From Sporomusa sphaeroides DSM 2875 (GTDB lineage: Bacteria; Bacillota; Negativicutes; Sporomusales; Sporomusaceae), in the NCBI RefSeq assembly GCF_001941975.2, contig NZ_CP146991.1:104501-168500 (forward strand): a stretch of DNA of 64,000 nucleotides, read 5' to 3'. The position numbers and the translations under genes are program-made. The notes beneath the pieces are model-generated. The model was not told the DNA's origin, did not search any database, and saw only the letters and a list, made by a program, of their open reading frames with translations. Each line of letters starts with the position of its first letter. The first letter of the stretch is position 1. Below are positions 1-64,000 of this stretch, piece by piece.

Positions 1-2
1 AA

Positions 3-2222
3 AACTATTGTCTGGAATTTGGTATTCGCGGTTCGCGCTGGACAAATCCGGAGCCCTGGCCTTTCCGCCGCCGCTACTCGCTGGCCGAGGACGAATGGGC
101 CGGCGATGAACCCGGTCCGGGTGACCAGGCGTATTTGGCCAAGATTGATTCCATCCGCCGCCAGGGTACGGAGCAGCTGGTGAATCTGTCCGGCAGATTA
201 ACGCCGGCGCTGCGGGAGGGTCTGCCGCCGCTCAAGCTGGTGCAGGCTGTCTATGATTTTTTAACCGGCCTGCAAGTGGCAGACAGGCTTACGGCCTGGG
301 CGACTGCCGCCGAGGAAGCCGGGGATCTGGAGCAAGCCCGGGAACATCAACAAATGTGGCCTAAGCTCATAGAGCTGCTGGACCAGATTGTCGATACCTT
401 TGCCGACCAGCCGCTGACGCTGGAGGAGTTTGCCGCCATTGTCAGTGAGGGGTTGGAAGGCACCAAACTCAGTCTGATTCCGCCAGGGCTTGATTATGTG
501 ACAATTGCCGCCTTGGAACGCACCCGGCGGCTGAAGATAAAAGCGGCCTTTGTGCCTGGCGCCAGTGACGGTGTATTACCGCGCCGCCGCCGGGAAGAGG
601 GTTTATTAAGCGACAGTGACCGGGCGCTGCTAAAAAAGCTGGGGCTTGAACTTAGCGGCGGCGCGGTGGACGATGTCTTTGCCGAACAGTTTTTGGTATA
701 TACGGCCCTGACCCGGGCCAGCCGGTTCCTCTGGGTGAGTTATCCCCTCGCAGATGCTGAGGGCAAAGCGTTGACACCCTCCCCGATTGTCAGACGCCTC
801 AAGGAAATTACCGGCAGCACGCCGCTGGCCCTGCCGGTTGAGCCGCCGCCCGGGCGGGAAGCCGGATACCTGGCCAGGCCGGAGCGTGCTTTGGCGGCGC
901 TGGCAGGAGCCCTCCGGCTGTACCGGGAGACCGGACAGATGAGCCCGGCATGGTGGGATGTTTATAATTGGGCGCTGACTGCAGACAATTGGCGTGACCA
1001 ATTAACAATAAAGCTTGCCGGACTGTTTCATCATAATCAGCTTGGACGGCTTGAGCCCGGTTTGCCTGGCAGGCTGTATGCGAAAAATGGTGTGCTGCGC
1101 GGCAGCGTAACCCGGTTTGAAGCTTTTCGTGCCTGTCCGTTCAAGCATTTTGCCCAATATGGCCTGGCGCTTAAGGAGCGGGCCTTGTATCAGTTGCAGT
1201 CCCCGGATCTGGGGCAGTTTTTACATGCTGTGCTCAAACAGTTTGGTGACCGGCTGGCTGAAACCGGCCAAAGCTGGGGTGACATAACACAGAATCAGAT
1301 TGGTGATTTGTGTACCGGTATTGTAACCGAACTGGCGCCCAAGCTGCAGAATGAAATCCTGTTAAGCAGCAAACAGCATGAGCATCTGGTAACACGGCTG
1401 ACACGGCGGGCTGTGAAGGCGGTAAGCCGCCTGGCCGCCTGGGCGAAGGTCAGTCAGTTCAGGCCAATGGCTTTTGAGCAGGCGTTCGGGCGGGGGCAGA
1501 ATGCCTTGCCGCCGTTAACGCTGGCATTGCCTGAAGCCAAGGTGGAAGTGGCCGGACAGATTGACCGCCTGGATATCGGCGAGTACGACGGGCGGCAATA
1601 TGTACTGGTGATTGATTACAAATCAGGCGGAGCCTGGCTCAGTCTGACTGAAGTATACTATGGCCTTAAGTTGCAGCTGCTTACCTATTTGCTGGTGGCA
1701 ATGAACGCCCGGCAGGGTGAGGATGCCTGTCTGCCGGCCGGTGTGCTGTATTACTTTTTGAAAAATCCCGTTGTGTCGGCCGCGACCCTAAGGACACCGG
1801 AACAAATTGAGAAAGATATCAATGCCAGACTCAAAATGCCGGGCTGGCTGCTGGCTGACACCACTATTGCCGGTATGCTGGAGCAAACGCTGGACGGCTG
1901 GTCGGAGTTTTTCAAGATCGCGCTTGGCAAAAAAGGTTTTTATGAAAGCTGTATGGACAAGCTTAAAACCGGTGAAGAGTTCGAACTGTTATTGATCCAT
2001 GTGGAGCAGGAGTTACTGGCAGTAGCTGCCGCTATTTTAGCAGGGGAAACCGCTATCAGGCCGTATCGCCTGGATAAAGCCACCCCGTGCGGCTATTGCG
2101 ATTTTCGCCCGGTATGCCAGTTTGACCGCAACTTGCCGGAAAACGACTATTTGGTGTTACCCAGGCTGGTGGATCAGGAAATACTTAATGAGCTGCGCCG
2201 GCGCAAAGGAGGCACAGAGTAA
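3..2222 (+). CDS. addB: ATP-dependent helicase/nuclease subunit B, 3' part (partial)
   Basis: This is the C-terminal part of AddB, partner of AddA in double-strand end resection and Chi-dependent recombination repair. The reading frame is open from base 3, so the true start lies upstream of the window; the first internal ATG at 135 is not the start. The C-terminal nuclease domain is visible, with a GQIDRLD segment and VIDYKSGG near nt 1555-1630. Cysteines that could hold the AddB iron-sulfur cluster are present: one in ACPFKHFA near nt 1134 and the CGYC...C group near nt 2088-2115. The stop overlaps the addA start (TAATG), so the two are translationally coupled. About 740 codons are visible, which fits a protein of about 1,150 residues. 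Confidence 0.93.
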   Translation, partial: NYCLEFGIRGSRWTNPEPWPFRRRYSLAEDEWAGDEPGPGDQAYLAKIDSIRRQGTEQLVNLSGRLTPALREGLPPLKLVQAVYDFLTGLQVADRLTAWATAAEEAGDLEQAREHQQMWPKLIELLDQIVDTFADQPLTLEEFAAIVSEGLEGTKLSLIPPGLDYVTIAALERTRRLKIKAAFVPGASDGVLPRRRREEGLLSDSDRALLKKLGLELSGGAVDDVFAEQFLVYTALTRASRFLWVSYPLADAEGKALTPSPIVRRLKEITGSTPLALPVEPPPGREAGYLARPERALAALAGALRLYRETGQMSPAWWDVYNWALTADNWRDQLTIKLAGLFHHNQLGRLEPGLPGRLYAKNGVLRGSVTRFEAFRACPFKHFAQYGLALKERALYQLQSPDLGQFLHAVLKQFGDRLAETGQSWGDITQNQIGDLCTGIVTELAPKLQNEILLSSKQHEHLVTRLTRRAVKAVSRLAAWAKVSQFRPMAFEQAFGRGQNALPPLTLALPEAKVEVAGQIDRLDIGEYDGRQYVLVIDYKSGGAWLSLTEVYYGLKLQLLTYLLVAMNARQGEDACLPAGVLYYFLKNPVVSAATLRTPEQIEKDINARLKMPGWLLADTTIAGMLEQTLDGWSEFFKIALGKKGFYESCMDKLKTGEEFELLLIHVEQELLAVAAAILAGETAIRPYRLDKATPCGYCDFRPVCQFDRNLPENDYLVLPRLVDQEILNELRRRKGGTE

Positions 2223-5200
2223 TGCAATGTTCACCAGAACAACAGGCGGCCATCGAGACCCGCAATCATAATCTGCTAGTTGCCGCCGCTGCCGGGTCAG
2301 GCAAGACATGGGTGCTGGTGGAGCGCATCATCAGCCGGATTGTTGATCCGGCTGAGCGGCTAAGTGTTGACAGCCTGCTGGTGGTGACCTTTACCAATGC
2401 TGCTGCCAATGAAATGCGCAGCCGTATTGGTGAGGCGCTGAATGCGGTGCTGAATAAGCCGGAATTGACAGACCCTGACCTTAGGCGGCATGTACAGCGG
2501 CAACTAGTGCTGCTGAATGCTGCCAATATTTCCACCTTGCATGCTTTTTGCCAAAGCCTGGTACGGCAGTATTTTTACCTATTACCAATTGAGCCCAATT
2601 TCCGGATTGCCAATGATACGGAAATAACACTTATTAAGAGTGATGTACTGGAAGCGGTGTTTGAAGAGGGCTATACGCAGGCCGACCCGGATTTTCTGAC
2701 CCTGATTGAGCATTATGGTGACGAGGCCGGCGATGATTCGCTGGCCGGACTGGTGCTTAAACTGTATGAATTCTCCCGGAGCCATCCCTGGCCTGAAGAC
2801 TGGCTGGACAGCTTGCCCGGCGTTTTTGCGATAGCGCCGGAGGCTGATTTTGATAGTACCCCCTGGTCTGATTTGGTACGGGACAAAATTATTTTAGACT
2901 GGGAAGATGCCAGGCAGGGGCTGACCGCGCTGCTGGAGGAGGCCCAGAGACCGGGGAATCCGGCACCCTATGGGGAGACCTTCGCCGAGGATATCCGGAT
3001 TATTGATCAGCTGCTGGCAGCTGCCCGCACCTCCTGGGCAGCCTTGTCTGCGGCGCTGGCGGAGGCAAGTTTTCCCCGGATTGCAGCAGTAGGCAAGGAA
3101 GTGCCTAAAGCAGTCAAAGACTATTTCCAGGGACAGCGTAATAAAGCCAAAAAACGTATTACTGATGCTCGGGCGGCCTATTTTGAACGCAGCGGTCAGG
3201 AACTTGTCCAGGATTTGCGTCAGGCGCAGCCGCTGGTTATGGCCTTAGTCAAACTTGTCAAGGCGTTTGCCGCAGGCTATCTACAGGCCAAGCAGGCTAA
3301 AGGGGTAGTTGATTTTAACGATTTGGAGCATTTCTGTCTGGCGGTGCTGCGGGATGCAGCAGCTACCCCGGCCGACTCCAGGCCGTCGGCGGTGGCGGTC
3401 GGTTTGAAAGCGAAATTCAGCGAAATTATGGTGGATGAGTATCAGGATACCAACCGGGTGCAGGAAGAAATCATCAGACTTGCTGCCAATGAGGCGCAGC
3501 CCAACCTGTTTATGGTGGGCGATGTTAAGCAAAGTATTTACCGTTTCCGGCTGGCCGAGCCGGCCTTGTTTATGGATAAGTACCATAACTACCGCTCAGG
3601 TGCGCTGGCCGGTTGTAAGCGTATTGATTTGAGCCAGAATTTTCGCAGCCGGGCGGGGGTGCTCTATGCGGCTAATTTTTTGTTTGGCCAGCTGATGACC
3701 AAGCGCACCGCAGAACTGGATTATGGCCGGGATGAACAGCTCAATCCGGGGCCTGATTACCCGGCGGTGGCGCTGGGAAGTCTGGACGGCCCGGTAGAGC
3801 TCCTGATAATTGACCGGGATAAAGCCGATGCCATCGAGGATGAAACAGAGGGCAGTGAGGCTACGGAAGCACAAGGTGCGGAGCAGGAAAGCCGGGATAA
3901 TTCTCTAACCGGTACCGAGATGGAAGAAGAACTGAGTGCCTTTGAGCAGGAAGCCGTCATTATTGCCCGGCGCATTTATGAGCTTATGAACGGCGGGTAT
4001 CAGGTATATGATAAACAGGAGGGCGGCTATCGGCCCTTACGGTATCGCGATATTGTGATTTTACTCCGTTCGGTCCAGGGCAAGGCCCAGGCTTTGCAGG
4101 ATATGCTGCGGCAAAACGGCATTCCTTGTTATGCCGAACTGGCCTCCGGCTATTTTGCCGAAACTGAAATTACCGTCATGCTGGCACTGTTGGCGGTGAT
4201 TGATAACCCGCACCAGGATATCCCGCTGGCGGCGGTACTCCGGTCGCCGCTGGTGGGGCTTACCGGCGACGAACTGGCCCAGTTGCGGTTATGCCGGGAG
4301 CAAGGCAGCCTTTGGGAAGCGGTGCAGGCTTATGGCCGGACACCGGTGGCCTCCCGCCGGACGGTGCTTTTTTTAGAACAGCTTCATGCCTGGCGCAGTC
4401 TGGCGCGGCGCAAGGGCGTGGCCGAACTTATCTGGCGGATTTACCATGATACCGGCTATTATGATTATGTTGGCGGCATGCCGGGCGGCGTATTGCGGCA
4501 GGCAAACCTGCGGGCGCTGTTCGACCGGGCCCGCCAGTATGAGACCACCAATTTCCGCGGTCTTTTCCGCTTTTTACGGTTTATTGAGCGGCTTAAGGCT
4601 AAGGATTCCGACCTGTCGGTAGCGCGGGCGCTGGGCGAGAGCGAGGATGTTGTCAGAGTCATGAGCATCCATAAGAGTAAGGGGCTTGAGTTTCCGGTGG
4701 TAATAACGGCAGATATCGGCAAGAGTTTCAATATGCAGGATGCTGCCGGGCTGGTGTTATGTCATAAAGAACTGGGGGTAGGTCCCTATGTCACTCTGCC
4801 GGAGCTGCGTTTTCGCTATCCGACCCCGGCGCGTTGGGGAATTCAGCATAAGCTGGAGCTTGAAACCAAAGCCGAAGAATTACGCATTTTGTATGTGGCG
4901 CTGACCCGAGCCCGGGAAAAGCTTATCCTTGTGGGTTCGGCGAAAAAACTGGCGCAAAAATGCGCCGGTTGGTGCCGCTCAGTGGGACAACCGGCAGAAA
5001 AGCTGCCAGCCAGTCAGGTAATTAAGGCTAAAAGCTATCTGGACTGGGTTGGTATGGCAGTGGCGCGCCATGCCGACGGCACAGTTATCAGAGAGTATGG
5101 CGGGTGCGAAAGTCTGCCGGCACCGGAATTGGCGGCACATTCTTCGGCATGGAAGGTTAACATCTATTCTGCGGACGCCATCACGCCGCTTAATCAGTCC

Positions 5201-5974
5201 GAACAGGCTGACGATGCATTGCTGGAAGCGGTCCGCCGTTTGGAGCCGGTGGCCGCTGGCACAGATACTAAGTGGGTGGACGATATTTTGCATTGGGAAT
5301 ATAGCTGTGCGGCGGCGGTTGAGAGGCCGGCCAAGCTGGCTGTGTCGGAGATTAAACGCCGGCTGGAACTTGTGGCAACCGAAGAGGCTAAACCTCTCTT
5401 TGAATTGCCTGCCATACACGCCCGTCCCCGTTTTCTCCAGGCTGCCACCGGCATGACACCGGTAGAGTATGGTATTATGATCCATACGGTCATGCAGCAT
5501 ATTGACCTTACAGGGGAATTTTCCCCTGAAGCCATTGCCGGCCAGGCTAGCTCGCTGGAGCTGCGGCAAATCTTGCTGCCAGGACAGGCTGCGGCGGTGG
5601 ACTCTCAACTGATTGCCGATTTCTTTGCCTCCGGTTTGGGGCAGCGGCTCAGCAAGGCTTGTCAGGTATGGCGGGAAATGCCGTTTAGCCTGATGCTGCC
5701 GGCCGAAAAGTTTTATGCTGAGCTTACAGGCTGCGGAGAACAAATTTTTGTGCAGGGGGTTATTGATTGTCTGTTTGCTGAAGAAGACGGGTTGGTGCTG
5801 CTGGACTATAAGACCGACAAGGCAGCCTCGGCGGACGAACTTGCCGCAAAATATGCTGTTCAACTGAGTATGTACGCCCACGCGGTTGAGCGCATTCTCG
5901 GAAAGCCGGTAAAGGAGCAATACCTGTATGCTTTTGCCCTGGGGCGTGCAATCAAGGTAGAGTCTTTGGGGTAA
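2222..5974 (+). CDS. addA: ATP-dependent helicase/nuclease subunit A
   Basis: AddA is the UvrD-like 3'-5' helicase plus nuclease subunit of the AddAB complex, which unwinds and degrades DNA ends and loads RecA. The 1,250-residue product has the family's usual length. Walker A (AAAGSGKT) lies near residues 21-28. DEYQDTN is the DExx-box motif II, and HKSKGLEFPVV and YVALTRARE are late UvrD motifs. The C-terminal RecB-type nuclease site shows as LLDYKTDK near residue 1195. The ATG overlaps the addB stop. A perfect 21-bp hairpin follows as terminator. Confidence 0.96.
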   Translation: MQCSPEQQAAIETRNHNLLVAAAAGSGKTWVLVERIISRIVDPAERLSVDSLLVVTFTNAAANEMRSRIGEALNAVLNKPELTDPDLRRHVQRQLVLLNAANISTLHAFCQSLVRQYFYLLPIEPNFRIANDTEITLIKSDVLEAVFEEGYTQADPDFLTLIEHYGDEAGDDSLAGLVLKLYEFSRSHPWPEDWLDSLPGVFAIAPEADFDSTPWSDLVRDKIILDWEDARQGLTALLEEAQRPGNPAPYGETFAEDIRIIDQLLAAARTSWAALSAALAEASFPRIAAVGKEVPKAVKDYFQGQRNKAKKRITDARAAYFERSGQELVQDLRQAQPLVMALVKLVKAFAAGYLQAKQAKGVVDFNDLEHFCLAVLRDAAATPADSRPSAVAVGLKAKFSEIMVDEYQDTNRVQEEIIRLAANEAQPNLFMVGDVKQSIYRFRLAEPALFMDKYHNYRSGALAGCKRIDLSQNFRSRAGVLYAANFLFGQLMTKRTAELDYGRDEQLNPGPDYPAVALGSLDGPVELLIIDRDKADAIEDETEGSEATEAQGAEQESRDNSLTGTEMEEELSAFEQEAVIIARRIYELMNGGYQVYDKQEGGYRPLRYRDIVILLRSVQGKAQALQDMLRQNGIPCYAELASGYFAETEITVMLALLAVIDNPHQDIPLAAVLRSPLVGLTGDELAQLRLCREQGSLWEAVQAYGRTPVASRRTVLFLEQLHAWRSLARRKGVAELIWRIYHDTGYYDYVGGMPGGVLRQANLRALFDRARQYETTNFRGLFRFLRFIERLKAKDSDLSVARALGESEDVVRVMSIHKSKGLEFPVVITADIGKSFNMQDAAGLVLCHKELGVGPYVTLPELRFRYPTPARWGIQHKLELETKAEELRILYVALTRAREKLILVGSAKKLAQKCAGWCRSVGQPAEKLPASQVIKAKSYLDWVGMAVARHADGTVIREYGGCESLPAPELAAHSSAWKVNIYSADAITPLNQSEQADDALLEAVRRLEPVAAGTDTKWVDDILHWEYSCAAAVERPAKLAVSEIKRRLELVATEEAKPLFELPAIHARPRFLQAATGMTPVEYGIMIHTVMQHIDLTGEFSPEAIAGQASSLELRQILLPGQAAAVDSQLIADFFASGLGQRLSKACQVWREMPFSLMLPAEKFYAELTGCGEQIFVQGVIDCLFAEEDGLVLLDYKTDKAASADELAAKYAVQLSMYAHAVERILGKPVKEQYLYAFALGRAIKVESLG

Positions 5975-5988
5975 GAGAACCGGTTCAT

Positions 5989-6037
5989 AAAAAACAAAAA
6001 TCAGGCTGCATAACTAGCAGCCTGATTTTTGTTTTTT
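5989..6037 (+). terminator. intrinsic terminator after addA
   Basis: A perfect 21-bp inverted repeat with a 7-nt loop, A-rich on the 5' side and T-rich on the 3' side, so it could work in both directions. The apical part shares 15 identical bases (5999-6013) with the hairpin at 11773-11806. Confidence 0.9.
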
Positions 6038-6047
6038 ATGGGATAAT

Positions 6048-6074
6048 GGGACGAGGGGACAGGTCACTTGTCCC
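6048..6074. repeat. GGGAC-type intergenic hairpin repeat, copy 1
   Basis: GGGACGAG pairs with CTTGTCCC (one G-T wobble) around a short GGGACAGGTCA-type loop. A related, better-preserved hairpin stands at 10723-10749. The two copies flank the TetR-ABC efflux operon. No T-tract follows, so it is not a classical terminator. Confidence 0.6.
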
Positions 6075-6106
6075 ACATTATTTAATACCGAAGCAGCAGG
6101 ATTAGC

Positions 6107-6135
6107 TTGACAAGGAGATTCTAATAAATTACAAT
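6107..6135 (+). promoter_or_regulatory. sigma-A promoter of the efflux operon
   Basis: TTGACA at 6107-6112, a 17-bp spacer, and TACAAT at 6130-6135. This is a near-consensus sigma-A promoter about 65 bp upstream of the TetR gene start. It abuts the palindrome at 6136-6155. Confidence 0.85.
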
Positions 6136-6155
6136 TTAATCAATCGATTAATTAA
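6136..6155. promoter_or_regulatory. candidate TetR operator
   Basis: A 20-bp palindrome, TTAATCAATCGATTAATTAA, with one mismatched pair between its arms. It sits directly after the -10 box and so covers the likely transcription start. That is the usual arrangement for autorepression by a TetR-family protein. Binding by the adjacent regulator is inferred. Confidence 0.75.
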
Positions 6156-6200
6156 AACTGATATGGCTTTATTAGAGCTAAGCGAGAGAGGAGTACATTT

Positions 6201-6803
6201 GTGGAAAAGAACACTAAAGAAAAGTTAATTGAGGCCGGTGAAAAATTGTTTGCCCTGAAGGGTTTGGCAGGCGTATCTATTCGGGAGCTTTCGCAAGAGG
6301 CCGGAGCCAACAGTGCCCTAATTTCCTACCATTTTGGCAGCAAAGAAGGATTGTATGCAGCCGTTTTGGAAAATCAGTTTTCGCCGATCGGTGCGTTATT
6401 GGACTCGGCAGCGAGGGAAGATGCCTCTCCCACCGAAAAGATTATCAGCTATGCCCGCAATGTGGCTGTTGTACATGGAAGAGTGCCTTTTCTCACTAAG
6501 TTTATGATGGGAGAAATCCTAAATCCATCCCGGTTTTTTGAACCGGTTATCCGCAAATATATTGAACGTGCCTACCGGTTTTTGACCGATACACTTAATG
6601 AAGGGATTGCCTGTGGTGAATTCCGCAAAGATATGGACGTAAAGACGGCAGCCTTGTCCTTAGCAGGCATTATAAACTTTTACTTTATTTCCCGGCCTAT
6701 TTTCCGGCATTTTGTTTCAGATAGCTCTGCACAGGATGAACAGTATGTAATGCAAGCGGTAGACATCTTTTTGAATGGGGTGAAAAATTACGATGGTCAA
6801 TAA
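6201..6803 (+). CDS. TetR/AcrR-family transcriptional regulator of the efflux operon
   Basis: A 200-residue TetR-family DNA-binding protein. The N-terminal helix-turn-helix spans about residues 8-55, with ALKGLAGVSIRELSQEAG followed by the family's SYHFGSKEGLY signature. The C-terminal half is the ligand/dimer domain and resembles regulators that sit beside YbhGFSR-type exporters. Translation starts at GTG 6201 after a GAGAGGAG ribosome site. The 3' end overlaps the HlyD gene by 11 bp, so the regulator is the first gene of the operon it probably represses. The ligand is unknown. Confidence 0.9.
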   Translation: MEKNTKEKLIEAGEKLFALKGLAGVSIRELSQEAGANSALISYHFGSKEGLYAAVLENQFSPIGALLDSAAREDASPTEKIISYARNVAVVHGRVPFLTKFMMGEILNPSRFFEPVIRKYIERAYRFLTDTLNEGIACGEFRKDMDVKTAALSLAGIINFYFISRPIFRHFVSDSSAQDEQYVMQAVDIFLNGVKNYDGQ

Positions 6804-7767
6804 AAAGCTGCTGGCAGGTATTCTGGTTGCTGTTATCGCAGCAGGGGCGGCAGGTTATAAGTATCTAAGACCGGTAGAAAAAGGTATTACCGCAACAGGC
6901 ACAATTGAAGTTACCAGAGCCGATATTATGCCTAAGGTGAACGGTTATCTGGCAGAGCTTCAGCTAAAAGCAGGCGATACGGTAATCGCCGGGCAAAAGA
7001 TTGCCACAATTACGCGCGCTGATTTGGCAGCGCAGGTTGTCAGAGATGAAGCCGCATTGGCCAAAGCGACGGCACAGCTTAAAGATCTGGAGAACGGGCT
7101 GCGTAGTCAGGAACGGCAGGAATTGAGTGCAATGGCGGATTCAGCCCGCTCAGTCTATGACAAAACCAAAAATGATTATGCACGCTATCAAAGCCTACAT
7201 GCCACTGGTGCTATTTCGACACAGCAACTGGAGGCCGCCCGCTCCAATATGGAGGTAGCATATAGTGCCATGACGGCAGCAAATCAGCGGTTAAGTCTGG
7301 GAGATGAGGGCAGCCGGCCAGAGGCGATTGAAGCCCAGCGGCTGGAGGTGGAACGCAGTAAGGCAGTACTGGCAGCAAGCAAGGTGCTTTTGGCAGATAT
7401 AGCCGTAGTCAGCCCGATCAGCGGACTTATTCTGACGAAAAATTTTGAGGATGGTGAATATGTCAACCCCGGGGCTGCGATTTTTACAGTAGGGGATATG
7501 AATGACTGCTGGGTAAAGGTATATATATCGTCCACACAATTAGGGCAAATTGCTGTTGGCCAGGAAGCTGGCGTCAAGGTGGATTCTTTCCCCGGACAGA
7601 TATTCCGGGGTGAAATTAAAGAAATCAGTCAAAATGCCGAGTTTACGCCACGCCAGAGCATTACTCAGAGTGAACGGGCTAATTTGGTATTTGCCGTAAA
7701 AGTAAAAGTGGATAATTCTGAGGGAGTCTTAAAGCCAGGCATGCCGGCCGATGTGGTGTTAAAATGA
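6793..7767 (+). CDS. HlyD-family membrane fusion (periplasmic adaptor) protein
   Basis: A 324-residue adaptor subunit of an ABC exporter, similar in layout to E. coli YbhG. One N-terminal membrane segment (about residues 5-22) is followed by a split biotinyl-lipoyl domain (NGYLAELQLKAGDTV and, after the hairpin, VVSPISGLIL). A long alpha-helical coiled-coil hairpin (about residues 85-190) lies between them, and beta-barrel segments follow. Such adaptors usually bridge the inner membrane to an outer-membrane channel, which supports a double-membrane cell; no TolC-like gene is present here. The start overlaps the TetR gene and the stop overlaps the next ATG (ATGA). Confidence 0.9.
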   Translation: MVNKKLLAGILVAVIAAGAAGYKYLRPVEKGITATGTIEVTRADIMPKVNGYLAELQLKAGDTVIAGQKIATITRADLAAQVVRDEAALAKATAQLKDLENGLRSQERQELSAMADSARSVYDKTKNDYARYQSLHATGAISTQQLEAARSNMEVAYSAMTAANQRLSLGDEGSRPEAIEAQRLEVERSKAVLAASKVLLADIAVVSPISGLILTKNFEDGEYVNPGAAIFTVGDMNDCWVKVYISSTQLGQIAVGQEAGVKVDSFPGQIFRGEIKEISQNAEFTPRQSITQSERANLVFAVKVKVDNSEGVLKPGMPADVVLK

Positions 7768-8663
7768 TTAGTCTTACAAATGTGACAAAGCAATTTGGTA
7801 CACTGACGGCAGTGGATAATCTCAGTCTGGGGGTCAAGGCGGGGACCATTTTCGGATTAGTAGGGCCGGACGGTGCCGGCAAGACGACTACTATTCGTAT
7901 GATTACCGGGATTATGGCTCAAACGTCAGGAGAAATAAAACTGCTGGGAAGTCTGGACGCCGAGAAGGTCAAAGAGCAAATTGGCTATGTACCGCAAAAG
8001 TTTAGTCTCTATGGCGATCTTACTGTTATGGAAAATATTCAGGTAATGGGTGCGTTATATGGGGCGGATAAAGAACGGGTAGAAGAGTTAGGTACAAATA
8101 TTTTGGCCTTTACCAACCTGCTGCCGTTTAAGGATCGCCTGGCAGATAACCTTTCAGGCGGCATGAAACAAAAACTGGCGCTGGCTGCCGGGCTAATGCA
8201 CCGGCCTAAGGTTTTTTTTCTGGATGAACCTACCACCGGTGTTGATCCTGTTTCCCGGCGGGAGTTTTGGCAAATGCTATACCGGCTTAATAAAGAAGGC
8301 ATGACCATCTTTGTTTCCACTCCCTATATGGATGAAGCCGAATTGTGCTCTGAGGTGGCCTTCATGAGTCAGGGCCGGATTGTGGCTTTAGGTACTCCCG
8401 CGCGCCTGAAGGCCGATTATCCTTTCCGGTTATTTGAACTTAAAGCCGAAGGTAAACAGCTAAAACATATCCTGGCCGATTGTCCGCTCATAGATGTTAA
8501 TGCTTTTGGCGACAGGTATCATTTGGTTGCCGAAAGTCCGGAGGTCAGGCCAAAAGTAGAAGCTGCTTTGCAGGCTGCCGGCATTACCCGTTTTTCATTA
8601 CAGGAAATTTCGCCATCTTTGGAAGATATTTTTGTTCACCTTGCCGAGGGAGGAGCGTCATGA
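7764..8663 (+). CDS. ABC transporter ATP-binding protein (drug-exporter type, probable degenerate NBD)
   Basis: A 299-residue nucleotide-binding subunit, equivalent to the first half of the double ATPase YbhF. It has Walker A GPDGAGKTTT, the LSGGMKQKLALA signature and Walker B VFFLDEPTTGVDP. The H-loop position reads STPYMDEAE, so proline replaces the histidine found in active ABC ATPases; the second subunit keeps it (TTHFMDEAE). The two therefore probably form an asymmetric dimer with one impaired hydrolysis site. ATGA overlaps couple it to both neighbours. Confidence 0.9.
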   Translation: MISLTNVTKQFGTLTAVDNLSLGVKAGTIFGLVGPDGAGKTTTIRMITGIMAQTSGEIKLLGSLDAEKVKEQIGYVPQKFSLYGDLTVMENIQVMGALYGADKERVEELGTNILAFTNLLPFKDRLADNLSGGMKQKLALAAGLMHRPKVFFLDEPTTGVDPVSRREFWQMLYRLNKEGMTIFVSTPYMDEAELCSEVAFMSQGRIVALGTPARLKADYPFRLFELKAEGKQLKHILADCPLIDVNAFGDRYHLVAESPEVRPKVEAALQAAGITRFSLQEISPSLEDIFVHLAEGGAS

Positions 8664-9568
8664 TGTATGCCGTAGCAACGGAAAATCTCACCCGGATGTT
8701 CGGCAATTTTACCGCCGTAAATCAAGTCAGTTTAAAAATTCCGCAAGGCAGCATTTATGGATTTTTGGGGCCTAACGGCTCGGGAAAATCAACAACCATC
8801 CGCATGCTATGCGGCATCCTGACGCCGACAAGCGGCAACGGCCACATCCTGGGTCTTGATTTGGCAACACAGGGAGAGTCAATAAAAGAACAAATCGGCT
8901 ATATGTCGCAAAAATTCAGTCTGTATGATGATTTAACCGTTCTTGAAAACCTGGAATTCTATGCCGGACTTTACAATTTGTCAGCGGCTGAGCGGAAAGA
9001 ACGAATCGAGAACATGCTCACCATGGCTGGGCTAAAAGACCGGCGGCAGGAGATGACGGCAAACCTTTCCGGCGGCTGGAAACAGCGCTTGGCGCTGGGC
9101 TGTTCTATTCTTCATAAGCCGTCTATTCTATTCCTGGATGAACCTACCGGTGGTGTTGATCCTAAATCCCGCCGTATGTTTTGGGATATTATTTATTACC
9201 TGTCACAGCAGGGGACAACTGTTATGGTGACTACTCACTTTATGGATGAGGCTGAACACTGTGATGCCATCGGCTTTATTTACGAAGGGAGCCTGATCGC
9301 CGATGATACTCCGGCCAGACTAAAGCAGAATCTGCCAGGCATACTGCTGGAAATTCCGACGCCAGACCCCATGGGGCTATTCGCCGAGCTGGCGGAGCGC
9401 CAAAGAGATGTTCTGGACTTATATCCTTATGGGACCAGCGTACATGCTCTTATTCGTGAAGAGCGGCTGTCTGACTATAAAGATTATGAATATAACGTGA
9501 TTACCCCGTCGCTGGAAGACGTTTTTGTTTATTATGTAAAATCCAAACGCAAGGAGCTGATAGTATGA
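8660..9568 (+). CDS. ABC transporter ATP-binding protein
   Basis: A 302-residue nucleotide-binding subunit corresponding to the second half of YbhF. Walker A GPNGSGKSTT, signature LSGGWKQRLALG, Walker B ILFLDEPTGGVDP and the H-loop histidine in TTHFMDEAE are all intact, so this should be the hydrolytically competent partner. It overlaps the upstream ATPase gene by 4 bp and the downstream permease gene by 4 bp. Confidence 0.92.
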   Translation: MMYAVATENLTRMFGNFTAVNQVSLKIPQGSIYGFLGPNGSGKSTTIRMLCGILTPTSGNGHILGLDLATQGESIKEQIGYMSQKFSLYDDLTVLENLEFYAGLYNLSAAERKERIENMLTMAGLKDRRQEMTANLSGGWKQRLALGCSILHKPSILFLDEPTGGVDPKSRRMFWDIIYYLSQQGTTVMVTTHFMDEAEHCDAIGFIYEGSLIADDTPARLKQNLPGILLEIPTPDPMGLFAELAERQRDVLDLYPYGTSVHALIREERLSDYKDYEYNVITPSLEDVFVYYVKSKRKELIV

Positions 9569-10689
9569 TTCGGCTTAGAGCCTTGCTCATAAAAGAGTTT
9601 ATTCAGATGCGGCGTGACCGGCTGACTTTCGCCATGATGGTAGGACTGCCTATTGTGCAACTGCTTGTATTCGGGTTTGCCATTAATACCGACGTAAAGC
9701 ATCTGTCGACAATCGTATTTGACCAGTCGCTGCAGCAGGAGGGGCGTGACTTATTGGCGTCATTTCAGGCCAGTGAGTATTTTACTATAAAATATGTTGC
9801 CAAAGATTATCAGGAAGTAACAGCGGCGGTTGAAAGCGGCAAAGCGAAAGTCGGCATCATCATCCCTCCCGATTACACCGAAAATATCAAGCATGGGCGC
9901 AGTGCATCAGTACAGGTCATTGTTGATGCTTCAGATTCGATGGCAGCCTCATCGGCCATTTCGTCTGCCCAGTTAATTGGCCAGCTTCGCTCGCAGGAAC
10001 TGCTTATTGAGCGAATGCAGGGGGCCAGCGGCAAGCCAGTCGCCCCGCCTGTCGATATCCGTATCCGCCCCTGGTACAATCCTGATTTTATTTCACCGTT
10101 TTACATGGTGCCTGGGATACTGGGGATTGTGTTGACCATGACAATGGTCATGATTACTTCCATGGCTATTGTCCGCGAGCGTGAACGGGGCACGTTGGAG
10201 CAGCTTATTGTAACGCCCATGAAGTCGCACGAATTAATGCTTGGCAAAATTATCCCCTATATATTTGTCGGGTATGTCCAGGCAACACTGGCGCTGGTGG
10301 TTGGCGCACTAGTATTTGATGTGCCGATGAGGGGCAGTATTGGTCTGTTATACGGTCTTACTACGCTCTTTATCATTGCCTCTCTATCACTGGGGGTCCT
10401 CATTTCGACTGTAACGAAGACCCAAATGCAGGCCATGCAGATGTCCTTTTTCGTATTTCTTCCCAGTGTACTTCTGTCAGGCTTCATGTTTCCCCGGGAA
10501 GCCATGCCTCAGCTCTTCTACCAGTTGGGCCATCTGCTGCCGCTGACCTTTTACCTGGAAATTCTGCGCGGCATTGTGCTCAAAGGAATCGGTATCAATT
10601 TCTTATGGTCGCAGGTGTTTGCCCTTATTGTCTACATCCTGGTTGCATTGTCTATCAGTATTGTAAAATTTCAAAAGAAAATTGCTTAA
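9565..10689 (+). CDS. ABC-2 type permease of the efflux system
   Basis: A 374-residue membrane subunit of the ABC-2/YbhR type. A first membrane helix (about residues 20-40) is followed by a large extracytoplasmic domain (to about residue 175) and five further helices. The RERERGTLEQLIVTPM segment is typical of these permeases. E. coli-type systems encode two permeases (YbhS and YbhR), whereas only one is present here, so a homodimer is likely unless another gene supplies the partner. It is the last gene of the operon. The substrate is unknown; cationic drugs are a family-level guess. Confidence 0.9.
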   Translation: MIRLRALLIKEFIQMRRDRLTFAMMVGLPIVQLLVFGFAINTDVKHLSTIVFDQSLQQEGRDLLASFQASEYFTIKYVAKDYQEVTAAVESGKAKVGIIIPPDYTENIKHGRSASVQVIVDASDSMAASSAISSAQLIGQLRSQELLIERMQGASGKPVAPPVDIRIRPWYNPDFISPFYMVPGILGIVLTMTMVMITSMAIVRERERGTLEQLIVTPMKSHELMLGKIIPYIFVGYVQATLALVVGALVFDVPMRGSIGLLYGLTTLFIIASLSLGVLISTVTKTQMQAMQMSFFVFLPSVLLSGFMFPREAMPQLFYQLGHLLPLTFYLEILRGIVLKGIGINFLWSQVFALIVYILVALSISIVKFQKKIA

Positions 10690-10722
10690 GCTGCAAAGGC
10701 AAAGGGTTTTGGGAATTTTTTA

Positions 10723-10749
10723 GGGACAAGGGACCTGTCCCCTTGTCCC
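10723..10749. repeat. GGGACA-type intergenic hairpin repeat, copy 2
   Basis: GGGACAAGGG and CCCTTGTCCC form a perfect 10-bp stem around a 7-nt loop. It lies between the efflux operon and the convergent DUF2935 gene and could act as a bidirectional stop, although no clear T-tract follows. It is related to the hairpin at 6048-6074. Confidence 0.65.
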
Positions 10750-10757
10750 ATGTCCTG

Positions 10758-11603
10758 TTACTTTTTGCGATACTCGTAATCACAGCCAACTATTTCAGGA
10801 GGCCGGCAATCAGTTATATCACTTTGAATCATTGCAAGAATTTCAAGGAAGTGCTCAGCTTCACGGCGGACATGGTCTGCCAGCAAAGGTGGGATTAGTG
10901 ATAAAACCGCACATTGCTGGATTAATTCCTCAGCGGTTGCTTTGAAGTTTCTCAATTCTGTAGTGGAATTGGTTACTGCTTTTTCAAAACGCACAAAATC
11001 ATTGGTGGGACAAAAATGCCACAACATGCTGTCAAAATCCCGGGCGTGCAACTGGAGCTGGTCGAATTTGTCACTAAGCATGTTTGATGTACTCCAAACC
11101 TCACGTTCGGATGGGTCAAGCAAGCCGCGGATGAATTTGAGATGGTCAGCCATAATCCTTAACCAGAAGACGTTTTCACTGACGATAGCATCGACAGGAT
11201 ATTCCATTTCCTCACAGTGGATTTTCTCCAGTATCTTTAGAAAGTACATAGCTTCGCGTGATACATGGTCAATGAGTAAGGGATAGTTGCCACCGCCGCG
11301 GATTTTGCATTCTATCAGCAGATGCAGAAGATGTCTTTTGAAACAAAAGATGTTTTTTACGGCAATTATAACTCGATTAATAAACCGTTCAAAGCTACTG
11401 TCACAATTAATTCGCTCTGCCATATTTTCAAGTTTTTCAAAGATATCATAGAATTCCTGTGCTTCGCTGATTAAATCTGTTTGGTCGCAGGGCAGGCCAA
11501 GTTTAATGAACAGAGAATGTTCCTTCATTATGCGGAGCCAAAACCTAACTTCACATATATTGAGGGGAGCAAATGGTTTTACGTCCTGACAGAAGATGTC
11601 CAT
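10758..11603 (-). CDS. DUF2935 domain protein
   Basis: A 281-residue protein made of two similar helical halves, each opening with an EVRFWLRIMKEHSLFI / ENVFWLRIMADHLKFI segment. This is the DUF2935 pattern seen in spore-forming Firmicutes. Conserved His and Glu residues at regular helix spacing suggest a hemerythrin- or ferritin-like metal-binding bundle, but this is not demonstrated. ATG 11603 is chosen over an in-frame TTG at 11618 because GGGAGG ends 8 nt before the ATG. The gene appears to be monocistronic. Confidence 0.8.
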   Translation of the reverse strand: MDIFCQDVKPFAPLNICEVRFWLRIMKEHSLFIKLGLPCDQTDLISEAQEFYDIFEKLENMAERINCDSSFERFINRVIIAVKNIFCFKRHLLHLLIECKIRGGGNYPLLIDHVSREAMYFLKILEKIHCEEMEYPVDAIVSENVFWLRIMADHLKFIRGLLDPSEREVWSTSNMLSDKFDQLQLHARDFDSMLWHFCPTNDFVRFEKAVTNSTTELRNFKATAEELIQQCAVLSLIPPLLADHVRREAEHFLEILAMIQSDITDCRPPEIVGCDYEYRKK

Positions 11604-11772
11604 TGTAATTCCTCCCAAAAATAATAAGTATATTACATAATATGTTAAGTCAGGTTAAATAGTTACTAGTTACACAAAACTGATTGTTCGGAGTTTTTTG
11701 CTCCTAAATGGATAATCCTTCTGTACTATATATCTTACAGGGACATGTTTCGTGTCACTGGTGCAGTAAAAT

Positions 11773-11806
11773 AAGAATCAGGCTGCATAATTGGAGCCTG
11801 ATTCTT
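11773..11806 (-). terminator. terminator of the LPP20-like gene
   Basis: A perfect 12-bp stem (AAGAATCAGGCT / AGCCTGATTCTT) with a 10-nt loop, followed on the minus strand by a T-rich stretch. It shares AATCAGGCTGCATAA with the addA terminator. The rest of 11604-11889 is AT-rich and holds presumably the DUF2935 promoter; no gene was seen. Confidence 0.7.
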
Positions 11807-11889
11807 TGCTTTGTCTCTTCTGCGGCGCATTAATTAAAAACGCGATACTTTGATTTAATTTTACTTGGTCACTGCATCAGCCCCAGGCC

Positions 11890-12774
11890 TTACTGCTTTA
11901 CACAGACCATGGCTTTTGGCAGGAAGTTGTCCTGGGCGTTTGCAGCCAGGATTTTGTCGGCAGCGGCTTGGCTGATGATGATATTGATATTATTGTCGCG
12001 AAGGCCTGCGGCTTTAACTACAAGCGGCGCGGTGCCGGCGCGGGACTGTCCAAGCTCAAGCGACCGGCGGTCTTCCGGAGTGCACAAATAGTCCAGCATA
12101 CCATGGGACACGGCATACTCGGGAATGAGATTGTCATAGCTGTAAATGATGCGGCCGGTGTCATCGTAAATGACCGGTGACAGAGCCCGGGTTACTGGCA
12201 GGCCGGTTACGTCAACTACCAGGCCGGTATATACCGGGAGTACTACCGGTGTGTAGGCCGCTGAGGGCATAGGCAGCGGCGCAGGGGCAGCCGGTTTGAT
12301 GGCATCGGTAATAATTTCCGTCAAGCCGCCTCGGCCAAACAGATCAATACGCAGGGTTATTTGGTAGGAGCCATCGGCCAGCAGTTGTTCATCGGCGATT
12401 TTAGCGCCTTTGACAATACCGGTTATTCGTGTCCTAACTGTGTCGCTGGTAGTTTCGAGGTTCTGCACAGTGGTTTCGGCAGTAACTTTGATACCTTCGA
12501 TGGTTTCCAGGAGATTGCGCTGCGCATTAACAATAGCCGCCCGTCTGGCCATAAGACGGGCTTGTGCCGGAGATTTAGCCATACGGGACGGTATTCCGGC
12601 ACCAATCGCCTCGACCACACCTTGCTCCCAATTGATAGAGCCATAGGCACCTACCTGGTCAACAGAGGCTGGCAATACGTTTTGAGTGCTGGCAGTAGTC
12701 GCGCCTGCCGTCAGCGGCAACGCGGTGAGCAGCAGTGTGCAGATGGTAAAATAGAACAATGATTTCTTGAACAT
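11890..12774 (-). CDS. LPP20-like secreted protein
   Basis: A 294-residue exported protein. The start is ATG 12774, preceded by AAGGAGG; the upstream ATG at 12819 has no such site. A clear signal peptide (MFKKSLFYFT, hydrophobic core, then AGATTAS) ends near residue 25 and has no lipobox cysteine. The middle carries ARLMARRAAIVNAQRNLLE and a following alpha/beta region typical of LPP20/FlgT-N-like domains found in diderm bacteria. The C-terminal half (GRIIYSYDNLIPEYAVSHG onward) resembles proteins of Negativicutes annotated only as hypothetical. Role unknown, perhaps cell-envelope associated. Confidence 0.7.
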   Translation of the reverse strand: MFKKSLFYFTICTLLLTALPLTAGATTASTQNVLPASVDQVGAYGSINWEQGVVEAIGAGIPSRMAKSPAQARLMARRAAIVNAQRNLLETIEGIKVTAETTVQNLETTSDTVRTRITGIVKGAKIADEQLLADGSYQITLRIDLFGRGGLTEIITDAIKPAAPAPLPMPSAAYTPVVLPVYTGLVVDVTGLPVTRALSPVIYDDTGRIIYSYDNLIPEYAVSHGMLDYLCTPEDRRSLELGQSRAGTAPLVVKAAGLRDNNINIIISQAAADKILAANAQDNFLPKAMVCVKQ

Positions 12775-12902
12775 GTGTATCCTCCTTGAGAAATTCATAT
12801 TGCAAATAATTGCATGCATTGGGCGGTGTTTCCATTTTTGTATACTATTTCGCTCAATGGCACTGGTTTCCTGCTTCGAAGAGGTAGTCCGGCGCTAAAC
12901 AA

Positions 12903-12936
12903 GCAAAAACCCGGAAAGTATTCCCGGGTTTTTTGC
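12903..12936 (-). terminator. terminator of corA
   Basis: AAAACCCGG pairs with CCGGGTTTT. A run of five T follows on the minus strand. It lies 18 bp beyond the corA stop. Confidence 0.85.
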
Positions 12937-12953
12937 GTAGTATGTTATTATTT

Positions 12954-13898
12954 TTAGAACATGCCTTTGCGCCATAGGCCAAAGGCGCTGAATGCGGTAA
13001 CGCCAAAAGCAAATACCAGTGTGGTTACAAAGCTGCCAGGTATTTCACCCAACGGAACATCGACGTTCATTCCCATAAAGCTGGCAACCATCGTCGGAAT
13101 GGCCAGAATAATGGTCATCGAAGCCAGGAATTTCATAACGCGGTTAAGGTTATTGGAGATAATTGAAGTGAAGGTATCCATCATGCCGCTTAAGATACGG
13201 CTATACATTTCAACCATTTCAATGGCCTGCTTATTTTCAATGATAACATCCTCCAGCAGGTCTTCGTCTTCTTCATAAATTTTGATAAGATGCTGACTGG
13301 TAGAGCGGAGCCGGAGCAGCCGTTCCAGGACAATGCCGTTGGAACGGAGTGAGGCGGCGAAGTAGGTTAAACCTTTTTGCAGTTCTAACAGCTGAAAGAT
13401 TTCTTCGTTTTTCATAGAACGGCGCAGATAGCGTTCTATTTCGTCTGTACGGCGGTTAATCTGCTTCAGGTATTTTAGATACAAGGTCGCTGATTTGTAC
13501 AAAAGCTGAAAGAGAAACCGGGTCTTTTTGAAGGTGCTGAAGGCCCGGGGATTATCAGGGTTGAAATCAGCCAATACTTCATTGGCCTCCAGGCAGATGG
13601 TAATAATATATTCGGTAGTCAGGACAATTCCGAGCGGCAGTGCGTCATAACTGTCATGACCACGCATAATCGGAATATTGGTGATGACCAGCATATGGTT
13701 TTCGTCAAGTTCAATACGGGAACGTTCTTCTTCGTCCAAGGCTGCTTTAAGAAAATCAAGCGGGCTGCCGGTGGCGGCAGCTACTTGTTCCAGTTCCGCG
13801 GGAGTGGGGTTAATAAGATTAAACCAGGCGCCTTTTTCCAGTGTTTGGAGAGTTAGTTCATATAGGTGTGTACAGTTGCTGCGAAATATTTTAAGCAT
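12954..13898 (-). CDS. corA: CorA-family magnesium/divalent cation transporter
   Basis: A 314-residue CorA-like channel for Mg2+ or another divalent metal. A long cytoplasmic alpha/beta and helical domain is followed by two C-terminal membrane helices. The GMN selectivity signature is in SFMGMNVDVP, at the end of the first helix, and the protein ends with a positively charged RKGMF tail. ATG 13898 is preferred over TTG 13916 because AGGGGGAG lies 8 nt upstream of the ATG. Monocistronic. The long leader (13899 to about 14190) was examined for an M-box and none was recognised. Confidence 0.9.
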   Translation of the reverse strand: MLKIFRSNCTHLYELTLQTLEKGAWFNLINPTPAELEQVAAATGSPLDFLKAALDEEERSRIELDENHMLVITNIPIMRGHDSYDALPLGIVLTTEYIITICLEANEVLADFNPDNPRAFSTFKKTRFLFQLLYKSATLYLKYLKQINRRTDEIERYLRRSMKNEEIFQLLELQKGLTYFAASLRSNGIVLERLLRLRSTSQHLIKIYEEDEDLLEDVIIENKQAIEMVEMYSRILSGMMDTFTSIISNNLNRVMKFLASMTIILAIPTMVASFMGMNVDVPLGEIPGSFVTTLVFAFGVTAFSAFGLWRKGMF

Positions 13899-14375
13899 GA
13901 TTGCTCCCCCTTCCAAGATAGTGAGGGGAATACAATTTTAAGCCTGAAATATCAAACAGCCGGAATCTTAATAAAACCGATATGCAGATAAGTCAGGCGA
14001 GAAAAATGGAATATTCCCCTAATTTTTATTAATTTGTGCAAAACTGCCCCTCCAGGTCGGTCTACCTCCATTTATCTTCACCTGCCTTTGTATTATTATT
14101 GATTATCTTTAAATAGCTCTATAAAGAATATAATTCTGTTTACGTTAATAGTCAACCTTTTTGTATGGAATCATAAAGATTTTTCTGCCAGGCGTGTTGG
14201 CAGTAATTTTTGCCGGCAATGTTTGCTTGCCGCCGGCGCTTACAGCCGCCTGGCAAAACTTTATTAGACTCCTTATAGAATGATACTTAATAGGAAGTTA
14301 TATGTACTATTCTATTACTTGCTTTTAAAAAATGCGCCCACGCACAATGGATAAAAATTACCGGCAGCGGTTTTG
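13899..14375. other. gene-free stretch between corA and tRNA-Ser, with a compound hairpin
   Basis: AT-rich spacer without a supported ORF. On the minus strand it should carry the corA promoter; TTGACT near 14150 followed by TATATT is a candidate. At 14186-14255 a 9-bp stem (TGCCAGGCG / CGCCTGGCA) encloses a second GC-rich inverted repeat built on GCCGGCAA / TTGCCG. No T-tract follows on either strand. Confidence 0.5.
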
Positions 14376-14405
14376 TTGACAATCCCTTGCGGCGTTTGCT
14401 ATAAT
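14376..14405 (+). promoter_or_regulatory. promoter of tRNA-Ser(UGA)
   Basis: TTGACA at 14376-14381, 18-bp spacer, TATAAT at 14400-14405; both hexamers are consensus. The tRNA begins 18 bp after the -10 box. Confidence 0.9.
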
Positions 14406-14423
14406 ACTAACTGTGCCGGACGC

Positions 14424-14512
14424 GGAGGGGTGTCCGAGTGGTTTATGGAGCTGGTCTTGAAAACCAGTGATCCCGCAAGGGACCGTGGGTTCGAATCCCA
14501 CCCCCTCCGCCA
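14424..14512 (+). tRNA. tRNA-Ser (anticodon UGA)
   Basis: A complete class II tRNA with a long variable arm. The acceptor GGAGGGG pairs with CCCCTCC, with discriminator G and an encoded CCA. The anticodon loop CTTGAAA gives anticodon TGA, reading UCN serine codons. The T-arm is GTGGGTTCGAATCCCAC. Confidence 0.97.
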
Positions 14513-14604
14513 TAAACAGAGAGCCGGGTTTTTAGGAGCGTGAGCGACGCGAAAACTTGTGCGAATCGCTTAGTTCCGAGCGGTAGTGAGGAACATCTAT
14601 ATAA

Positions 14605-14633
14605 TTGACTTAGCATTAGGCTTTTGCTATAAT
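14605..14633 (+). promoter_or_regulatory. promoter of tRNA-Ser(GCU)
   Basis: TTGACT at 14605-14610, 17-bp spacer, TATAAT at 14628-14633 with an extended TGC before it. The second tRNA-Ser thus has its own promoter. Confidence 0.85.
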
Positions 14634-14655
14634 CAAACTGTTAAGTACGAGATAC

Positions 14656-14746
14656 GGAGTGGTACTCAAGTGGCTGAAGAGGACGGTTTGCTAAATCGTT
14701 AGAGGTCGTGAGGCCTGCGTGGGTTCAAATCCCACCCACTCCGCCA
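14656..14746 (+). tRNA. tRNA-Ser (anticodon GCU)
   Basis: A complete class II tRNA. The acceptor GGAGTGG pairs with CCACTCC, discriminator G, encoded CCA. The anticodon loop TTGCTAA gives GCT, reading AGC/AGU. A long variable arm is present (GGTCGTGAGGCC-type). Confidence 0.97.
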
Positions 14747-14757
14747 TATGAAAGTGA

Positions 14758-14790
14758 CGGCTATTAACCAATTGGTTAATAGCCGTTTTT
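14758..14790 (+). terminator. terminator after tRNA-Ser(GCU)
   Basis: A perfect 14-bp self-complementary stem (CGGCTATTAACCAA / TTGGTTAATAGCCG) followed by TTTTT. Confidence 0.92.
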
Positions 14791-14930
14791 GTCTGTCTAA
14801 CAGAAGATATAAGTTTTGCGTGACAAACACAAGACCCGGCACCGACGCCCGTCAGCCGGCACTACCGTCGCTTTACTGAAATGGCTTCACCGTCCTGTTG
14901 TGTCGGCAGCTCTTATGGCCGTATATATGT

Positions 14931-14955
14931 ATAAGCAACGGAAACCGTTGCTTAT
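14931..14955. other. perfect hairpin downstream of the orphan minus-strand ORF
   Basis: ATAAGCAACGG and CCGTTGCTTAT form an 11-bp stem with an AAA loop, followed on the plus strand by a run of A. It lies 40 bp beyond the end of the 14996-15334 gene. On that gene's strand the T-run precedes the stem, so it is not a standard terminator. Confidence 0.5.
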
Positions 14956-14995
14956 TAAAAAAAACGCTAACTATAATAAGTGGTCAAGCGGGGGG

Positions 14996-15334
14996 TTAGC
15001 AAACAACAATTACCGGCAGTATCATTATGATATAATTGGTATTGATGGCTACATCGGTGGTAAGATCACTTATTGGGAGAGGGAATCCATTGGGGAGTAC
15101 TGCGTCCGAAACCCGCACAATAAGAAATTCTTCTTCTTCTGTAACCTTGCCGGTGACTTCAATCTTATCCGGTATGACGACAGGCGGTGCACAATCATGC
15201 TTGCGCGGAAACTCTGTGAGTATTGTTCCGGTCAGTGTTAGTAGCGTGAAGCCGGTATTGGTTGTGAACGGAAGCCCCGGGATGTTAACCAGAATTGTAA
15301 CTTCACCAAATTTAACCCAATCCTTAGCTCTCAT
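14996..15334 (-). CDS. hypothetical protein
   Basis: A 112-residue protein I do not recognise. The ATG at 15334 follows AAAGGAG by a good distance, which favours this strand over the overlapping plus-strand ORFs. The first 90 residues are rich in V, T, P and hydrophobic residues (ILVNIPGLPFTTNTGF, EVTGKVTEEEEFLIVRV). They read like a beta-rich structural or spore-surface protein, but that is only an impression. The last 15 residues (NTNYIIMILPVIVVC) look compositionally foreign, so the 3' end may be frameshifted or truncated. Confidence 0.5.
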   Translation of the reverse strand: MRAKDWVKFGEVTILVNIPGLPFTTNTGFTLLTLTGTILTEFPRKHDCAPPVVIPDKIEVTGKVTEEEEFLIVRVSDAVLPNGFPLPISDLTTDVAINTNYIIMILPVIVVC

Positions 15335-15483
15335 TTTTACGCTCCTTTGCTCAATTTCTGAGGGCCGCTCCTCACTGTATACTATGCACAGATTATTGTT
15401 AAAGTGAATTGTGATTAGCTTCTAGGCTGTTTCAATGGAAGAACGAAATTATGCCAGGCTGTACGTTCACAGTAACCGTAAAA

Positions 15484-15527
15484 ATCCGCAAGCCTGTAAA
15501 TTTGAAATAATTTACAGGCTTGCGGAT
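15484..15527 (-). terminator. terminator of the stand-alone glgC-like gene
   Basis: A perfect 19-bp inverted repeat with a 6-nt loop, followed on the minus strand by a T-rich stretch. It lies 9 bp beyond the gene. Confidence 0.85.
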
Positions 15528-15535
15528 AGTAGAAC

Positions 15536-16768
15536 TTATTTTGTTACTACAACAATTCCTGAATCTGAGATAACATACCCTCTACGTCTATCTGCTTCGT
15601 GATCATAACCAATTTCCGTTCCATCGGGAATCTTTATATTTTCATCGATAATTGCTTTTTTTATCTTTACATGTCTGCCGATTTCGACATTTTCGAATAG
15701 AATGGAATCCTCTATCAGGCTATAGCTATTAATTTTGCAGCGCGGCCCGATGATGGATCTTCGCACTGTGCTGCCACTGGTTATGCAGCCGCCGCATACA
15801 TAGGAGTTAAGATTTTGGCCGCACCGGCCCTCCTCATCAAAAACCGTTTTCGCCGGAGGAAGATTACTCTGATTCGTAAGTATCGGCCATTTATAATTAT
15901 AGAGATTCAACTGAGGAACTACATTGATGAGATCCATATTCGCCTCATAATAGGAGTCAATTGTCCCGACATCTTTCCAGTATCCCTTTTCCTCCTGTCT
16001 CATTCCGGGAACTAAATTGTCGATGAAATTATAAGCAAAGACCCTGTCGCCTCTTTCGAGCATCATTGGAATGACATGCTTGCCGAAATCCAGATCGGCA
16101 TGTTTTTTCTTGCCTTCTTTCAGTATCTCAAGCAGAATTTTTACTGAAAAAATGTAATTGCCCATGGAGGCAAAGCAGGTGTCTCTTTCCGGAATTGTGG
16201 CGGGATTATCCGGCTTTTCCGTGAACGCCGTCACTCTAAAATCCTCGTCTACGGAAAAGATCCCGAACCGTTTAGCTTCCTCAGCAGGAACTTCAAGCGC
16301 TGCCAGGGTGATATCTGCTTTGTTTACGATATGGTAGGCTATCATTTGACTGATGTCCATTTTATAAATATGATCGCCGCCAAATATTGCCACATACTCA
16401 GCATTGCTGGATTCAATAAATCTCATAAACTGATAGATGGCGTCGGCAGTACCTTTAAACCACTCTTCGCCTGCACTGCTGGTCTCAGGCGATAGTGTGT
16501 CATAAAACTCTTCCAGGCCGGCCCATTTGGCCCACGAATTCTTAATGTGCTTATTCAATGCATGGGCTCGATATTGTGTCAGAATATAGGCTTTCTTAAT
16601 ACCTGAGTTAAACAGGTTGCTTAATACAAAATCGATGATTTTGTATTTTCCGCCAAAAGAAACGCAGGGTTTGGGTCTGTTTAATGTAACAGGGCTTAGA
16701 CGTTCTCCTTTACCTCCCGCTAAAACCATAGCAATTGTGTTTCTTGTAACATTTCCCATCGGATACAT
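15536..16768 (-). CDS. glgC: glucose-1-phosphate adenylyltransferase (stand-alone paralogue)
   Basis: A 410-residue ADP-glucose pyrophosphorylase, which makes ADP-glucose from ATP and glucose-1-phosphate for glycogen synthesis. The nucleotide loop LAGGKGERLSPVT is intact, as are FGGKYKIIDF, the catalytic GGDHIYKMD and the sugar-phosphate FTEKPDNP segments. A C-terminal left-handed beta-helix region follows. It differs in detail from the operon GlgC at 33159 (RPKPCVSFGG against AKPAVPFGG) and looks closer to the proteobacterial type. The ATG follows GGAAGGGGG. Isolated from the glycogen operon 13 kb away and on the opposite strand, so it is independently regulated. Confidence 0.88.
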   Translation of the reverse strand: MYPMGNVTRNTIAMVLAGGKGERLSPVTLNRPKPCVSFGGKYKIIDFVLSNLFNSGIKKAYILTQYRAHALNKHIKNSWAKWAGLEEFYDTLSPETSSAGEEWFKGTADAIYQFMRFIESSNAEYVAIFGGDHIYKMDISQMIAYHIVNKADITLAALEVPAEEAKRFGIFSVDEDFRVTAFTEKPDNPATIPERDTCFASMGNYIFSVKILLEILKEGKKKHADLDFGKHVIPMMLERGDRVFAYNFIDNLVPGMRQEEKGYWKDVGTIDSYYEANMDLINVVPQLNLYNYKWPILTNQSNLPPAKTVFDEEGRCGQNLNSYVCGGCITSGSTVRRSIIGPRCKINSYSLIEDSILFENVEIGRHVKIKKAIIDENIKIPDGTEIGYDHEADRRRGYVISDSGIVVVTK

Positions 16769-17004
16769 CTCTTTTCCCCCTTCCTGTATACAATCAGAAT
16801 ATTAATTATTTACTATATATATATATTTCCATAATCTTTCGATTTTTCCTGTATGGATAAAAAAACTGTGAGACAGAATATTAAAAATTATTTCTGCTGC
16901 TCTTAGTTACAGAATGAGTAATGTTCAGCGCAGTAAGAACACAAGGGTTTACAGGCACTTGTGCCGAATTAGGTGCATCGTAGACCTAGCAGGGAGGAAC
17001 AAGG

Positions 17005-17361
17005 ATGTTGTATTTGATTGGTACAATCATGGTCATAATCATTGCTATCGCCGCCGCTGTGCTGCTTCGACCGCGCCGGACAGTTCCAGGCTGTCCGGTT
17101 ATCCCAGAGGCCGATACTGCCGCCGGTTTGGGGGTGAGTGATACGGACAGCGTACTGGCAGGACAGATGTTAGCCTATCTTGTCGGCAATTTTTTAATTG
17201 ATAGTCAGCAATATCAGGCTTGGCGCTCTCTCAGCCCGGAAGAACTTAAGCTGGTGCTGGAAGAGGCCGGAATAATGACCGGTGCCGAGTTCGACAGCTT
17301 CAATCTGCAATTGGCTGCCGAGGCTCAGGTACAGCAAGCACGCGGGGAATGCAATTATTAG
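17005..17361 (+). CDS. small single-pass membrane protein, hypothetical
   Basis: A 118-residue protein starting at ATG 17005 after AGGGAGGAAC. Residues 2-21 form a strongly hydrophobic N-terminal helix followed by RPRR, predicting an N-out anchor with a cytoplasmic tail. The soluble part contains an SPEELKLVLEEAGIMTGAEF helical segment. I do not recognise the family. It precedes the dipeptidase gene by about 120 bp and could be co-transcribed with it. Confidence 0.7.
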   Translation: MLYLIGTIMVIIIAIAAAVLLRPRRTVPGCPVIPEADTAAGLGVSDTDSVLAGQMLAYLVGNFLIDSQQYQAWRSLSPEELKLVLEEAGIMTGAEFDSFNLQLAAEAQVQQARGECNY

Positions 17362-17483
17362 GGCCGGGGATAGCAGGCGGTTTTGACACAGCAAAGCATG
17401 GAATTGAGTGTTGATGAATACATATCAATAACGCATTAATGCTATACGTCAGGCAGTGTGCCGGGAATAGAGGAGGGCGCCGG

Positions 17484-18425
17484 GTGAATTGTATTGATTT
17501 GCACTGTGATACTATTTTGCGGCTGATGGAAGCAGGCGACCATTTTGGTCTCTATAGCAATCCGTTTAGTGTGGATATTGAAAAACTCAGGGAAAGTCGG
17601 GCGCAGGCCCAATTTTTTGCGCTATTTGTAAATAAAGCAAAGACCAGTGATCCACTGGCACGGGCTCTTGCCATGGCAGACCGGTTTCATTACGAGCTGG
17701 CACAGAACCAACAGGATATTGCGCTGGCTGGGAATTATGCCGAGTTGCTGCAAAACCGTTCTGAGGGCAAGATTTCTGCTTTTCTTACTATCGAGGAAGG
17801 CGGTGCTCTCAAGGGGGAACTGGGCAATATTGAGAAGTTTTACCGTTTGGGTGTGCGGCTGATTACGCTGACCTGGAATTATCCCAATGAAATCGGTTAT
17901 CCTAATTCCCTGCCGGAGTGCCGTGAACAAGGGCTTACGCCGTTTGGGCAAGACGTTGTCGCTGAAATGAACCGGCTGGGCATGCTTGTGGATGTCTCCC
18001 ATTTGTCTGACAAGGGTTTCTACGAGGTGGCCGCCTTATCGGCCAAACCCTTTGTTGCTTCTCATTCTAATGCCCGTACCCTGGCAGCGCATCCCCGTAA
18101 CTTAACCGATGATATGATCAAACTCCTGGCCGATAAGGGTGGGATTATGGGCTTGAATTTCGAAAAAGCCTTTTTGGGCGAAGCCCCTGTCAGCCGGGTT
18201 GATGACATGGTGCTGCATATTGAGCATATACGTAAAGTGGGCGGCATTGAGGTTATCGCGATAGGTTCGGACTTTGACGGCATTAGCCCGGAGCTGGAGA
18301 TTGCTCATGCCGGGGAAGTGAATAAACTGGTAAATGCTCTGACAAAAAGCGGTTTTAAGCAGGATGAGGTTGAGAAAATCTGTTGGGGTAATGCGCTGCG
18401 GATTATAAAAGAGACTTTGGGATAA
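17484..18425 (+). CDS. membrane dipeptidase (peptidase M19)
   Basis: A 313-residue zinc dipeptidase of the renal-dipeptidase family, hydrolysing dipeptides including those with a D-residue at the C-terminus. Metal-site motifs are present: IDLHCDT at the N-terminus (HxD), the bridging glutamate in TIEEGGAL, and the histidines of DVSHLSD and ASHSNAR. The terminal GSDFDGI matches the family. GTG 17484 follows GAGGAGG and begins VNCIDLHCD, the normal family start; the in-frame ATG at 17439 has no ribosome site. No signal peptide, so probably cytoplasmic. Confidence 0.92.
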   Translation: MNCIDLHCDTILRLMEAGDHFGLYSNPFSVDIEKLRESRAQAQFFALFVNKAKTSDPLARALAMADRFHYELAQNQQDIALAGNYAELLQNRSEGKISAFLTIEEGGALKGELGNIEKFYRLGVRLITLTWNYPNEIGYPNSLPECREQGLTPFGQDVVAEMNRLGMLVDVSHLSDKGFYEVAALSAKPFVASHSNARTLAAHPRNLTDDMIKLLADKGGIMGLNFEKAFLGEAPVSRVDDMVLHIEHIRKVGGIEVIAIGSDFDGISPELEIAHAGEVNKLVNALTKSGFKQDEVEKICWGNALRIIKETLG

Positions 18426-18491
18426 ATGGAGACTTGCTTCAGAAGGGGTTCTATCTGAAGCTTAGCCGGGATTATCCAGGGACTTAGTCGC
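18421..18491 (+). repeat. hairpin repeat element, copy 1
   Basis: The element begins at the dipeptidase stop with ATAAATGGAGACTTG, followed by a CTTCAG...CTGAAG hairpin and TTATCCAGGGACTTAGTCGC. The last 20 bases recur exactly, in inverted orientation, at 63490-63509, and the first 15 recur at 29765-29779. Confidence 0.7.
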
Positions 18492-18570
18492 ACGCCTGTG
18501 CCTGTAGGGATATAACTCCTGCCTGCAAAAGCGGGATAGTATTAGTAGCTAGTGTTAATAACAGGCAGAA

Positions 18571-18663
18571 GTGAACTCGTTTCAGCAGAACGGCAGCATT
18601 GTCAGTTCCGGTGGCGAGTCTGCTCTGCCTGAACTAATGCCGCCTGCAGCCGGAGTTTTGCCT
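18571..18663 (+). other. conserved structured intergenic element, copy A (candidate ncRNA/leader)
   Basis: A block of about 92 bp that aligns along its whole length with 43194-43285. Shared blocks are ACTCGTT, CAGC, GAGTCT, GCC, GAACTAA, GCCG and GGAGT. AACTC near the start can pair with GAGTT near the end, and GGCAG with CTGCC inside. It lies in the 561-bp gene-free stretch 18426-18986, ending about 320 bp before the YjbE-like gene. Nothing else was recognised in that stretch besides the hairpin repeat. Confidence 0.55.
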
Positions 18664-18986
18664 TAACGGCTACGATTACCGGGTGATTTCGCATTATTAC
18701 ATATATTAGCAGGTGGACAGGCTTACCGGTGGTTGGGGTTTGGCCACTTGTTAACAGCAGTGCGTTTTCCGAAAATAGTGCTGCCTGATGATACCTAAGC
18801 ATGGCAAAAAGCAATTATTGTAATATTGTGTCGGATAACTTGTATATTTTGTCGTGGATAAGTATAATGAAAATGTTAATGCCCTTGATATCTGGTATTA
18901 AAATCAGCTATCAGGAGAAAATGCCGGTTCATTATAAAACGGATTGGCGTTTAGAACAATCACCTGAGGAAAAGGAGTGCAGAGAA

Positions 18987-19649
18987 ATGGAGTTTTTAGT
19001 AGCGCTAGCTGGAATCATGATGGTTAACATTGTGCTTAGCGGCGACAATGCGGTGGTTATTGCCATGGCCAGTCGAAATTTGCCTGCAAAGCAGCAAAAA
19101 CAGGCCATCCTGTGGGGTAGCGCCGGGGCGATAGGTCTGCGGATTGTTTTGACACTTGTTGCAGTTATACTTTTACAAATTCCTTATGTCCAATTCGTCG
19201 GCGGTTTACTTCTTGTGTGGATTGCAGCCAAATTACTTGTGGAAGACAGCGGTGAGGAGAATGTGGAAGCAGGGACTTCCTTCTGGGCCGCGATCAAGAC
19301 CATTATTATTGCGGATTTGGTTATGAGCCTTGATAATACTCTGGCCATTGCCGCGATTGCTAAAGGAGATTACCTGCTGCTCGGAGTAGGTCTTGCTCTC
19401 AGCATCCCGCTGATTATTTTCGGCAGTCAGATTATTATTAAAATTATGGATAAATACCCTATTGTCGTTTATGCAGGTGCTGCTCTTATTGCCTGGACAG
19501 CCGGTGAAATGATGCTGGCCGATGATAAGGTTGGTCCGATCATTCACGGTATGATTCCCGGCTGGCTGGTGCCGGCAGTTATCACTATTGGGGTTGTGGC
19601 TTTGGGTCTTTGGAAGAAGAAAAACCAAAAAGAGAAAGCCGTCGACTAA
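18987..19649 (+). CDS. TerC/YjbE-family integral membrane protein
   Basis: A 220-residue polytopic protein of the TerC superfamily, closest in length and start to the YjbE group. Many YjbE relatives are implicated in metal (manganese) export. About seven membrane helices are visible. The typical acidic motifs MMVNIVLSGDNAVVIAM (helix 1) and DLVMSLDNTLAIAAIA (mid-protein) are intact. ATG 18987 follows AAAGGAG; the longer ORF from 18801 begins with a non-membrane stretch and no ribosome site. A terminator follows. A yybP-ykoY riboswitch, common before this family, was looked for and not found. Confidence 0.88.
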   Translation: MEFLVALAGIMMVNIVLSGDNAVVIAMASRNLPAKQQKQAILWGSAGAIGLRIVLTLVAVILLQIPYVQFVGGLLLVWIAAKLLVEDSGEENVEAGTSFWAAIKTIIIADLVMSLDNTLAIAAIAKGDYLLLGVGLALSIPLIIFGSQIIIKIMDKYPIVVYAGAALIAWTAGEMMLADDKVGPIIHGMIPGWLVPAVITIGVVALGLWKKKNQKEKAVD

Positions 19650-19695
19650 GATAGCCCGGTAAGTCATCAGGAATACTAATTATGTAAGATAATCC

Positions 19696-19724
19696 AACAC
19701 CGCTTTCAGGCGGTGTTTTTTTTT
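19696..19724 (+). terminator. terminator after the YjbE-like gene
   Basis: AACACCGC pairs with GCGGTGTT over a 6-nt loop, followed by an unbroken T-run. Confidence 0.93.
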
Positions 19725-19900
19725 GCAGGTAATTCCCCCTGTATGGAGAATAAATAATAATATTTCGCCGTCATACAGCGCTGCGCCGCTGGCGCTTAAT
19801 CTCCGCTTATGTATCGTGACTCAGTAATGTTGGCGGTTGTAAGCAGTTCATTAGCCATATTTTTTTATTAACTTGGGATTTCAGGAAGGATTGACATAGG

Positions 19901-21877
19901 ATGAAAGTAATGCCGGGAGCTATTCAGAAAAGACTGGCCTGGTTCTTGATGCTGACAATACTGGCGCTTACCGGTTTGACAGCCCGGATTGCCTGGATTC
20001 AGTTGGGGGAAGGGGAGCGGCTTAGTGCCAGGGTGCAGGACCAGCTGAGAGAAAACAGAATTATCCAGTCACCGCGTGGTACTATTTATGACCGTACCGG
20101 GCGGGAATTGGCTGTAAGCAGTATGAGCAAGTCGCTGTATGCCAATCCGCGGGAGATAAAAGACGCGGATATGCTGGCCGAGCTGCTGGCGCCCATTATT
20201 GGCATGAAGGCAGATAATATTAAGAATCGTCTCATAGCCGGTGCCAGCTTTGTCTGGCTTAGACGCACACTTGAGCCGGAACAGGCTGCTGCCGTCATTG
20301 CGCTTATCAAGGAACATCAGCTTACCGGTCTTGGGTTTATTGAGGAAAGTAAACGTTATTATCCCAACGATGGCTTAGCGGCACAGGTTTTGGGGTTTGT
20401 CGGCACCGATGATGTGGGACTTGAAGGCCTGGAGATGGCGCTGGATAAGAGAATTAAAGGGCGGGAGCTTAAGCAGGCTATTGATACTGACAGTTATGGG
20501 ACGCCCATCTTTTCTTCAATATTTTCATTTATTCCCAAGAAACAGGGCCAATCGGTCTATCTGACTATTGACAGCACCATTCAGTATATAGTGGAACGGG
20601 CTTTGGACAAGGCTATGGAACAGACGGAAGCAAAAGCAGCGACCGTCATCATTATGAACCCGAAAACCGGAGAAATTCTGGCTATGGCCAACCGGCCCAA
20701 CTATAATCCGAATCAATTTGGACAATATAGCCCGGAAGAATGGAAAAACCGGGCAGTGTCTGTTGTGTATGAGCCTGGTTCAACCTTTAAAGCCGTTATT
20801 GCAGCCGCGGCGCTGGAAGAAGGCAAGGTGCGCCCTGATGAAAAATTTATTGATAAAGGCTATGTAGAAATATCGGGGCGGCGGATCAAAAACTGGAGCG
20901 GCGACAGTTACGGTGAAATTACATTTATGGATATTATTAAAGACTCGATCAATACCGGTTTTGTCGAAGTCGGTATGCGGGTTGGGGCGGCTAAATTGAC
21001 AAACTATGTGCGGGCGTTTGGCTTTGGCAACACTACCGGCATTGAATTACCCGGTGAAGAGGCAGGCATCTTGTTTGACCCGAAGGAGATGCGTGACAGC
21101 GATATCGCCACCATGTCTATTGGACAGAGTATTGCTGTTACCCCGCTGCAGCTTACTGCCGCCATCGCCGCCATTGCTAATGACGGGGTACTGCTGCAAC
21201 CCCGGATTATAAAAGAATACCGTCATGAAGACGGCACCCTGGCAGAGTCCTTTGACCCCGTTGTGGTCAGACAGGCTGTCAGTTCGGAAACCGCCCGTAC
21301 CCTGACGATGATGTTAGAGAAAGTGGTGAGCGAGGGCGGCGCTAAGCGGGCTGCGGTGCAGGGGTATCGTTTTGCCGGAAAAACCGGTACGGCGGAAAAA
21401 TTAAAACCAGGCGGGCAAGGCTATCTGGAAGGACGTTATATTGCCTCTTTCGCCGGGTTTGGACCGGTGGAGGACCCTCAGGTGGCAGCGCTGATTGTGC
21501 TTGATGATCCGGCAGGCATTTATTATGGCGGACAAATTGCAGCGCCGGTATTTAATGATATTATGACCCAGGTTATGCGTTATTTGAATGTACGTCCCAA
21601 TGATACCAATCAGGTGCTGCCGCCGGTAAAACCGGCTGCCGTTCAGCCTTATGCCGCGCCGGTTCCTGATCCCGGACCACCGCCGGTAGTGCCGCCGGGG
21701 CAGGTGCTGATGCCTGTGCTTGCCGGCAAAACTATCCGTGAGGCCGCTGACCTGCTGCACAGTCTGGAGCTTACTTTTGTGCCTGTCGGTACCGGCGTGG
21801 CAATAAAACAAAGTGTGACTGCCAATACACCTGTTAAGCCAGGAACTGAGATTATCGTCTATTTTGAACCCCGATAG
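19901..21877 (+). CDS. penicillin-binding protein, SpoVD-like, with PASTA domain
   Basis: A 658-residue class B penicillin-binding transpeptidase. An N-terminal membrane helix (about residues 13-30) is followed by the PBP dimerisation domain (SPRGTIYDRTGRELA) and the transpeptidase domain. That domain has the active serine in EPGSTFKAV (SxxK), the SxN motif in DSINTGF and KTG in FAGKTGTAEK. A proline-rich linker (PDPGPPPVVPPG) leads to a single C-terminal PASTA domain (MPVLAGKTIREAADLLHSL). This layout matches SpoVD, which makes spore cortex peptidoglycan, but a vegetative PBP2B-like role cannot be excluded because no mur or fts genes are adjacent. Confidence 0.9.
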   Translation: MKVMPGAIQKRLAWFLMLTILALTGLTARIAWIQLGEGERLSARVQDQLRENRIIQSPRGTIYDRTGRELAVSSMSKSLYANPREIKDADMLAELLAPIIGMKADNIKNRLIAGASFVWLRRTLEPEQAAAVIALIKEHQLTGLGFIEESKRYYPNDGLAAQVLGFVGTDDVGLEGLEMALDKRIKGRELKQAIDTDSYGTPIFSSIFSFIPKKQGQSVYLTIDSTIQYIVERALDKAMEQTEAKAATVIIMNPKTGEILAMANRPNYNPNQFGQYSPEEWKNRAVSVVYEPGSTFKAVIAAAALEEGKVRPDEKFIDKGYVEISGRRIKNWSGDSYGEITFMDIIKDSINTGFVEVGMRVGAAKLTNYVRAFGFGNTTGIELPGEEAGILFDPKEMRDSDIATMSIGQSIAVTPLQLTAAIAAIANDGVLLQPRIIKEYRHEDGTLAESFDPVVVRQAVSSETARTLTMMLEKVVSEGGAKRAAVQGYRFAGKTGTAEKLKPGGQGYLEGRYIASFAGFGPVEDPQVAALIVLDDPAGIYYGGQIAAPVFNDIMTQVMRYLNVRPNDTNQVLPPVKPAAVQPYAAPVPDPGPPPVVPPGQVLMPVLAGKTIREAADLLHSLELTFVPVGTGVAIKQSVTANTPVKPGTEIIVYFEPR

Positions 21878-21930
21878 AAGAGGAATACATTGCTGCCGGG
21901 TGGATAACCTAACACAAACTGAAAAAAGTG

Positions 21931-21956
21931 AAAAGGCGGCTTTTAGGCCGCCTTTT
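21931..21956. terminator. bidirectional terminator between the SpoVD-like and SASP genes
   Basis: AAAAGGCGGC and GCCGCCTTTT form a perfect 10-bp stem. It serves the two convergent genes. Confidence 0.9.
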
Positions 21957-21965
21957 CGTGAGGTA

Positions 21966-22250
21966 TTACTTGCTGTTAATATCAAATTGGGAAGTCATAG
22001 TGCCGCTGGTAGCAGTAGTTGAACCGGTGGTCGAGGCAGTTGCTGTTTGTCCACCCATAGTGGATTCATATTGCTCGATCATGCGGCGAACCATGTGGCC
22101 GCCAACCCGGCCGCAGTCAGCGGAAGTCATAGTAGACCATCCTTGGCTGCGTACGCGTTCGGTGATACCCAGTTCGTTAGCCACTTCCATTTTCATCCTA
22201 TCAAGAGCATTTTCGGCACCAGGGTTAACAGGTTTTCTGCTTCTAGCCAT
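21966..22250 (-). CDS. alpha/beta-type small acid-soluble spore protein
   Basis: A 94-residue SASP that coats and protects spore DNA. The conserved blocks are present: ALDRMKMEVANELGI, containing the Glu at which the germination protease GPR is expected to cut, and GGHMVRRMIEQYE. ATG 22250 follows AGGAGGTG; the upstream in-frame start at 22307 lacks a site. The Thr/Ser/Ala-rich C-terminal tail (TATASTTGSTTATSG) is longer than in Bacillus SspA. It directly shows that the organism forms endospores. Confidence 0.94.
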   Translation of the reverse strand: MARSRKPVNPGAENALDRMKMEVANELGITERVRSQGWSTMTSADCGRVGGHMVRRMIEQYESTMGGQTATASTTGSTTATSGTMTSQFDINSK

Positions 22251-22478
22251 TAATAAAGCACCTCCTGAAATTTTTCTAGTCCTAGTATCTGCGCGAACAA
22301 TGCTCATTATCCTATAAATATTATGTCAATTAAGTAAAAAAAAACCAATTGACGCCTGCTGGCGCTGGGCTTGTGCCGGCTAAAGTAAAATGTCGGATTT
22401 TGCATGGAAGGAATTTACAAAGGTATGGAGAATACTGTTGTTAATATATGCAGGGGCTGAGTTAGGTGGAGACAACAC

Positions 22479-22820
22479 ATGCATGAGATGGCAATTGCGG
22501 AAGGTATTTTGGATATTGCGGTAAAAACGGCAGTCAGCCATGGTGCTGCCAAAGTGACAGGCGTAAAGGTGCTGGCCGGTGAGCTTACCGGTATTGTACC
22601 TGAAGCGTTGGAATTTGGGTTTAGCGCGCTGGCTGCAGGTACGGTGGCCGACGGCGCTCAGTTATCCATTTGCATGGTTCCGCTGACAGGACGCTGCCGG
22701 GACTGTGGACATGAAAGCCGTGTGGACAAGTACCGGTTTGTATGTGGAAGCTGCAATTCTTACGCTGTTGAGATCGTGTCAGGCCGTGAATTAAAAGTGG
22801 AGAGTGTGGAGGTAGAATAG
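22479..22820 (+). CDS. hypA: hydrogenase maturation nickel metallochaperone HypA
   Basis: A 113-residue HypA. The start MHEMAI carries the nickel-binding His2. The zinc site consists of two CxxC pairs, CRDCGHES and FVCGSC, about 15 residues apart. It delivers nickel to [NiFe]-hydrogenase with HypB, whose gene follows 3 bp downstream. No hydrogenase structural genes are in the window, so these accessories act in trans. Confidence 0.95.
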   Translation: MHEMAIAEGILDIAVKTAVSHGAAKVTGVKVLAGELTGIVPEALEFGFSALAAGTVADGAQLSICMVPLTGRCRDCGHESRVDKYRFVCGSCNSYAVEIVSGRELKVESVEVE

Positions 22821-22823
22821 CCC

Positions 22824-23489
22824 TTGGAAATTACTGTTATGAGCGATATTCTGGGAAAGAATGATGAAGTTGCAGCAGAGCTAAATACCCTGTTGACCCG
22901 GCAGGGAATCTTCGTCGTTAATTTGTTAGGTTCTCCCGGCTGTGGGAAAACCTCACTTGTGGAGCAAACAGTACGCTTGCTCCGCAATGAATATAAAATT
23001 GCCGTTATCGAAGGTGACTTGTATACCTCCAAAGATGCTGACCGAATTGCCGCGTATGGAGCGCCGGTTATTCAAATCAATACCCGGGGCGGTTGTCACC
23101 TGGATGCCGGTATGGTTAAGAAAGCCGTTGAACAATTGGATTTGTCGGCAGTGGATATCTTAATTGTGGAGAATGTCGGTAACTTGGTTTGCCCGGCTGA
23201 ATTTGCCGTGGGGGAGCATGCTAAGGTGGTAGTACTCAGCGTTACTGAAGGAGAAGATAAGCCGCTGAAATATCCGCTTGTTTTCCGCCAGTCTGAGGCC
23301 ATCATCATTAATAAGATTGATTTGCTGCCCTACACTGATTTTGCCATAGACTGTGCGGTCAGTGACATTAACGGCTTAAATGCAGCCGCTGCTTTAATCA
23401 AGGCCTCCTGCAAAACCGGGGAGGGCCTGGTGCTTTGGACAGAATGGCTGAAAGACCGGGTACGGTTAGTCCGCAGAGGGGATTTATGA
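22824..23489 (+). CDS. hypB: hydrogenase nickel incorporation GTPase HypB
   Basis: A 221-residue SIMIBI-class GTPase. The P-loop is GSPGCGKTSL near residues 37-44, with EGDLYTSKDADRI (switch region), NVGNLVCP and INKIDLLP (guanine specificity). The N-terminal histidine-rich nickel-storage tract of some HypB proteins is absent. The start is probably TTG 22824, served by GGAGG inside the end of hypA; ATG 22839 is an alternative. Confidence 0.94.
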   Translation: MEITVMSDILGKNDEVAAELNTLLTRQGIFVVNLLGSPGCGKTSLVEQTVRLLRNEYKIAVIEGDLYTSKDADRIAAYGAPVIQINTRGGCHLDAGMVKKAVEQLDLSAVDILIVENVGNLVCPAEFAVGEHAKVVVLSVTEGEDKPLKYPLVFRQSEAIIINKIDLLPYTDFAIDCAVSDINGLNAAAALIKASCKTGEGLVLWTEWLKDRVRLVRRGDL

Positions 23490-23503
23490 GTAGGAGGAGT
23501 ATT

Positions 23504-23683
23504 GTGGAAAACCTGGCGGAAAAGCAGCGGGAGATTGAAGAGGTTCGTGTCCGGCTGCATCATTTAGTAGAACAAAAATGTGGTAATTTCGCAGACCGGG
23601 AAGTAGGAGAACTTAGTGCTTATCTTGACCGGCTTATTGTCGAATACGAGTTGAGCTGCGCCTTGCAGCAGCGAGCTAAGTAG
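23504..23683 (+). CDS. Spo0E-like sporulation regulatory protein
   Basis: A 59-residue helical hairpin protein with the Spo0E-family signature LSAYLDRLIVEYE (SxxxD). In Bacillus, Spo0E dephosphorylates Spo0A~P and so delays sporulation. GTG 23504 follows AGGAGGA; an in-frame ATG at 23486 overlaps the hypB stop but has a poorer site. The position directly after hypAB suggests co-transcription, an unusual link between hydrogenase maturation and sporulation timing. Confidence 0.82.
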   Translation: MENLAEKQREIEEVRVRLHHLVEQKCGNFADREVGELSAYLDRLIVEYELSCALQQRAK

Positions 23684-23792
23684 CCTTTTGTCGGCAGTAA
23701 CGAAAATCTGAGGTCTAATCCCGACGCTATAGCTATAAATTACTAATAGGTGATGATTACTGTTAGTATATTGCTAGTGGCGGAGGGAGTCC

Positions 23793-25160
23793 ATGGTGCA
23801 TAAACGGGAGGAGCCGCGTGAACTGAGGCGCGGTCTTAAGGAGCGGCATATTCAGCTTATTGCGCTGGGTGGTTCCATCGGGGTTGGCTTGTTTTTAGGC
23901 TCAGCCACCGCCATCCAGGCGGCCGGGCCGTCGCTATTGGTTTCGTATCTGCTCGGCGGGGTTGTGGTTTTTTGCCTGCTGCGGGCATTGGGAGAGGTGG
24001 CGGTTGCCTATCCGGTAGCAGGTTCGTTCAGTGCCTATGCTCATATCTTCATCGGGCCGCTGGCCGGTTATGTAACCGGCTGGATGTATTGGTTTATGTG
24101 GATTGTTACCGGTATGGCCGAGATTACGGCAGTGGGTATGTATGTGAATTTCTGGATGCCGGAACTGCCGCAGTGGATACCGGCCTTAGTGGCAGTGCTT
24201 ATTATGACGGCCGTTAATCTCATTGCCGTAGAGGTATATGGCGAAGTTGAGTTTTGGTTTGCCTTAATTAAGGTGGTTGCCATTGTGCTGTTAATTATTG
24301 GCGGCTTAGGCATGATTATCTTTGGCATCGGCAATGGCGGAGTCCCGATTGGGATATCGCATCTCTGGCAGCATGGCGGTTTTTTTCCGCAAGGCGCCAG
24401 CGGTGTACTCATGGCTCTGTCTATGGTACTATTTTCTTATGTGGGGATTGAAGTCATCGGTATCACGGCCGGTGAGGCCAAGGACCCCAGCAAGACGCTG
24501 CCTGCCGCTATTGACAAGGTGTTTTGGCGTATTGTATTGTTCTATGTTGGCTCGCTCTATGTGATTATGTCTATCTACCCCTGGACAGAGATTGGCAGTG
24601 TTGGCAGTCCGTTTGTATCGGTGTTTGAAAAGCTGGGGATTGGCAACGCTGCTGCGATAATGAACCTTGTCGTATTATCGGCGGCGCTTTCTTCCTGTAA
24701 CAGTGGTGTTTTCAGCACCGGCCGGATGCTGTATACTCTGGCTATGCAGAAAGAGGCCCCGGCCTTTCTGGGAAGATTAAACAGCAGCCACGTTCCTGTG
24801 TACGGGGTGCTGCTTTCGTCGGCCTGCCTGCTGGTGGGTGTTGTTCTCAATTATTTCATTCCGGCTAAAGTATTCACCTATGTAACCAGTGTCGGCACCT
24901 TCGCCTGCTTATGGGTTTGGGCTATTATCATTATCGTCCAGATAAAGTTTAGGCGGAGTTTATCCCCGGCACAAACAGCCAGGCTAGGGTTCCCGATGCC
25001 GTGGTATCCTTTTTCCGGTATCTTTTGCTTGGCGATGCTGGCACTGGTGATTGTCATTATGGGCCAGGATGCCGATACTTCGATGGCTCTCCTGGTTGGC
25101 CCGTTATGGCTGCTGGGATTGGCCTTTCTCTATTGGCGGCGGTCTCGCAATATAAAGTAA
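23793..25160 (+). CDS. APC-family amino acid permease
   Basis: A 455-residue, 12-helix transporter of the amino acid transporter (AAT) group in the APC superfamily. The N-terminus reads RRGLKERHIQLIALGGSIGVGLFLGSA, the typical helix-1 substrate/Na+ site region, and IEVIGITAGEAKDP is a family signature. ATG 23793 follows GGCGGAGGGAG. Alanine racemase begins 18 bp after its stop. This suggests alanine, D-alanine, glycine or D-serine as substrate (CycA-like), but that is inference from context. Confidence 0.9.
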   Translation: MVHKREEPRELRRGLKERHIQLIALGGSIGVGLFLGSATAIQAAGPSLLVSYLLGGVVVFCLLRALGEVAVAYPVAGSFSAYAHIFIGPLAGYVTGWMYWFMWIVTGMAEITAVGMYVNFWMPELPQWIPALVAVLIMTAVNLIAVEVYGEVEFWFALIKVVAIVLLIIGGLGMIIFGIGNGGVPIGISHLWQHGGFFPQGASGVLMALSMVLFSYVGIEVIGITAGEAKDPSKTLPAAIDKVFWRIVLFYVGSLYVIMSIYPWTEIGSVGSPFVSVFEKLGIGNAAAIMNLVVLSAALSSCNSGVFSTGRMLYTLAMQKEAPAFLGRLNSSHVPVYGVLLSSACLLVGVVLNYFIPAKVFTYVTSVGTFACLWVWAIIIIVQIKFRRSLSPAQTARLGFPMPWYPFSGIFCLAMLALVIVIMGQDADTSMALLVGPLWLLGLAFLYWRRSRNIK

Positions 25161-25178
25161 ATGATAGGGGTCTTACTC

Positions 25179-26291
25179 ATGTTTGAACGTCCGGTTTGGG
25201 CAGAGATTGACTTATCTGCCATTAAACACAATGTTAGAGAAATAAAAAAAGGGCTAAGGCCTGGCGTCAAGTTTTGCGCTGTGGTTAAGGCCGACGCTTA
25301 CGGTCACGGTGCAGTAGCCGTTTCGCAGGCTTTGCTGACAGCCGGTGCCGACCGGCTGGCGGTGGCGATTGTCAGTGAGGCGATTGAGCTGCGGCGAGCC
25401 GGTATTGTGGTGCCTGTTCAGGTATTGGGCTATACTCCGCCGGAGCAGGCCCTGGTGGTGGCAAAGTATGATATAGCGCAGACGGTATATTCCCTGGATA
25501 TGGTTCGCGCGTTGGCGGCTGCCGGAGCGCAAACCGGCAAACAGGTGAAATTGCATATCAAAATTGATACAGGCATGGGGCGAATTGGCATTTTGCCGGA
25601 AGAGGCAGGTGAGTTTGCCGCCGCGGTAGCCAACATGGCTGGTGTAGAAATTGAGGGAGTTTTTTCGCATTTTGCTACCGCTGATGAAGCGGACAAGAGC
25701 TATGCCGAATTTCAATATGCCAGATTTGAAGAAGCACTGCAGCGGATAAAAGCTAAAGGCATCCATGTTCCCCTGCGGCATATGGCCAATAGTGCCGCCA
25801 CCCTGGAATTGCCCCAAACACATCTGGATATGGTCAGGCCTGGAATTATTCTTTATGGACTATGGCCATCTCCTGAAGTAAATAAAAATATCAGACTGAA
25901 GCCGGCTATGTGCCTCAAAGCCCAGGTAGCCCATATAAAAACGGTGGCGGCTGGAGCCGGCATCAGTTATGGACGGACATACATTGCTGAGACAGAACGC
26001 AAAATTGCCACCTTGCCTATCGGGTATGCCGACGGTTGGCGCAGAGAACTATCCGGCAGGACGGAGGTCTTGATCAACGGCGGTTATGCCCCCTTGGTCG
26101 GCAGGATCTGCATGGATCAGTGCATGGCCGATGTTACCGGTATTGCTGAGGTCAAGAACGGCGATACCGCCATTTTATTTGGGGTGCCTGAACTGACAAC
26201 CGATAAGGTGGCAGAGGTGTTAGGGACAATTACTTACGAGCTTGTCTGTATGGTCGGGGAGCGGGTTCCCCGCATATATATCAACAGGTAA
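25179..26291 (+). CDS. alr: alanine racemase
   Basis: A 370-residue PLP-dependent alanine racemase supplying D-alanine for peptidoglycan. The PLP lysine is in VVKADAYGHGA near residue 40, and the catalytic tyrosine is in GISYGRTY. The first residues RPVWAEIDLSAIKHN are the canonical family start. ATG 25179 is preferred to ATG 25161 because AGGGG precedes it and family members begin there. Close spacing to the permease indicates an operon. Confidence 0.95.
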   Translation: MFERPVWAEIDLSAIKHNVREIKKGLRPGVKFCAVVKADAYGHGAVAVSQALLTAGADRLAVAIVSEAIELRRAGIVVPVQVLGYTPPEQALVVAKYDIAQTVYSLDMVRALAAAGAQTGKQVKLHIKIDTGMGRIGILPEEAGEFAAAVANMAGVEIEGVFSHFATADEADKSYAEFQYARFEEALQRIKAKGIHVPLRHMANSAATLELPQTHLDMVRPGIILYGLWPSPEVNKNIRLKPAMCLKAQVAHIKTVAAGAGISYGRTYIAETERKIATLPIGYADGWRRELSGRTEVLINGGYAPLVGRICMDQCMADVTGIAEVKNGDTAILFGVPELTTDKVAEVLGTITYELVCMVGERVPRIYINR

Positions 26292-26344
26292 GCCGGATTT
26301 TGCTGCTGCGGCAATGTACGGAAGCAGCCTTAGTCTGATGCAAC

Positions 26345-26400
26345 GAAAATGAAGTAAGTCCTGGTATAGCGTTTCCTGTACCAGGACTTACTTCATTTTC
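26345..26400 (+). terminator. long perfect hairpin after alr
   Basis: A perfect 22-bp stem with a 12-nt loop, 54 bp after the alr stop. The stem end is A/T-rich but no free T-tract follows, so it may also act by blocking 3' exonucleases. The remaining 126 bp up to cheR are AT-rich and should hold its promoter. Confidence 0.7.
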
Positions 26401-26526
26401 AGGGTTGACTGGTGGAAAATTACTATCCATAAAGGGAATGTAAGTAGGAAAATACCGGTATTGTGTCGAATTTTCAACCATTAGTATCAAAAGTATGCTT
26501 AAAATAAAACAGGGGGTTTCTTTGCC

Positions 26527-27306
26527 ATGAGTGACAAGGATTGGGAGTTGTTTAAGCAGAAGGTTCATACAAAGTCAGGTATTAACCTTAATGATTACAA
26601 GCCGGCGCAAATGCAGCGCCGTATTGGCAATATGATGAGCCGCCACGGAGCCGGCAGTTATGTCGATTTTTTTGGTAAGCTGGAGACCGACCAAAAGCTG
26701 TATAAGGATTTCGTCGATTTTCTTACCATTAATGTGACTGAATTTTTCCGGACGCCGGAGAAATTTGACGAACTGGAGAAAAGAGTTATTCCAGACCTCC
26801 TGAAACAGAGTGCTAAGCTCAATATTTGGAGTGCCGGCTGTTCCATTGGCGCCGAGCCTTATTCGTTAGCTATTATGCTTAATGAGCTGACACCACAGGT
26901 GAGACACCGTATTTTGGCCACAGATCTCGATATCGAGATGCTGGCCAAGGCTAAACAGGGAACCTATACAGCCAATGAACTCAAAAATATACCGTCTGCC
27001 AGACTTGCTAAATATTTTAAGCAGGCAGACGGCAAGGCCACAATCAATGACGATATTCGGGCAAAGGTGGAGTTTGGGCGTCATAATTTGCTGGTTGATA
27101 AGTTTGAAACCGGCTTTGACCTGATTTTGTGCCGCAATGTTGTTATTTACTTTACTGAGGCAGCCAAAGACAGTCTGTACCGCCGTTTTTTCGCTGCTTT
27201 GAAACCGGGCGGGGTACTGTTTGTCGGCGGTACGGAGGCGATACTCAATTTCCGCGATATCGGGTTCAGCCACTATTTGCCGTTCTTTTACCGCAAGCCT
27301 TTTTAG
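26527..27306 (+). CDS. cheR: CheR-type protein-glutamate O-methyltransferase
   Basis: A 259-residue SAM-dependent methyltransferase that methylates glutamates in chemoreceptors. The N-terminal helical domain holds QRRIGNMMSRHG and LTINVTEFFRTPEKF. The SAM-binding motif is WSAGCSIGAEPYSLA, which differs from the common CSxGEEPYS by Ala for Glu. CRNVVIYF follows in the C-terminal domain. It stands alone, without cheA, cheW or cheB nearby; two chemoreceptor genes lie 22 and 33 kb downstream. Confidence 0.93.
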   Translation: MSDKDWELFKQKVHTKSGINLNDYKPAQMQRRIGNMMSRHGAGSYVDFFGKLETDQKLYKDFVDFLTINVTEFFRTPEKFDELEKRVIPDLLKQSAKLNIWSAGCSIGAEPYSLAIMLNELTPQVRHRILATDLDIEMLAKAKQGTYTANELKNIPSARLAKYFKQADGKATINDDIRAKVEFGRHNLLVDKFETGFDLILCRNVVIYFTEAAKDSLYRRFFAALKPGGVLFVGGTEAILNFRDIGFSHYLPFFYRKPF

Positions 27307-27332
27307 TTGTAATCGCCCGGCAGGGGCGGCCG

Positions 27333-28490
27333 CTATAATAATCCCCAGTTGGACAGGCGGCGCACGGTATCCAGCCAGTGTCTGAGCAGGACCTTGCTTA
27401 CGGTGCGTTCTTCCACCGCGTTGCCGGCAACAAGATCAACTGTTTTTACGGCTTTATCCTGCACATAGAAAATGATTTCGCCGATTTTTTGGCCCTGGTA
27501 TACCGGGGCTTTTATTTTTTCCGGCAAATCCACTTCGACCGTCACTGCGGAATAATCGGCAGCATTGACTACCAGGGCGGCAGGGGCGGCTACCAGGGCA
27601 TCTACCATGCCTGTTATGCCGTTGTCTACCGGCAGTGAGGCAAATACCGCCCCCTGCTCGGCATATTCATACAGGTCGTAGGTATCAAAACCGTGCTTTA
27701 GCAGCATCATCGAATCAAACCAGCGCGAGTGATCATGCAGGACAACGGCAATGAGCTTTTGGTTGTTGCGGGTAGCGCTTGAAACCAGGCAGGGACCGGC
27801 CGCGTTGGTGGTACCGGTTTTTACGCCGTCAGCATCTTCCAGCATCCAGAGCAGTTTGTTGGTATTGCGGAGATTGCGGTCATGGCTTTTGCCTTTGCGG
27901 TCAAGCCATTCAATATTTGTTTCCTTGGTGCCGACAATTTCGGCAAATGTGGGGTTATTCAACGCATAGCGGGTAATCCAGGCCAAATCAAAAGCTGTGG
28001 ATGCATGGTTAGGGGCGCTAAGACCGTGCGGATTGCGGAAATGTGTGTGCAGTGCACCGATGCTGCCGGCTTTCTGGTTCATGATTGCCACAAAGGCATC
28101 CACCGAGCCTGCCAGGTGTTCGGCAATAGCTACCGCCGCGTCGTTGCCGGACCGGAGCAATAGCCCGGTAAGCAGTTCACGGAGTGTGATGCTTTGTCCG
28201 GGATAGAGATTGAGCGAAGAACCGGGGGTGGAGGCGGCATGGATACTTACCCGGGTTGTTTCGTCCAAACGGCCGCTCTCAATGGCGATAATGGCTGTCA
28301 TGATTTTGGTGGTGCTGGCCGGAGCCAGCTTTTTATTCATGTTTCGGTCATAAAGCACTTGCCCTGTCTTGGCATCCATTAGAACAGCCGCCTGAGCCGA
28401 CAGGGTTGGCGGCGCAGCTCCGGCAGTGCCGGCAGCCAGCCATAGGAAAAACGTAAGTAAGGCGGTACAACGTAAGACAATGCGGGTCAT
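27333..28490 (-). CDS. dacF: D-alanyl-D-alanine carboxypeptidase (PBP5/DacF family)
   Basis: A 385-residue low-molecular-weight penicillin-binding protein that trims the terminal D-Ala from peptidoglycan stems. A signal peptide (to about residue 25, GTAGAAPP) is followed by the serine peptidase domain. That domain has PASTTKIMTA (SxxK), RSGNDAAVA (SxN) and VKTGTTNAAG (KTG). A PBP5-type beta-rich C-terminal domain and a short amphipathic end come next. GGGGG precedes the ATG. The exact paralogue (DacF or DacB) cannot be settled from the sequence alone. Confidence 0.9.
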   Translation of the reverse strand: MTRIVLRCTALLTFFLWLAAGTAGAAPPTLSAQAAVLMDAKTGQVLYDRNMNKKLAPASTTKIMTAIIAIESGRLDETTRVSIHAASTPGSSLNLYPGQSITLRELLTGLLLRSGNDAAVAIAEHLAGSVDAFVAIMNQKAGSIGALHTHFRNPHGLSAPNHASTAFDLAWITRYALNNPTFAEIVGTKETNIEWLDRKGKSHDRNLRNTNKLLWMLEDADGVKTGTTNAAGPCLVSSATRNNQKLIAVVLHDHSRWFDSMMLLKHGFDTYDLYEYAEQGAVFASLPVDNGITGMVDALVAAPAALVVNAADYSAVTVEVDLPEKIKAPVYQGQKIGEIIFYVQDKAVKTVDLVAGNAVEERTVSKVLLRHWLDTVRRLSNWGLL

Positions 28491-28583
28491 GGGATACCCC
28501 CTTAGTGTTAGCTATCTTATTGTCATATCTGGCCCCCGGTCGGCGTAGTATCCAAAAAGGAGTACTGCATAGGGGGGATTGTA

Positions 28584-29375
28584 TTGCGTAATTTGCGCAA
28601 ACGGAGTTTTTTCAGTATAGCCGTGTTGGCTGTCGGCTTAGTATGCGGCCTGATATACGAAACCATGCTGGCAGTTGATGACAAATATCAGGTTATCCGT
28701 AAAGTGTCCACTACCCACAAAGTAGTGGCACTTACTATTGATGATGGTCCGCATCCTCAGGCCACGCCGGAAGTGCTGAAAGTTCTGCGGGACAAACAAG
28801 TAAAGGCCACTTTTTTTGTTTTGGGAGCCAATGCCCAGGTTCATCCTGGCATTACAGCCCAGACCCTGGCTGACGGGCACGAAATTGCTTCTCATGCTTA
28901 CAGCCATCAATTTCTCAACCGGATGTCGCTAACGGCGGCGGCGGCAGAGCTTGAACGGTCTGAGGCCATCCTTACCGGTATTGGCGCACCTAAGCCGACA
29001 CTCTTTCGCCCGCCAGGCGGCGGGTACAATGACCGCATTGTGGCAATGGCCCGTGAGCGGGGTTACACGACAGTATTGTGGTCTGTTGATAGTGGCGACT
29101 GGCGCCAATTACCTGTTGAACAAGTGGTTAAAACTATTATGGACAATGTCCGGCCAGGCAGTATCATCCTTATGCATGACGGACAATATCCGCTGCCTAC
29201 GCCGCAGGCCATAGGCATAGTTATTGATAACCTGCGCAGCCAGGATTATCAATTTGTGACGGTGAGCGAGCTGCTGCAATATTATGAGGCAGCCAGACCG
29301 GCCAGTACCTTGCGGTACTTAACATTAGGTACTACGGCTCGTATTGTTTCAAGTTCTGCCAGTGGGTATGAATGA
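28584..29375 (+). CDS. polysaccharide deacetylase, PdaB-like
   Basis: A 263-residue NodB-fold deacetylase anchored by an N-terminal membrane helix (about residues 8-26). The carbohydrate esterase 4 motifs are complete: LTIDDGPHP, SHAYSHQF (metal His pair), RPPGGGYN, SVDSGDW and ILMHDG. Relatives act on peptidoglycan during sporulation. Translation starts at TTG 28584 after AGGGGGG. The 3' end overlaps the convergent zinc-ribbon gene by 44 bp. The C-terminal tail after LLQYYEAA looks unstructured. Confidence 0.9.
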   Translation: MRNLRKRSFFSIAVLAVGLVCGLIYETMLAVDDKYQVIRKVSTTHKVVALTIDDGPHPQATPEVLKVLRDKQVKATFFVLGANAQVHPGITAQTLADGHEIASHAYSHQFLNRMSLTAAAAELERSEAILTGIGAPKPTLFRPPGGGYNDRIVAMARERGYTTVLWSVDSGDWRQLPVEQVVKTIMDNVRPGSIILMHDGQYPLPTPQAIGIVIDNLRSQDYQFVTVSELLQYYEAARPASTLRYLTLGTTARIVSSSASGYE

Positions 29376-29721
29376 GTTGATCATACCGGTGCATGGTCGC
29401 GGTACGTTCGTTTCGCAGGGCTTGAATAGCGCCCAGGGTTTTTTGGTCAAACGAATACACCTTATTTTTGGATATGGTCAACGGCTTTGCATATTCTTTG
29501 AGTTTGGTCGCCACCTTGCAGTTGGCTTTGGTCTCTTTGAGGATAACGGCCGGCTCTAACAGGTCGGAACCTTCGTAGCGGTGGATTAGACAGTTGGGCT
29601 GCAGGTGGTCGATTACATTTTTGTTGTCACCCGTGAAAATAAGCTCACCCCCGCAGCCCGGGCAGGCGGTCAAATTGTCCGGCAAATAATTATGACAGCC
29701 CATACATACAATTTCATTCAT
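29332..29721 (-). CDS. zinc-ribbon hypothetical protein
   Basis: A 129-residue protein with an N-terminal treble-clef/zinc-ribbon: CMGCHNYLPDNLTACPGCGG gives two CxxC pairs. The rest is mixed alpha/beta with a basic C-terminal helix (IQALRNERTATMHRYDQLIHTH). The ATG follows GGAGGG. Function unknown; nucleic-acid or protein binding is typical of such ribbons. It converges on and overlaps the deacetylase gene by 44 bp. Confidence 0.7.
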   Translation of the reverse strand: MNEIVCMGCHNYLPDNLTACPGCGGELIFTGDNKNVIDHLQPNCLIHRYEGSDLLEPAVILKETKANCKVATKLKEYAKPLTISKNKVYSFDQKTLGAIQALRNERTATMHRYDQLIHTHWQNLKQYEP

Positions 29722-29764
29722 TTACATCCCTCCGCCCTTATTGTGTCCGAAAAAATCGCCGGAT

Positions 29765-29817
29765 ATAAATGGAGACTTGATTCAGGTGGGATTTTAATTC
29801 TGTCTCAATTCTAGTCG
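29765..29817 (+). repeat. hairpin repeat element, copy 3 (partial)
   Basis: ATAAATGGAGACTTG is identical to the start of copy 1 (18422-18436). It is followed by TTCAGGTGGG, as in the minus-strand copy at 63490-63566. The right half has diverged. It lies in the divergent intergenic region upstream of the glycogen operon. Confidence 0.55.
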
Positions 29818-29902
29818 GATAAATGCTGGTTCTATATTTCCCTGCCCCTGCATATGGTAATCATGTCTGTCGGATGGCTAACTTTCAGGGAGGGGAGATT
29901 TT

Positions 29903-31060
29903 TTGGAAAATAAGGAATGGATTGCCATGATACTGGCACAAGGCAGTTGTCTGGGAGCATTAACGCAAGAAGTAGCCAAACCTGCCGTGCCGTTTGGCGG
30001 TCAGTATCGCATTATTGATTTTACTTTAAGCAATTGCCGGAATTCCGGCCTGGATACTGTGGGGATACTGACCCAGTATCAGCCGCTGCTGTTACATAGT
30101 TATGTCGGCAATGGCAGTGCCTGGGATCTTGATAGAAGAGACGGCGGGGTGCATATTCTGCCGCCTTTTTTCCGGGAGCAGGGTGGTGAATGGTATAAAG
30201 GAACGGCAGATGCTGTCTATCAGAATGTTGAATTTATCGAACATTTTGGGCCCGAGTATGTGGTGGTGCTGTCAGGCGACCATATTTATAAGATGAATTA
30301 TGCCGACATGCTCAGCCTGCACAAAGCCTGTCAGGCTGATGTGACTCTGGGGGTGCTTGAGGTGCCCCGGGAGGAAACCGGCCGGTTTGGCCTCATAGAT
30401 ATAGGTGTTGACGGACAAATAACAGGTTTGGGTGAGAAACTCCGCCAGACCAGGGGTAATCAGGTTTCCATGGGAGTGTATATTTTTTCCTGGAAAGTGT
30501 TAAAACAGTATTTGGAAAGAGATGCTGCCAGTTTTACATCCACCCATGATTTTGGCAAAGACATAATCCCTGCTTTGTTGGCTGCCGGCAAGCGCATATA
30601 TGCCTATAAGTTTGCCGGATATTGGCAGGATGTGGACACAATCAGCAGCTATTGGCAGACCAATATGGATATATTGGGGCTGGCCCCGAAACTGGTGCTG
30701 GATGATCCGGACTGGCCTGTATATTCGCCGCAGGTAAGTTTGCCGCCCCAGTATCACGGGCCGGGAGCTAAAGTGAGCAATTCGGCAATTGCCGGGGGAG
30801 TCACTGTTTTGGGAGAGGTGGAGAATTCTATTGTTTTTCCCGGTGTATATATTGGCCCGGGGGCTAAAATTAAGGACAGTATTATTATGCAGTATGCCCG
30901 GATCGAACGCGACACCACGCTGGCTGGCGCTATCATTACGGCCAATGCCGTAGTGAGTCCGGGAATGGCAGCTCATGCCGGGAACGGCGTCATTCCGGTT
31001 ATGGGCAACCGCCAGTTCATAACAGCGGAAATTTTGGCGAAAATTGAGCGGGCAGGCTGA
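29903..31060 (+). CDS. GlgC paralogue with a degenerate nucleotide-binding loop
   Basis: A 385-residue protein of the ADP-glucose pyrophosphorylase family, first gene of the glycogen operon. It is clearly related to the GlgC encoded at 33159 ([34 protein letters not shown]). However, the signature loop [13 protein letters not shown] reads [11 protein letters not shown], so it lacks two residues and the key arginine. The sugar-phosphate EKP motif reads EKL. The GDHIYKM aspartate is retained. It is probably a regulatory or structural subunit, as GlgD is for GlgC, rather than an efficient enzyme. TTG 29903 follows GGGAGGGGAG. Confidence 0.85.
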
Positions 31061-31178
31061 TTTAGTAATAATGAAAATTATGGAAAAATTAGCATGACAT
31101 AACAGGTATTTTCTCTGCCCAGGTAGAAGTAATATAGTAGATTTAGAACAGACTACTAACAACAGCAGGGGGTGGGTA

Positions 31179-33128
31179 GTGATGACTATGGCGTGGCTTA
31201 CCGATTATGATAAGTATTTATTCCATGAGGGCCGCAATACCCGCAGTTATACTATGCTGGGAGCGCATCTAGCCACAGCCGGCGGGGTGGCTGGCGCCTG
31301 GTTTGCCGTATGGGCGCCTCGTGCCAGAGCAGTCAGGGTTATCGGCAGTTTTAACAACTGGGACGGCAGCGGTCATGCCATGGTAAAGGCACGTGACTGC
31401 GGTGTGTGGGCGTTGTTTGTTTCCGGGGCTGCAGCGGGGGATTTGTATAAATACGAGATTGTTACCGGTAGCGGGGAAGTGCTGCATAAGGCCGACCCAT
31501 ATGCTTTTGCTGCCGAAGTCAGGCCGAATACAGCCTCAAAACTGGTCAGCCTGGAAGGCTATTGCTGGCAGGATGACGCTTGGCGTGAGGCCAAAGCCAA
31601 AAAGAGTCCTTATAACCAGCCGATGAATATCTATGAAGTGGATTTGGGTTCATGGAAGCGGGGCAGTGACCGCCAAAAGCTGTCCTACCGGGAGCTGGCG
31701 CTGGAACTGCCGCAGTATGCCGCCAGTATGGGCTATACCCATATTGAGTTGCTGCCTGTTGCCGAGCATCCGTTTGACGGTTCGTGGGGCTATCAGGCCA
31801 CCGGTTATTATGCTGTTACCAGCCGTTACGGCGAGCCGGAAGACTTTATGTATTTTGTTGATTGCTGCCATCGGCAGGGAATCGGGGTCATTCTGGACTG
31901 GGTTCCCGGACATTTTTGCAAAGATGCTCATGGACTGGCCTGCTTTGACGGTACAACCCTCTACGAATACAGTGACTGGCGGCGCGAGAATCGCGGCTGG
32001 GGTACGGCCAATTTTGACCTTAGCCGGCCGGAAGTGGTGAGCTTTTTAATTTCAAATGCGCTATTTTGGCTGGAGGTCTACCATATTGACGGCCTGCGGA
32101 TTGACGCGGTGGCCAACATGCTGTACCTCAATTATGGCCGTGATCAGGGCGATTGGGAACCTAACTGCCAGGGCGGGACGGAAAATTTGGAAGCCGTCAG
32201 CTTTTTGCAGCAGCTTAATGAAGCTGTTTTTGCCAATTATCCGGCGGCGCTGGTGATTGCCGAGGACTCGACAGCCTGGCCGCTGGTTACTCAACCGACT
32301 TATTTGGGTGGTTTAGGGTTTAATTTTAAATGGAATATGGGCTGGATGAACGATATGCTGCGCTATATGGCGCTGGATCCGCTTCATCGTCAGCATCATC
32401 ATAATCTGGTGACTTTTTCTTTCATGTATGCTTTTTCCGAAAACTTTGTCCTGCCTTTATCCCATGATGAGGTAGTACATGGCAAGAAATCGCTGCTGGA
32501 TAAAATGCCGGGTGATTACTGGCAGAAGTTTGCCAATCTCCGGGCCTTTTACGCCTATATGATGGCCCATCCCGGCAAAAAGCTGTTGTTTATGGGCGGG
32601 GAGTTTGGTCAATTCATTGAATGGAATTACCAGGACAGTTTGGACTGGCATTTACTTGATTACGAAATGCACGGTAAACTGCTGGACTATGTTAAAGCGC
32701 TGAATCACTTTTATCTGGAACATCCGGCTTTGTGGCAAAACGAGCAGGATTGGCAGGGCTTTTCCTGGATTGATTGTCACAACAGCGAGCAGAGTGTCCT
32801 GGTGTTTAAACGGCAAGGGAAAGAAGCCGGTGAGTTTATTATCGCTGTGCTGAATTTTACGCCGGTTGTCCGGCAGGAGTTCCGGCTGGGTGTACCGGCT
32901 GCCCGGCATTATGTCGAAGTACTCAACAGCGACAGGCCGGTATATGGCGGGTCAGGCCAGGAAAATCCGGGAGAGCTTATTCCGGAGACCGTTGCCTGGC
33001 ATGGTCAGCCTAACTCTCTTCTTATTACGCTGCCACCCTTGGCGGCTGTGTATTTAAAACCGGTTGGCGCCAGTTGTCCGGAAGCAACTGGGGGAGACCT
33101 TGAAGATACCGGTGTTGTTGCAGATTAA
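31179..33128 (+). CDS. glgB: 1,4-alpha-glucan branching enzyme
   Basis: A 649-residue GH13 branching enzyme that introduces alpha-1,6 branches into glycogen. An N-terminal CBM48-like domain (WAPRARAVRVIGSFNNWDG) is followed by the TIM barrel. Catalytic segments are GLRIDAVANML (nucleophile Asp), VIAEDST (acid Glu) and LPLSHDEVVHGKKS (transition-state Asp). A C-terminal beta domain completes it. GGGGGTGGG precedes the start; a second in-frame ATG lies two codons on. It belongs to the operon beginning at 29903. Confidence 0.96.
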   Translation: MMTMAWLTDYDKYLFHEGRNTRSYTMLGAHLATAGGVAGAWFAVWAPRARAVRVIGSFNNWDGSGHAMVKARDCGVWALFVSGAAAGDLYKYEIVTGSGEVLHKADPYAFAAEVRPNTASKLVSLEGYCWQDDAWREAKAKKSPYNQPMNIYEVDLGSWKRGSDRQKLSYRELALELPQYAASMGYTHIELLPVAEHPFDGSWGYQATGYYAVTSRYGEPEDFMYFVDCCHRQGIGVILDWVPGHFCKDAHGLACFDGTTLYEYSDWRRENRGWGTANFDLSRPEVVSFLISNALFWLEVYHIDGLRIDAVANMLYLNYGRDQGDWEPNCQGGTENLEAVSFLQQLNEAVFANYPAALVIAEDSTAWPLVTQPTYLGGLGFNFKWNMGWMNDMLRYMALDPLHRQHHHNLVTFSFMYAFSENFVLPLSHDEVVHGKKSLLDKMPGDYWQKFANLRAFYAYMMAHPGKKLLFMGGEFGQFIEWNYQDSLDWHLLDYEMHGKLLDYVKALNHFYLEHPALWQNEQDWQGFSWIDCHNSEQSVLVFKRQGKEAGEFIIAVLNFTPVVRQEFRLGVPAARHYVEVLNSDRPVYGGSGQENPGELIPETVAWHGQPNSLLITLPPLAAVYLKPVGASCPEATGGDLEDTGVVAD

Positions 33129-33158
33129 AAAGGACTACATAGGGGAGAGTGGAGCACT

Positions 33159-34361
33159 ATGCGAAGCAAGGAATGTGTTGCCATGATTTTAGCCGGCGGT
33201 CAGGGAAGCAGACTGGGGGCGCTGACCAAAAAGCTGGCCAAGCCGGCTGTACCGTTTGGCGGCAAGTATCGCATCATTGATTTCCCGCTGAGCAATTGTT
33301 ATAACTCCGGCATTGATACTGTCGGCGTGCTGACCCAGTACCAGCCATTAGCCCTTCATTCCTATATTGGTATTGGAAGTGCCTGGGACCTCGACCGCCG
33401 CAACGGCGGAGTGTATGTACTGCCGCCATATGTCCGGGAAAAAAGCGGCGAATGGTACAAAGGCACGGCAGATGCCATTTATCAGAACTTTAATTTTATC
33501 GAAATGTTTAACCCGGAATATGTGCTGATCCTGTCAGGCGATCACATTTATAAAATGGATTATTCGCTGATGCTTGATTATCATAAAACCAAGCAGGCTG
33601 ATGTTACCATTGCTGTTATTGAGGTGCCGTGGGAGGAAGCCGGCCGGTTTGGCATTATGAATACGGCAGCCGAGGATTGTATTGTGGAATTTGAGGAAAA
33701 ACCCAAGAATCCAAAAAACAACCTGGCTTCCATGGGAATATACGTATTTAGCTGGCCGGCACTCAGAGCCTATCTGGCGGCCGATGCTGCCGATACCAGC
33801 TCCAGCCATGACTTTGGTAAAAATGTCATCCCCAGGATGCTGGCCGGTGGTGAGCGCCTGTATGCTTACCGCTTCAGCGGCTACTGGAAGGATGTTGGCA
33901 CAGTCGAAAGTTTTTGGGAAGCCAACATGGATTTGCTCAGTGATGAACCGACGCTCAATTTGTATGATCCCAGCTGGCGGATTTATTCTGTCAGCCCTGC
34001 GCAGCCGCCGCATTTTGTGGCAGATACGGCGCAGATTATTTGTTCGATGATCACGGAAGGCTGCCAAATACACGGCCAGGTGGAAAATTCCGTATTGTTT
34101 CCCGGCGTGTATGTGGGGGCAGGTGCCAGGGTAAAGGATTCTATTATTATGCCTTACACGACTATTGGTGCCAATGCCGTTATTAATAAAGCCATTATCG
34201 GCCGCAAATCAGTCATTGAAGCCGGCGCTCAGATTGGCACAGATGAAATAACTGAGCAGGAGGCAACCCGCTGGTTTTCCGGGATAACCTTAATTGGCGA
34301 TAACCTGACAATTACCAGCGAGACTAAGATTAAGCGCAATGCCCTGCTTGCCCGTTCGTAA
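33159..34361 (+). CDS. glgC: glucose-1-phosphate adenylyltransferase
   Basis: A 400-residue ADP-glucose pyrophosphorylase, the committed step to glycogen. The nucleotide loop [27 protein letters not shown], catalytic [10 protein letters not shown] and sugar-phosphate FEEKPKNP are all intact. The C-terminal beta-helix is present. It is presumably the catalytic partner of GlgD, encoded 43 bp downstream, and perhaps of the degenerate paralogue upstream. A GGGGAG ribosome site precedes the ATG. Confidence 0.96.
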
Positions 34362-34404
34362 GCTTCCGGCGCAAAGCAGCATGGTTATGAAGGGAGGAAG
34401 TCTA

Positions 34405-35526
34405 TTGAAGAATGTAATGGGTTTGATCAATTTGCATGAGAGTCATGACCTGCTCCGGGAGATAACCAAAAACCGGCCGCTGGCCGCGATTCCGTTTGGT
34501 GGCCGGTATCGCTTGATTGATTTTGTGCTGTCAAATTTTATCAATTCCGGCATAACCAATGTGGGCATTTTATCTGCCGGCAATTCGCGTTCGCTTATGG
34601 ACCATATCCGTTCAGGCAAGGAGTGGGATCTGGCCCGGAAGCGGGATGGCCTGTTTATCCTGCCTTCGTTGCAGACCGACAACGTGCAGGGGGCATTTCC
34701 CAAAGACCTGGTGGATTTTTTCAATAATCTTGATTATATTAGAAGCAGCCGGCAGCGCTATGTTCTGCTTTCAGGCAGCCGGGCAGTTTGTAATATTAAT
34801 TATGAGGCCGCGTTTCGTTTTCACCAGGAAAAAAACGCCGATATAACCATATTATACAAAGAATACAGTGACACCGATGTCCGGCAGATGACCGGCGCCA
34901 CCCTGCTGGAAACCACGTCCGACGGCCGGATTGTGGATATGGAGATTTGTCCGGTCAGCGCCCGTAGTAACAAATTATCGCTGGCCATGTACCTGATGGA
35001 GCGCAGCTTGTTTGTTGATTTAATTGATGCCAGTGTGGCGCGGGGCGGGACGAATCTGGCACGCGATTGTTTTCTTAAAAACCTGGAGAATCTCAGAATT
35101 TATGGATTTCCTTTTCAGGGTTATTTGGCCCAGATTAATTCGGTGCAGGATTATTTTAGTCACAGTATGGCGCTGTTAACTCCCGCGGTATGGCAGGAAC
35201 TCTTTTTTTCCAACGGCTCCATTTACACGAAGGTTAAGGATGCGGCCCCCGCCAAATACCAGCAGGACGCTCAGGTTAGAAGTTCGCTTGTCGCCAATGG
35301 TTCGGTAATCGCCGGGAAGGTGGAAAACAGTATTTTGTTCCGTGGTGCTAAGATTCATAAAGACGCCCGGATTACCAACAGCATTATTATGCAAAACGGG
35401 GAGGTCGGACCGGGAGCAATTATCGAGAATGTCATTTGTGACAAAGATGTCAAAATTACAGCAGGCAAACGGCTTAAGGGGGAATTAAACCACCCCATTG
35501 TCATTACGAAGGGAACGGTGATTTAA
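34405..35526 (+). CDS. glgD: ADP-glucose pyrophosphorylase regulatory subunit GlgD
   Basis: A 373-residue GlgD, the non-catalytic partner of GlgC in Firmicutes. The N-terminal nucleotide loop is missing (KNVMGLINLHESHDLL) and the catalytic GDH is replaced by SGSRAVCN, as expected for this subunit. The fold is otherwise the same: FGGRYRLIDFVLSN and a C-terminal beta-helix. TTG 34405, after GGGAGGAAG, gives the family's usual start; the ATG at 34339 would overlap glgC without a ribosome site. Confidence 0.94.
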   Translation: MKNVMGLINLHESHDLLREITKNRPLAAIPFGGRYRLIDFVLSNFINSGITNVGILSAGNSRSLMDHIRSGKEWDLARKRDGLFILPSLQTDNVQGAFPKDLVDFFNNLDYIRSSRQRYVLLSGSRAVCNINYEAAFRFHQEKNADITILYKEYSDTDVRQMTGATLLETTSDGRIVDMEICPVSARSNKLSLAMYLMERSLFVDLIDASVARGGTNLARDCFLKNLENLRIYGFPFQGYLAQINSVQDYFSHSMALLTPAVWQELFFSNGSIYTKVKDAAPAKYQQDAQVRSSLVANGSVIAGKVENSILFRGAKIHKDARITNSIIMQNGEVGPGAIIENVICDKDVKITAGKRLKGELNHPIVITKGTVI

Positions 35527-35527
35527 T

Positions 35528-36964
35528 ATGCGAAAAGTTTTATTTGTGGCATCTGAGGCTGCACCGTTTGCCAAAACCGGCGGTTTAGGTGATGTGATTG
35601 GCTCGCTGCCAAAAGCGCTTACCGCGCAAGGCGGCGATATTCGGGTAATTATGCCTAAGTATAGTTGTATTCCGGACGAATTTGTCTCCCGGATGGTTAA
35701 GCGGGCCACCTTTACCGTATCTGTCGGCTGGCGCAGGCAGTATGCGGGACTGTATGAGCTTGACTTTCAGGGGGTTACCTGGTATTTCATCGACAATGAA
35801 TATTATTTTAAGCGCGAGGGCCTGTATGGCTATTATGACGAGGCCGAGCGGTTTGCCTATTTTTGCCGGGCGGTGCTTGAGGCGTTGCCGCGACTGGACT
35901 TTATGCCTGAAATCATTCACTGCCATGACTGGCAGACCGGGCCGCTGGCGGCTATGCTTAAACTCCAATATATTGACAGAAATGAATATGCGGGTGTCAA
36001 AACGGTATTCACCATTCATAATCTAATGTATCAGGGGATTTTCCCCAGTGATATTTTGGTAGACCTGTTAGGTTTGCCGACCAGTGCGTTTACCGCCGAT
36101 GGTCTGGAGTTCTACGGGCAGGTCAACTTTTTGAAAGGAGGTCTGGCGTTTAGCGATCAGATAACCACTGTCAGCAAATCGTATGCCGAGGAGATGCAAT
36201 ATCCTTATTTCGGGGAAAAACTGGAGGGTATCTTGGCCAAACGCCGGGCTGATATTTGCGGGATTGTAAACGGCATTGACTATGAAACTTATAATCCGGC
36301 CGGGGATAGTTTCATCTATACCAATTATACCTGGCGGGGAACCACCAAACGTCTTGACAACAAAATCAAACTCCAGGCCGAACTGGGTTTGTCTGTAGGC
36401 AAACACATTCCGCTTATTGGCATGGTTTCCCGGCTGGTGGATTCCAAGGGGCTGGATCTGATTGCTCATGTCATGGCAGAATTGCTGGACCTTGATGTAC
36501 AGCTGGTGGTGCTGGGAACCGGTGAAAGGCGCTTTGAAAACCTGTTTGCCTATGCGGCAGGCTGCCGCCCGGATAAAGTATCGGCCAAGATTACTTTTTC
36601 TGACGATTTGGCCCATAAGATTTATGCCGGTTCTGACATGTTTCTTATGCCGTCCCGGTTTGAGCCTTGCGGTATCGGGCAGCTGATCGCGCTCCGGTAT
36701 GGCAGTATTCCTATTGTCCGGGAAATCGGCGGCCTTAAGGATACTGTTATCCGCTTCCAGCCGGAAACCGGTGAAGGCAATGGTTTTACTTTTATTAATT
36801 ATAATGCTCATGAAATGCTGGGTACTATTAAAGAAGCTGTGCTCTTATACCAGGACCGGACCGAGTGGAGTAAGCTGGTTAAGAATGCTATGCGCTCTGA
36901 CAACAGCTGGAGTCATTCGGCCGGCGAGTATTGCCGGATGTATGAGAGTTTGATTGCCGGCTAG
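35528..36964 (+). CDS. glgA: glycogen synthase
   Basis: A 478-residue GT5 starch/glycogen synthase using ADP-glucose. The N-terminal ADP-glucose site is AKTGGLGDVIGSLP (KxGGL), and the C-terminal nucleotide site lies around PSRFEPCGIGQL. NGIDYETYNP is a family landmark. It begins one base after the glgD stop, so translation is probably coupled. Confidence 0.97.
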   Translation: MRKVLFVASEAAPFAKTGGLGDVIGSLPKALTAQGGDIRVIMPKYSCIPDEFVSRMVKRATFTVSVGWRRQYAGLYELDFQGVTWYFIDNEYYFKREGLYGYYDEAERFAYFCRAVLEALPRLDFMPEIIHCHDWQTGPLAAMLKLQYIDRNEYAGVKTVFTIHNLMYQGIFPSDILVDLLGLPTSAFTADGLEFYGQVNFLKGGLAFSDQITTVSKSYAEEMQYPYFGEKLEGILAKRRADICGIVNGIDYETYNPAGDSFIYTNYTWRGTTKRLDNKIKLQAELGLSVGKHIPLIGMVSRLVDSKGLDLIAHVMAELLDLDVQLVVLGTGERRFENLFAYAAGCRPDKVSAKITFSDDLAHKIYAGSDMFLMPSRFEPCGIGQLIALRYGSIPIVREIGGLKDTVIRFQPETGEGNGFTFINYNAHEMLGTIKEAVLLYQDRTEWSKLVKNAMRSDNSWSHSAGEYCRMYESLIAG

Positions 36965-36990
36965 CAAACGGACGGGGGAGGATAAATAAT

Positions 36991-39432
36991 ATGTTCAGAA
37001 CTAAAGAAGAATTTAAAGCAGCTTTTATCGAACGCCTGGAAACCCTGTTCGGAGAACATCTGGATGATGCCACGCTTACCGATAAATATGCAGCCCTCAG
37101 CACTTTGATACGGGAGATTATCAACAAACGCTGGTATAAATCCAATATGCAATATCGTGTCAGTAAAGATAAGCAGGTGTACTATTTTTCTATGGAATTT
37201 TTGCTGGGGCGGCTGCTTGGCAGTAATCTTTTCAATCTGGGGCTGACCGACCTATGCCGGGAAGGTTTGGCTGAATTAGGCATTGATTTGGCAGAATTGG
37301 AGGCTGTGGAAGCAGACGCCGGTTTGGGAAACGGTGGCCTGGGGCGCCTTGCCGCCTGTTTTCTTGATTCTATGGCTTCACTGCAGCTGCCTGGCCACGG
37401 CAACGGCATCCGTTACCGGCATGGCATGTTTGAACAAAAGATTGTCGATGGGTATCAAATGGAATTGCCGGATAACTGGCTGCGTGACGGCTATGTCTGG
37501 GAAATGCGCAAGGCCAGCCGGGCGGTAACTGTTAAATTCGGCGGTACTGTCCGGATGGAGGAACGGGCAGGAAGGCTTGTTGCCATTCATGAAAATTATG
37601 AACCGGTACTGGCTGTGCCTTATGATATACCGGTTGTCGGCGCTAACCGCAATACCGTCAATACCTTGCGGCTGTGGAGTGCCGAGACCAACCATTTTGA
37701 TTTTTCCTCTTTCAGCAAAGGCGACTTTTTAAAAGCGGTGGAACAGAAGTATTCCATGGAAGCCACCTCGCAGATCCTGTACCCTGACGACAATTATCCG
37801 GAAGGCAAGGTGCTCAGGCTCAAACAGCAATATTTCTTCGTTTCTGCCGGTTTGCAGAGCATTGTCCGGCGGTATAAGCGCACCCATGGCGGAACGCCGG
37901 CCGATCTGGCCAAAATTCACGAAAAAATTGCCATCCATATCAATGACACCCACCCGGCGCTGGCCGTACCGGAGTTAATGCGCATTCTGCTGGATGAAGA
38001 GGGGTTAGGCTGGGCTGAGGCCTGGAATGCCACCTGCAAAACCATTTCCTACACCAATCATACGATTTTGCCTGAAGCGCTGGAGAAATGGCCGGTTGAA
38101 CTGGTAGGACGCCTGCTGCCGCGCATGTATACGCTTATTCGCGAAATTAATGAGCGGTTTTGTGCCGCCCTGTGGGAGCAATACCCCGGTGATTGGGATA
38201 AAATCCGGGATATGGCCATCATCAGTGAAGGTTATGTGCATATGGCGCATTTGGCGGTTGTCGGCAGTCACAGTGTCAACGGTGTGGCTGAAGTGCACAG
38301 CAATATACTGAAACAAGAAGTTATGGCTAATTTTCATAAATTCTACCCCCATCGCTTTAATAATAAAACCAATGGGGTTACCCACCGCCGCTGGCTGGCT
38401 AAAGCCAATCCCGCACTGGCTGATCTTATTAGCGAAACCATCGGCCAAGGCTGGCTGGATCATCCCACTGAACTGGCAAATCTGCACCGTTATGGTACCG
38501 ACGCGGCCTTCCAGGCAAGCGTTAAAGCCGTTAAACAAGCCAATAAGGAACGGCTGGCTCAGTATATTAAAGCTAAAATGAATATAACGGTTGACACTCA
38601 GTCTATTTTTGATGTGCATGTAAAGCGGATTCATGCGTATAAACGCCAGACATTAAATGCGCTCCATATTTTAGACTTATATAACCGCCTCAAGGCGGAT
38701 CCCAGTCTGGATATTGAGCCGCGCACCTTTATTTTCGCCGGTAAGTCGGCAGCCGGGTATTATCTGGCCAAACGCATTATCAAGTTTATTAACACCCTGG
38801 CCCAGGTCATTAACAATGACCCGGATATTGGCGGTAGAATTAAGGTTGTCTTTATGGAAAACTACAGTGTATCGCTGGCTGAACTTATTATTCCGGCCGC
38901 CGATGTCAGTGAGCAGATATCAACAGCCAGCCGCGAGGCCTCCGGCACCGGTAATATGAAGTTTATGATGAACGGTGCGGTTACTATCGGTACGCTGGAT
39001 GGTGCCAATATTGAGATTCATGATGAAGTTGGCGACGATAATATAGTTATTTTCGGGTTAACCGCCGACGAAGTCCTGAACTATTATAAATATGGCGGCT
39101 ACAATGTGCTGGACGTATATAACAGCAACCCGCGCCTGAAGCAAGCGGTTGACCAGCTAATTAACGGCTTTTTCCCTGTTAGTGCCGATGAGTTTGACAG
39201 TATTCATCATTCTCTCATGCGTACCAATGATGAGTACTTTGTCTTAAAGGATTTTGCCGGTTATGCGGCAGCCCAGGAAAAGGTCGGCAATCTGTATCGC
39301 GATCAGAGCCGTTGGCAGACGATGTCCATAAATAATATTGCCTTTTCGGGCAGATTTGCCAGCGACCGCACAATTTCCGAATATGCTATTGGCATTTGGC
39401 AGATTAAGCCGGTTGTAATCAGGGAATTCTAA
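36991..39432 (+). CDS. glgP: glycogen phosphorylase
   Basis: An 813-residue GT35 phosphorylase releasing glucose-1-phosphate from glycogen ends. The PLP lysine is in ASGTGNMKFMMNG, and EADAGLGNGGLGRLAACFLDS and NDTHPAL are further landmarks. It stands in the biosynthetic operon, so synthesis and breakdown are co-transcribed. Confidence 0.97.
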   Translation: MFRTKEEFKAAFIERLETLFGEHLDDATLTDKYAALSTLIREIINKRWYKSNMQYRVSKDKQVYYFSMEFLLGRLLGSNLFNLGLTDLCREGLAELGIDLAELEAVEADAGLGNGGLGRLAACFLDSMASLQLPGHGNGIRYRHGMFEQKIVDGYQMELPDNWLRDGYVWEMRKASRAVTVKFGGTVRMEERAGRLVAIHENYEPVLAVPYDIPVVGANRNTVNTLRLWSAETNHFDFSSFSKGDFLKAVEQKYSMEATSQILYPDDNYPEGKVLRLKQQYFFVSAGLQSIVRRYKRTHGGTPADLAKIHEKIAIHINDTHPALAVPELMRILLDEEGLGWAEAWNATCKTISYTNHTILPEALEKWPVELVGRLLPRMYTLIREINERFCAALWEQYPGDWDKIRDMAIISEGYVHMAHLAVVGSHSVNGVAEVHSNILKQEVMANFHKFYPHRFNNKTNGVTHRRWLAKANPALADLISETIGQGWLDHPTELANLHRYGTDAAFQASVKAVKQANKERLAQYIKAKMNITVDTQSIFDVHVKRIHAYKRQTLNALHILDLYNRLKADPSLDIEPRTFIFAGKSAAGYYLAKRIIKFINTLAQVINNDPDIGGRIKVVFMENYSVSLAELIIPAADVSEQISTASREASGTGNMKFMMNGAVTIGTLDGANIEIHDEVGDDNIVIFGLTADEVLNYYKYGGYNVLDVYNSNPRLKQAVDQLINGFFPVSADEFDSIHHSLMRTNDEYFVLKDFAGYAAAQEKVGNLYRDQSRWQTMSINNIAFSGRFASDRTISEYAIGIWQIKPVVIREF

Positions 39433-39450
39433 TACCGGAGGTGGACCGGC

Positions 39451-42400
39451 ATGAACCAGTGCCCGATTTTTCATGATTCCCATAATAAGGACTTTCGCAG
39501 CCCCTTTGGGGCTGCTGCTTGTTATACAGAAATAACATTACGTTTGCTGACTGTCAATACCAAGCGGCAGGGTGAACTGCCCGCAGAAACCGCTGATTTA
39601 CGGTTATGGCAGGAAGGTGCCGGAGAAATTCTCCTTGACATGCAGCTTGTCCGGGAGGAGCAGGGACGGCGTCTGTATGAAGCCAGCTTTACCGCTCCGG
39701 GCAATCCGGGTGTTATTTGGTACTACTTTATTATCAGGCGGGGAGAACAAACTTTCTATTATGGCAACAACGCAGCCGAGCTGGGCGGTGTGGGACAGCT
39801 TCTCAGCTATCCGCCGCCCTCATACCAGATCAGCACCTACCTGCCGGAAGCGGTTACACCGGCCTGGTTTAAACATGCGGTAGTATACCAAATCTTTGTT
39901 GACCGGTTTTATAATGGGTTGCCTGAAGGGAAAATTCTTAATCCGCGGCCAGGCAGCCTGCTGCATGCCGACTGGCAGGATACGCCGGTGTATACCCGGG
40001 ATATGGAGACAGGTGCAATCTTAGCCTACGACTTTTTCGGCGGCAATCTGGCCGGGGTTATGGCCAAGCTGCCTTATCTGGCAGAACTGGGAGTAACCGC
40101 CATTTATTTTAACCCGGTATTTGCTTCTCCTTCCAATCACAAATACGATACCGCCGACTACCTGACCATTGACCCCATGTTTGGCGACAACAACCTGTTT
40201 GCTAAAGTTTGTGCCAAGGCTGGTGAGCATGGCATTGCCGTTATTTTAGACGGTGTGTTCAGCCATACCGGCAGTGATAGCCTGTACTTCAATCAGGAAG
40301 GCAGCTATGACACACTTGGCGCTTACCAGTCTAAAGCTTCTCCCTACTATTCGTGGTATAAATTTATCGACCATCCTGATACATTCGAATCCTGGTGGGG
40401 GATCGGCACAATGCCGAATGTCAATGAAGAGGATCCTTCTTATCAACACTTCATCATTGATGGCCCGGACAGTGTACTTAAATATTGGCTTGAAGCCGGT
40501 GTAAAAGGCTGGCGGCTGGATGTGGCCGATGAACTGCCGGAATCCTTTTTGCGCAAATTTTATAAGACGCTCAAAGAGCAGGACCCGGAGGCCGTCCTGA
40601 TTGGCGAGGTATGGGAAGACGCTTCACGCAAGGTGTCTTACGGCCATTTGCGTCAGTATTTTGACGGCACCGAGCTTGACTCGGTTATGAATTATCCCTT
40701 CCGCAAACTTGTCCTTGACTTTATGTTAGGCTGGCGGGACGCGCAGGCGGTACACCGCCGGTTATTCAATTTATATGAAAACTACCCGAAAGAAAACTTT
40801 TATGCCAATATGAATATTATCGGCAGCCATGATGTGCCGCGTATTCTCACCTTGCTTGCCGAAGCGCCGCCCGAAGCGGCGCACAGTAAACTAAACGCTT
40901 TTAAACACCGTCTGACGCCGGCGCAGCGGGAGCTGGGGCTGGCACGGCTGAAGCTGGTTGTTTTATGGCAAATGACTTTTCCCGGCACTCCCTGCATTTA
41001 CTATGGTGATGAGGTTGGGGTTGAGGGTTACAGTGACCCGTTAAACCGCCGCCCCTATCCGTGGGGCCGGGAAGATAAAGAATTGCTGGCATGGTACAAA
41101 AAATTAGTTGGCCTGCGCCGCAGCCATCAGGTTTTGCGGACAGGTGAATGGCTGCTCTTATGTGCCGCAGACGATGTGTATGGTTATGTGCGCAGTATCC
41201 GCAGCGGTCAGGATATCTTCGGGGATCTGGCGGCAGATAATACGGCGGTTATTGTGTTTAACCGCAGCTGTCATAAGGCGGCTGCGATAAGCATTGATAC
41301 GGCGGTTTGGTTTGCCGGTCAGGCCTATGTTGTGGATGCTTTGACCGGTGATACGATTGCGCTGCCTGACACAGGCCGGCTGGAACTGACGCTGCCGCCG
41401 CTGTCAGGCCGGCTGCTGCTGGCCCGGGACGAAACGCCGCCCGCCGGACCGGAACGTACCCATGGCATTCTGCTGCACCCGACCTCGCTGCCTTCCCCCT
41501 TCGGTATTGGCGATCTGGGGCCGGAAGCCTGCCGGTTTGTTGATTTTCTTGTTGCCGGCAACCAGCAGCTATGGCAGTTTCTGCCGCTCAACCCGGTAGG
41601 CTTTGGTGATTCGCCCTATCAGTGCCTGTCGGCATTTGCCGGCAATCCGCTGCTTATCTCGCCGGAAAGGCTGAGAGATGCCGGTTGGCTGACAGAGGCC
41701 GAACTACAGCATAACAACGAATTTTCCCGGCAAGATCCTGCCTGTGTCGATTTCCCCCAGGTCAAACTGTGGAAGGAGCAGATTTTCCGGCAGGCTTTTG
41801 ACCGCTTTCGGCAGCAGGAACCGACAGACGCCTATGCCGATTTTGTGGCGGCGGCGGCTGACTGGCTGCCAGACTACACGCTGTTTATGGCACTTAAGCG
41901 GCATTTTCAGGGCCTGCCCTGGAACCAATGGCCGCCGGCTGTCAGCCAGCGCCGGCCTGAGGTCGTCAGCCACTACCGTCAACTGCTTGCCGAAGAAATT
42001 GAGTATCAAACCTTCCTGCAATTTGTTTTCTGGCAGCAATGGCAGGAGTTAAAGCAGTATGCCAACAGCCGGGGCATTCGCCTGTTCGGTGATTTGCCGC
42101 TGTTTGTTGCCCATGACAGTGCCGATGTGTGGGCTAATCCCCACTTGTTTTCTCTTGATGCAGCCGGCAATCCGACCAAGGTGGCCGGTGTACCGCCTGA
42201 CTATTTCAGCGATACCGGGCAGCTCTGGGGCAATCCACTTTATAACTGGGAGCAAATGGCGCTGGATGACTACCATTGGTGGCGCCGCCGTCTGGAAGTC
42301 CTGCTTACGCTGGTCGATGTCATCCGTATTGATCATTTCCGGGGTCTTGAGGCGTATTGGGAAATTCCGGCCGGCGAGCCGACGGCGGTCAACGGGCAGT

Positions 42401-42966
42401 GGATAGCCGGGCCGGGAGCCGGGTTTTTTGCCATATTGGAAAAATATCTGGGCAGGCTGCCGCTGGTGGCTGAAGATTTGGGTATTATTACTCCGGAGGT
42501 TAACAGGCTTAAACACCGGCTTGGCTATCCGGGCATGAAAGTATTGCAGTTTAGTTTTGGTGATGGCCTGTCAGCGCCTGATTTCCCCTATAATACCGGT
42601 GCCGACACCATCGCTTATACCGGCACACATGATAATGATACGCTGCTGGGCTGGTTTGGGCGGATTGGCAGCACTGAGCCGGAGCTTAAGCGCCGGGTGC
42701 TTCGCCACCTCAACCGGCTGGGCCTGGACAGTGACTTAAGTGATGCCGGTGTATGCAGGCAGCTTATCCGCCTGACTTATCTCAGCCAGGCTAAGACAGT
42801 GATACTGCCGCTGCAGGATGTACTTGGCCTGGGCCACGCAGCGCGGATGAACACTCCGGGAACAGCGGACGGCAATTGGGGCTGGCGGCTGGAGCCCGGT
42901 ATGCTCACCCCCGAAGTCAGCAGTTGTTTGCGGGAGTGGAGCAGTTTGACAATTGACCGGCAATAG
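39451..42966 (+). CDS. GH13 alpha-glucanase / GH77 4-alpha-glucanotransferase fusion
   Basis: A 1,171-residue bifunctional protein. The N-terminal part (to about residue 660) is a GH13 neopullulanase/cyclomaltodextrinase-like unit with a beta-sandwich start, GWRLDVADE (nucleophile), IGEVWED (acid) and IGSHDVPR. The C-terminal part (from about residue 675, THGILLHPTSLPSPFGIGDLGP) is a complete amylomaltase with RIDHFRGLEAYW (nucleophile) and AEDLGIITPEV (acid). Together they would debranch or trim glycogen and recycle short maltodextrins for GlgP. Such fusions are known in Firmicutes under the name GlgX/MalQ. Last gene of the operon; GGAGGTGG precedes the ATG. Confidence 0.93.
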   Translation: MNQCPIFHDSHNKDFRSPFGAAACYTEITLRLLTVNTKRQGELPAETADLRLWQEGAGEILLDMQLVREEQGRRLYEASFTAPGNPGVIWYYFIIRRGEQTFYYGNNAAELGGVGQLLSYPPPSYQISTYLPEAVTPAWFKHAVVYQIFVDRFYNGLPEGKILNPRPGSLLHADWQDTPVYTRDMETGAILAYDFFGGNLAGVMAKLPYLAELGVTAIYFNPVFASPSNHKYDTADYLTIDPMFGDNNLFAKVCAKAGEHGIAVILDGVFSHTGSDSLYFNQEGSYDTLGAYQSKASPYYSWYKFIDHPDTFESWWGIGTMPNVNEEDPSYQHFIIDGPDSVLKYWLEAGVKGWRLDVADELPESFLRKFYKTLKEQDPEAVLIGEVWEDASRKVSYGHLRQYFDGTELDSVMNYPFRKLVLDFMLGWRDAQAVHRRLFNLYENYPKENFYANMNIIGSHDVPRILTLLAEAPPEAAHSKLNAFKHRLTPAQRELGLARLKLVVLWQMTFPGTPCIYYGDEVGVEGYSDPLNRRPYPWGREDKELLAWYKKLVGLRRSHQVLRTGEWLLLCAADDVYGYVRSIRSGQDIFGDLAADNTAVIVFNRSCHKAAAISIDTAVWFAGQAYVVDALTGDTIALPDTGRLELTLPPLSGRLLLARDETPPAGPERTHGILLHPTSLPSPFGIGDLGPEACRFVDFLVAGNQQLWQFLPLNPVGFGDSPYQCLSAFAGNPLLISPERLRDAGWLTEAELQHNNEFSRQDPACVDFPQVKLWKEQIFRQAFDRFRQQEPTDAYADFVAAAADWLPDYTLFMALKRHFQGLPWNQWPPAVSQRRPEVVSHYRQLLAEEIEYQTFLQFVFWQQWQELKQYANSRGIRLFGDLPLFVAHDSADVWANPHLFSLDAAGNPTKVAGVPPDYFSDTGQLWGNPLYNWEQMALDDYHWWRRRLEVLLTLVDVIRIDHFRGLEAYWEIPAGEPTAVNGQWIAGPGAGFFAILEKYLGRLPLVAEDLGIITPEVNRLKHRLGYPGMKVLQFSFGDGLSAPDFPYNTGADTIAYTGTHDNDTLLGWFGRIGSTEPELKRRVLRHLNRLGLDSDLSDAGVCRQLIRLTYLSQAKTVILPLQDVLGLGHAARMNTPGTADGNWGWRLEPGMLTPEVSSCLREWSSLTIDRQ

Positions 42967-42971
42967 TGAAA

Positions 42972-43019
42972 AAATAATCAACAAAAATTGCATAGGCATG
43001 CAACTTTTGTTGATTATTT
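42972..43019 (+). terminator. hairpin after the glycogen operon
   Basis: A 22-bp stem with one internal mismatch and a 4-nt loop, A-rich then T-rich. Its apex is the TTGCATAGGCATGCAA palindrome annotated separately. Confidence 0.8.
42988..43003. promoter_or_regulatory. candidate upstream activating sequence, site 1
   Basis: TTGCATAGGCATGCAA: 6-bp arms around AGGC. It lies about 85 bp upstream of the sigma-54 promoter at 43078. The same sequence minus one spacer base recurs at 48026-48040, about 90 bp upstream of the second sigma-54 promoter. It is probably a binding site for the activator encoded at 46490. Confidence 0.65.
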
Positions 43020-43077
43020 GTATTTGGGAATGTACCTTATTTCCAGCTAAACAGGCTTTTGCGGCAGATTTACATTT

Positions 43078-43093
43078 TGGCACGATTTTTGCT
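43078..43093 (+). promoter_or_regulatory. sigma-54 promoter 1 (upstream of the kinase gene)
   Basis: TGGCACGATTTTTGCT matches the sigma-54 consensus TGGCAC-N5-TTGCW at every defined position, with GG and GC ten bases apart. It reads toward the histidine kinase gene, whose start is about 485 bp downstream, so the transcript would carry element B as leader. Confidence 0.75.
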
Positions 43094-43193
43094 ACAGTTG
43101 AATAATATAGCCGGAATGTCAGCTCTATATTTTGTAAAAAAACTGTTAGGACATGATTTTTTTGCAGCATAACAAGTTGTTGAAGCCATAAGA

Positions 43194-43285
43194 GTAAACT
43201 CGTTGCAGCGCAGTTGAACCATCGGGGATTCGTGTGGGGAGTCTACCCCGCCAGAACTAACGCCGTTTATAGGCAGGAGTCTTGA
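43194..43285 (+). other. conserved structured intergenic element, copy B (candidate ncRNA/leader)
   Basis: Aligns end to end with 18571-18663. Shared blocks are AAACTCGTT, CAGC, GGAGTCT, GCC, GAACTAA, GCCG and GGAGTCTTG. A GGGG/CCCC hairpin with loop AGTCTA occupies the centre of this copy (43236-43249). It lies between the sigma-54 promoter and the kinase gene, inside a 611-bp gene-free stretch. Confidence 0.55.
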
Positions 43286-43322
43286 CTCACTAATTTAGAT
43301 CAAGAAAATCTGAGTAATACGG

Positions 43323-43366
43323 GGGCTGCCGTGCACAGGTACAAAAAAACTTATGCGCGGCAGCCC
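43323..43366 (+). other. stable hairpin in the kinase leader
   Basis: GGGCTGCCG pairs with CGGCAGCCC, extended by one wobble and GCA/TGC, around an A-rich 18-nt loop. It may act as an attenuator; only a weak T-stretch follows. Confidence 0.5.
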
Positions 43367-43577
43367 TTGTCAGTTGCAAATAGAGCATATTTTCACGAAA
43401 GGATTCTTTACAGGTTTGACTAAAATTGCTATAAAGAAAACACGGCTTGTGCCGAGCCTTTGGTGACAGCGGCAGCCGATGTTGCCCTTATCCTGTTCTT
43501 AAGAAAGTTATACTTTCTGTTAGGATAAAGAAGTAAGATCCTGATAAATCGTGAGATAATGAGGTTGGTGCAAGATA

Positions 43578-46478
43578 GTGGGAAAACATTGGCTGATGCT
43601 GGTTTTGTCGGTTGGTCTGCTCTGTATATATAGCCTTGACTGGATTTATTGTGACCAGGAAACCAGGCGCTATGCCTGGATACTGGATAATTTCACCGAA
43701 CGCCTGGAGCGCACATTACAGTCTGAAGTAAACCAGCACACGCATGCTATAGAGGCTGTAAGAAGATTCATGCTGACCGGTGAGGCAATACCTGATAAGG
43801 AGACGTTTGAACGCTTTGCCAGGCGGTTGTTACCTTTTTATCCTGAAATCATTGAATTGTCCTATTCTGACGCAAATTATATCATACGCTATCTGTATCC
43901 GGAAGGGTCGGGCCTGAGCCGGATTGGTGAAGATCTGACCGATATAAGCCGATCTCCGTATTTTCTTACTGCTACGCTTAAGGCCGAGCGGGAACAGATT
44001 ATAACGGTAAACAGGCTGCCTATTGTAAAACAGGCAGGCGGCGATGTTTTAGAATATAGGGCGCCGCTTTTTGTCGGCGACAACTTTCGCGGCATGGTTT
44101 GGGTGACCGTTGCGCCAATTACGGTTTTGCATAAGGCTGTAAAAAAAGTTGATCCGGCGCTTGAGCACAATGAGTGCATGTATCATGTTGAAGTCGGTGT
44201 GCCGGACAGCGATCCGTTTTACATGGCTAATCATTTGGCGGACAACTCGCCTGTGCGGGAATTTACGCTTACTGTTGCCGATGTACAGTGGCAGGTAAAA
44301 ACAGGCTGGAGCCGGGTGCCGCGCCCTAGTATCTATATACGCGGACTTATCTGGGGTTTAGGCATCAGTACGCTTAGCCTGCTGCTCCTCTTGATTAATG
44401 GTTTAATACGGCGGCAAGCCTGGCTGTTACAGGCCGTTGACCAAAAAACCCGGGAACTCTTGCTGAAAAACAAACTATTGGAATTGGAAATGCAGGAACA
44501 CCGAAATACAGAACAGGCGCTGCGGCAAAGTGAAGAGCGTATGGCTACTTTGCTTGCGGCCGTCCCGGACAAGCTGTTCCGGGTAAGCCGGGCCGGTAAG
44601 ATTCTGGATGTCGAAGTAAAAAAACCGGAAGATTTATACATGCCGAAAGCGGAAATATTAAACAAAAACATAGTGGATGTGCTGCCGGCAGAGGTATGGA
44701 AAAAATTCCTGGACGCCGGTGAAAAGATGTTAACTACCGGTGAACCGTTGACCGTGAAGTATCAACTTGCGAAAAATAATGTTAAGAAAGAGTATGAATC
44801 CCGTTTGGCAGTAAGCGAAAAAGATGAAATACTGGTTATTATCCGTGATATCACGGAGCAGCGACAGGATGAAGCCTGTGAGCGGCTGTTAACGCAAATT
44901 TCAGCTAAAGTGCTGGAAGAAGCAAGCATTGAAGATATATTAAGCTATACCTGTGAGCAATTGGCGGCTGTTTTCTCGATATCATTTGCCCGCGTATCGC
45001 TGAAAACTGATGATGGCACAGGCAAAATCAGTGCTGTTGCCGGCAGACTGGCAAAGGTGGAATCCGGCAGGCTGAGATGCAGCGAAAAAGGCCGGTTAAG
45101 CCGGTTGGCTATCAGAACCGGTGAGCTGCAAGTGGTTCAGCACAAAGAGCGGTTATCAACCTGGCAAGAAACACTCATTGCCGAGTCGGGTGCGGACAAG
45201 GACGCTATTCAGTCTGAGATTGCGCTGCCTCTCAACTTGAAGGGGAGCACTGCCGGTGCGCTGTATCTTATAAGCAATATCCCCCATTATTGGAATGAAC
45301 GGATTGTGGCCCGGCTGCAGCGTTTTGCCGGTCAACTGGCAATAGCCGTCAGTGCGGCTGCCAGCCGCCAGCATCGCAGGCTGCTGATTGCCGGATTGGA
45401 GGCTGCTGCCAATGCCATTGTCATTACCGACAGGGATGGCAATATTGTCTGGGTTAATTCGGCCTTTAGCGTCCTGACCGGCTATGCTGAGGACCAGGCT
45501 TACGGCCGGAACCTCATGCCTTTATCAGGCTATCCGGATGAGAGCTTCTACCGCCAGTTTTGGCAACAATTACAGACGGCGGCAGAGGTATGGCGGGGTG
45601 AGTCAGCCCATTCCCGGCAGGACGGCAGTTTATACGAAGAAGTCATGACAATTACGCCTGTTCGCAACAATCAGGGGGAAATTGTAAATTTCATTGCCAT
45701 AAAGGAAGATATAACTGAACAAAAGCTGGCTGCCGCTGCGATGGAAAGGGCAAATGCGCTACGAGCGCAAGCTGAGAAACTCTCTTCGCTTGGCACCATG
45801 GCTGCCGGTCTTGCGCATGAAATTAATCAACCGCTTAACTCCATAAAAATGATAGCCAGCGGTATGGTGTATGCGTACAATAAGGGCAAAGAACGGCCGG
45901 TTAGCGATCTTATGCGTAATGTCGAAGAAATATCAAATCAGGCTGATCGCATAAACCGGATTATTATGCACATGCGCAGTTTTATCCGGCAGGATGCCAG
46001 TCAGGCGGCTTATTGCAATCTTAATGCTGCGGTGGAACAATCGCTTAGAATTATTGGCAGCCAATTAACAGCACATGGAATCCAGATTCAAACAGAATTG
46101 GCTGAACATATGCTGTTAGTTTATGCGATACCCACGGCACTGGAAGAGCTTATTGTCAATCTGGCATCTAACGCCATGCAGGCCATGGATTCGGCAGAAT
46201 GCCGGGACAAACGGCTGCTTATTCAGACCTGGGCGGACCAAAACACAGTAAATTTAAAAATCTCAGACACTGGGCCGGGTATCCCTGCCGCTAACCGAAG
46301 CAGGCTGTTTGAACCCTTTTTCTCGAGTAAACAGGGCGGGGACAATCTTGGTTTAGGATTGCCGATTGTGCAGGCTATTGTTACCTCCTGCCAGGGAACC
46401 ATTACCGTTGTTTCCAAGGAAAATGAGGGAGCCGCTTTTTTGATTACTCTGCCTGGCAGCAGAACTGAAGCAGTGTAG
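43578..46478 (+). CDS. membrane sensor histidine kinase (CHASE-like, PAS, GAF, PAS)
   Basis: A 966-residue sensor kinase. Two membrane helices (about residues 5-20 and 255-275) flank an extracytoplasmic CHASE-like sensor domain. Next come a coiled-coil linker, a PAS domain (about 315-430), a GAF domain (about 440-590) and a second PAS domain (about 605-725, VITDRDGNIVWVNSAFSVLTGY). The transmitter has the phospho-accepting His in GLAHEINQPLNSIKM and the ATPase N, G1 and G2 boxes (NLASNAMQAM, DTGPGIP, GLGLPIVQAI). GTG 43578 is the likely start. Its partner regulator begins 11 bp downstream. The signal is unknown; the neighbouring glycogen operon makes a carbon or energy cue plausible. Confidence 0.92.
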   Translation: MGKHWLMLVLSVGLLCIYSLDWIYCDQETRRYAWILDNFTERLERTLQSEVNQHTHAIEAVRRFMLTGEAIPDKETFERFARRLLPFYPEIIELSYSDANYIIRYLYPEGSGLSRIGEDLTDISRSPYFLTATLKAEREQIITVNRLPIVKQAGGDVLEYRAPLFVGDNFRGMVWVTVAPITVLHKAVKKVDPALEHNECMYHVEVGVPDSDPFYMANHLADNSPVREFTLTVADVQWQVKTGWSRVPRPSIYIRGLIWGLGISTLSLLLLLINGLIRRQAWLLQAVDQKTRELLLKNKLLELEMQEHRNTEQALRQSEERMATLLAAVPDKLFRVSRAGKILDVEVKKPEDLYMPKAEILNKNIVDVLPAEVWKKFLDAGEKMLTTGEPLTVKYQLAKNNVKKEYESRLAVSEKDEILVIIRDITEQRQDEACERLLTQISAKVLEEASIEDILSYTCEQLAAVFSISFARVSLKTDDGTGKISAVAGRLAKVESGRLRCSEKGRLSRLAIRTGELQVVQHKERLSTWQETLIAESGADKDAIQSEIALPLNLKGSTAGALYLISNIPHYWNERIVARLQRFAGQLAIAVSAAASRQHRRLLIAGLEAAANAIVITDRDGNIVWVNSAFSVLTGYAEDQAYGRNLMPLSGYPDESFYRQFWQQLQTAAEVWRGESAHSRQDGSLYEEVMTITPVRNNQGEIVNFIAIKEDITEQKLAAAAMERANALRAQAEKLSSLGTMAAGLAHEINQPLNSIKMIASGMVYAYNKGKERPVSDLMRNVEEISNQADRINRIIMHMRSFIRQDASQAAYCNLNAAVEQSLRIIGSQLTAHGIQIQTELAEHMLLVYAIPTALEELIVNLASNAMQAMDSAECRDKRLLIQTWADQNTVNLKISDTGPGIPAANRSRLFEPFFSSKQGGDNLGLGLPIVQAIVTSCQGTITVVSKENEGAAFLITLPGSRTEAV

Positions 46479-46489
46479 GAGGCAAGGTT

Positions 46490-47983
46490 ATGGAGATATT
46501 GCTAGTCGAAGACGACCGGCATAGCCGGGAGGCGGTAATGTGGTTTTTGCAGGAACAAGGACATAAGGTGACCGAGTGTGATAATGCCCGGGAGGCACTG
46601 GCTAAATGGAGGGTAGGAGATTATCCGCTGATAATCTCAGATATTCAGATGCCTGGCATGTCGGGATTGGAGCTGGCAAACGCCATTAACGGACAGCCTG
46701 ACAGTTGGCGCACCGATGTTGTATTATTTACCGGCTATGGGGATATGAAAACCGCAGTGGCGGCACTGCGGGCAGGAGCCTATGATTATTTGCTGAAACC
46801 TGTGGATGCTGAAGAGCTGGCGACAGTTATTCAGCGGGTAGCGGAACACCAGGCTTTGTTGCGGGAAAACCGGGAGCTAACTAAGAATTTTGATGCCCGG
46901 CTTAAATCAGCGACAATGCATACAGTACAGGAGTTAACCCAGATGCGCAAGCTGGTGGCAGAGACGGTAATGGGTAAGGTCGGCTTTTTTTCTCCCCAAA
47001 TGCAGGCAATAAAGGCCATGGCGCTACGGTATAATGAAGACAGAACAATTCCAGTACTGCTGCAGGGAGAAACAGGTACAGGCAAAGAAGTGATTGCCCG
47101 TCTCATCCATTATGGTTCGGAGCTTGATTCGGCGGCAGCTCCGCTGGTTGAATTGAATTGTGCAGCCATTCCGCACAATTTATTTGAAAGCGAGTTGTTC
47201 GGTTATGAAGGCGGCGCTTTTAGCGGCAGCTTAGGACAAGGAAAAAAAGGCAAGCTGGATGCTGCGGCCGGCGGTACGCTGCTTTTGGACGAGGTAGCCG
47301 AGATGCCGACGGAAATCCAGGCTAAACTGCTCCGGGTCGTTGAGACCAAAGAATACTACCGGCTGGGTGGTTTGCAAAAAATAAAGGCAAATGTACGGAT
47401 TATTTGTGCTACTAACGTTGATTTGGATAAAAAAATGCAAGAGGGGTCATTTCGCAGTGACCTGTATTACCGCCTGAAAATAGGCCATCTGGTTATTCCG
47501 CCATTAAGAGAGCGGCAGGAAGATATCGTGCCGCTGGCGGCAATGTTTTTACGGGAGTTTTCCCAAGCCAGGAAAAAACGTTTTAGCGGCATTAATAACG
47601 GGGCGCAGCAGCTCCTGCAAACATATAATTGGCCGGGAAATGTGCGGGAGCTGCGCAATGCCATAGAGTGGGCCGTTTTTATGTATAACGAGGAAGAACT
47701 ACAGCCATGCCACCTCGAAAAGGTTGTTAAAGGAACCTTAGTGCCTGCCGGCGGCAGGGCAGCTGTCGCCACTGGCGAAAGGCGCATTATCCTGCCTTTG
47801 CCGGAGTCAGGACTGTCAATAAAAGCATATAATGATCTTATTGTTCAAGCAGTTCTGGATGCTCACCACGGCAATCAGACGGCCGCGGCTAAGTATCTGG
47901 ATATGTCGCTTAGAGCTTTTTGTTACCGTTTAGAGCAGATGCGCGGCAGGCAAGCCGATAACGAAGCAAGTTCCAAACAATAA
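46490..47983 (+). CDS. NtrC-family sigma-54-dependent response regulator
   Basis: A 497-residue activator. The receiver domain (residues 1-120) carries the acidic pocket VEDD and the phospho-acceptor in IISDIQMPG. The AAA+ domain has Walker A GETGTGKE, Walker B GGTLLLDEVAEM and the sigma-54 contact loop GAFSGS, a conservative variant of GAFTGA. The C-terminal Fis-type helix-turn-helix is HHGNQTAAAKYLDMSLRAFCYRL. GGAGGCAAGG precedes the ATG. It is cotranscribed with the kinase. The sigma-54 promoters at 43078 and 48125 are its likely targets. Confidence 0.94.
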   Translation: MEILLVEDDRHSREAVMWFLQEQGHKVTECDNAREALAKWRVGDYPLIISDIQMPGMSGLELANAINGQPDSWRTDVVLFTGYGDMKTAVAALRAGAYDYLLKPVDAEELATVIQRVAEHQALLRENRELTKNFDARLKSATMHTVQELTQMRKLVAETVMGKVGFFSPQMQAIKAMALRYNEDRTIPVLLQGETGTGKEVIARLIHYGSELDSAAAPLVELNCAAIPHNLFESELFGYEGGAFSGSLGQGKKGKLDAAAGGTLLLDEVAEMPTEIQAKLLRVVETKEYYRLGGLQKIKANVRIICATNVDLDKKMQEGSFRSDLYYRLKIGHLVIPPLRERQEDIVPLAAMFLREFSQARKKRFSGINNGAQQLLQTYNWPGNVRELRNAIEWAVFMYNEEELQPCHLEKVVKGTLVPAGGRAAVATGERRIILPLPESGLSIKAYNDLIVQAVLDAHHGNQTAAAKYLDMSLRAFCYRLEQMRGRQADNEASSKQ

Positions 47984-48020
47984 TTGCATAGTATTGCCGG
48001 TATGACTATGCAATTATTGT
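47977..48020. promoter_or_regulatory. long inverted repeat carrying TTGCATAG sites
   Basis: A perfect 16-bp inverted repeat with a 12-nt loop that begins at the response-regulator stop. Each arm contains TTGCATAGT or its complement, the same core as the two candidate activator sites. It may be a terminator, a second activator site, or both; no T-tract follows. Confidence 0.55.
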
Positions 48021-48025
48021 CGAAA

Positions 48026-48040
48026 ATGCATAGGATGCAA
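48026..48040. promoter_or_regulatory. candidate upstream activating sequence, site 2
   Basis: ATGCATAGGATGCAA is near-identical to site 1 at 42988-43003 (spacer one base shorter) and about 90 bp upstream of the second sigma-54 promoter. Confidence 0.65.
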
Positions 48041-48124
48041 TTGACGAAAAGAGAAAAGTTTTGTTGAAAAAAGTAAGATAATATCTGTGTTCGCGGCAAG
48101 CGTAACCCTGCTGTCCTTTAAGAC

Positions 48125-48140
48125 TGGCATGATTGTTGCA
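48125..48140 (+). promoter_or_regulatory. sigma-54 promoter 2 (upstream of the chemoreceptor gene)
   Basis: TGGCATGATTGTTGCA fits TGGCAY-N5-TTGCW exactly with the correct GG-N10-GC spacing. It lies 50 bp before the chemoreceptor start. Confidence 0.8.
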
Positions 48141-48189
48141 TCATTCACAAATGCAACGAAATTATGTCCAGAAAGGCGAGGGAAATCAA

Positions 48190-49878
48190 ATGAATATCAC
48201 GATTGGTAAAAAAATTACGGGAGGCTTCTTGCTTGTTGTTGGTCTGGTAGCAATCATGAGTATTTTTAGTTATTTCAAAATCGGCGAAATCGAGGAATCT
48301 TATGAACAAACCATGAACAATAACTTGGAAAAAATGCGTATGACCCAAGGGTTTGCTGCCGATTTAGCCAATGAGGCGGTAGCTATGAGAAGGTTCAATT
48401 TCACCGGTGATGTGTCAGATTTACCGGTTTTTGAGGAATATCGGAAAAGCTCTGAAGAAAAGCTGACTGTTTTACAACAAATGATACAAACCGGAAGAGG
48501 GAAGGAACTTCTCCAGCAGATGAAGGCCGACAAGACTGCCTATGAGGCAATTGCCCAAAAATCGATAGCGGCTAAACAGGCAAACAACCTCGAACAAGTT
48601 GCACTGCATATGCAGGCAGCAGGTGGGCCTTATAAGGCGGCAATGGGTGCGGCCGAGGAATTGGTACAAGAAATCGAAGTAATTGTCCGGGCGGAAGCGC
48701 AAACTCAGTCAGAAACGGCTAAAGAAAGCCAGATGCTGATATTGATTATTAACATTCTGGTAGCCTGTATCGCGGTTGCTATTGGGATCTTACTCAGCCG
48801 AAGCATTGCCAATCCGCTGAAACGGATAACGGTTGCCTCCGGTGAAATTGCACAGGGTAATCTGACCCATGAAGATGTTATTATTGATTCTGCAGATGAA
48901 ATTGGTCAGGTAGCACGGGCCTTTGTTACCATGAAGGCCAATCTGAAACAATTAATTCGGCAAATTGCTGCAACCACTGAGCAGGTGGCGGCCTCTTCCG
49001 AGGAACTGACTGCCAGTGCCGAACAGTCGGCCCAGGCAACTGAGCAGGTAGCCTCAACCGTCAATGACGTGGCCACAGGGGCGGAAAGACAAGTGAGCGC
49101 CGTTGTTACGGCGGCTTCGGTTGTGGAACAAATGTCTGCCGGTATTCAGCAGGTGGCGGTAAATGCCAATGATGTGGCCCGGATGGCGGATAGGGCGGCG
49201 ACCACAGCCCGGCAGGGGGATACGGCTGTGGATGCCGCAATCACCCAAATGGCCAGCATTGAAAAGACGGTGGCCGGTTCGGCGCAGGTAGTGACAAAGC
49301 TAGGTGAACGCTCCACGGAAATTGGACAAATTGTCAATACTATCTCAGGGATTGCCGGGCAGACAAACCTGTTGGCGCTAAACGCCGCAATTGAGGCGGC
49401 CCGTGCCGGGGAGCAAGGCCGGGGCTTTGCCGTAGTGGCCGAAGAGGTGCGCAAGCTGGCTGAACAGTCCCAGGAAGCGGCCAAACAGATTGCCGCCCTG
49501 ATTGGAGAAATCCAGACTGAGACGGAAAACTCGGTTGTGGCTATTAATGAAGGTTCGCGGGAGGCAAAAATCGGCGGTGAAGTCGTCAATACTGCCGGCA
49601 AAGCATTTAAGGAGATTGTTGATCTTATTGGCGCTGTTTCAGAGCAAATCGGGGAAATCTCAGCTTCCATCCAGCAAATGTCGGCAGCCAGTCAACAAAT
49701 TGTAACAGCTGTACGGGATATTGATAAAATCAGTAAAGATACCGCCGGGCAAACACAAACAATTTCGGCGGCAACAGAAGAAACCTCAGCCTCAATGGAA
49801 GAAATTGCCGCTTCCAGCCAGGCGCTCGCCCAACTGGCGGAAAATTTACAGACAGCAGTGCAGAAGTTTAGATTGTAA
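48190..49878 (+). CDS. methyl-accepting chemotaxis protein (4HB sensor)
   Basis: A 562-residue chemoreceptor. Membrane helices at about residues 10-30 and 185-205 bracket a helical periplasmic 4HB_MCP-type sensor. A HAMP domain ([22 protein letters not shown]) and the long cytoplasmic signalling coiled coil follow, with the conserved hairpin tip [20 protein letters not shown] and [19 protein letters not shown] 48190 follows GGCGAGGG; an ATG at 48133 would place 19 polar residues before the first helix and lies over the sigma-54 promoter. It is probably transcribed by sigma-54 under the adjacent two-component system. Confidence 0.93.
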
Positions 49879-49894
49879 AAAAGGCGATACAATG

Positions 49895-49940
49895 ACATTC
49901 CTGGGGGATAAAAATTATCCCTTGGGAATGTATTTTTTTT
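49895..49940 (+). terminator. terminator after the chemoreceptor gene
   Basis: Imperfect 16-bp stem beginning ACATTCC and ending GGAATGT, followed by a T8 run. Confidence 0.85.
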
Positions 49941-49951
49941 ACGAATATATA

Positions 49952-50013
49952 TTGACAAAAATTGGGCAATGGCAGTACAATGAAATCAATACTATACCAA
50001 TTCAGTATTGATT
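49952..50013 (+). promoter_or_regulatory. promoter and candidate Rrf2 operator of the cyd operon
   Basis: TTGACA (49952-49957), 18-bp spacer, TACAAT (49976-49981). Just downstream is a perfect inverted repeat AATCAATACT-N10-AGTATTGATT (49984-50013), covering the transcription start. The position predicts repression of the Rrf2-cydAB transcript by the Rrf2 protein itself. Confidence 0.78.
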
Positions 50014-50042
50014 AATTATGACAACTAGAAAGAGGTGATGCT

Positions 50043-50462
50043 GTGCAGCTTAATCAGGCCACAGATTATGCATTCCGGGTAGTATTATATCTTGCGGGGC
50101 TGCCGTCAGGGACGGTGGAAAGCGGTGTAATTATTGCCGAGCGCCAGAATATACCCTACCGGTTTCTCCAGAAGATTGTACGCATGCTGGCAGCGGCCGG
50201 GCTGGTGAAATCGTATCGCGGGGTAGAGGGCGGGTTTGCCCTGGCAAAATCGCCGGACAATATCACATTATATGATGTTATTACCGCTATGGAAGGGCCG
50301 CTCGGTATACACCGCTGTCTGGCCGAACGCAATGCCTGCAATAAAAGCTGCGGGCAGGAGTGCCCGGTGCATCATGCGCTGGCAGGCATTCAGGAACGGC
50401 TGGCAGCCGATTTATCAAGTGTGACTTTTGCAGCATTAGCTGCTGAAGCTAAAATTAAGTAG
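50043..50462 (+). CDS. Rrf2-family transcriptional regulator
   Basis: A 139-residue winged-helix regulator. The N-terminus LNQATDYAFRVVLYLA, recognition region IPYRFLQKIVRMLAAAGLVKS and wing RGVEGGFALAKSP are typical. Four cysteines (HRCLAERNACNKSCGQEC) sit where IscR/NsrR/RsrR proteins bind an iron-sulfur cluster, but the spacing C-x6-C-x3-C-x3-C is not that of IscR. An O2-, NO- or redox-sensing role is likely because cydAB follows 11 bp downstream. GTG 50043 follows AGAAAGGTGATG. Confidence 0.9.
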   Translation: MQLNQATDYAFRVVLYLAGLPSGTVESGVIIAERQNIPYRFLQKIVRMLAAAGLVKSYRGVEGGFALAKSPDNITLYDVITAMEGPLGIHRCLAERNACNKSCGQECPVHHALAGIQERLAADLSSVTFAALAAEAKIK

Positions 50463-50473
50463 GAGGTAGGAGT

Positions 50474-51859
50474 ATGGAAGAATTACTTTTATCCCGCTGG
50501 CAATTCGGGATAACGACAGTCTATCATTTTCTGTTTGTGCCGCTGACGATCGGACTGTCGCTGATTATCGCCATTCTGGAAACTATCTATGTCCGCACCG
50601 GTAATGAAATGTATAAGCAGCAAACCAAGTTTTGGGGCAAACTATTTCTTATTAATTTTGCCATGGGTGTGGTCACAGGTATTGTTCAGGAATTTCATTT
50701 CGGGATGAACTGGTCTGAGTATTCCCGGTTTATGGGCGATATCTTTGGTGCGCCGCTGGCGCTGGAGGCGCTTACCGCCTTTTATCTGGAATCCATTTTC
50801 TTGGGGTTATGGATTTTCGGCTGGGACCGTATACCCAAAGTGCTGCATGCTGCCAGTATCTGGATTGTGGCACTGGCTACCAATCTTTCGGCCTTTTGGA
50901 TTCTGGTTGCCAACTCTTTTATGCAGAATCCTGTGGGGTATGCCCTGCGAAACGGCCGCGCAGAAATGACCGACTTTATCGCACTTATTACTAATCCCTA
51001 TGTTTTCTACCAGTTTCCGCATACTGTCTTATCAGGTTTGGTCACTGCCGGCTTCTTCGTACTTGCCATCAGTGCCTATCACCTGATCCGGAAAACCCAT
51101 GTGGATTTTTTCCGGGCATCCTTTAAACTGGGGCTTGTCTGGACGACAATCAGTTTGTTCCTCTTAATGGGCAGCGGTCATGCCCAGACACAGTTTATTG
51201 CCAAGGCGCAGCCCATGAAGCTGGCTGCCGCCGAAGCCTTGTGGGAAACGGCCAATCCGGCGCCTTTTGCCGTAGCCGCCCTGATTGATGAGGAGAACAA
51301 AACCAATTCATTTGAAATCAAGATTCCGGCCATGCTGTCGCTTATGGCTAATAATGATCCCAACACTCCGATCAGGGGGATTAATGATATTGAAAAAGAG
51401 TATATTGCCAAGTATGGCCCCGGCAACTATGTGCCGGCAGTAACCCCGGTATTTTGGAGCTTCCGCATTATGGTGGCCGCAGGCAGTGCGATGATGCTGA
51501 TTGTGCTGGCAGCCGGTTTTCTGTGGTGGCGCGGCCAACTGGAGGCCAAACCCTGTGTACTGAAAGCAGTGTTATGGAGTTTGCCGCTGCCGTATATCGC
51601 CAATTCGACAGGCTGGTTTGTCACCGAAGGCGGGCGTCAACCCTGGATTGTGGTTGGCTTGCAGCGGGTGGAAGAGGCGGTATCGCCGTCAGTTGGCGCA
51701 GGCAGCATCTGGATTTCGCTGATTGGCTTTACCGTGGTGTACGCTTTGCTGGCCATTGCCGCCATATATCTTGTGCAGAAGTTTGTGCGGCAAGGTCCGG
51801 TGGATACTCCGGTTACTCCGACTAAACCGGCAGCAAAGGGGGCGACATTGTGGAGTTAA
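50474..51859 (+). CDS. cydA: cytochrome bd quinol oxidase subunit I
   Basis: A 461-residue CydA, which oxidises quinol and reduces O2 at the heme d site. The N-terminal RWQFGITTVYHFLFVPLTIGL contains the heme b595/d histidine region, and FHFGMNWSEYSRFMGDIFGAPLALEAL is a strong family signature. The heme b558 His and Met lie further on. The Q-loop is of the short type. In an anaerobe it probably scavenges oxygen. AGGAGGTAGG precedes the ATG. Confidence 0.96.
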   Translation: MEELLLSRWQFGITTVYHFLFVPLTIGLSLIIAILETIYVRTGNEMYKQQTKFWGKLFLINFAMGVVTGIVQEFHFGMNWSEYSRFMGDIFGAPLALEALTAFYLESIFLGLWIFGWDRIPKVLHAASIWIVALATNLSAFWILVANSFMQNPVGYALRNGRAEMTDFIALITNPYVFYQFPHTVLSGLVTAGFFVLAISAYHLIRKTHVDFFRASFKLGLVWTTISLFLLMGSGHAQTQFIAKAQPMKLAAAEALWETANPAPFAVAALIDEENKTNSFEIKIPAMLSLMANNDPNTPIRGINDIEKEYIAKYGPGNYVPAVTPVFWSFRIMVAAGSAMMLIVLAAGFLWWRGQLEAKPCVLKAVLWSLPLPYIANSTGWFVTEGGRQPWIVVGLQRVEEAVSPSVGAGSIWISLIGFTVVYALLAIAAIYLVQKFVRQGPVDTPVTPTKPAAKGATLWS

Positions 51860-52854
51860 GTGTACTGTGGTTTGTTCTGGTTACGGTGCTGTTTATTGGC
51901 TTCTTTTTCCTGGAAGGGTTTGACTATGGCGTAGGGATACTGCTTCCTGTTTTGGGGAAAAACGATACCGAACGCCGGGTGCTGATTAACACTATCGGCC
52001 CGGTTTGGGATGGCAACGAGGTATGGATGATTACCGCCGGCGGAGCCATGTTTGCCGCCTTTCCACACGTGTATGCCACCATGTTCAGCGGTTTTTACCT
52101 GGCCTTGTTCCTCATGCTGATGGCCCTCATTGTGCGTGGTGTGGCCTTTGAATTTCGCAGTAAGGATGAAAATCCTGCCTGGCGCACAACCTGGGACTGG
52201 CTGATTTTTTTCGGCAGCGCGATACCTGCCTTGCTCTGGGGCGTTGCTGTTGCCAATTTAATCAAAGGTGTTCCCATCAACGCGAATATGCAGTATGTCG
52301 GTACTTTCTTCGATTTGCTTAGTCCCTATACGCTGGTTGGCGGTCTGGCCTTCCTGCTGGTCTTTATCTTCCATGGCGCTATGTATCTGACACTCAAAAC
52401 CACCGGCGAGATGGTGGAACGCGCCCGGAAGGCTGCTGTTAAGGCCGGGGTGCCGGCAGCCGTATTCTGCCTGATGCTTGTTGGTATGACCTATACCAAT
52501 ACCGATTTATTTGCCAGTACCGGCGCAGGCATAACTCTCTGGGGGGCAGTTGTCTTGTTTGTCGGCGCCTATGCCGCCGTGTATGCCAAACGCTATGGCC
52601 TGGGCTTTACTTTAAGCAGTCTGACGATTGCCTTCACGACAGTAGCTTTTTTCTGGGGCCTGTTTCCCCGGCTTATGGTATCCAGTCTCAATCCGGCCTG
52701 GAGCCTGACAATCACCAATGCGTCATCGTCGCAGTATACCTTGCAGATCATGACAGTGGCGGCGCTGGCACTGGTACCTGTCGTGCTTGTCTACCAAGGC
52801 TGGGTATACTGGACCTTCCGCAAGCGGGTTACGGCTAAAGACCTGGAGTATTGA
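51850..52854 (+). CDS. cydB: cytochrome bd quinol oxidase subunit II
   Basis: A 334-residue membrane subunit with FFFLEGFDYGVGILLP and GPVWDGNEVWMITAGGAMFAAFP signatures and about eight helices. GTG 51850 overlaps the end of cydA by 10 bp. The CydDC exporter genes often found downstream are absent here. Confidence 0.96.
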   Translation: MELSVLWFVLVTVLFIGFFFLEGFDYGVGILLPVLGKNDTERRVLINTIGPVWDGNEVWMITAGGAMFAAFPHVYATMFSGFYLALFLMLMALIVRGVAFEFRSKDENPAWRTTWDWLIFFGSAIPALLWGVAVANLIKGVPINANMQYVGTFFDLLSPYTLVGGLAFLLVFIFHGAMYLTLKTTGEMVERARKAAVKAGVPAAVFCLMLVGMTYTNTDLFASTGAGITLWGAVVLFVGAYAAVYAKRYGLGFTLSSLTIAFTTVAFFWGLFPRLMVSSLNPAWSLTITNASSSQYTLQIMTVAALALVPVVLVYQGWVYWTFRKRVTAKDLEY

Positions 52855-52933
52855 TTCAGCGACTAAGCGACAGTACCTTGCGGAACTTAAAATGTAGGTG
52901 GCGTAAGATACTAGGTACGGGTGGTGAGGGGCT

Positions 52934-55039
52934 ATGGCGTTACAGGACGAGGATAAAGAGTATTTATGGCAGTTATCCTGGATTTATCCCGGTGGTTATA
53001 TAACCGAGCTTGAAAGCTTGGCAGAAGCTGTGATTAAGGAGCAGCTGGCCGGCGGGGAGCGTCAGAATATCCGGGAAATCGTCTGGGGAATTATGGCGAA
53101 AATCCAGCCGGAACAGGAGAATGACTTGTCAGAAGCTGCGGCTGACGATGCCGCAGCGGCTCAGGCGGAGGCTGAAGCTGTTATACGGGAAAAGGTACTG
53201 GCAGCTCTGCGTGACGGCCAGCCCCACCTCCCGGCTGAAATGGGGCCGGAGGTAATTGGTCACCTGGTGGAAGCGCTGGCAGGCAAGGATGAACTGGCGG
53301 CTAATGCCCGGGAAGCCCTTACGCGCTTAACTGACGGCAGTGCTATTGATACCTTATGCGGGCTGTGGGCCGAGTCCCGCAACCCGCACCTGGAGCAAAT
53401 CATTCTGGATGCCGGTTATCTGGCATCACAGCCACTGGGATTAAGACTTTTAACTGTGCTCAAGACCGGTGCCGACAGACGGATGCTGGCAGAAGGCCCG
53501 GCACTGATCCCGGAGTTGCTGGCGGCAGTGGATGATGCCGATAGAAGCATTGCCGGGCGGGCCAGGCGTCTGTTGCTGACCCTGACTGACCGGCAGGCCA
53601 TTAATGCGGTATGCGAAATGGTGCTTGCCGGAGAAAACGAGCGGCTGAAACATTGGGCGGCCATTGCCCGTTACGCTCCGGCCACAGCCAGTAAAGCCGC
53701 TCTCTATTATTGCATTACCGGACAGTGGGAGAACTATTATGCACTTGACTGGCAAGAGACCAGGCCTTTGCTGACCAAAGGCTATAATCAGGCCACTCCT
53801 GCCGAGCGGCAGCTGTTTTTGGCAGCTGCCCGCCGCAGCGGTCACAGTTTGCTGCTGGCCGGGCTGTTATTGGAAGGCGGCAGCCGGGATGAGTATGAAG
53901 AGCTTACCGATGACGACTGGGCAGCCATGCTGGATATGCTGGTCAGTCAGGAACGCTGGCAGGAGCTGTACCGTTTGACGTATCGGGCGCCGGCCGGCTG
54001 GGCTGCCGAGATTGTGCTGGCTTTGGACAGTGCCGGCTGGGTGCCGAAGAACTGGGAGTATACAGGCTGGGAAAAAATTTGTGCCAACTGCCCGCCGGCC
54101 GGCCGGGAGCTGTTTGTGCCGGCCGGAAGGCAGCCGGTTATGCTGGAGACGCAGGAGGTGCAAGCGGTCATTGAATGTGTTGCCATCCATCCAAATGGGC
54201 GGATTGTGGCCGGCGGCGGCAGCGACGGGCGGCTGCGCCTGTGGCAGGTGGCCAGCGGCAGCCTGTGGCGTACGGTAGACCTGCATACTGACGGTATTAC
54301 GGCAATAACCTTTACCCCGGATGGCCGTTATCTGGTGACTGCCGGCCGGGAGGCCAAGGTGCATGTCTGGCACATGCCTGATATTAAATGGGTGAGCAGT
54401 GTCAGCGGTCAGCCTGGCTTGGTTACTGCCATAACAGCCGATAACGGCGGCCGGCTGTTGGCGCTGGCATGTCCCGGCGGTGTGCTGCCGGCACGGGTTT
54501 GGACCTGGGACGGAGCGTACATGAACAACCGGGGACAGTATCCCGGCAGCCTGTTTGCTGCCGGTACCCTGAATCTGGAGCAAAGCAAAGCGGCCGGCGG
54601 CGGACGGGACGGCAAAATCCGTATCTATACGCTGGCCGGCGGCAAGGGGGGGAATCGGTCCTGGGCAGCCCATGCCGGGCCGGTTAAGGCCATGCTGTTC
54701 AGCGGCGACGGGCGGCTGCTGATTACTCATGGTGCGGATGATATGATTAAGGTCTGGACAGTTGAGGGCAGTAAGCTCTTATGGAGCGCTGGCTGTTCGG
54801 GCAGGCTGCTGGCAGTCAGCCGTGATGCGGCTGTGGCCGCTGTGGCCGGACCTGGGGGCAGTATCGCCCTGCAGCAGCTGCGTTTTACCAAGCCGCTGGC
54901 GCTGGCAACTCATGCGGACTGGCAACAGGCGCTGGTGCTGCTGGCGGCGCCTGAATGCCCGCCGGAGGCCAGGCAGGCAACCGCCTTTTTCGAGGCTGTG
55001 CTGGCGGCTAAATTTCGTTATGATATTACTTTAGCGTGA
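52934..55039 (+). CDS. HEAT-like / WD40 repeat protein
   Basis: A 701-residue cytoplasmic scaffold-like protein. The N-terminal half (about residues 60-380) is alpha-helical with HEAT-like pairs (LVEALAGKDELAANAREALTRL and similar). The C-terminal half (about 410-640) forms a WD40 propeller with units such as IECVAIHPNGRIVAGGGSDG, ITAITFTPDGRYLVTAG and VKAMLFSGDGRLLITHGADD. No signal peptide or membrane helix. GAGGGG precedes the ATG. It heads the cluster that includes the Hsp70-like, DUF1257, AAA, DUF2997 and radical SAM genes, suggesting a role as substrate or assembly platform. Confidence 0.85.
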   Translation: MALQDEDKEYLWQLSWIYPGGYITELESLAEAVIKEQLAGGERQNIREIVWGIMAKIQPEQENDLSEAAADDAAAAQAEAEAVIREKVLAALRDGQPHLPAEMGPEVIGHLVEALAGKDELAANAREALTRLTDGSAIDTLCGLWAESRNPHLEQIILDAGYLASQPLGLRLLTVLKTGADRRMLAEGPALIPELLAAVDDADRSIAGRARRLLLTLTDRQAINAVCEMVLAGENERLKHWAAIARYAPATASKAALYYCITGQWENYYALDWQETRPLLTKGYNQATPAERQLFLAAARRSGHSLLLAGLLLEGGSRDEYEELTDDDWAAMLDMLVSQERWQELYRLTYRAPAGWAAEIVLALDSAGWVPKNWEYTGWEKICANCPPAGRELFVPAGRQPVMLETQEVQAVIECVAIHPNGRIVAGGGSDGRLRLWQVASGSLWRTVDLHTDGITAITFTPDGRYLVTAGREAKVHVWHMPDIKWVSSVSGQPGLVTAITADNGGRLLALACPGGVLPARVWTWDGAYMNNRGQYPGSLFAAGTLNLEQSKAAGGGRDGKIRIYTLAGGKGGNRSWAAHAGPVKAMLFSGDGRLLITHGADDMIKVWTVEGSKLLWSAGCSGRLLAVSRDAAVAAVAGPGGSIALQQLRFTKPLALATHADWQQALVLLAAPECPPEARQATAFFEAVLAAKFRYDITLA

Positions 55040-55060
55040 GTGTGGTAAGGGGTGATGCCA

Positions 55061-56464
55061 ATGGCTGGAGGCCTGACTATTGATTTTGGCAATTGCTATA
55101 CGGTGGCAGCCTATTGGCGGCAGGATGTCCGGCAGGCGGAGGTTTTATATATTCCCGGCGTGACCCGCCCGATACCGGGAAATGCCGTTGGTCAGGCGAA
55201 AAGGGTGTACGCGGCTCCGTCTTTAATCAGCTATGGAGCAGCCGAGGCCGGTGAGGTATTGCTGGTCGGGCAAGAGGCGGCAGAGGGACTGAGCGGCGTG
55301 GCTGTTGAGCGGAAACTATTTAGTAACTTACAGGCCGACGTAATTACCGGCAAAACGGTGTATAGCCTGGCCGGCAGACGGCGGCTGAGCGGACAGGAGA
55401 TCGCCGGAGACTACTTAGCTTCGTTTATCAGCCGTGCCGGTCAGGCTCTGGGATTAGCCGGTGAAGCGGCTATTATGTTTACGATGCCGGCAGCGGCGTG
55501 CCAATCGGAAAAGATTTGGCAGCGTTACCGGCGCTGGCTGGAAAATGCCGTCCGCCAGGCGGGCTTTAGCCGTTTGGAATTGGTAGAACAACCATGGGCG
55601 GCCGCCAGGGGGGCAGGTATGCCGCTTAAGCCTGAGGCAGTATATGTTGTTATTACGGTAAACGCCGATATGGTGGAGGCTGTCATTGTCCGGGTGACTA
55701 TTCCTGCAGGCAAGGAAAACATGGCAGATGCCAGGTGTTTGATGTCAGGGCCGGGCGGCTGCTACCCTTATTCAGGCGGCAGCGGTTCTTTTTCCCAGGA
55801 TGATACCAGTAAGCGGCACCTGCGGGTGCTGAGCCGCTGTGCCGAATGGCTGACCGGCGAGGAGCCGGGCGGTGAACCGATGCAGTTGACAGCTATTGTA
55901 CAGCAGGTGTTACGGGAGGCTGAGCGGCTGGGGTATCCGGTCGGCAGCCTGGCAGGGGCAGTGGTAACAGGCAGTAGTGTAACCCCGGCGATTGTGGCAG
56001 CACTGCACAGCCTTTTTACCGGGATTCCGGTATATGATAAGCAGCCGCTGGCTGCTGCCGCTTGCGGCGGCGCAGCTCTGGCCGCCGGGGAGGATGCCTG
56101 CGGCTATATCCGCCATAGCTATGGTTTGCGTTTTTTAGCGGCAGCAGGTTACCAGTACCGTGAGCTTGTGGGAGCAGGCATGTTTTATCCGAGTACCGGC
56201 GCGGTCGGTGAATTTACGGTTAAGGCCAGCTATGACGGGCAGCAGGAGTTTGCGTTATTTATCTACCGCCTGGAAGATGGCGGGCAGTGTATTAATGAGG
56301 ACAATCCGCTGATTTTGACAACCCGGCTGCCGGCCGCTAAAGGGCAGGCAGTGCTGACAGTCAGCGTCAGCCTGGATAGTGCCGGGCAGTTACTGGTAAC
56401 AGCGACAGCGGCCGGCAGCGGCGAACTGCTTGCAGACAGGGCGGTAGTCGCTAAGTTAGTGTAA
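55061..56464 (+). CDS. Hsp70/actin-fold protein
   Basis: A 467-residue protein with an N-terminal DnaK-like ATPase fold and a short C-terminal beta-rich tail. The phosphate-1 segment LTIDFGNCYTV is recognisable, as is the adenosine segment GAVVTGSSVTPAIVAAL. The phosphate-2 loop, normally DxGGGT, reads ITVNADMVEA, so ATP hydrolysis may be weak or lost. ATG 55061 is preferred over GTG 55052 because AAGGGG is better spaced. It sits between the HEAT/WD40 and DUF1257 genes. A chaperone-like partner role is inferred only from the fold. Confidence 0.8.
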   Translation: MAGGLTIDFGNCYTVAAYWRQDVRQAEVLYIPGVTRPIPGNAVGQAKRVYAAPSLISYGAAEAGEVLLVGQEAAEGLSGVAVERKLFSNLQADVITGKTVYSLAGRRRLSGQEIAGDYLASFISRAGQALGLAGEAAIMFTMPAAACQSEKIWQRYRRWLENAVRQAGFSRLELVEQPWAAARGAGMPLKPEAVYVVITVNADMVEAVIVRVTIPAGKENMADARCLMSGPGGCYPYSGGSGSFSQDDTSKRHLRVLSRCAEWLTGEEPGGEPMQLTAIVQQVLREAERLGYPVGSLAGAVVTGSSVTPAIVAALHSLFTGIPVYDKQPLAAAACGGAALAAGEDACGYIRHSYGLRFLAAAGYQYRELVGAGMFYPSTGAVGEFTVKASYDGQQEFALFIYRLEDGGQCINEDNPLILTTRLPAAKGQAVLTVSVSLDSAGQLLVTATAAGSGELLADRAVVAKLV

Positions 56465-56478
56465 AGGAGGAGCGTGTG

Positions 56479-56859
56479 ATGTCGCATTTTACTCAGGTGG
56501 CAACCAAGATAAAAAATAAAGAGATCCTGCTGAGTGCCTTACGGGAATTAGGCTATGAGGTTGAGGAAAATACCCTGATTACAGGCTATCGCCGGCAGGA
56601 AACCCCGGTTGATATTGCTGTCCGCATGCAGCAGGGATATGATATTGGTTTTGTGCTGGGTCCTGACGGCACGTACAGCTTTGTGACCGACTGGTTTGGC
56701 GTGCAGGGGACCAATGAACAGGAGTTCACCACCAAGGTTCAGCAGCAATATGCGCTGACCACCGTCATGGAGCAGGTACGCCGCCAGGGCTTTAATGTTG
56801 TGGAACAGCAGCGGGACGCCGGCGGGGAAATACGCCTGACGGTGAGAAGATGGGTGTAG
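56479..56859 (+). CDS. DUF1257 (Ycf35-like) protein
   Basis: A 126-residue protein of the DUF1257 family, which includes Ycf35 of algal plastids and cyanobacteria. The start MSHFTQVATKIKN is the canonical family start, and ATG 56479 follows AAAGGAGG. Function is unknown in all members I know of. The 3' end overlaps an upstream ATG of the AAA gene, whose own ribosome site lies at this gene's stop codon. Confidence 0.88.
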   Translation: MSHFTQVATKIKNKEILLSALRELGYEVEENTLITGYRRQETPVDIAVRMQQGYDIGFVLGPDGTYSFVTDWFGVQGTNEQEFTTKVQQQYALTTVMEQVRRQGFNVVEQQRDAGGEIRLTVRRWV

Positions 56860-56873
56860 AGGAGGTTAACACT

Positions 56874-58421
56874 ATGGATAATTTTGCCGAACAATTCGAT
56901 ACCTATATCAGAGCGCGGGTTACACTCATTGTCATCGTGACACCTGAAGAGCAGCGCGCCATCGAGCATGTTAAGGCTGTGTGCGAGCAAAAAAACCGCA
57001 CCTGCCTGTCCTGGGACGTTGCCGATGCCTTTACGGTGCTTACCGGGCGTACCTCCCTTGATTTAAAGTGCCGGGATCCGCTGGTGGCGCTGGATTTGAT
57101 GGAAAAGGAAGGGATGGAGAATACCGGGACAATTTTTGTCTGCAAGGATTTTCATGACTTTTGGACCAATCCGCCGGTCAGGCGTAAGCTCAGAAGCGTT
57201 GTGCAGCGTCTGACCCAGACCCGGACCTCCCTTGTCATTACCACTCCCACTGGGCAAATTCCCGACGAGCTGCAGGATGAAGCCGTGGTTATGCATCTGA
57301 AACGTCCCACCGGGGAAGAGCTTGACGGCGTACTTGACGGACTGCTGAAAGGGGCCAATGTCAAAATCAATCTGACAGATACCGGCCGCGAAAAGGTGGT
57401 GCAGGCCGCTATGGGGATGACGGCAGGCCAGGCCCGCCGCGTATTCTCGAAGGCCATTGTTACCTGCGGCTGCTTGGATGACCGCAGTATTTCCCTGATT
57501 ACCGAAGATAAAGCCCAGCTTGTGCGCCAAAGCGAAGCCCTGGAATTTTTGAATACCAGCGAGACGGCTGAAAGTGTCGGCGGCCTGGGAGTGTTGAAAG
57601 ACTGGCTGCGGCTCAGGGAAATGGCCTTTACCAAAGATGCCCGTGAATACGGTTTGCCGGCGCCTAAGGGAATTGCCATGGTAGGTATTCCCGGCACCGG
57701 TAAGAGCTTAACCGCCAAAATGATCAGCAGTCTGTGGCAATTGCCGCTGCTCCGGCTGGATGTCGGCGCGCTGTTTGGCTCTTATGTCGGTGAGTCGGAA
57801 GACCGCACCCGCCGGGCGCTCAATATTGCCGAGACCATTGCCCCCTGCATCCTGTGGGTCGATGAGATTGAAAAAGCCTTTGCTTTTGGCGCCGGTGACG
57901 CCGGTACCAGCCAGCGGGTATTTGCCACCCTGTTAACCTGGATGCAGGATAAAAAAGCGCCTTGCTTTGTAGTGGCTACTGCCAATAACATTGCGGCATT
58001 ACCCCCTGAGTTAATGCGCAAAGGCCGGTTTGATGAGATATTCTTCCTCGATTTGCCGCATATGGCCGAACGCCGCGAGATTTTTGCCACCCATCTTAAA
58101 CGGCGTAATCGTAATCCGCGTGATTTTGACCTCAAACGCCTGGTGAAAGAATCGGACGGCTATGTTGGCGCCGAGATTGAACAGGCCATTATTGATGCCA
58201 TGTACTTAGCTTTCAGCGATAATATGCGTGAAATCACCACCGAGGATGTGGTTATTTCGCTAAAACGCCAAGTGCCGCTGTCGGTTTCCCAACGGGAAAA
58301 TATCCAGTACCTCAGGCAATGGCTGCACGAGGGACGCGCCCAGTCGGCCTCCTATCCGGGCGAGGTTGCCGGGGAAACAGGTTCCGCTCAGGTGCTTTTG
58401 GAAATAGAAGACCAGGACTAA
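56874..58421 (+). CDS. Ycf46-like AAA+ ATPase
   Basis: A 515-residue AAA+ protein of the Ycf46 type. The N-terminal domain (about residues 1-220) is a degenerate P-loop-like region (LIVIVTPEEQRAIEHVKAVC). The C-terminal AAA module has Walker A GIPGTGKSLTAKM, Walker B CILWVDEIEKAF, sensor 1 VVATANN and the arginine finger region RKGRFDEIFFLDLP. This is intact, so it is probably an active ATPase or unfoldase. ATG 56874 follows GAGGAGG. The C-terminal tail may contact partners. The Ycf46-Ycf35 pairing is conserved in distant phyla, supporting a shared function. Confidence 0.9.
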   Translation: MDNFAEQFDTYIRARVTLIVIVTPEEQRAIEHVKAVCEQKNRTCLSWDVADAFTVLTGRTSLDLKCRDPLVALDLMEKEGMENTGTIFVCKDFHDFWTNPPVRRKLRSVVQRLTQTRTSLVITTPTGQIPDELQDEAVVMHLKRPTGEELDGVLDGLLKGANVKINLTDTGREKVVQAAMGMTAGQARRVFSKAIVTCGCLDDRSISLITEDKAQLVRQSEALEFLNTSETAESVGGLGVLKDWLRLREMAFTKDAREYGLPAPKGIAMVGIPGTGKSLTAKMISSLWQLPLLRLDVGALFGSYVGESEDRTRRALNIAETIAPCILWVDEIEKAFAFGAGDAGTSQRVFATLLTWMQDKKAPCFVVATANNIAALPPELMRKGRFDEIFFLDLPHMAERREIFATHLKRRNRNPRDFDLKRLVKESDGYVGAEIEQAIIDAMYLAFSDNMREITTEDVVISLKRQVPLSVSQRENIQYLRQWLHEGRAQSASYPGEVAGETGSAQVLLEIEDQD

Positions 58422-58452
58422 GGCCAGCACTAAGGGAAAGGAAGGAGTTTCT

Positions 58453-58653
58453 ATGGAAAAGGAAGAACTGGAAATCACTATTGACGCCAACGGCAAAGTC
58501 AATATCAAGGTAGCCGGGGCCAAAGGCGGTAAATGCCTGGATATCACTAAACCCATTGAGGATGCCTTGGGAGAAGTCAAGGTGCGTGAGATGAACTCCG
58601 AGTATTATGAGCAGCCGGCAGATACCTTCAAGGTAAGGAATAACCAGCGATGA
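58453..58653 (+). CDS. DUF2997 small protein
   Basis: A 66-residue protein of the DUF2997 family: MEKEELEITIDANGKVNIKV, then GAKGGKCLDITKPIEDALG with one conserved cysteine, and a tyrosine-containing tail (EYYEQPADTF). AAGGAAGGAG precedes the ATG. Its last 4 bases overlap the radical SAM gene, so the two are coupled. Members usually accompany the Ycf46/DUF1257 genes. The small size and neighbour make it a possible modification target or carrier, which is speculation. Confidence 0.85.
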   Translation: MEKEELEITIDANGKVNIKVAGAKGGKCLDITKPIEDALGEVKVREMNSEYYEQPADTFKVRNNQR

Positions 58654-59231
58654 ACAGCCAAAGGCAAGAAGATGGCGGCCTGATTAATATGGCCGCCTTT
58701 TTGGCGAAATCACGCGCCAATGGTCCCGGCCTGCGTGCGGTAGTCTGGGTGCAGGGCTGCCCCCGCCGCTGCGAAGACTGCTTTAATCAGGACATGCTGG
58801 AGTTCCGGGACAATGAATGGCTGCCGGCGGCGGAATTGGCTGCCCGTATTCTTGCTGTCAGGGAAATAGACGGCGTTACCTTTTCTGGCGGCGAGCCTTT
58901 CGCGCAAGCCGCGGCTTTGGCGGGACTGGCCGAACAATTGCAGGCAGCCGGGCTCACGGTTGTTATCTTTACCGGCTATACCTATGCCGACCTTACGGCA
59001 GCCAATAACCCTGACTGGAACCGCCTGCTGGCGGCTGCCGATGTACTGGTGGCAGGGCCGTATAAGAAAGATCTGCCTTCACAAGACTATCTGTTAGGTT
59101 CTGCCAACCAGGAACTGATATATCTTACTGACAGACTGAAAAATCACCCTGACAGGCATAGCTCTCAGGGGCATACTCTGGAATTTACTGTTGATTTGGC
59201 CGGCAATATAGTAACTACAGGCTTTAAATAA
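58650..59231 (+). CDS. NrdG-like radical SAM / 4Fe-4S activase-type protein
   Basis: A 193-residue short radical SAM protein. The cluster motif is QGCPRRCEDCFNQ (CxxxCxxC) near residues 35-45, and the SAM-binding GGE motif is TFSGGEPF. Length and motifs resemble anaerobic ribonucleotide reductase and formate-lyase activases, but no glycyl-radical enzyme gene is in the window. It overlaps the DUF2997 stop (ATGA) and ends the cluster. The substrate is unknown. Confidence 0.88.
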   Translation: MNSQRQEDGGLINMAAFLAKSRANGPGLRAVVWVQGCPRRCEDCFNQDMLEFRDNEWLPAAELAARILAVREIDGVTFSGGEPFAQAAALAGLAEQLQAAGLTVVIFTGYTYADLTAANNPDWNRLLAAADVLVAGPYKKDLPSQDYLLGSANQELIYLTDRLKNHPDRHSSQGHTLEFTVDLAGNIVTTGFK

Positions 59232-59558
59232 TGCTATGAAGCCGCAAGCAGCCAGGCTCAGGACATAACAAGCATGGTTGAACAATGGCATGTCAGGGCA
59301 AATGAGTGTTAATTTAGCTGTGATGGGCGCGCAATAGACAAATTACCTGAGCAAATACGCAAGAAAGTCACATATGTTCATTAGATTTTACACAGGTTTT
59401 ATTGGGTAAAACAATAATAATATAAATATTCAGAAAAGGTGGAGCTCTGGATTATCGTGCTTGAAGAACATAGCATGATTTGTAGTGCCGATATCCCCGC
59501 ATAAGTACAAAAAGCATTTCGTTTTGTACTTGGAATGAAGCGAAAGGTAGGGATAACT
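59232..59558. other. gene-free stretch before the PocR chemoreceptor
   Basis: AT-rich spacer with no supported ORF. It holds a perfect 10-bp hairpin AAGTACAAAA / TTTTGTACTT at 59503-59531, just before the next gene's ribosome site. A possible GCCGATAT box at 59487-59494 lacks a good partner for a sigma-28 promoter. Terminator of the preceding cluster not recognised. Confidence 0.5.
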
Positions 59559-60611
59559 ATGAAGCCGAGAGCAGCAAGTCAGGTTCGGGAAGTAGCAGAT
59601 ATGAGCGCCGTTCAATTACGGGATATAATTGATGTTGATTTTTTGCAAAAATTTCAGGATGCTTTTGCCGAAGCCATAGGAGTCGCCAGTATTACCGTGG
59701 ACAGGGACGGAAATCCGGTTACTCAGCCCAGCCGTTTTACCAAATTTTGCATGGAATATACCCGGGGTTCCAAAACCGGGCTTGCCCGCTGTATGGAATG
59801 CGACCGCAAAGGCGGTGAGGAGTCAGCCCGAACCGGGAAACCGGCTATCTATGACTGTCACGCCGGGCTGGTTGATTTTGGCGTACCGATTATGCTGGGA
59901 GGACAGCAAATCGGTTCCATTCTCGGTGGGCAGGTATTGATTGCAGCGCCGGATGAAGCCTATTATCGCAAAGTGGCCCAGGAAATTGGCGTCGACCCGG
60001 ATCAATACCTGGCCGCACTTCGGGAGATTAAGCAGGTGCCCCGAAAAAGCATAGAGGCGGCAGCAAATGTTTTGTACCTGGTTGCCAATACGCTTTCTAA
60101 AACCTGGTATCAGCAAAACCGGCTAAAGCATATGGCCGAATTAATTAATGACAGTGTGCTGCAAATATCGGCAACCATGGAAGAATTAGCAGCGTCTGCC
60201 GGTGATGTTAGCACCAACCAAAATACCCTTAACGACGAAATCCAAAATGTAAATGTTGTATCAGGAAAAATCAATGAAGTCATGGACTTTATCAAAGATA
60301 TAGCTGATGAAACCCGTTTATTGGGCCTGAACGCAGCCATTGAAGCGGCACGGGCAGGAACGGCCGGCCTTGGTTTTGGCGTCGTGGCGCAAGAAATCAG
60401 GAAGCTTTCCGGTGATTCTAAAGAAACTGTAGGAAGAATAAAGGAATTTACCACCATCATCCAGGAATCAGTTAATAAAACGGTAACCATGGGACAAGCC
60501 ACTTCGGTTACCGTTGAACAGCAGGCAGCCGCCATCGAGGAAGTTACCGCCAGCGTTCAGGAAGTAACGAGCATGGTTGAGCAATTGAATGCCATGGCCA
60601 ATGAAATATAG
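59559..60611 (+). CDS. soluble PocR-domain chemoreceptor-like protein
   Basis: A 350-residue cytoplasmic signalling protein without membrane helices. The N-terminal PocR ligand-binding domain (about residues 20-190) contains the paired cysteines CMECDRKGG and the earlier CMEYTRG. The C-terminal MCP signalling hairpin follows, with the tip [20 protein letters not shown] and [13 protein letters not shown]. The signalling arm is short. PocR domains sense small organic molecules such as propanediol or hydrocarbons. ATG 59559 follows AGGTAGGG; the ATG at 59535 has no site. Confidence 0.9.
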
Positions 60612-60661
60612 TTGTGAGGTAAATGTATTTTTAGAAAACCAAGTGATATAGGAGATTGAAA

Positions 60662-61468
60662 ATGAGTTTTTCCATACAATGTGCAGCAAATAACGTATGG
60701 TATGGTACTTTTGCCCACTTTAACAATATTGGAATCTGCCATGGGTTGGCAACCAGAATCGGGGGGCTTAGTGAAGCCCCTTTTTATTCTTTAAATATGG
60801 GCTTGCGATCCGGCGATGATGTTAAGAAAGTTGCAGCCAATCGTGAACGGTTCTTCCAGGCATTGGGGATAGCTGCCGGTACTGTTGTAAGTGGTCAGCA
60901 AGTACATGGTGACACTGTGGCTGTGGTTACCGAAAGGGATATGGGCAGAGGCGCATTGAACTGTGACGGTCTGCCAGGCACAGACGCACTGGTTACCAAT
61001 GCAGCGGGTGTTGCCTTAATGATTTTTTTCGCCGACTGTGTGCCGCTATTATTTGTTGACCCGAAGCGCCGGGCCATCGGGGCGTGTCATGCCGGTTGGC
61101 GGGGAACGGCGGCAAGTCTTGCCGCCAAAACCGTACTGGCAATGCAACAGCATTTTGGTACAGAACCGGGTGATTGCCTTGTCGGCATAGGCCCGTCAAT
61201 CGGCCAATGCTGCTATGAGGTCGATGAGCCTGTCATTGCCTGTTACCGGGAAGCGTTTAGCTGGTGGGAGGATGTCGCGATCCCACACGGCAGTAATTGG
61301 CGGCTTGACCTGGGGCAGGCCAACTGCCGGCAGCTTGAGGATATTGGGGTAGATAAACGAAATATTGTGTTGAGTAATGTTTGTACAGCCTGCAATACAC
61401 CGCTATTTTATTCTTACCGGGCCGAACATGGCAAAACCGGGGTCCTTGCGGCTGTTATTAGGCTGTGA
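60662..61468 (+). CDS. pgeF: peptidoglycan editing factor PgeF (YfiH, DUF152)
   Basis: A 268-residue member of the YfiH/laccase-domain family, cytoplasmic amidases that remove misincorporated residues from peptidoglycan precursors. The metal and catalytic residues QQVHGD, FADCVPLLF and GACHAGWRGT are intact. ATG 60662 follows AGGAGA; TTG 60656 is an in-frame alternative. Old annotations as polyphenol oxidase should be ignored. Confidence 0.93.
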   Translation: MSFSIQCAANNVWYGTFAHFNNIGICHGLATRIGGLSEAPFYSLNMGLRSGDDVKKVAANRERFFQALGIAAGTVVSGQQVHGDTVAVVTERDMGRGALNCDGLPGTDALVTNAAGVALMIFFADCVPLLFVDPKRRAIGACHAGWRGTAASLAAKTVLAMQQHFGTEPGDCLVGIGPSIGQCCYEVDEPVIACYREAFSWWEDVAIPHGSNWRLDLGQANCRQLEDIGVDKRNIVLSNVCTACNTPLFYSYRAEHGKTGVLAAVIRL

Positions 61469-61495
61469 TAATTACCTGTTTAAAAAGGAGAAGCT

Positions 61496-61861
61496 ATGTT
61501 AATCGGAATTATCGGCGCGATGGAAGTTGAAATTGTTGAACTAACCAAAAATATGACGGAAGTGAGTAATACAATCATCGGTGGTGCTGCCTTTCATAGA
61601 GGTAAATTGGATGGCTACGATATTGTAGTGGGGAAATGTGGTGTCGGAAAAGTACATGCTGCTATTTGTACCCAGTCAATGCTAATGAAGTATGCGCCAG
61701 ATGTTGTTATTAATATTGGCATAGCTGGCAGCCTAAACCCTGATATAAAGCCGGGAGACACTGACTTCCGATTCAGTGCCCACTATAACCGATATTTTGA
61801 TACTATCAAAAACACATCGGTTTTTGCAAAGTTTAATGATTATAGAATGATTATAAATTGA
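61496..61861 (+). pseudogene. mtnN: 3'-truncated MTA/SAH nucleosidase
   Basis: A 121-residue product whose first 90 residues match 5'-methylthioadenosine/S-adenosylhomocysteine nucleosidase (GIIGAMEVEI with the catalytic Glu, VGKCGVGKVHAA, INIGIAGSLNPDIKPGD). The remaining 31 residues (DFRFSAHYNRYF onward) do not fit, and the C-terminal half with the MEMEGAA-type site and the catalytic Asp is missing. Full-length proteins have about 230 residues. The AAAAAGGAGAAG ribosome site is intact. A toxin-antitoxin pair starts 60 bp later. Confidence 0.85.
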
Positions 61862-61921
61862 TTTTATATTGATGTTTGGGTATGATATAAGTAGAGTTCT
61901 AACATAAAGAGGTGAAACAAT

Positions 61922-62251
61922 ATGAAAGCTATCATTCGTCCTATGACGGATTTGGCAAAAAAGATGGACGAAATTGAACATTTTTGTATTACCGAAAGCT
62001 TACCGGTATATATCACGAAAAAAGGCACTGGTAGGCTGGTTGTCCTTGGTCACACAAACTATGAAATTCTAATGTCTGAACTCGAAAAAATTAAAGAAGA
62101 AAATGAATTATATAAATCTCTTATTCAAGCGGCAGGCGAGAGCCGCAGAGGCGAAAGTCGGGATGTTAATGATGTCTTGGACGAATTAGACGCTGAATTA
62201 AGGGAGCGGGAAGATGACGACAGGCAAACAGAGCGGAAAGTATCAGGTTAA
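61922..62251 (+). CDS. Phd/YefM-like antitoxin
   Basis: A 109-residue antitoxin. The N-terminal half (IIRPMTDLAKKMDEIEHFCITESLPVYITKKGTGRLVVL) is a Phd/YefM-type DNA-binding fold. The charged C-terminal half (VLDELDAELREREDDD) is a helix that should wrap the toxin. GAGGTG precedes the ATG, and an extended -10 (TGATATAAG, 61883-61891) lies about 30 bp upstream. The 3' end overlaps the toxin gene by 38 bp. Confidence 0.85.
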   Translation: MKAIIRPMTDLAKKMDEIEHFCITESLPVYITKKGTGRLVVLGHTNYEILMSELEKIKEENELYKSLIQAAGESRRGESRDVNDVLDELDAELREREDDDRQTERKVSG

Positions 62252-62582
62252 AATCGTGCCTACGGCTCGGAAAGACCTTCGGGATGCAGCTATGTATATA
62301 GCGCAAGACAGTTCTGCGAATGCCAGAAAATTTGTCGCAGACGTAAAGGCCAGGATAAACAATGTTTTAGCGAATAGTCCCAATATCTGTTTGCCGCCTA
62401 GAGCGTACCCTTTTTTAGCTGAGCAAGGATACTTACGGTTTTCCGTGCACGCAAACTATTCAGCCCTATGGGTCTGGCGCGGGTCGATTATTGAGATCCA
62501 TCGTATTTTACACAATAAGAGAAACTGGGCGCTGATCATAAGTGGCCCTGAAGGCATGGAAGAAATAGAACCCTCCGAATAA
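62214..62582 (+). CDS. RelE/ParE-family toxin
   Basis: A 122-residue toxin of the RelE/ParE superfamily: YQVKIVPTARKDLRDAAMYIAQ at the start and GSIIEIHRILHNKRNW at the end. Whether it is an mRNA interferase or a gyrase poison is not clear from sequence. It overlaps the antitoxin gene and ends inside a terminator hairpin. Confidence 0.85.
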   Translation: MTTGKQSGKYQVKIVPTARKDLRDAAMYIAQDSSANARKFVADVKARINNVLANSPNICLPPRAYPFLAEQGYLRFSVHANYSALWVWRGSIIEIHRILHNKRNWALIISGPEGMEEIEPSE

Positions 62583-62592
62583 TTCGGAGGGT
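62570..62592 (+). terminator. hairpin at the toxin stop
   Basis: ACCCTCCGAA pairs with TTCGGAGGGT across a 3-nt loop that is the toxin's TAA stop codon. Only a weak T-stretch follows. Confidence 0.75.
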
Positions 62593-62705
62593 CTCAATCA
62601 TTCATGCATTTATTCAGTACCAGTTTGGGTTTGGGAATTGGACAATAAGGATTATCTAATAAGCTAATGATAATCCAAATGAAATAGCTTGAAATGGATA
62701 AAAAC

Positions 62706-63446
62706 ATGCGAATTATTATATCTCCGGCGAAAAAGATGAATATGGAAACCGACAGTCTGCCGCACGAGAGCCTGCCGCAATTTCTCGATGAGGCTGAGCT
62801 GCTGCTAAAGTGTCTGAAGAGTATGGCCTATGAGCAGTTGAAGAAACTCTGGGGATGCAGTGATTCTCTTGCCAGACTGAATTTTGAGCGGCTGCAGTGC
62901 ATGGATTTGCGGCAAAGCCTTACGCCGGCGCTTCTTGCTTACGAGGGCATCCAGTACCGGTACATGGCTCCCGGTATTTTTGAATACCAGCATTTGGACT
63001 ATATTAAGGCGCATTTGCGCATTCTTTCCGGCTTTTATGGATTGCTGCTGCCTTTTGACGGTGTGACGCCTTACCGCCTGGAAATGCAGGCCGGACTTGC
63101 GGGTGACGGTTACCGCAATCTGTATGAGTTCTGGGGGGACAAGCTTGCCCGGCAGCTCGCCGGCGAAACCGATTTGCTGATTAATCTGGCTTCCAAAGAG
63201 TACAGCAAAATTATTTCTTCCTATCTGCCGGAAAAAGTTCACCTTCTGACCTGCAGCTTTGCCGAATGGAAAGAGGAAAGGCTGATCGAAAAGGGTACCC
63301 TGTGCAAAATGGCGAGGGGAGAGATGGTGCGTTTTCTGGCAGAGCGTCAGATTACAGAATCTGAGGAGATCAAAGACTTTGATCGGCAGGGCTATGCATA
63401 TTCTGACGAATATTCAAAGCCGGATCATTTTGTATTTATCCGATGA
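62706..63446 (+). CDS. yaaA: YaaA-family peroxide stress protein (DUF328)
   Basis: A 246-residue YaaA homologue; the E. coli protein limits intracellular iron and oxidative DNA damage. The family start MRIIISPAKKM sets ATG 62706; an ATG at 62694 would add four residues. YLLPFDGVTPYRLEMQ-like and NLASKEYSK segments are typical landmarks. No strong ribosome site precedes either ATG. Confidence 0.92.
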   Translation: MRIIISPAKKMNMETDSLPHESLPQFLDEAELLLKCLKSMAYEQLKKLWGCSDSLARLNFERLQCMDLRQSLTPALLAYEGIQYRYMAPGIFEYQHLDYIKAHLRILSGFYGLLLPFDGVTPYRLEMQAGLAGDGYRNLYEFWGDKLARQLAGETDLLINLASKEYSKIISSYLPEKVHLLTCSFAEWKEERLIEKGTLCKMARGEMVRFLAERQITESEEIKDFDRQGYAYSDEYSKPDHFVFIR

Positions 63447-63452
63447 CTAACT

Positions 63453-63566
63453 CGCTCTAAGACTCCCACCTCTCCAGGTGGGAGTAAGAGCGACTAAGTC
63501 CCTGGATAAGGGCGACTAACCTTCAGATGGGGTTAAAACCCCACCTGAAGCTAAGTCTGCTTTATA
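63453..63566 (-). repeat. hairpin repeat element, copy 2 (with an extra hairpin)
   Basis: On the minus strand this contains the CTTCAGGTGGGGTT hairpin (14-bp stem, one mismatch, 63521-63550) and then TTATCCAGGGACTTAGTCGC, exactly as in copy 1 at 18421-18491. Next to it is a perfect ACTCCCACCT / AGGTGGGAGT stem (63462-63485), flanked by CGCTCT / AGAGCG. It separates yaaA from the AraC-family gene. Confidence 0.7.
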
Positions 63567-63607
63567 AAAGGAGACAGATAGCATGAACCAGGATGATGTG
63601 CTCACAA

Positions 63608-64000
63608 TCAGCCGGTTTTTGCGCCGGCCGGTTCTTTTGGCACCTTTGCGGGTGAGATATTTTTATATTTTTTGAACAGGCGGCTGAAATAGTTGCTGTC
63701 ACTAAAGCCGACGGTCAGGGCAACTTCTCCGACAGGTAAATCATGTTGCTGCAGTAATTTCATAGCTGCATTGATACGTAAATAATTAACATAGGCAATG
63801 GGCGGCATGCCGGTAATGCTTTTAAACAGACGGCATAGGTGATGGGGGCAAATATTAGCCATAGCGGCAAGACTCTTAAGGGTGATTTTTTGGTTAAAAT
63901 GCTTATCGACATATTTTATTACCGGCAGTAACTGGTGGTGCTGCCGGTTTTTGATTTCATCAGTAACCGGTATGGTATAACGCCGCAGCAGCAAAGCGAG
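63608..64000 (-). CDS. AraC-family transcriptional regulator, C-terminal part (partial)
   Basis: The frame is open to the window edge, so the start lies outside. The visible 130 residues contain the double helix-turn-helix of AraC/XylS proteins: ITLKSLAAMANICPHHLCRLFKSITGMPP, then VGEVALTVGFSDSNYFSRLFKKY. The sensor domain is not visible, so the ligand cannot be guessed. Confidence 0.9.
   Translation of the reverse strand, partial: LALLLRRYTIPVTDEIKNRQHHQLLPVIKYVDKHFNQKITLKSLAAMANICPHHLCRLFKSITGMPPIAYVNYLRINAAMKLLQQHDLPVGEVALTVGFSDSNYFSRLFKKYKNISPAKVPKEPAGAKTG

What the first reader, a model, noticed from the sequence alone, without database searches (positions are those of the whole stretch)
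52934..59231. Six-gene cluster: HEAT/WD40, Hsp70-like, DUF1257, Ycf46-like AAA+, DUF2997, radical SAM
The sequence shows six same-strand genes with short gaps or overlaps, so they behave as one unit. Known: Ycf35 (DUF1257) and Ycf46 homologues occur in cyanobacteria and plastids, and DUF1257/DUF2997/AAA genes recur together. Inference: a scaffold (HEAT/WD40), an actin-fold ATPase, an AAA+ motor, two small proteins and a radical SAM enzyme together look like an ATP-driven machine that remodels or radically modifies a protein or peptide. I know of no assigned function for this combination.
Basis: partly seen in the sequence, partly recalled or inferred. Interest (0 to 1): 0.78.

Follow-up and report, generated by a model that had tools for sequence, protein, structure and literature searches.

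The report
Six-gene chaperone and radical-enzyme machine
Six neighbouring genes in an oxygen-sensitive bacterium form a unit of protein-folding machines, two small unexplained proteins and an iron-sulfur radical enzyme; the same set recurs in very distant bacteria and archaea, and part of it is kept in cyanobacteria and red-algal chloroplasts, so the function of the long-unexplained Ycf35 and Ycf46 proteins becomes testable.

Summary
The six genes are real, tightly packed and on one strand. All six lie in the same order in 9 of 9 other Sporomusaceae loci, each time just behind cydA-cydB. Four of these ten also have GrpE. In 12 of 12 cyanobacterial genomes examined, a ferredoxin gene stands beside DUF2997-DUF1257 where other loci have the radical SAM gene; that ferredoxin (Fed7) binds a DnaJ protein in Synechocystis (PMC4284462). 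I read the set as an Hsp70/AAA+ remodelling machine coupled to a low-potential Fe-S or radical enzyme, tied to oxygen stress in Sporomusaceae. The client and the radical reaction are unknown. Correction: the Hsp70 of the window's lineage has lost its DxGGGT phosphate loop. The closest published relatives are the "FtsH ternary" conflict systems, but their MoxR and vWA parts are absent from this window.

The parts
50043..50462 (+). Rrf2-family regulator, probable controller of the larger unit
   Evidence: Pfam Rrf2 121.8 bits; found upstream in 6 of 9 Sporomusaceae stretches; the other 3 stretches end within or just before cydA
50474..51859 (+). cydA, cytochrome bd oxidase subunit I
   Evidence: Pfam 583 bits; directly upstream in 9 of 9 Sporomusaceae loci; in no other fetched locus tested
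51850..52854 (+). cydB, cytochrome bd oxidase subunit II
   Evidence: Pfam 363 bits; 79 bases before gene 1; 9 of 9 Sporomusaceae loci
52934..55039 (+). gene 1: HEAT/WD40 scaffold protein, 701 aa
   Evidence: WD40 71.6 bits; HEAT_2 in orthologues L060 and L063; orthologue in 9 of 9 Sporomusaceae loci
55052..56464 (+). gene 2: degenerate Hsp70 (nucleotide-binding domain and SBD-beta-like end, no lid), 470 aa
   Evidence: four orthologues tested are HSP70 at 60-133 bits; DxGGGT motif lost
56476..56859 (+). gene 3: DUF1257 (Ycf35-like), probable start 56479
   Evidence: 96.5 bits; nearly invariant N-terminal MSH; AlphaFold2 mean pLDDT 89.4
56850..58421 (+). gene 4: Ycf46-like AAA+ ATPase with one Walker A (GIPGTGKS, residue 279), probable start 56874
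   Evidence: AAA 100.9 bits; single Walker A; alignment A1; tree
58453..58653 (+). gene 5: DUF2997 small protein, 66 aa, conserved G-x-x-C
   Evidence: 61.3 bits; Cys in 44 of 46 aligned rows
58650..59231 (+). gene 6: short radical SAM protein (CxxxCxxC and GGEP motifs), 193 aa
   Evidence: Fer4_12 110.3 bits; CPRRCEDC and GGEP present; nearest solved proteins by sequence are pyruvate formate-lyase activating enzymes

Best explanation
The six proteins work together as one ATP-driven chaperone machine coupled to an iron-sulfur/radical enzyme. Shown: the six genes are one conserved unit, and the same set recurs across phyla in several gene orders. Inferred: the HEAT/WD40 protein is the scaffold that recruits clients; the Hsp70 (with an intact nucleotide motif in most other lineages and GrpE in some; a degenerate, client-binding subunit in Sporomusaceae) holds the client; the Ycf46-type AAA+ ring pulls on it, with DUF1257 (N-terminal MSH) as adaptor or pore tag; DUF2997 with its conserved Cys docks the low-potential Fe-S partner, which is a radical SAM enzyme in the six-gene loci and ferredoxin Fed7 in cyanobacteria. 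In Sporomusaceae the unit is linked to Rrf2-cydAB, so it probably acts in recovery from oxygen or Fe-S stress by opening and restoring oxygen-damaged or radical/Fe-S proteins.
For: Same six genes, same order, 9 of 9 other Sporomusaceae loci. All six families on one strand in 10 of 48 AAA-anchored loci outside Sporomusa and cyanobacteria, in five phyla including archaea, with differing gene orders. Per family in those 48, by script: radical SAM 33, DUF2997 31, DUF1257 23, HEAT/WD40 19, Hsp70 16. Same method on 31 cyanobacterial ycf46 loci: DUF1257 31, HEAT/WD40 1, the other three 0. Only 2 partner-family hits lay far off or on the opposite strand in 1.78 Mb. A GrpE cluster in 8 of 38 loci compared, 7 of them matched by Pfam GrpE; 4 of the 10 complete loci have it. 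DxGGGT is intact in all 7 GrpE-bearing loci that have an Hsp70; a GrpE profile finds nothing in the window, L017-L025, L067 or L071, where the motif is lost or altered. Natural DUF1257-DUF2997 fusion, one identical sequence in L028 and L029. A ferredoxin stands beside DUF2997-DUF1257 in 12 of 12 cyanobacterial genomes examined; Fed7 binds DnaJ, an Hsp70 partner (PMC4284462). cydAB directly upstream in 9 of 9. The fed7 mutant is sensitive to oxidative and metal stress and iron limitation (PMC4284462); the slr0373-slr0374(ycf46)-slr0376 operon responds to oxidative and iron stress (PMC7496141).
Against: No client, product or phenotype is known. cydAB linkage is confined to Sporomusaceae among the loci tested, so oxygen stress may be a local adaptation. 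The degenerate Hsp70 in this lineage weakens the word 'chaperone' here, and GrpE is absent from 6 of the 10 complete loci. DUF1257 was not found by the script beside the AAA in 25 of the 48 loci (24 after adding L101) and radical SAM in 15, though many contigs are short. In one complete locus, L063, the radical SAM protein lacks the first cluster Cys. The radical SAM tree splits the six-gene rows into two branches that the AAA tree joins (quick trees). Relatives of the AAA also sit in contractile-injection, phage-tail and sulfatase-modifying-factor neighbourhoods, so the AAA family is reused. Most cross-phylum loci are metagenome assemblies (titles).
Confidence: 0.45

Rival explanations
1. A biological-conflict (anti-phage) system of the NTP-dependent chaperone kind: the AAA+/Hsp70 part keeps an effector in check, and the radical SAM enzyme modifies the small protein DUF2997, which is the effector.
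For: The eLife 2020 'FtsH ternary' systems combine a two-part AAA+ protein whose N-terminal domain is inactive with a radical SAM enzyme and a small peptide gene; about 14% of GAP1-N2 systems have HSP70 and GrpE (PMC7159879). More distant AAA relatives neighbour FGE-sulfatase (6 of 50 neighbours scanned) and FHA (6 of 50) genes. DUF1257 occurs in 15 phage records and 11 plasmid records.
Against: PADLOC gives only AAA-domain hits (IetA, TRIP13), a DUF1156_MTase hit at E 0.04 and a weak viperin hit. The AAA gene is found in 10 of 12 family genomes (own included), the two without it being 58% and 72% complete, with the full six at a fixed place behind cydAB in the window and all nine others: not the patchy pattern of defence genes. 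No MoxR or vWA match in the window. Parts are kept by cyanobacteria and plastids.
Confidence: 0.22
2. The radical SAM enzyme installs a modification on DUF2997 near its conserved Cys (RiPP-like), and the rest of the cluster folds, delivers or senses the modified small protein.
For: DUF2997 is 66 aa with a conserved G-x-x-C; Cys kept in 30 of 30 rows with a radical SAM gene in the locus. Genes 5 and 6 are adjacent or overlapping in the window and in L056, L057, L058, L059, L060, L062, L063 and L071.
Against: They are apart in L061, L067, L069, L072 and L101. The Cys is also kept in 13 of 15 rows without a radical SAM hit in the locus and in the cyanobacterial rows printed, where a ferredoxin stands instead. 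The radical SAM protein is short, with no Pfam match to an extra peptide-handling domain.
Confidence: 0.15
3. A lineage-specific assembly or repair factor set for cytochrome bd in Sporomusaceae.
For: Directly behind cydAB in 9 of 9 Sporomusaceae loci.
Against: No other fetched locus, including the 10 complete six-gene loci elsewhere, has a cydA or cydB match in its stretch.
Confidence: 0.08
4. DUF1257 carries a glycyl radical (motif G-Y in a hairpin loop) made by the activase-like radical SAM protein.
For: The nearest solved relatives of gene 6 are pyruvate formate-lyase activating enzymes; DUF1257 has a conserved G-Y-x-G, with G plus an aromatic residue in 19 of 21 rows that have a radical SAM gene in the locus.
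Against: The motif is at least as well kept where no radical SAM gene is present (GY in 31 of 31 cyanobacterial rows, against 14 of 21); cyanobacteria and plastids are oxygenic.
Confidence: 0.03

Closest known systems
FtsH ternary systems (MoxR-vWA subsystem 3; Kaur et al., eLife 2020, PMC7159879; section 21 and passages read)
   Same: AAA+ protein with one active AAA domain behind an N-terminal part without a P-loop, radical SAM enzyme and a small protein gene; beta-propeller and helical parts
   Different: No MoxR-type AAA and no vWA protein in the window, and neither among the families matched by two or more of 97 neighbours of related loci; instead Hsp70 (with GrpE in 8 loci), DUF1257 and DUF2997. 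A vWA protein does lie near a more distant AAA relative, L078, among phage-tail genes. The paper's figures and supplements were not seen, so its peptide gene may or may not be DUF2997
Cyanobacterial duf2997-ycf35-fed7 operon and ycf46 (PMC4284462, abstract and passages)
   Same: DUF2997 and DUF1257 adjacent, with a low-potential [4Fe-4S] protein; DnaJ partner of Fed7; ycf46 next to a DUF1257 gene in 31 of 31 cyanobacterial loci of the capped list
   Different: Ferredoxin instead of radical SAM; within 8 kb of ycf46 only 1 of 31 has a HEAT/WD40 hit and none an Hsp70, DUF2997 or radical SAM hit
Hsp70-GrpE chaperone pair and CDC48/FtsH-type AAA+ unfoldases
   Same: Hsp70 orthologues with intact DxGGGT, some with GrpE; AAA domain closest to p97/CDC48 among solved structures by sequence
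   Different: Hsp70 degenerate in this family; tied to DUF1257, DUF2997 and radical SAM
NrdG/PFL-activase radical SAM proteins
   Same: Fer4_12 domain, CxxxCxxC; NrdG model 91.2 bits
   Different: Below the NrdG cut-off of 126.1 bits; no glycyl radical enzyme among the six genes

Membership tests
FtsH ternary system (MoxR-vWA) | MoxR-type AAA+ gene in the neighbourhood | tested here: not met
   8 AAA_3 matches in the genome (1 over the cut-off), none inside G000:C1:104501-168500
FtsH ternary system (MoxR-vWA) | vWA protein in the neighbourhood | tested here: not met
   3 VWA_2 matches in the genome, none in the window; other VWA models not run
FtsH ternary system (MoxR-vWA) | AAA+ protein with inactive N-terminal AAA and active C-terminal AAA domain | tested here: inconclusive
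   One Walker A at residue 279 and an N-terminal half without Pfam AAA match; N-terminal fold not modelled
FtsH ternary system (MoxR-vWA) | radical SAM gene plus small standalone gene (simpler type) | tested here: met
   genes 5 and 6; whether gene 5 is the paper's peptide gene is not known
Hsp70 | HSP70 family match | tested here: not met
   window gene 2 has no HSP70 match at E 0.1 and is not found by PF00012 in its genome; four orthologues match
Hsp70 | phosphate-2 motif DxGGGT | tested here: not met
   VITVNADM in the window; lost in 10 of 10 distinct Sporomusaceae sequences, kept in 15 of 17 others
DUF1257 (Ycf35) | Pfam match over the cut-off | tested here: met
   96.5 against 22.2 bits
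DUF2997 | Pfam match over the cut-off | tested here: met
   61.3 against 24.1 bits
Radical SAM enzyme | CxxxCxxC cluster motif and GGEP motif | tested here: met
   CPRRCEDC and GGEP in the window; both in 45 of 47 hits, L063 and L054 lacking the first
Radical SAM enzyme | Pfam Radical_SAM score over cut-off | tested here: not met
   28.5 against 29.5 bits; Fer4_12 110.3 against 22
NrdG activase | NCBIfam NrdG score over cut-off | tested here: not met
   91.2 against 126.1 bits
Ycf46 AAA protein | full-length similarity to cyanobacterial ycf46 | tested here: met
   cyanobacterial loci at 40-44% identity over most of the length; the label Ycf46 is from papers and recall, not from a model
Known anti-phage system | specific PADLOC match for several of the genes | tested here: not met
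   only AAA-domain hits (IetA, TRIP13) and weak DUF1156_MTase and pVip hits, in 2 of 6 proteins

The most novel reading that the evidence does not exclude
A chaperone-coupled radical machine: an Hsp70/AAA+ unfoldase opens a client protein so that a dedicated radical SAM enzyme can modify or repair it, with DUF1257 and DUF2997 as the adaptor pair; cyanobacteria and plastids keep parts of the same set but feed it with a ferredoxin. This would be a previously undescribed kind of protein repair or maturation, and would give Ycf35 and Ycf46 a function.
Probability: 0.25. Interest if true: 0.88.

Novelty: new variant of a known kind. Interest (0 to 1): 0.7.

Why it matters
Ycf35 and Ycf46 are encoded in red-algal and diatom plastids (listing) and in cyanobacteria; a paper seen in passages treats the ycf genes it studied as hypothetical proteins without reported function (PMC5940233), while another cites a role of Ycf46 in carbon dioxide use (PMC7496141). 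Seeing their families in one compact unit with Hsp70 and a radical SAM enzyme elsewhere suggests a common job in Fe-S or radical protein maintenance, and gives anaerobic organisms in which it can be tested. If the coupling of an unfoldase to a radical enzyme is right, it is an undescribed route of protein modification or repair.

Tried and rejected
Glycyl radical on DUF1257: considered because gene 6 resembles activases; the motif does not track the radical SAM gene. Fold of DUF1257: confident model, but no clear PDB match (best Foldseek E 0.11; best VIA-align Z 6.7, KA1 domains: inconclusive); among viral predicted structures only two unnamed proteins of 147 and 128 aa had E below 0.001, probably DUF1257 relatives. 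The DUF2997 model is weak (mean pLDDT 72, pTM 0.46) and gave no match. No solved relative of DUF1257 or DUF2997 by profile at a convincing E-value (best 0.051 and 0.21). Mixed alignment A2 misplaced the DUF2997 rows and was not used. cydAB linkage as a general feature: rejected, Sporomusaceae only. Oxygen papers on Sporomusa: the 12 of 29 listed gave none that fits. The table is superseded, because its overlap filter dropped real genes in L067, L071 and L101; still drops DUF1257 of L101, which searches show, so I count 10 complete loci where the script says 9. The Walker B pattern was too narrow and is not used. Literature on this combination: searches listed no paper that I could see to treat the six together (one search listed 40 of 48); figures and supplements were not searched.
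Full report
What is there. Six same-strand genes at 52934-59231 code for a HEAT/WD40 protein, an Hsp70-like protein, DUF1257, a Ycf46-like AAA+ ATPase, DUF2997 and a short radical SAM protein. Gaps are 12, 11 and 31 bases, and genes 5 and 6 overlap by 4. In 4 of 9 family relatives the first possible start of the AAA gives 515 aa, which corresponds to the ATG at 56874 here, so the listed overlap with DUF1257 is probably not real. DUF1257 probably starts at 56479, because its N-terminal Met-Ser-His is almost invariant (Ser in 72 and His in 71 of 73 aligned rows).

Where it lies. The genome is a Sporomusa or very near one: a genome that the search calls 'same genus' (G143) has a contig of the same length as Sporomusa sp. 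KB1 NZ_VLKC01000002.1, brought in separately as L055. In the family, 10 of 12 genomes searched (own included) have the AAA gene; the two without are 58% and 72% complete. In 9 of 9 other family loci all six genes lie in the same order, and cydA-cydB lie directly upstream in 9 of 9. The Rrf2 gene before them is seen in 6; in the other 3 my stretch ended within or just before cydA. No other fetched locus has a cydA or cydB match. So the unit probably reads Rrf2-cydA-cydB-six genes; co-transcription is inferred from spacing and conservation only. Promoter-like matches were 15 against 8.4 expected from shuffles, terminator-like 15 against 11.3, which decides little.

Does the set recur? I scanned the species-genome collection with an AAA alignment. 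They comprise 31 cyanobacterial loci, one Sporomusa (the same genome as L023) and 48 others. With profiles built from the window proteins, counting only same-strand hits within 8 kb, the 48 others hold radical SAM in 33, DUF2997 in 31, DUF1257 in 23, HEAT/WD40 in 19 and Hsp70 in 16. For the 19 with at least 5 kb on both sides the counts are 17, 15, 8, 11 and 10. All six occur in 9 by the script and in 10 when L101 is added (its DUF1257 ORF overlaps an over-long AAA start): L057, L058, L063 (Chloroflexota), L059, L060 (Planctomycetota), L061, L067, L101 (methanogenic archaea), L071 (Actinomadura) and L072 (Myxococcota). Near-complete sets, one family short, are L056, L062, L069 and L103 and, from the plasmid search, the Pseudanabaena plasmid L053, in which no radical SAM hit was found. 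As an internal control, the 31 cyanobacterial ycf46 loci treated alike hold DUF1257 in 31, HEAT/WD40 in 1 and none of the other three. In 1.78 Mb of loci only two partner-family hits were far off or on the opposite strand. Gene order differs between phyla while the set stays, as expected when selection keeps the set together rather than one block being copied. Most of these loci are metagenome assemblies by their titles.

Trees. In the AAA tree 18 rows with the six-gene or near-complete set need 5 changes against 16.4 for shuffled labels; the Sporomusaceae group with the methanogens (98). The radical SAM tree again joins Sporomusaceae with the methanogens (91) and recovers the Myxococcota group and the Clostridia/Melainabacteria group, in line with inheritance as a unit. 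Against this, the radical SAM tree places the Chloroflexota/Planctomycetota rows on another branch than the Sporomusaceae and methanogens, and pairs L092 with L100 and L103 with L134, unlike the AAA tree. Both are quick trees with several weak or open forks.

Extra member. A GrpE-like cluster occurs in 8 of 38 loci compared, 4 of them among the 10 complete loci; 7 of 97 neighbouring ORFs from 18 selected loci match Pfam GrpE (I scanned 97 of 104 listed). No other family was matched by more than 3 of the 97.

The Hsp70. In Sporomusaceae the phosphate-2 motif DxGGGT is gone in 10 of 10 distinct sequences, the window's included; it is intact in 15 of 17 other sequences found, one of which looks like a canonical DnaK and one is very divergent. 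All 7 GrpE-bearing loci with an Hsp70 have the intact motif. A profile of the GrpE cluster finds nothing in the window, in L017-L025, or in L067 and L071 where the motif is altered; nor does it in L058, L061, L072, L081, L084 and L101, where the motif is intact. The window protein keeps a C-terminal stretch that aligns with the Hsp70 substrate-binding beta domain and ends before a lid. So this lineage probably has a client-binding Hsp70 that no longer cycles ATP. Two ordinary Hsp70 genes lie elsewhere in the genome.

Cyanobacteria. In 12 of 12 genomes examined (chosen by me from the 31 cyanobacterial loci) the best DUF2997 gene is followed by DUF1257 and by a ferredoxin gene, with one ORF inserted in one case. 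The ferredoxin was tested by Pfam in one (Fer4_13, 68 bits) and recognised by its cysteine pattern in the rest. In one genome a second DUF2997 gene lies beside an Hsp70 gene (L175, 102 bits); in L171 and L174 an Hsp70-like gene lies about 1.5 kb away on the other strand. A 2014 review describes this operon in Synechocystis (abstract and passages read). It says that Fed7 binds the DnaJ protein Sll1384 in a two-hybrid test and that the fed7 mutant is sensitive to oxidative and metal stress and to iron limitation (PMC4284462). Another paper says that the operon of slr0374 (ycf46) responds to iron deficiency, oxidative stress and high light among other stresses, and that its inactivation lowers extracellular carbonic anhydrase activity (PMC7496141, passages). 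So the same small pair is tied to a low-potential Fe-S protein and to an Hsp70 partner in both worlds.

How it probably works. See Best explanation. Shown: the unit, its recurrence and the motifs. Inferred: that the proteins form one machine, that the AAA and Hsp70 act on a client, that DUF1257 and DUF2997 are the adaptor pair (a natural fusion, one identical sequence in L028 and L029, DUF1257 at residues 1-115 and DUF2997 at 162-210), and that the radical SAM enzyme acts on the client or on DUF2997. The radical SAM motifs are present in 45 of 47 hits; L063, one of the ten complete loci, lacks the first cluster Cys. So it is probably catalytic in most.

Variants. In the same order and class as the window (L026, L027) the AAA, DUF2997 and radical SAM genes come with a protein whose C-terminal part is a remote DUF1257 (profile match probability 97.4%, E 9.5e-12) and with small helix-hairpin-helix-like proteins (named from reading the sequence). 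More distant AAA relatives sit among contractile-injection or phage-tail genes and FGE-sulfatase and FHA genes (50 of the 51 neighbours listed were scanned); the AAA family has thus been put to other uses.

Compared with what is known. The closest description found is the FtsH ternary system (PMC7159879, section 21 read). It shares the two-part AAA, the radical SAM enzyme and the small gene, but is defined by MoxR and vWA proteins, which are absent from this window. I therefore do not file the cluster there, though it may work alike. My searches listed no paper that I could see to treat the six families together.

Noticed in passing
window 50043-52854: Rrf2-cydA-cydB directly upstream of the six genes, conserved in the family: cytochrome bd beside a probable Fe-S regulator in a presumed anaerobe.
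   Followed up: yes
L051 4802-5381 (Prochlorococcus phage P-SSM2); 15 phage records: P-SSM2 carries DUF2997 and DUF1257 as overlapping genes shortly before its DNA polymerase gene; the function in the phage is unknown.
   Followed up: partly
L028 9167-9835 and L029 9590-10258: DUF1257 and DUF2997 fused in one protein, in a Bacillota region that, from reading the sequence, resembles a mobile element with PRTRC-like genes.
   Followed up: partly
L052; L075, L078, L083: DUF1257, DUF2997 or the Ycf46-like AAA near phage-tail or extracellular contractile injection genes (sheath, tube, baseplate, eCIS_core, pentapeptide repeats).
   Followed up: partly
L100, L134, L103, L068, L081: One protein cluster (c8) near AAA relatives; its L100 member is FGE-sulfatase-like. 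The conflict-system paper calls such domains variable sensors.
   Followed up: partly
L031-L050 (viral contigs): 20 viral contigs encode Ycf46-like AAA proteins; 14 of 20 have no hit of the other five families within 8 kb.
   Followed up: no
L054 (Paenibacillus urinalis plasmid): Radical SAM, AAA, DUF1257 and DUF2997 together on a plasmid with phage-like replication genes.
   Followed up: no
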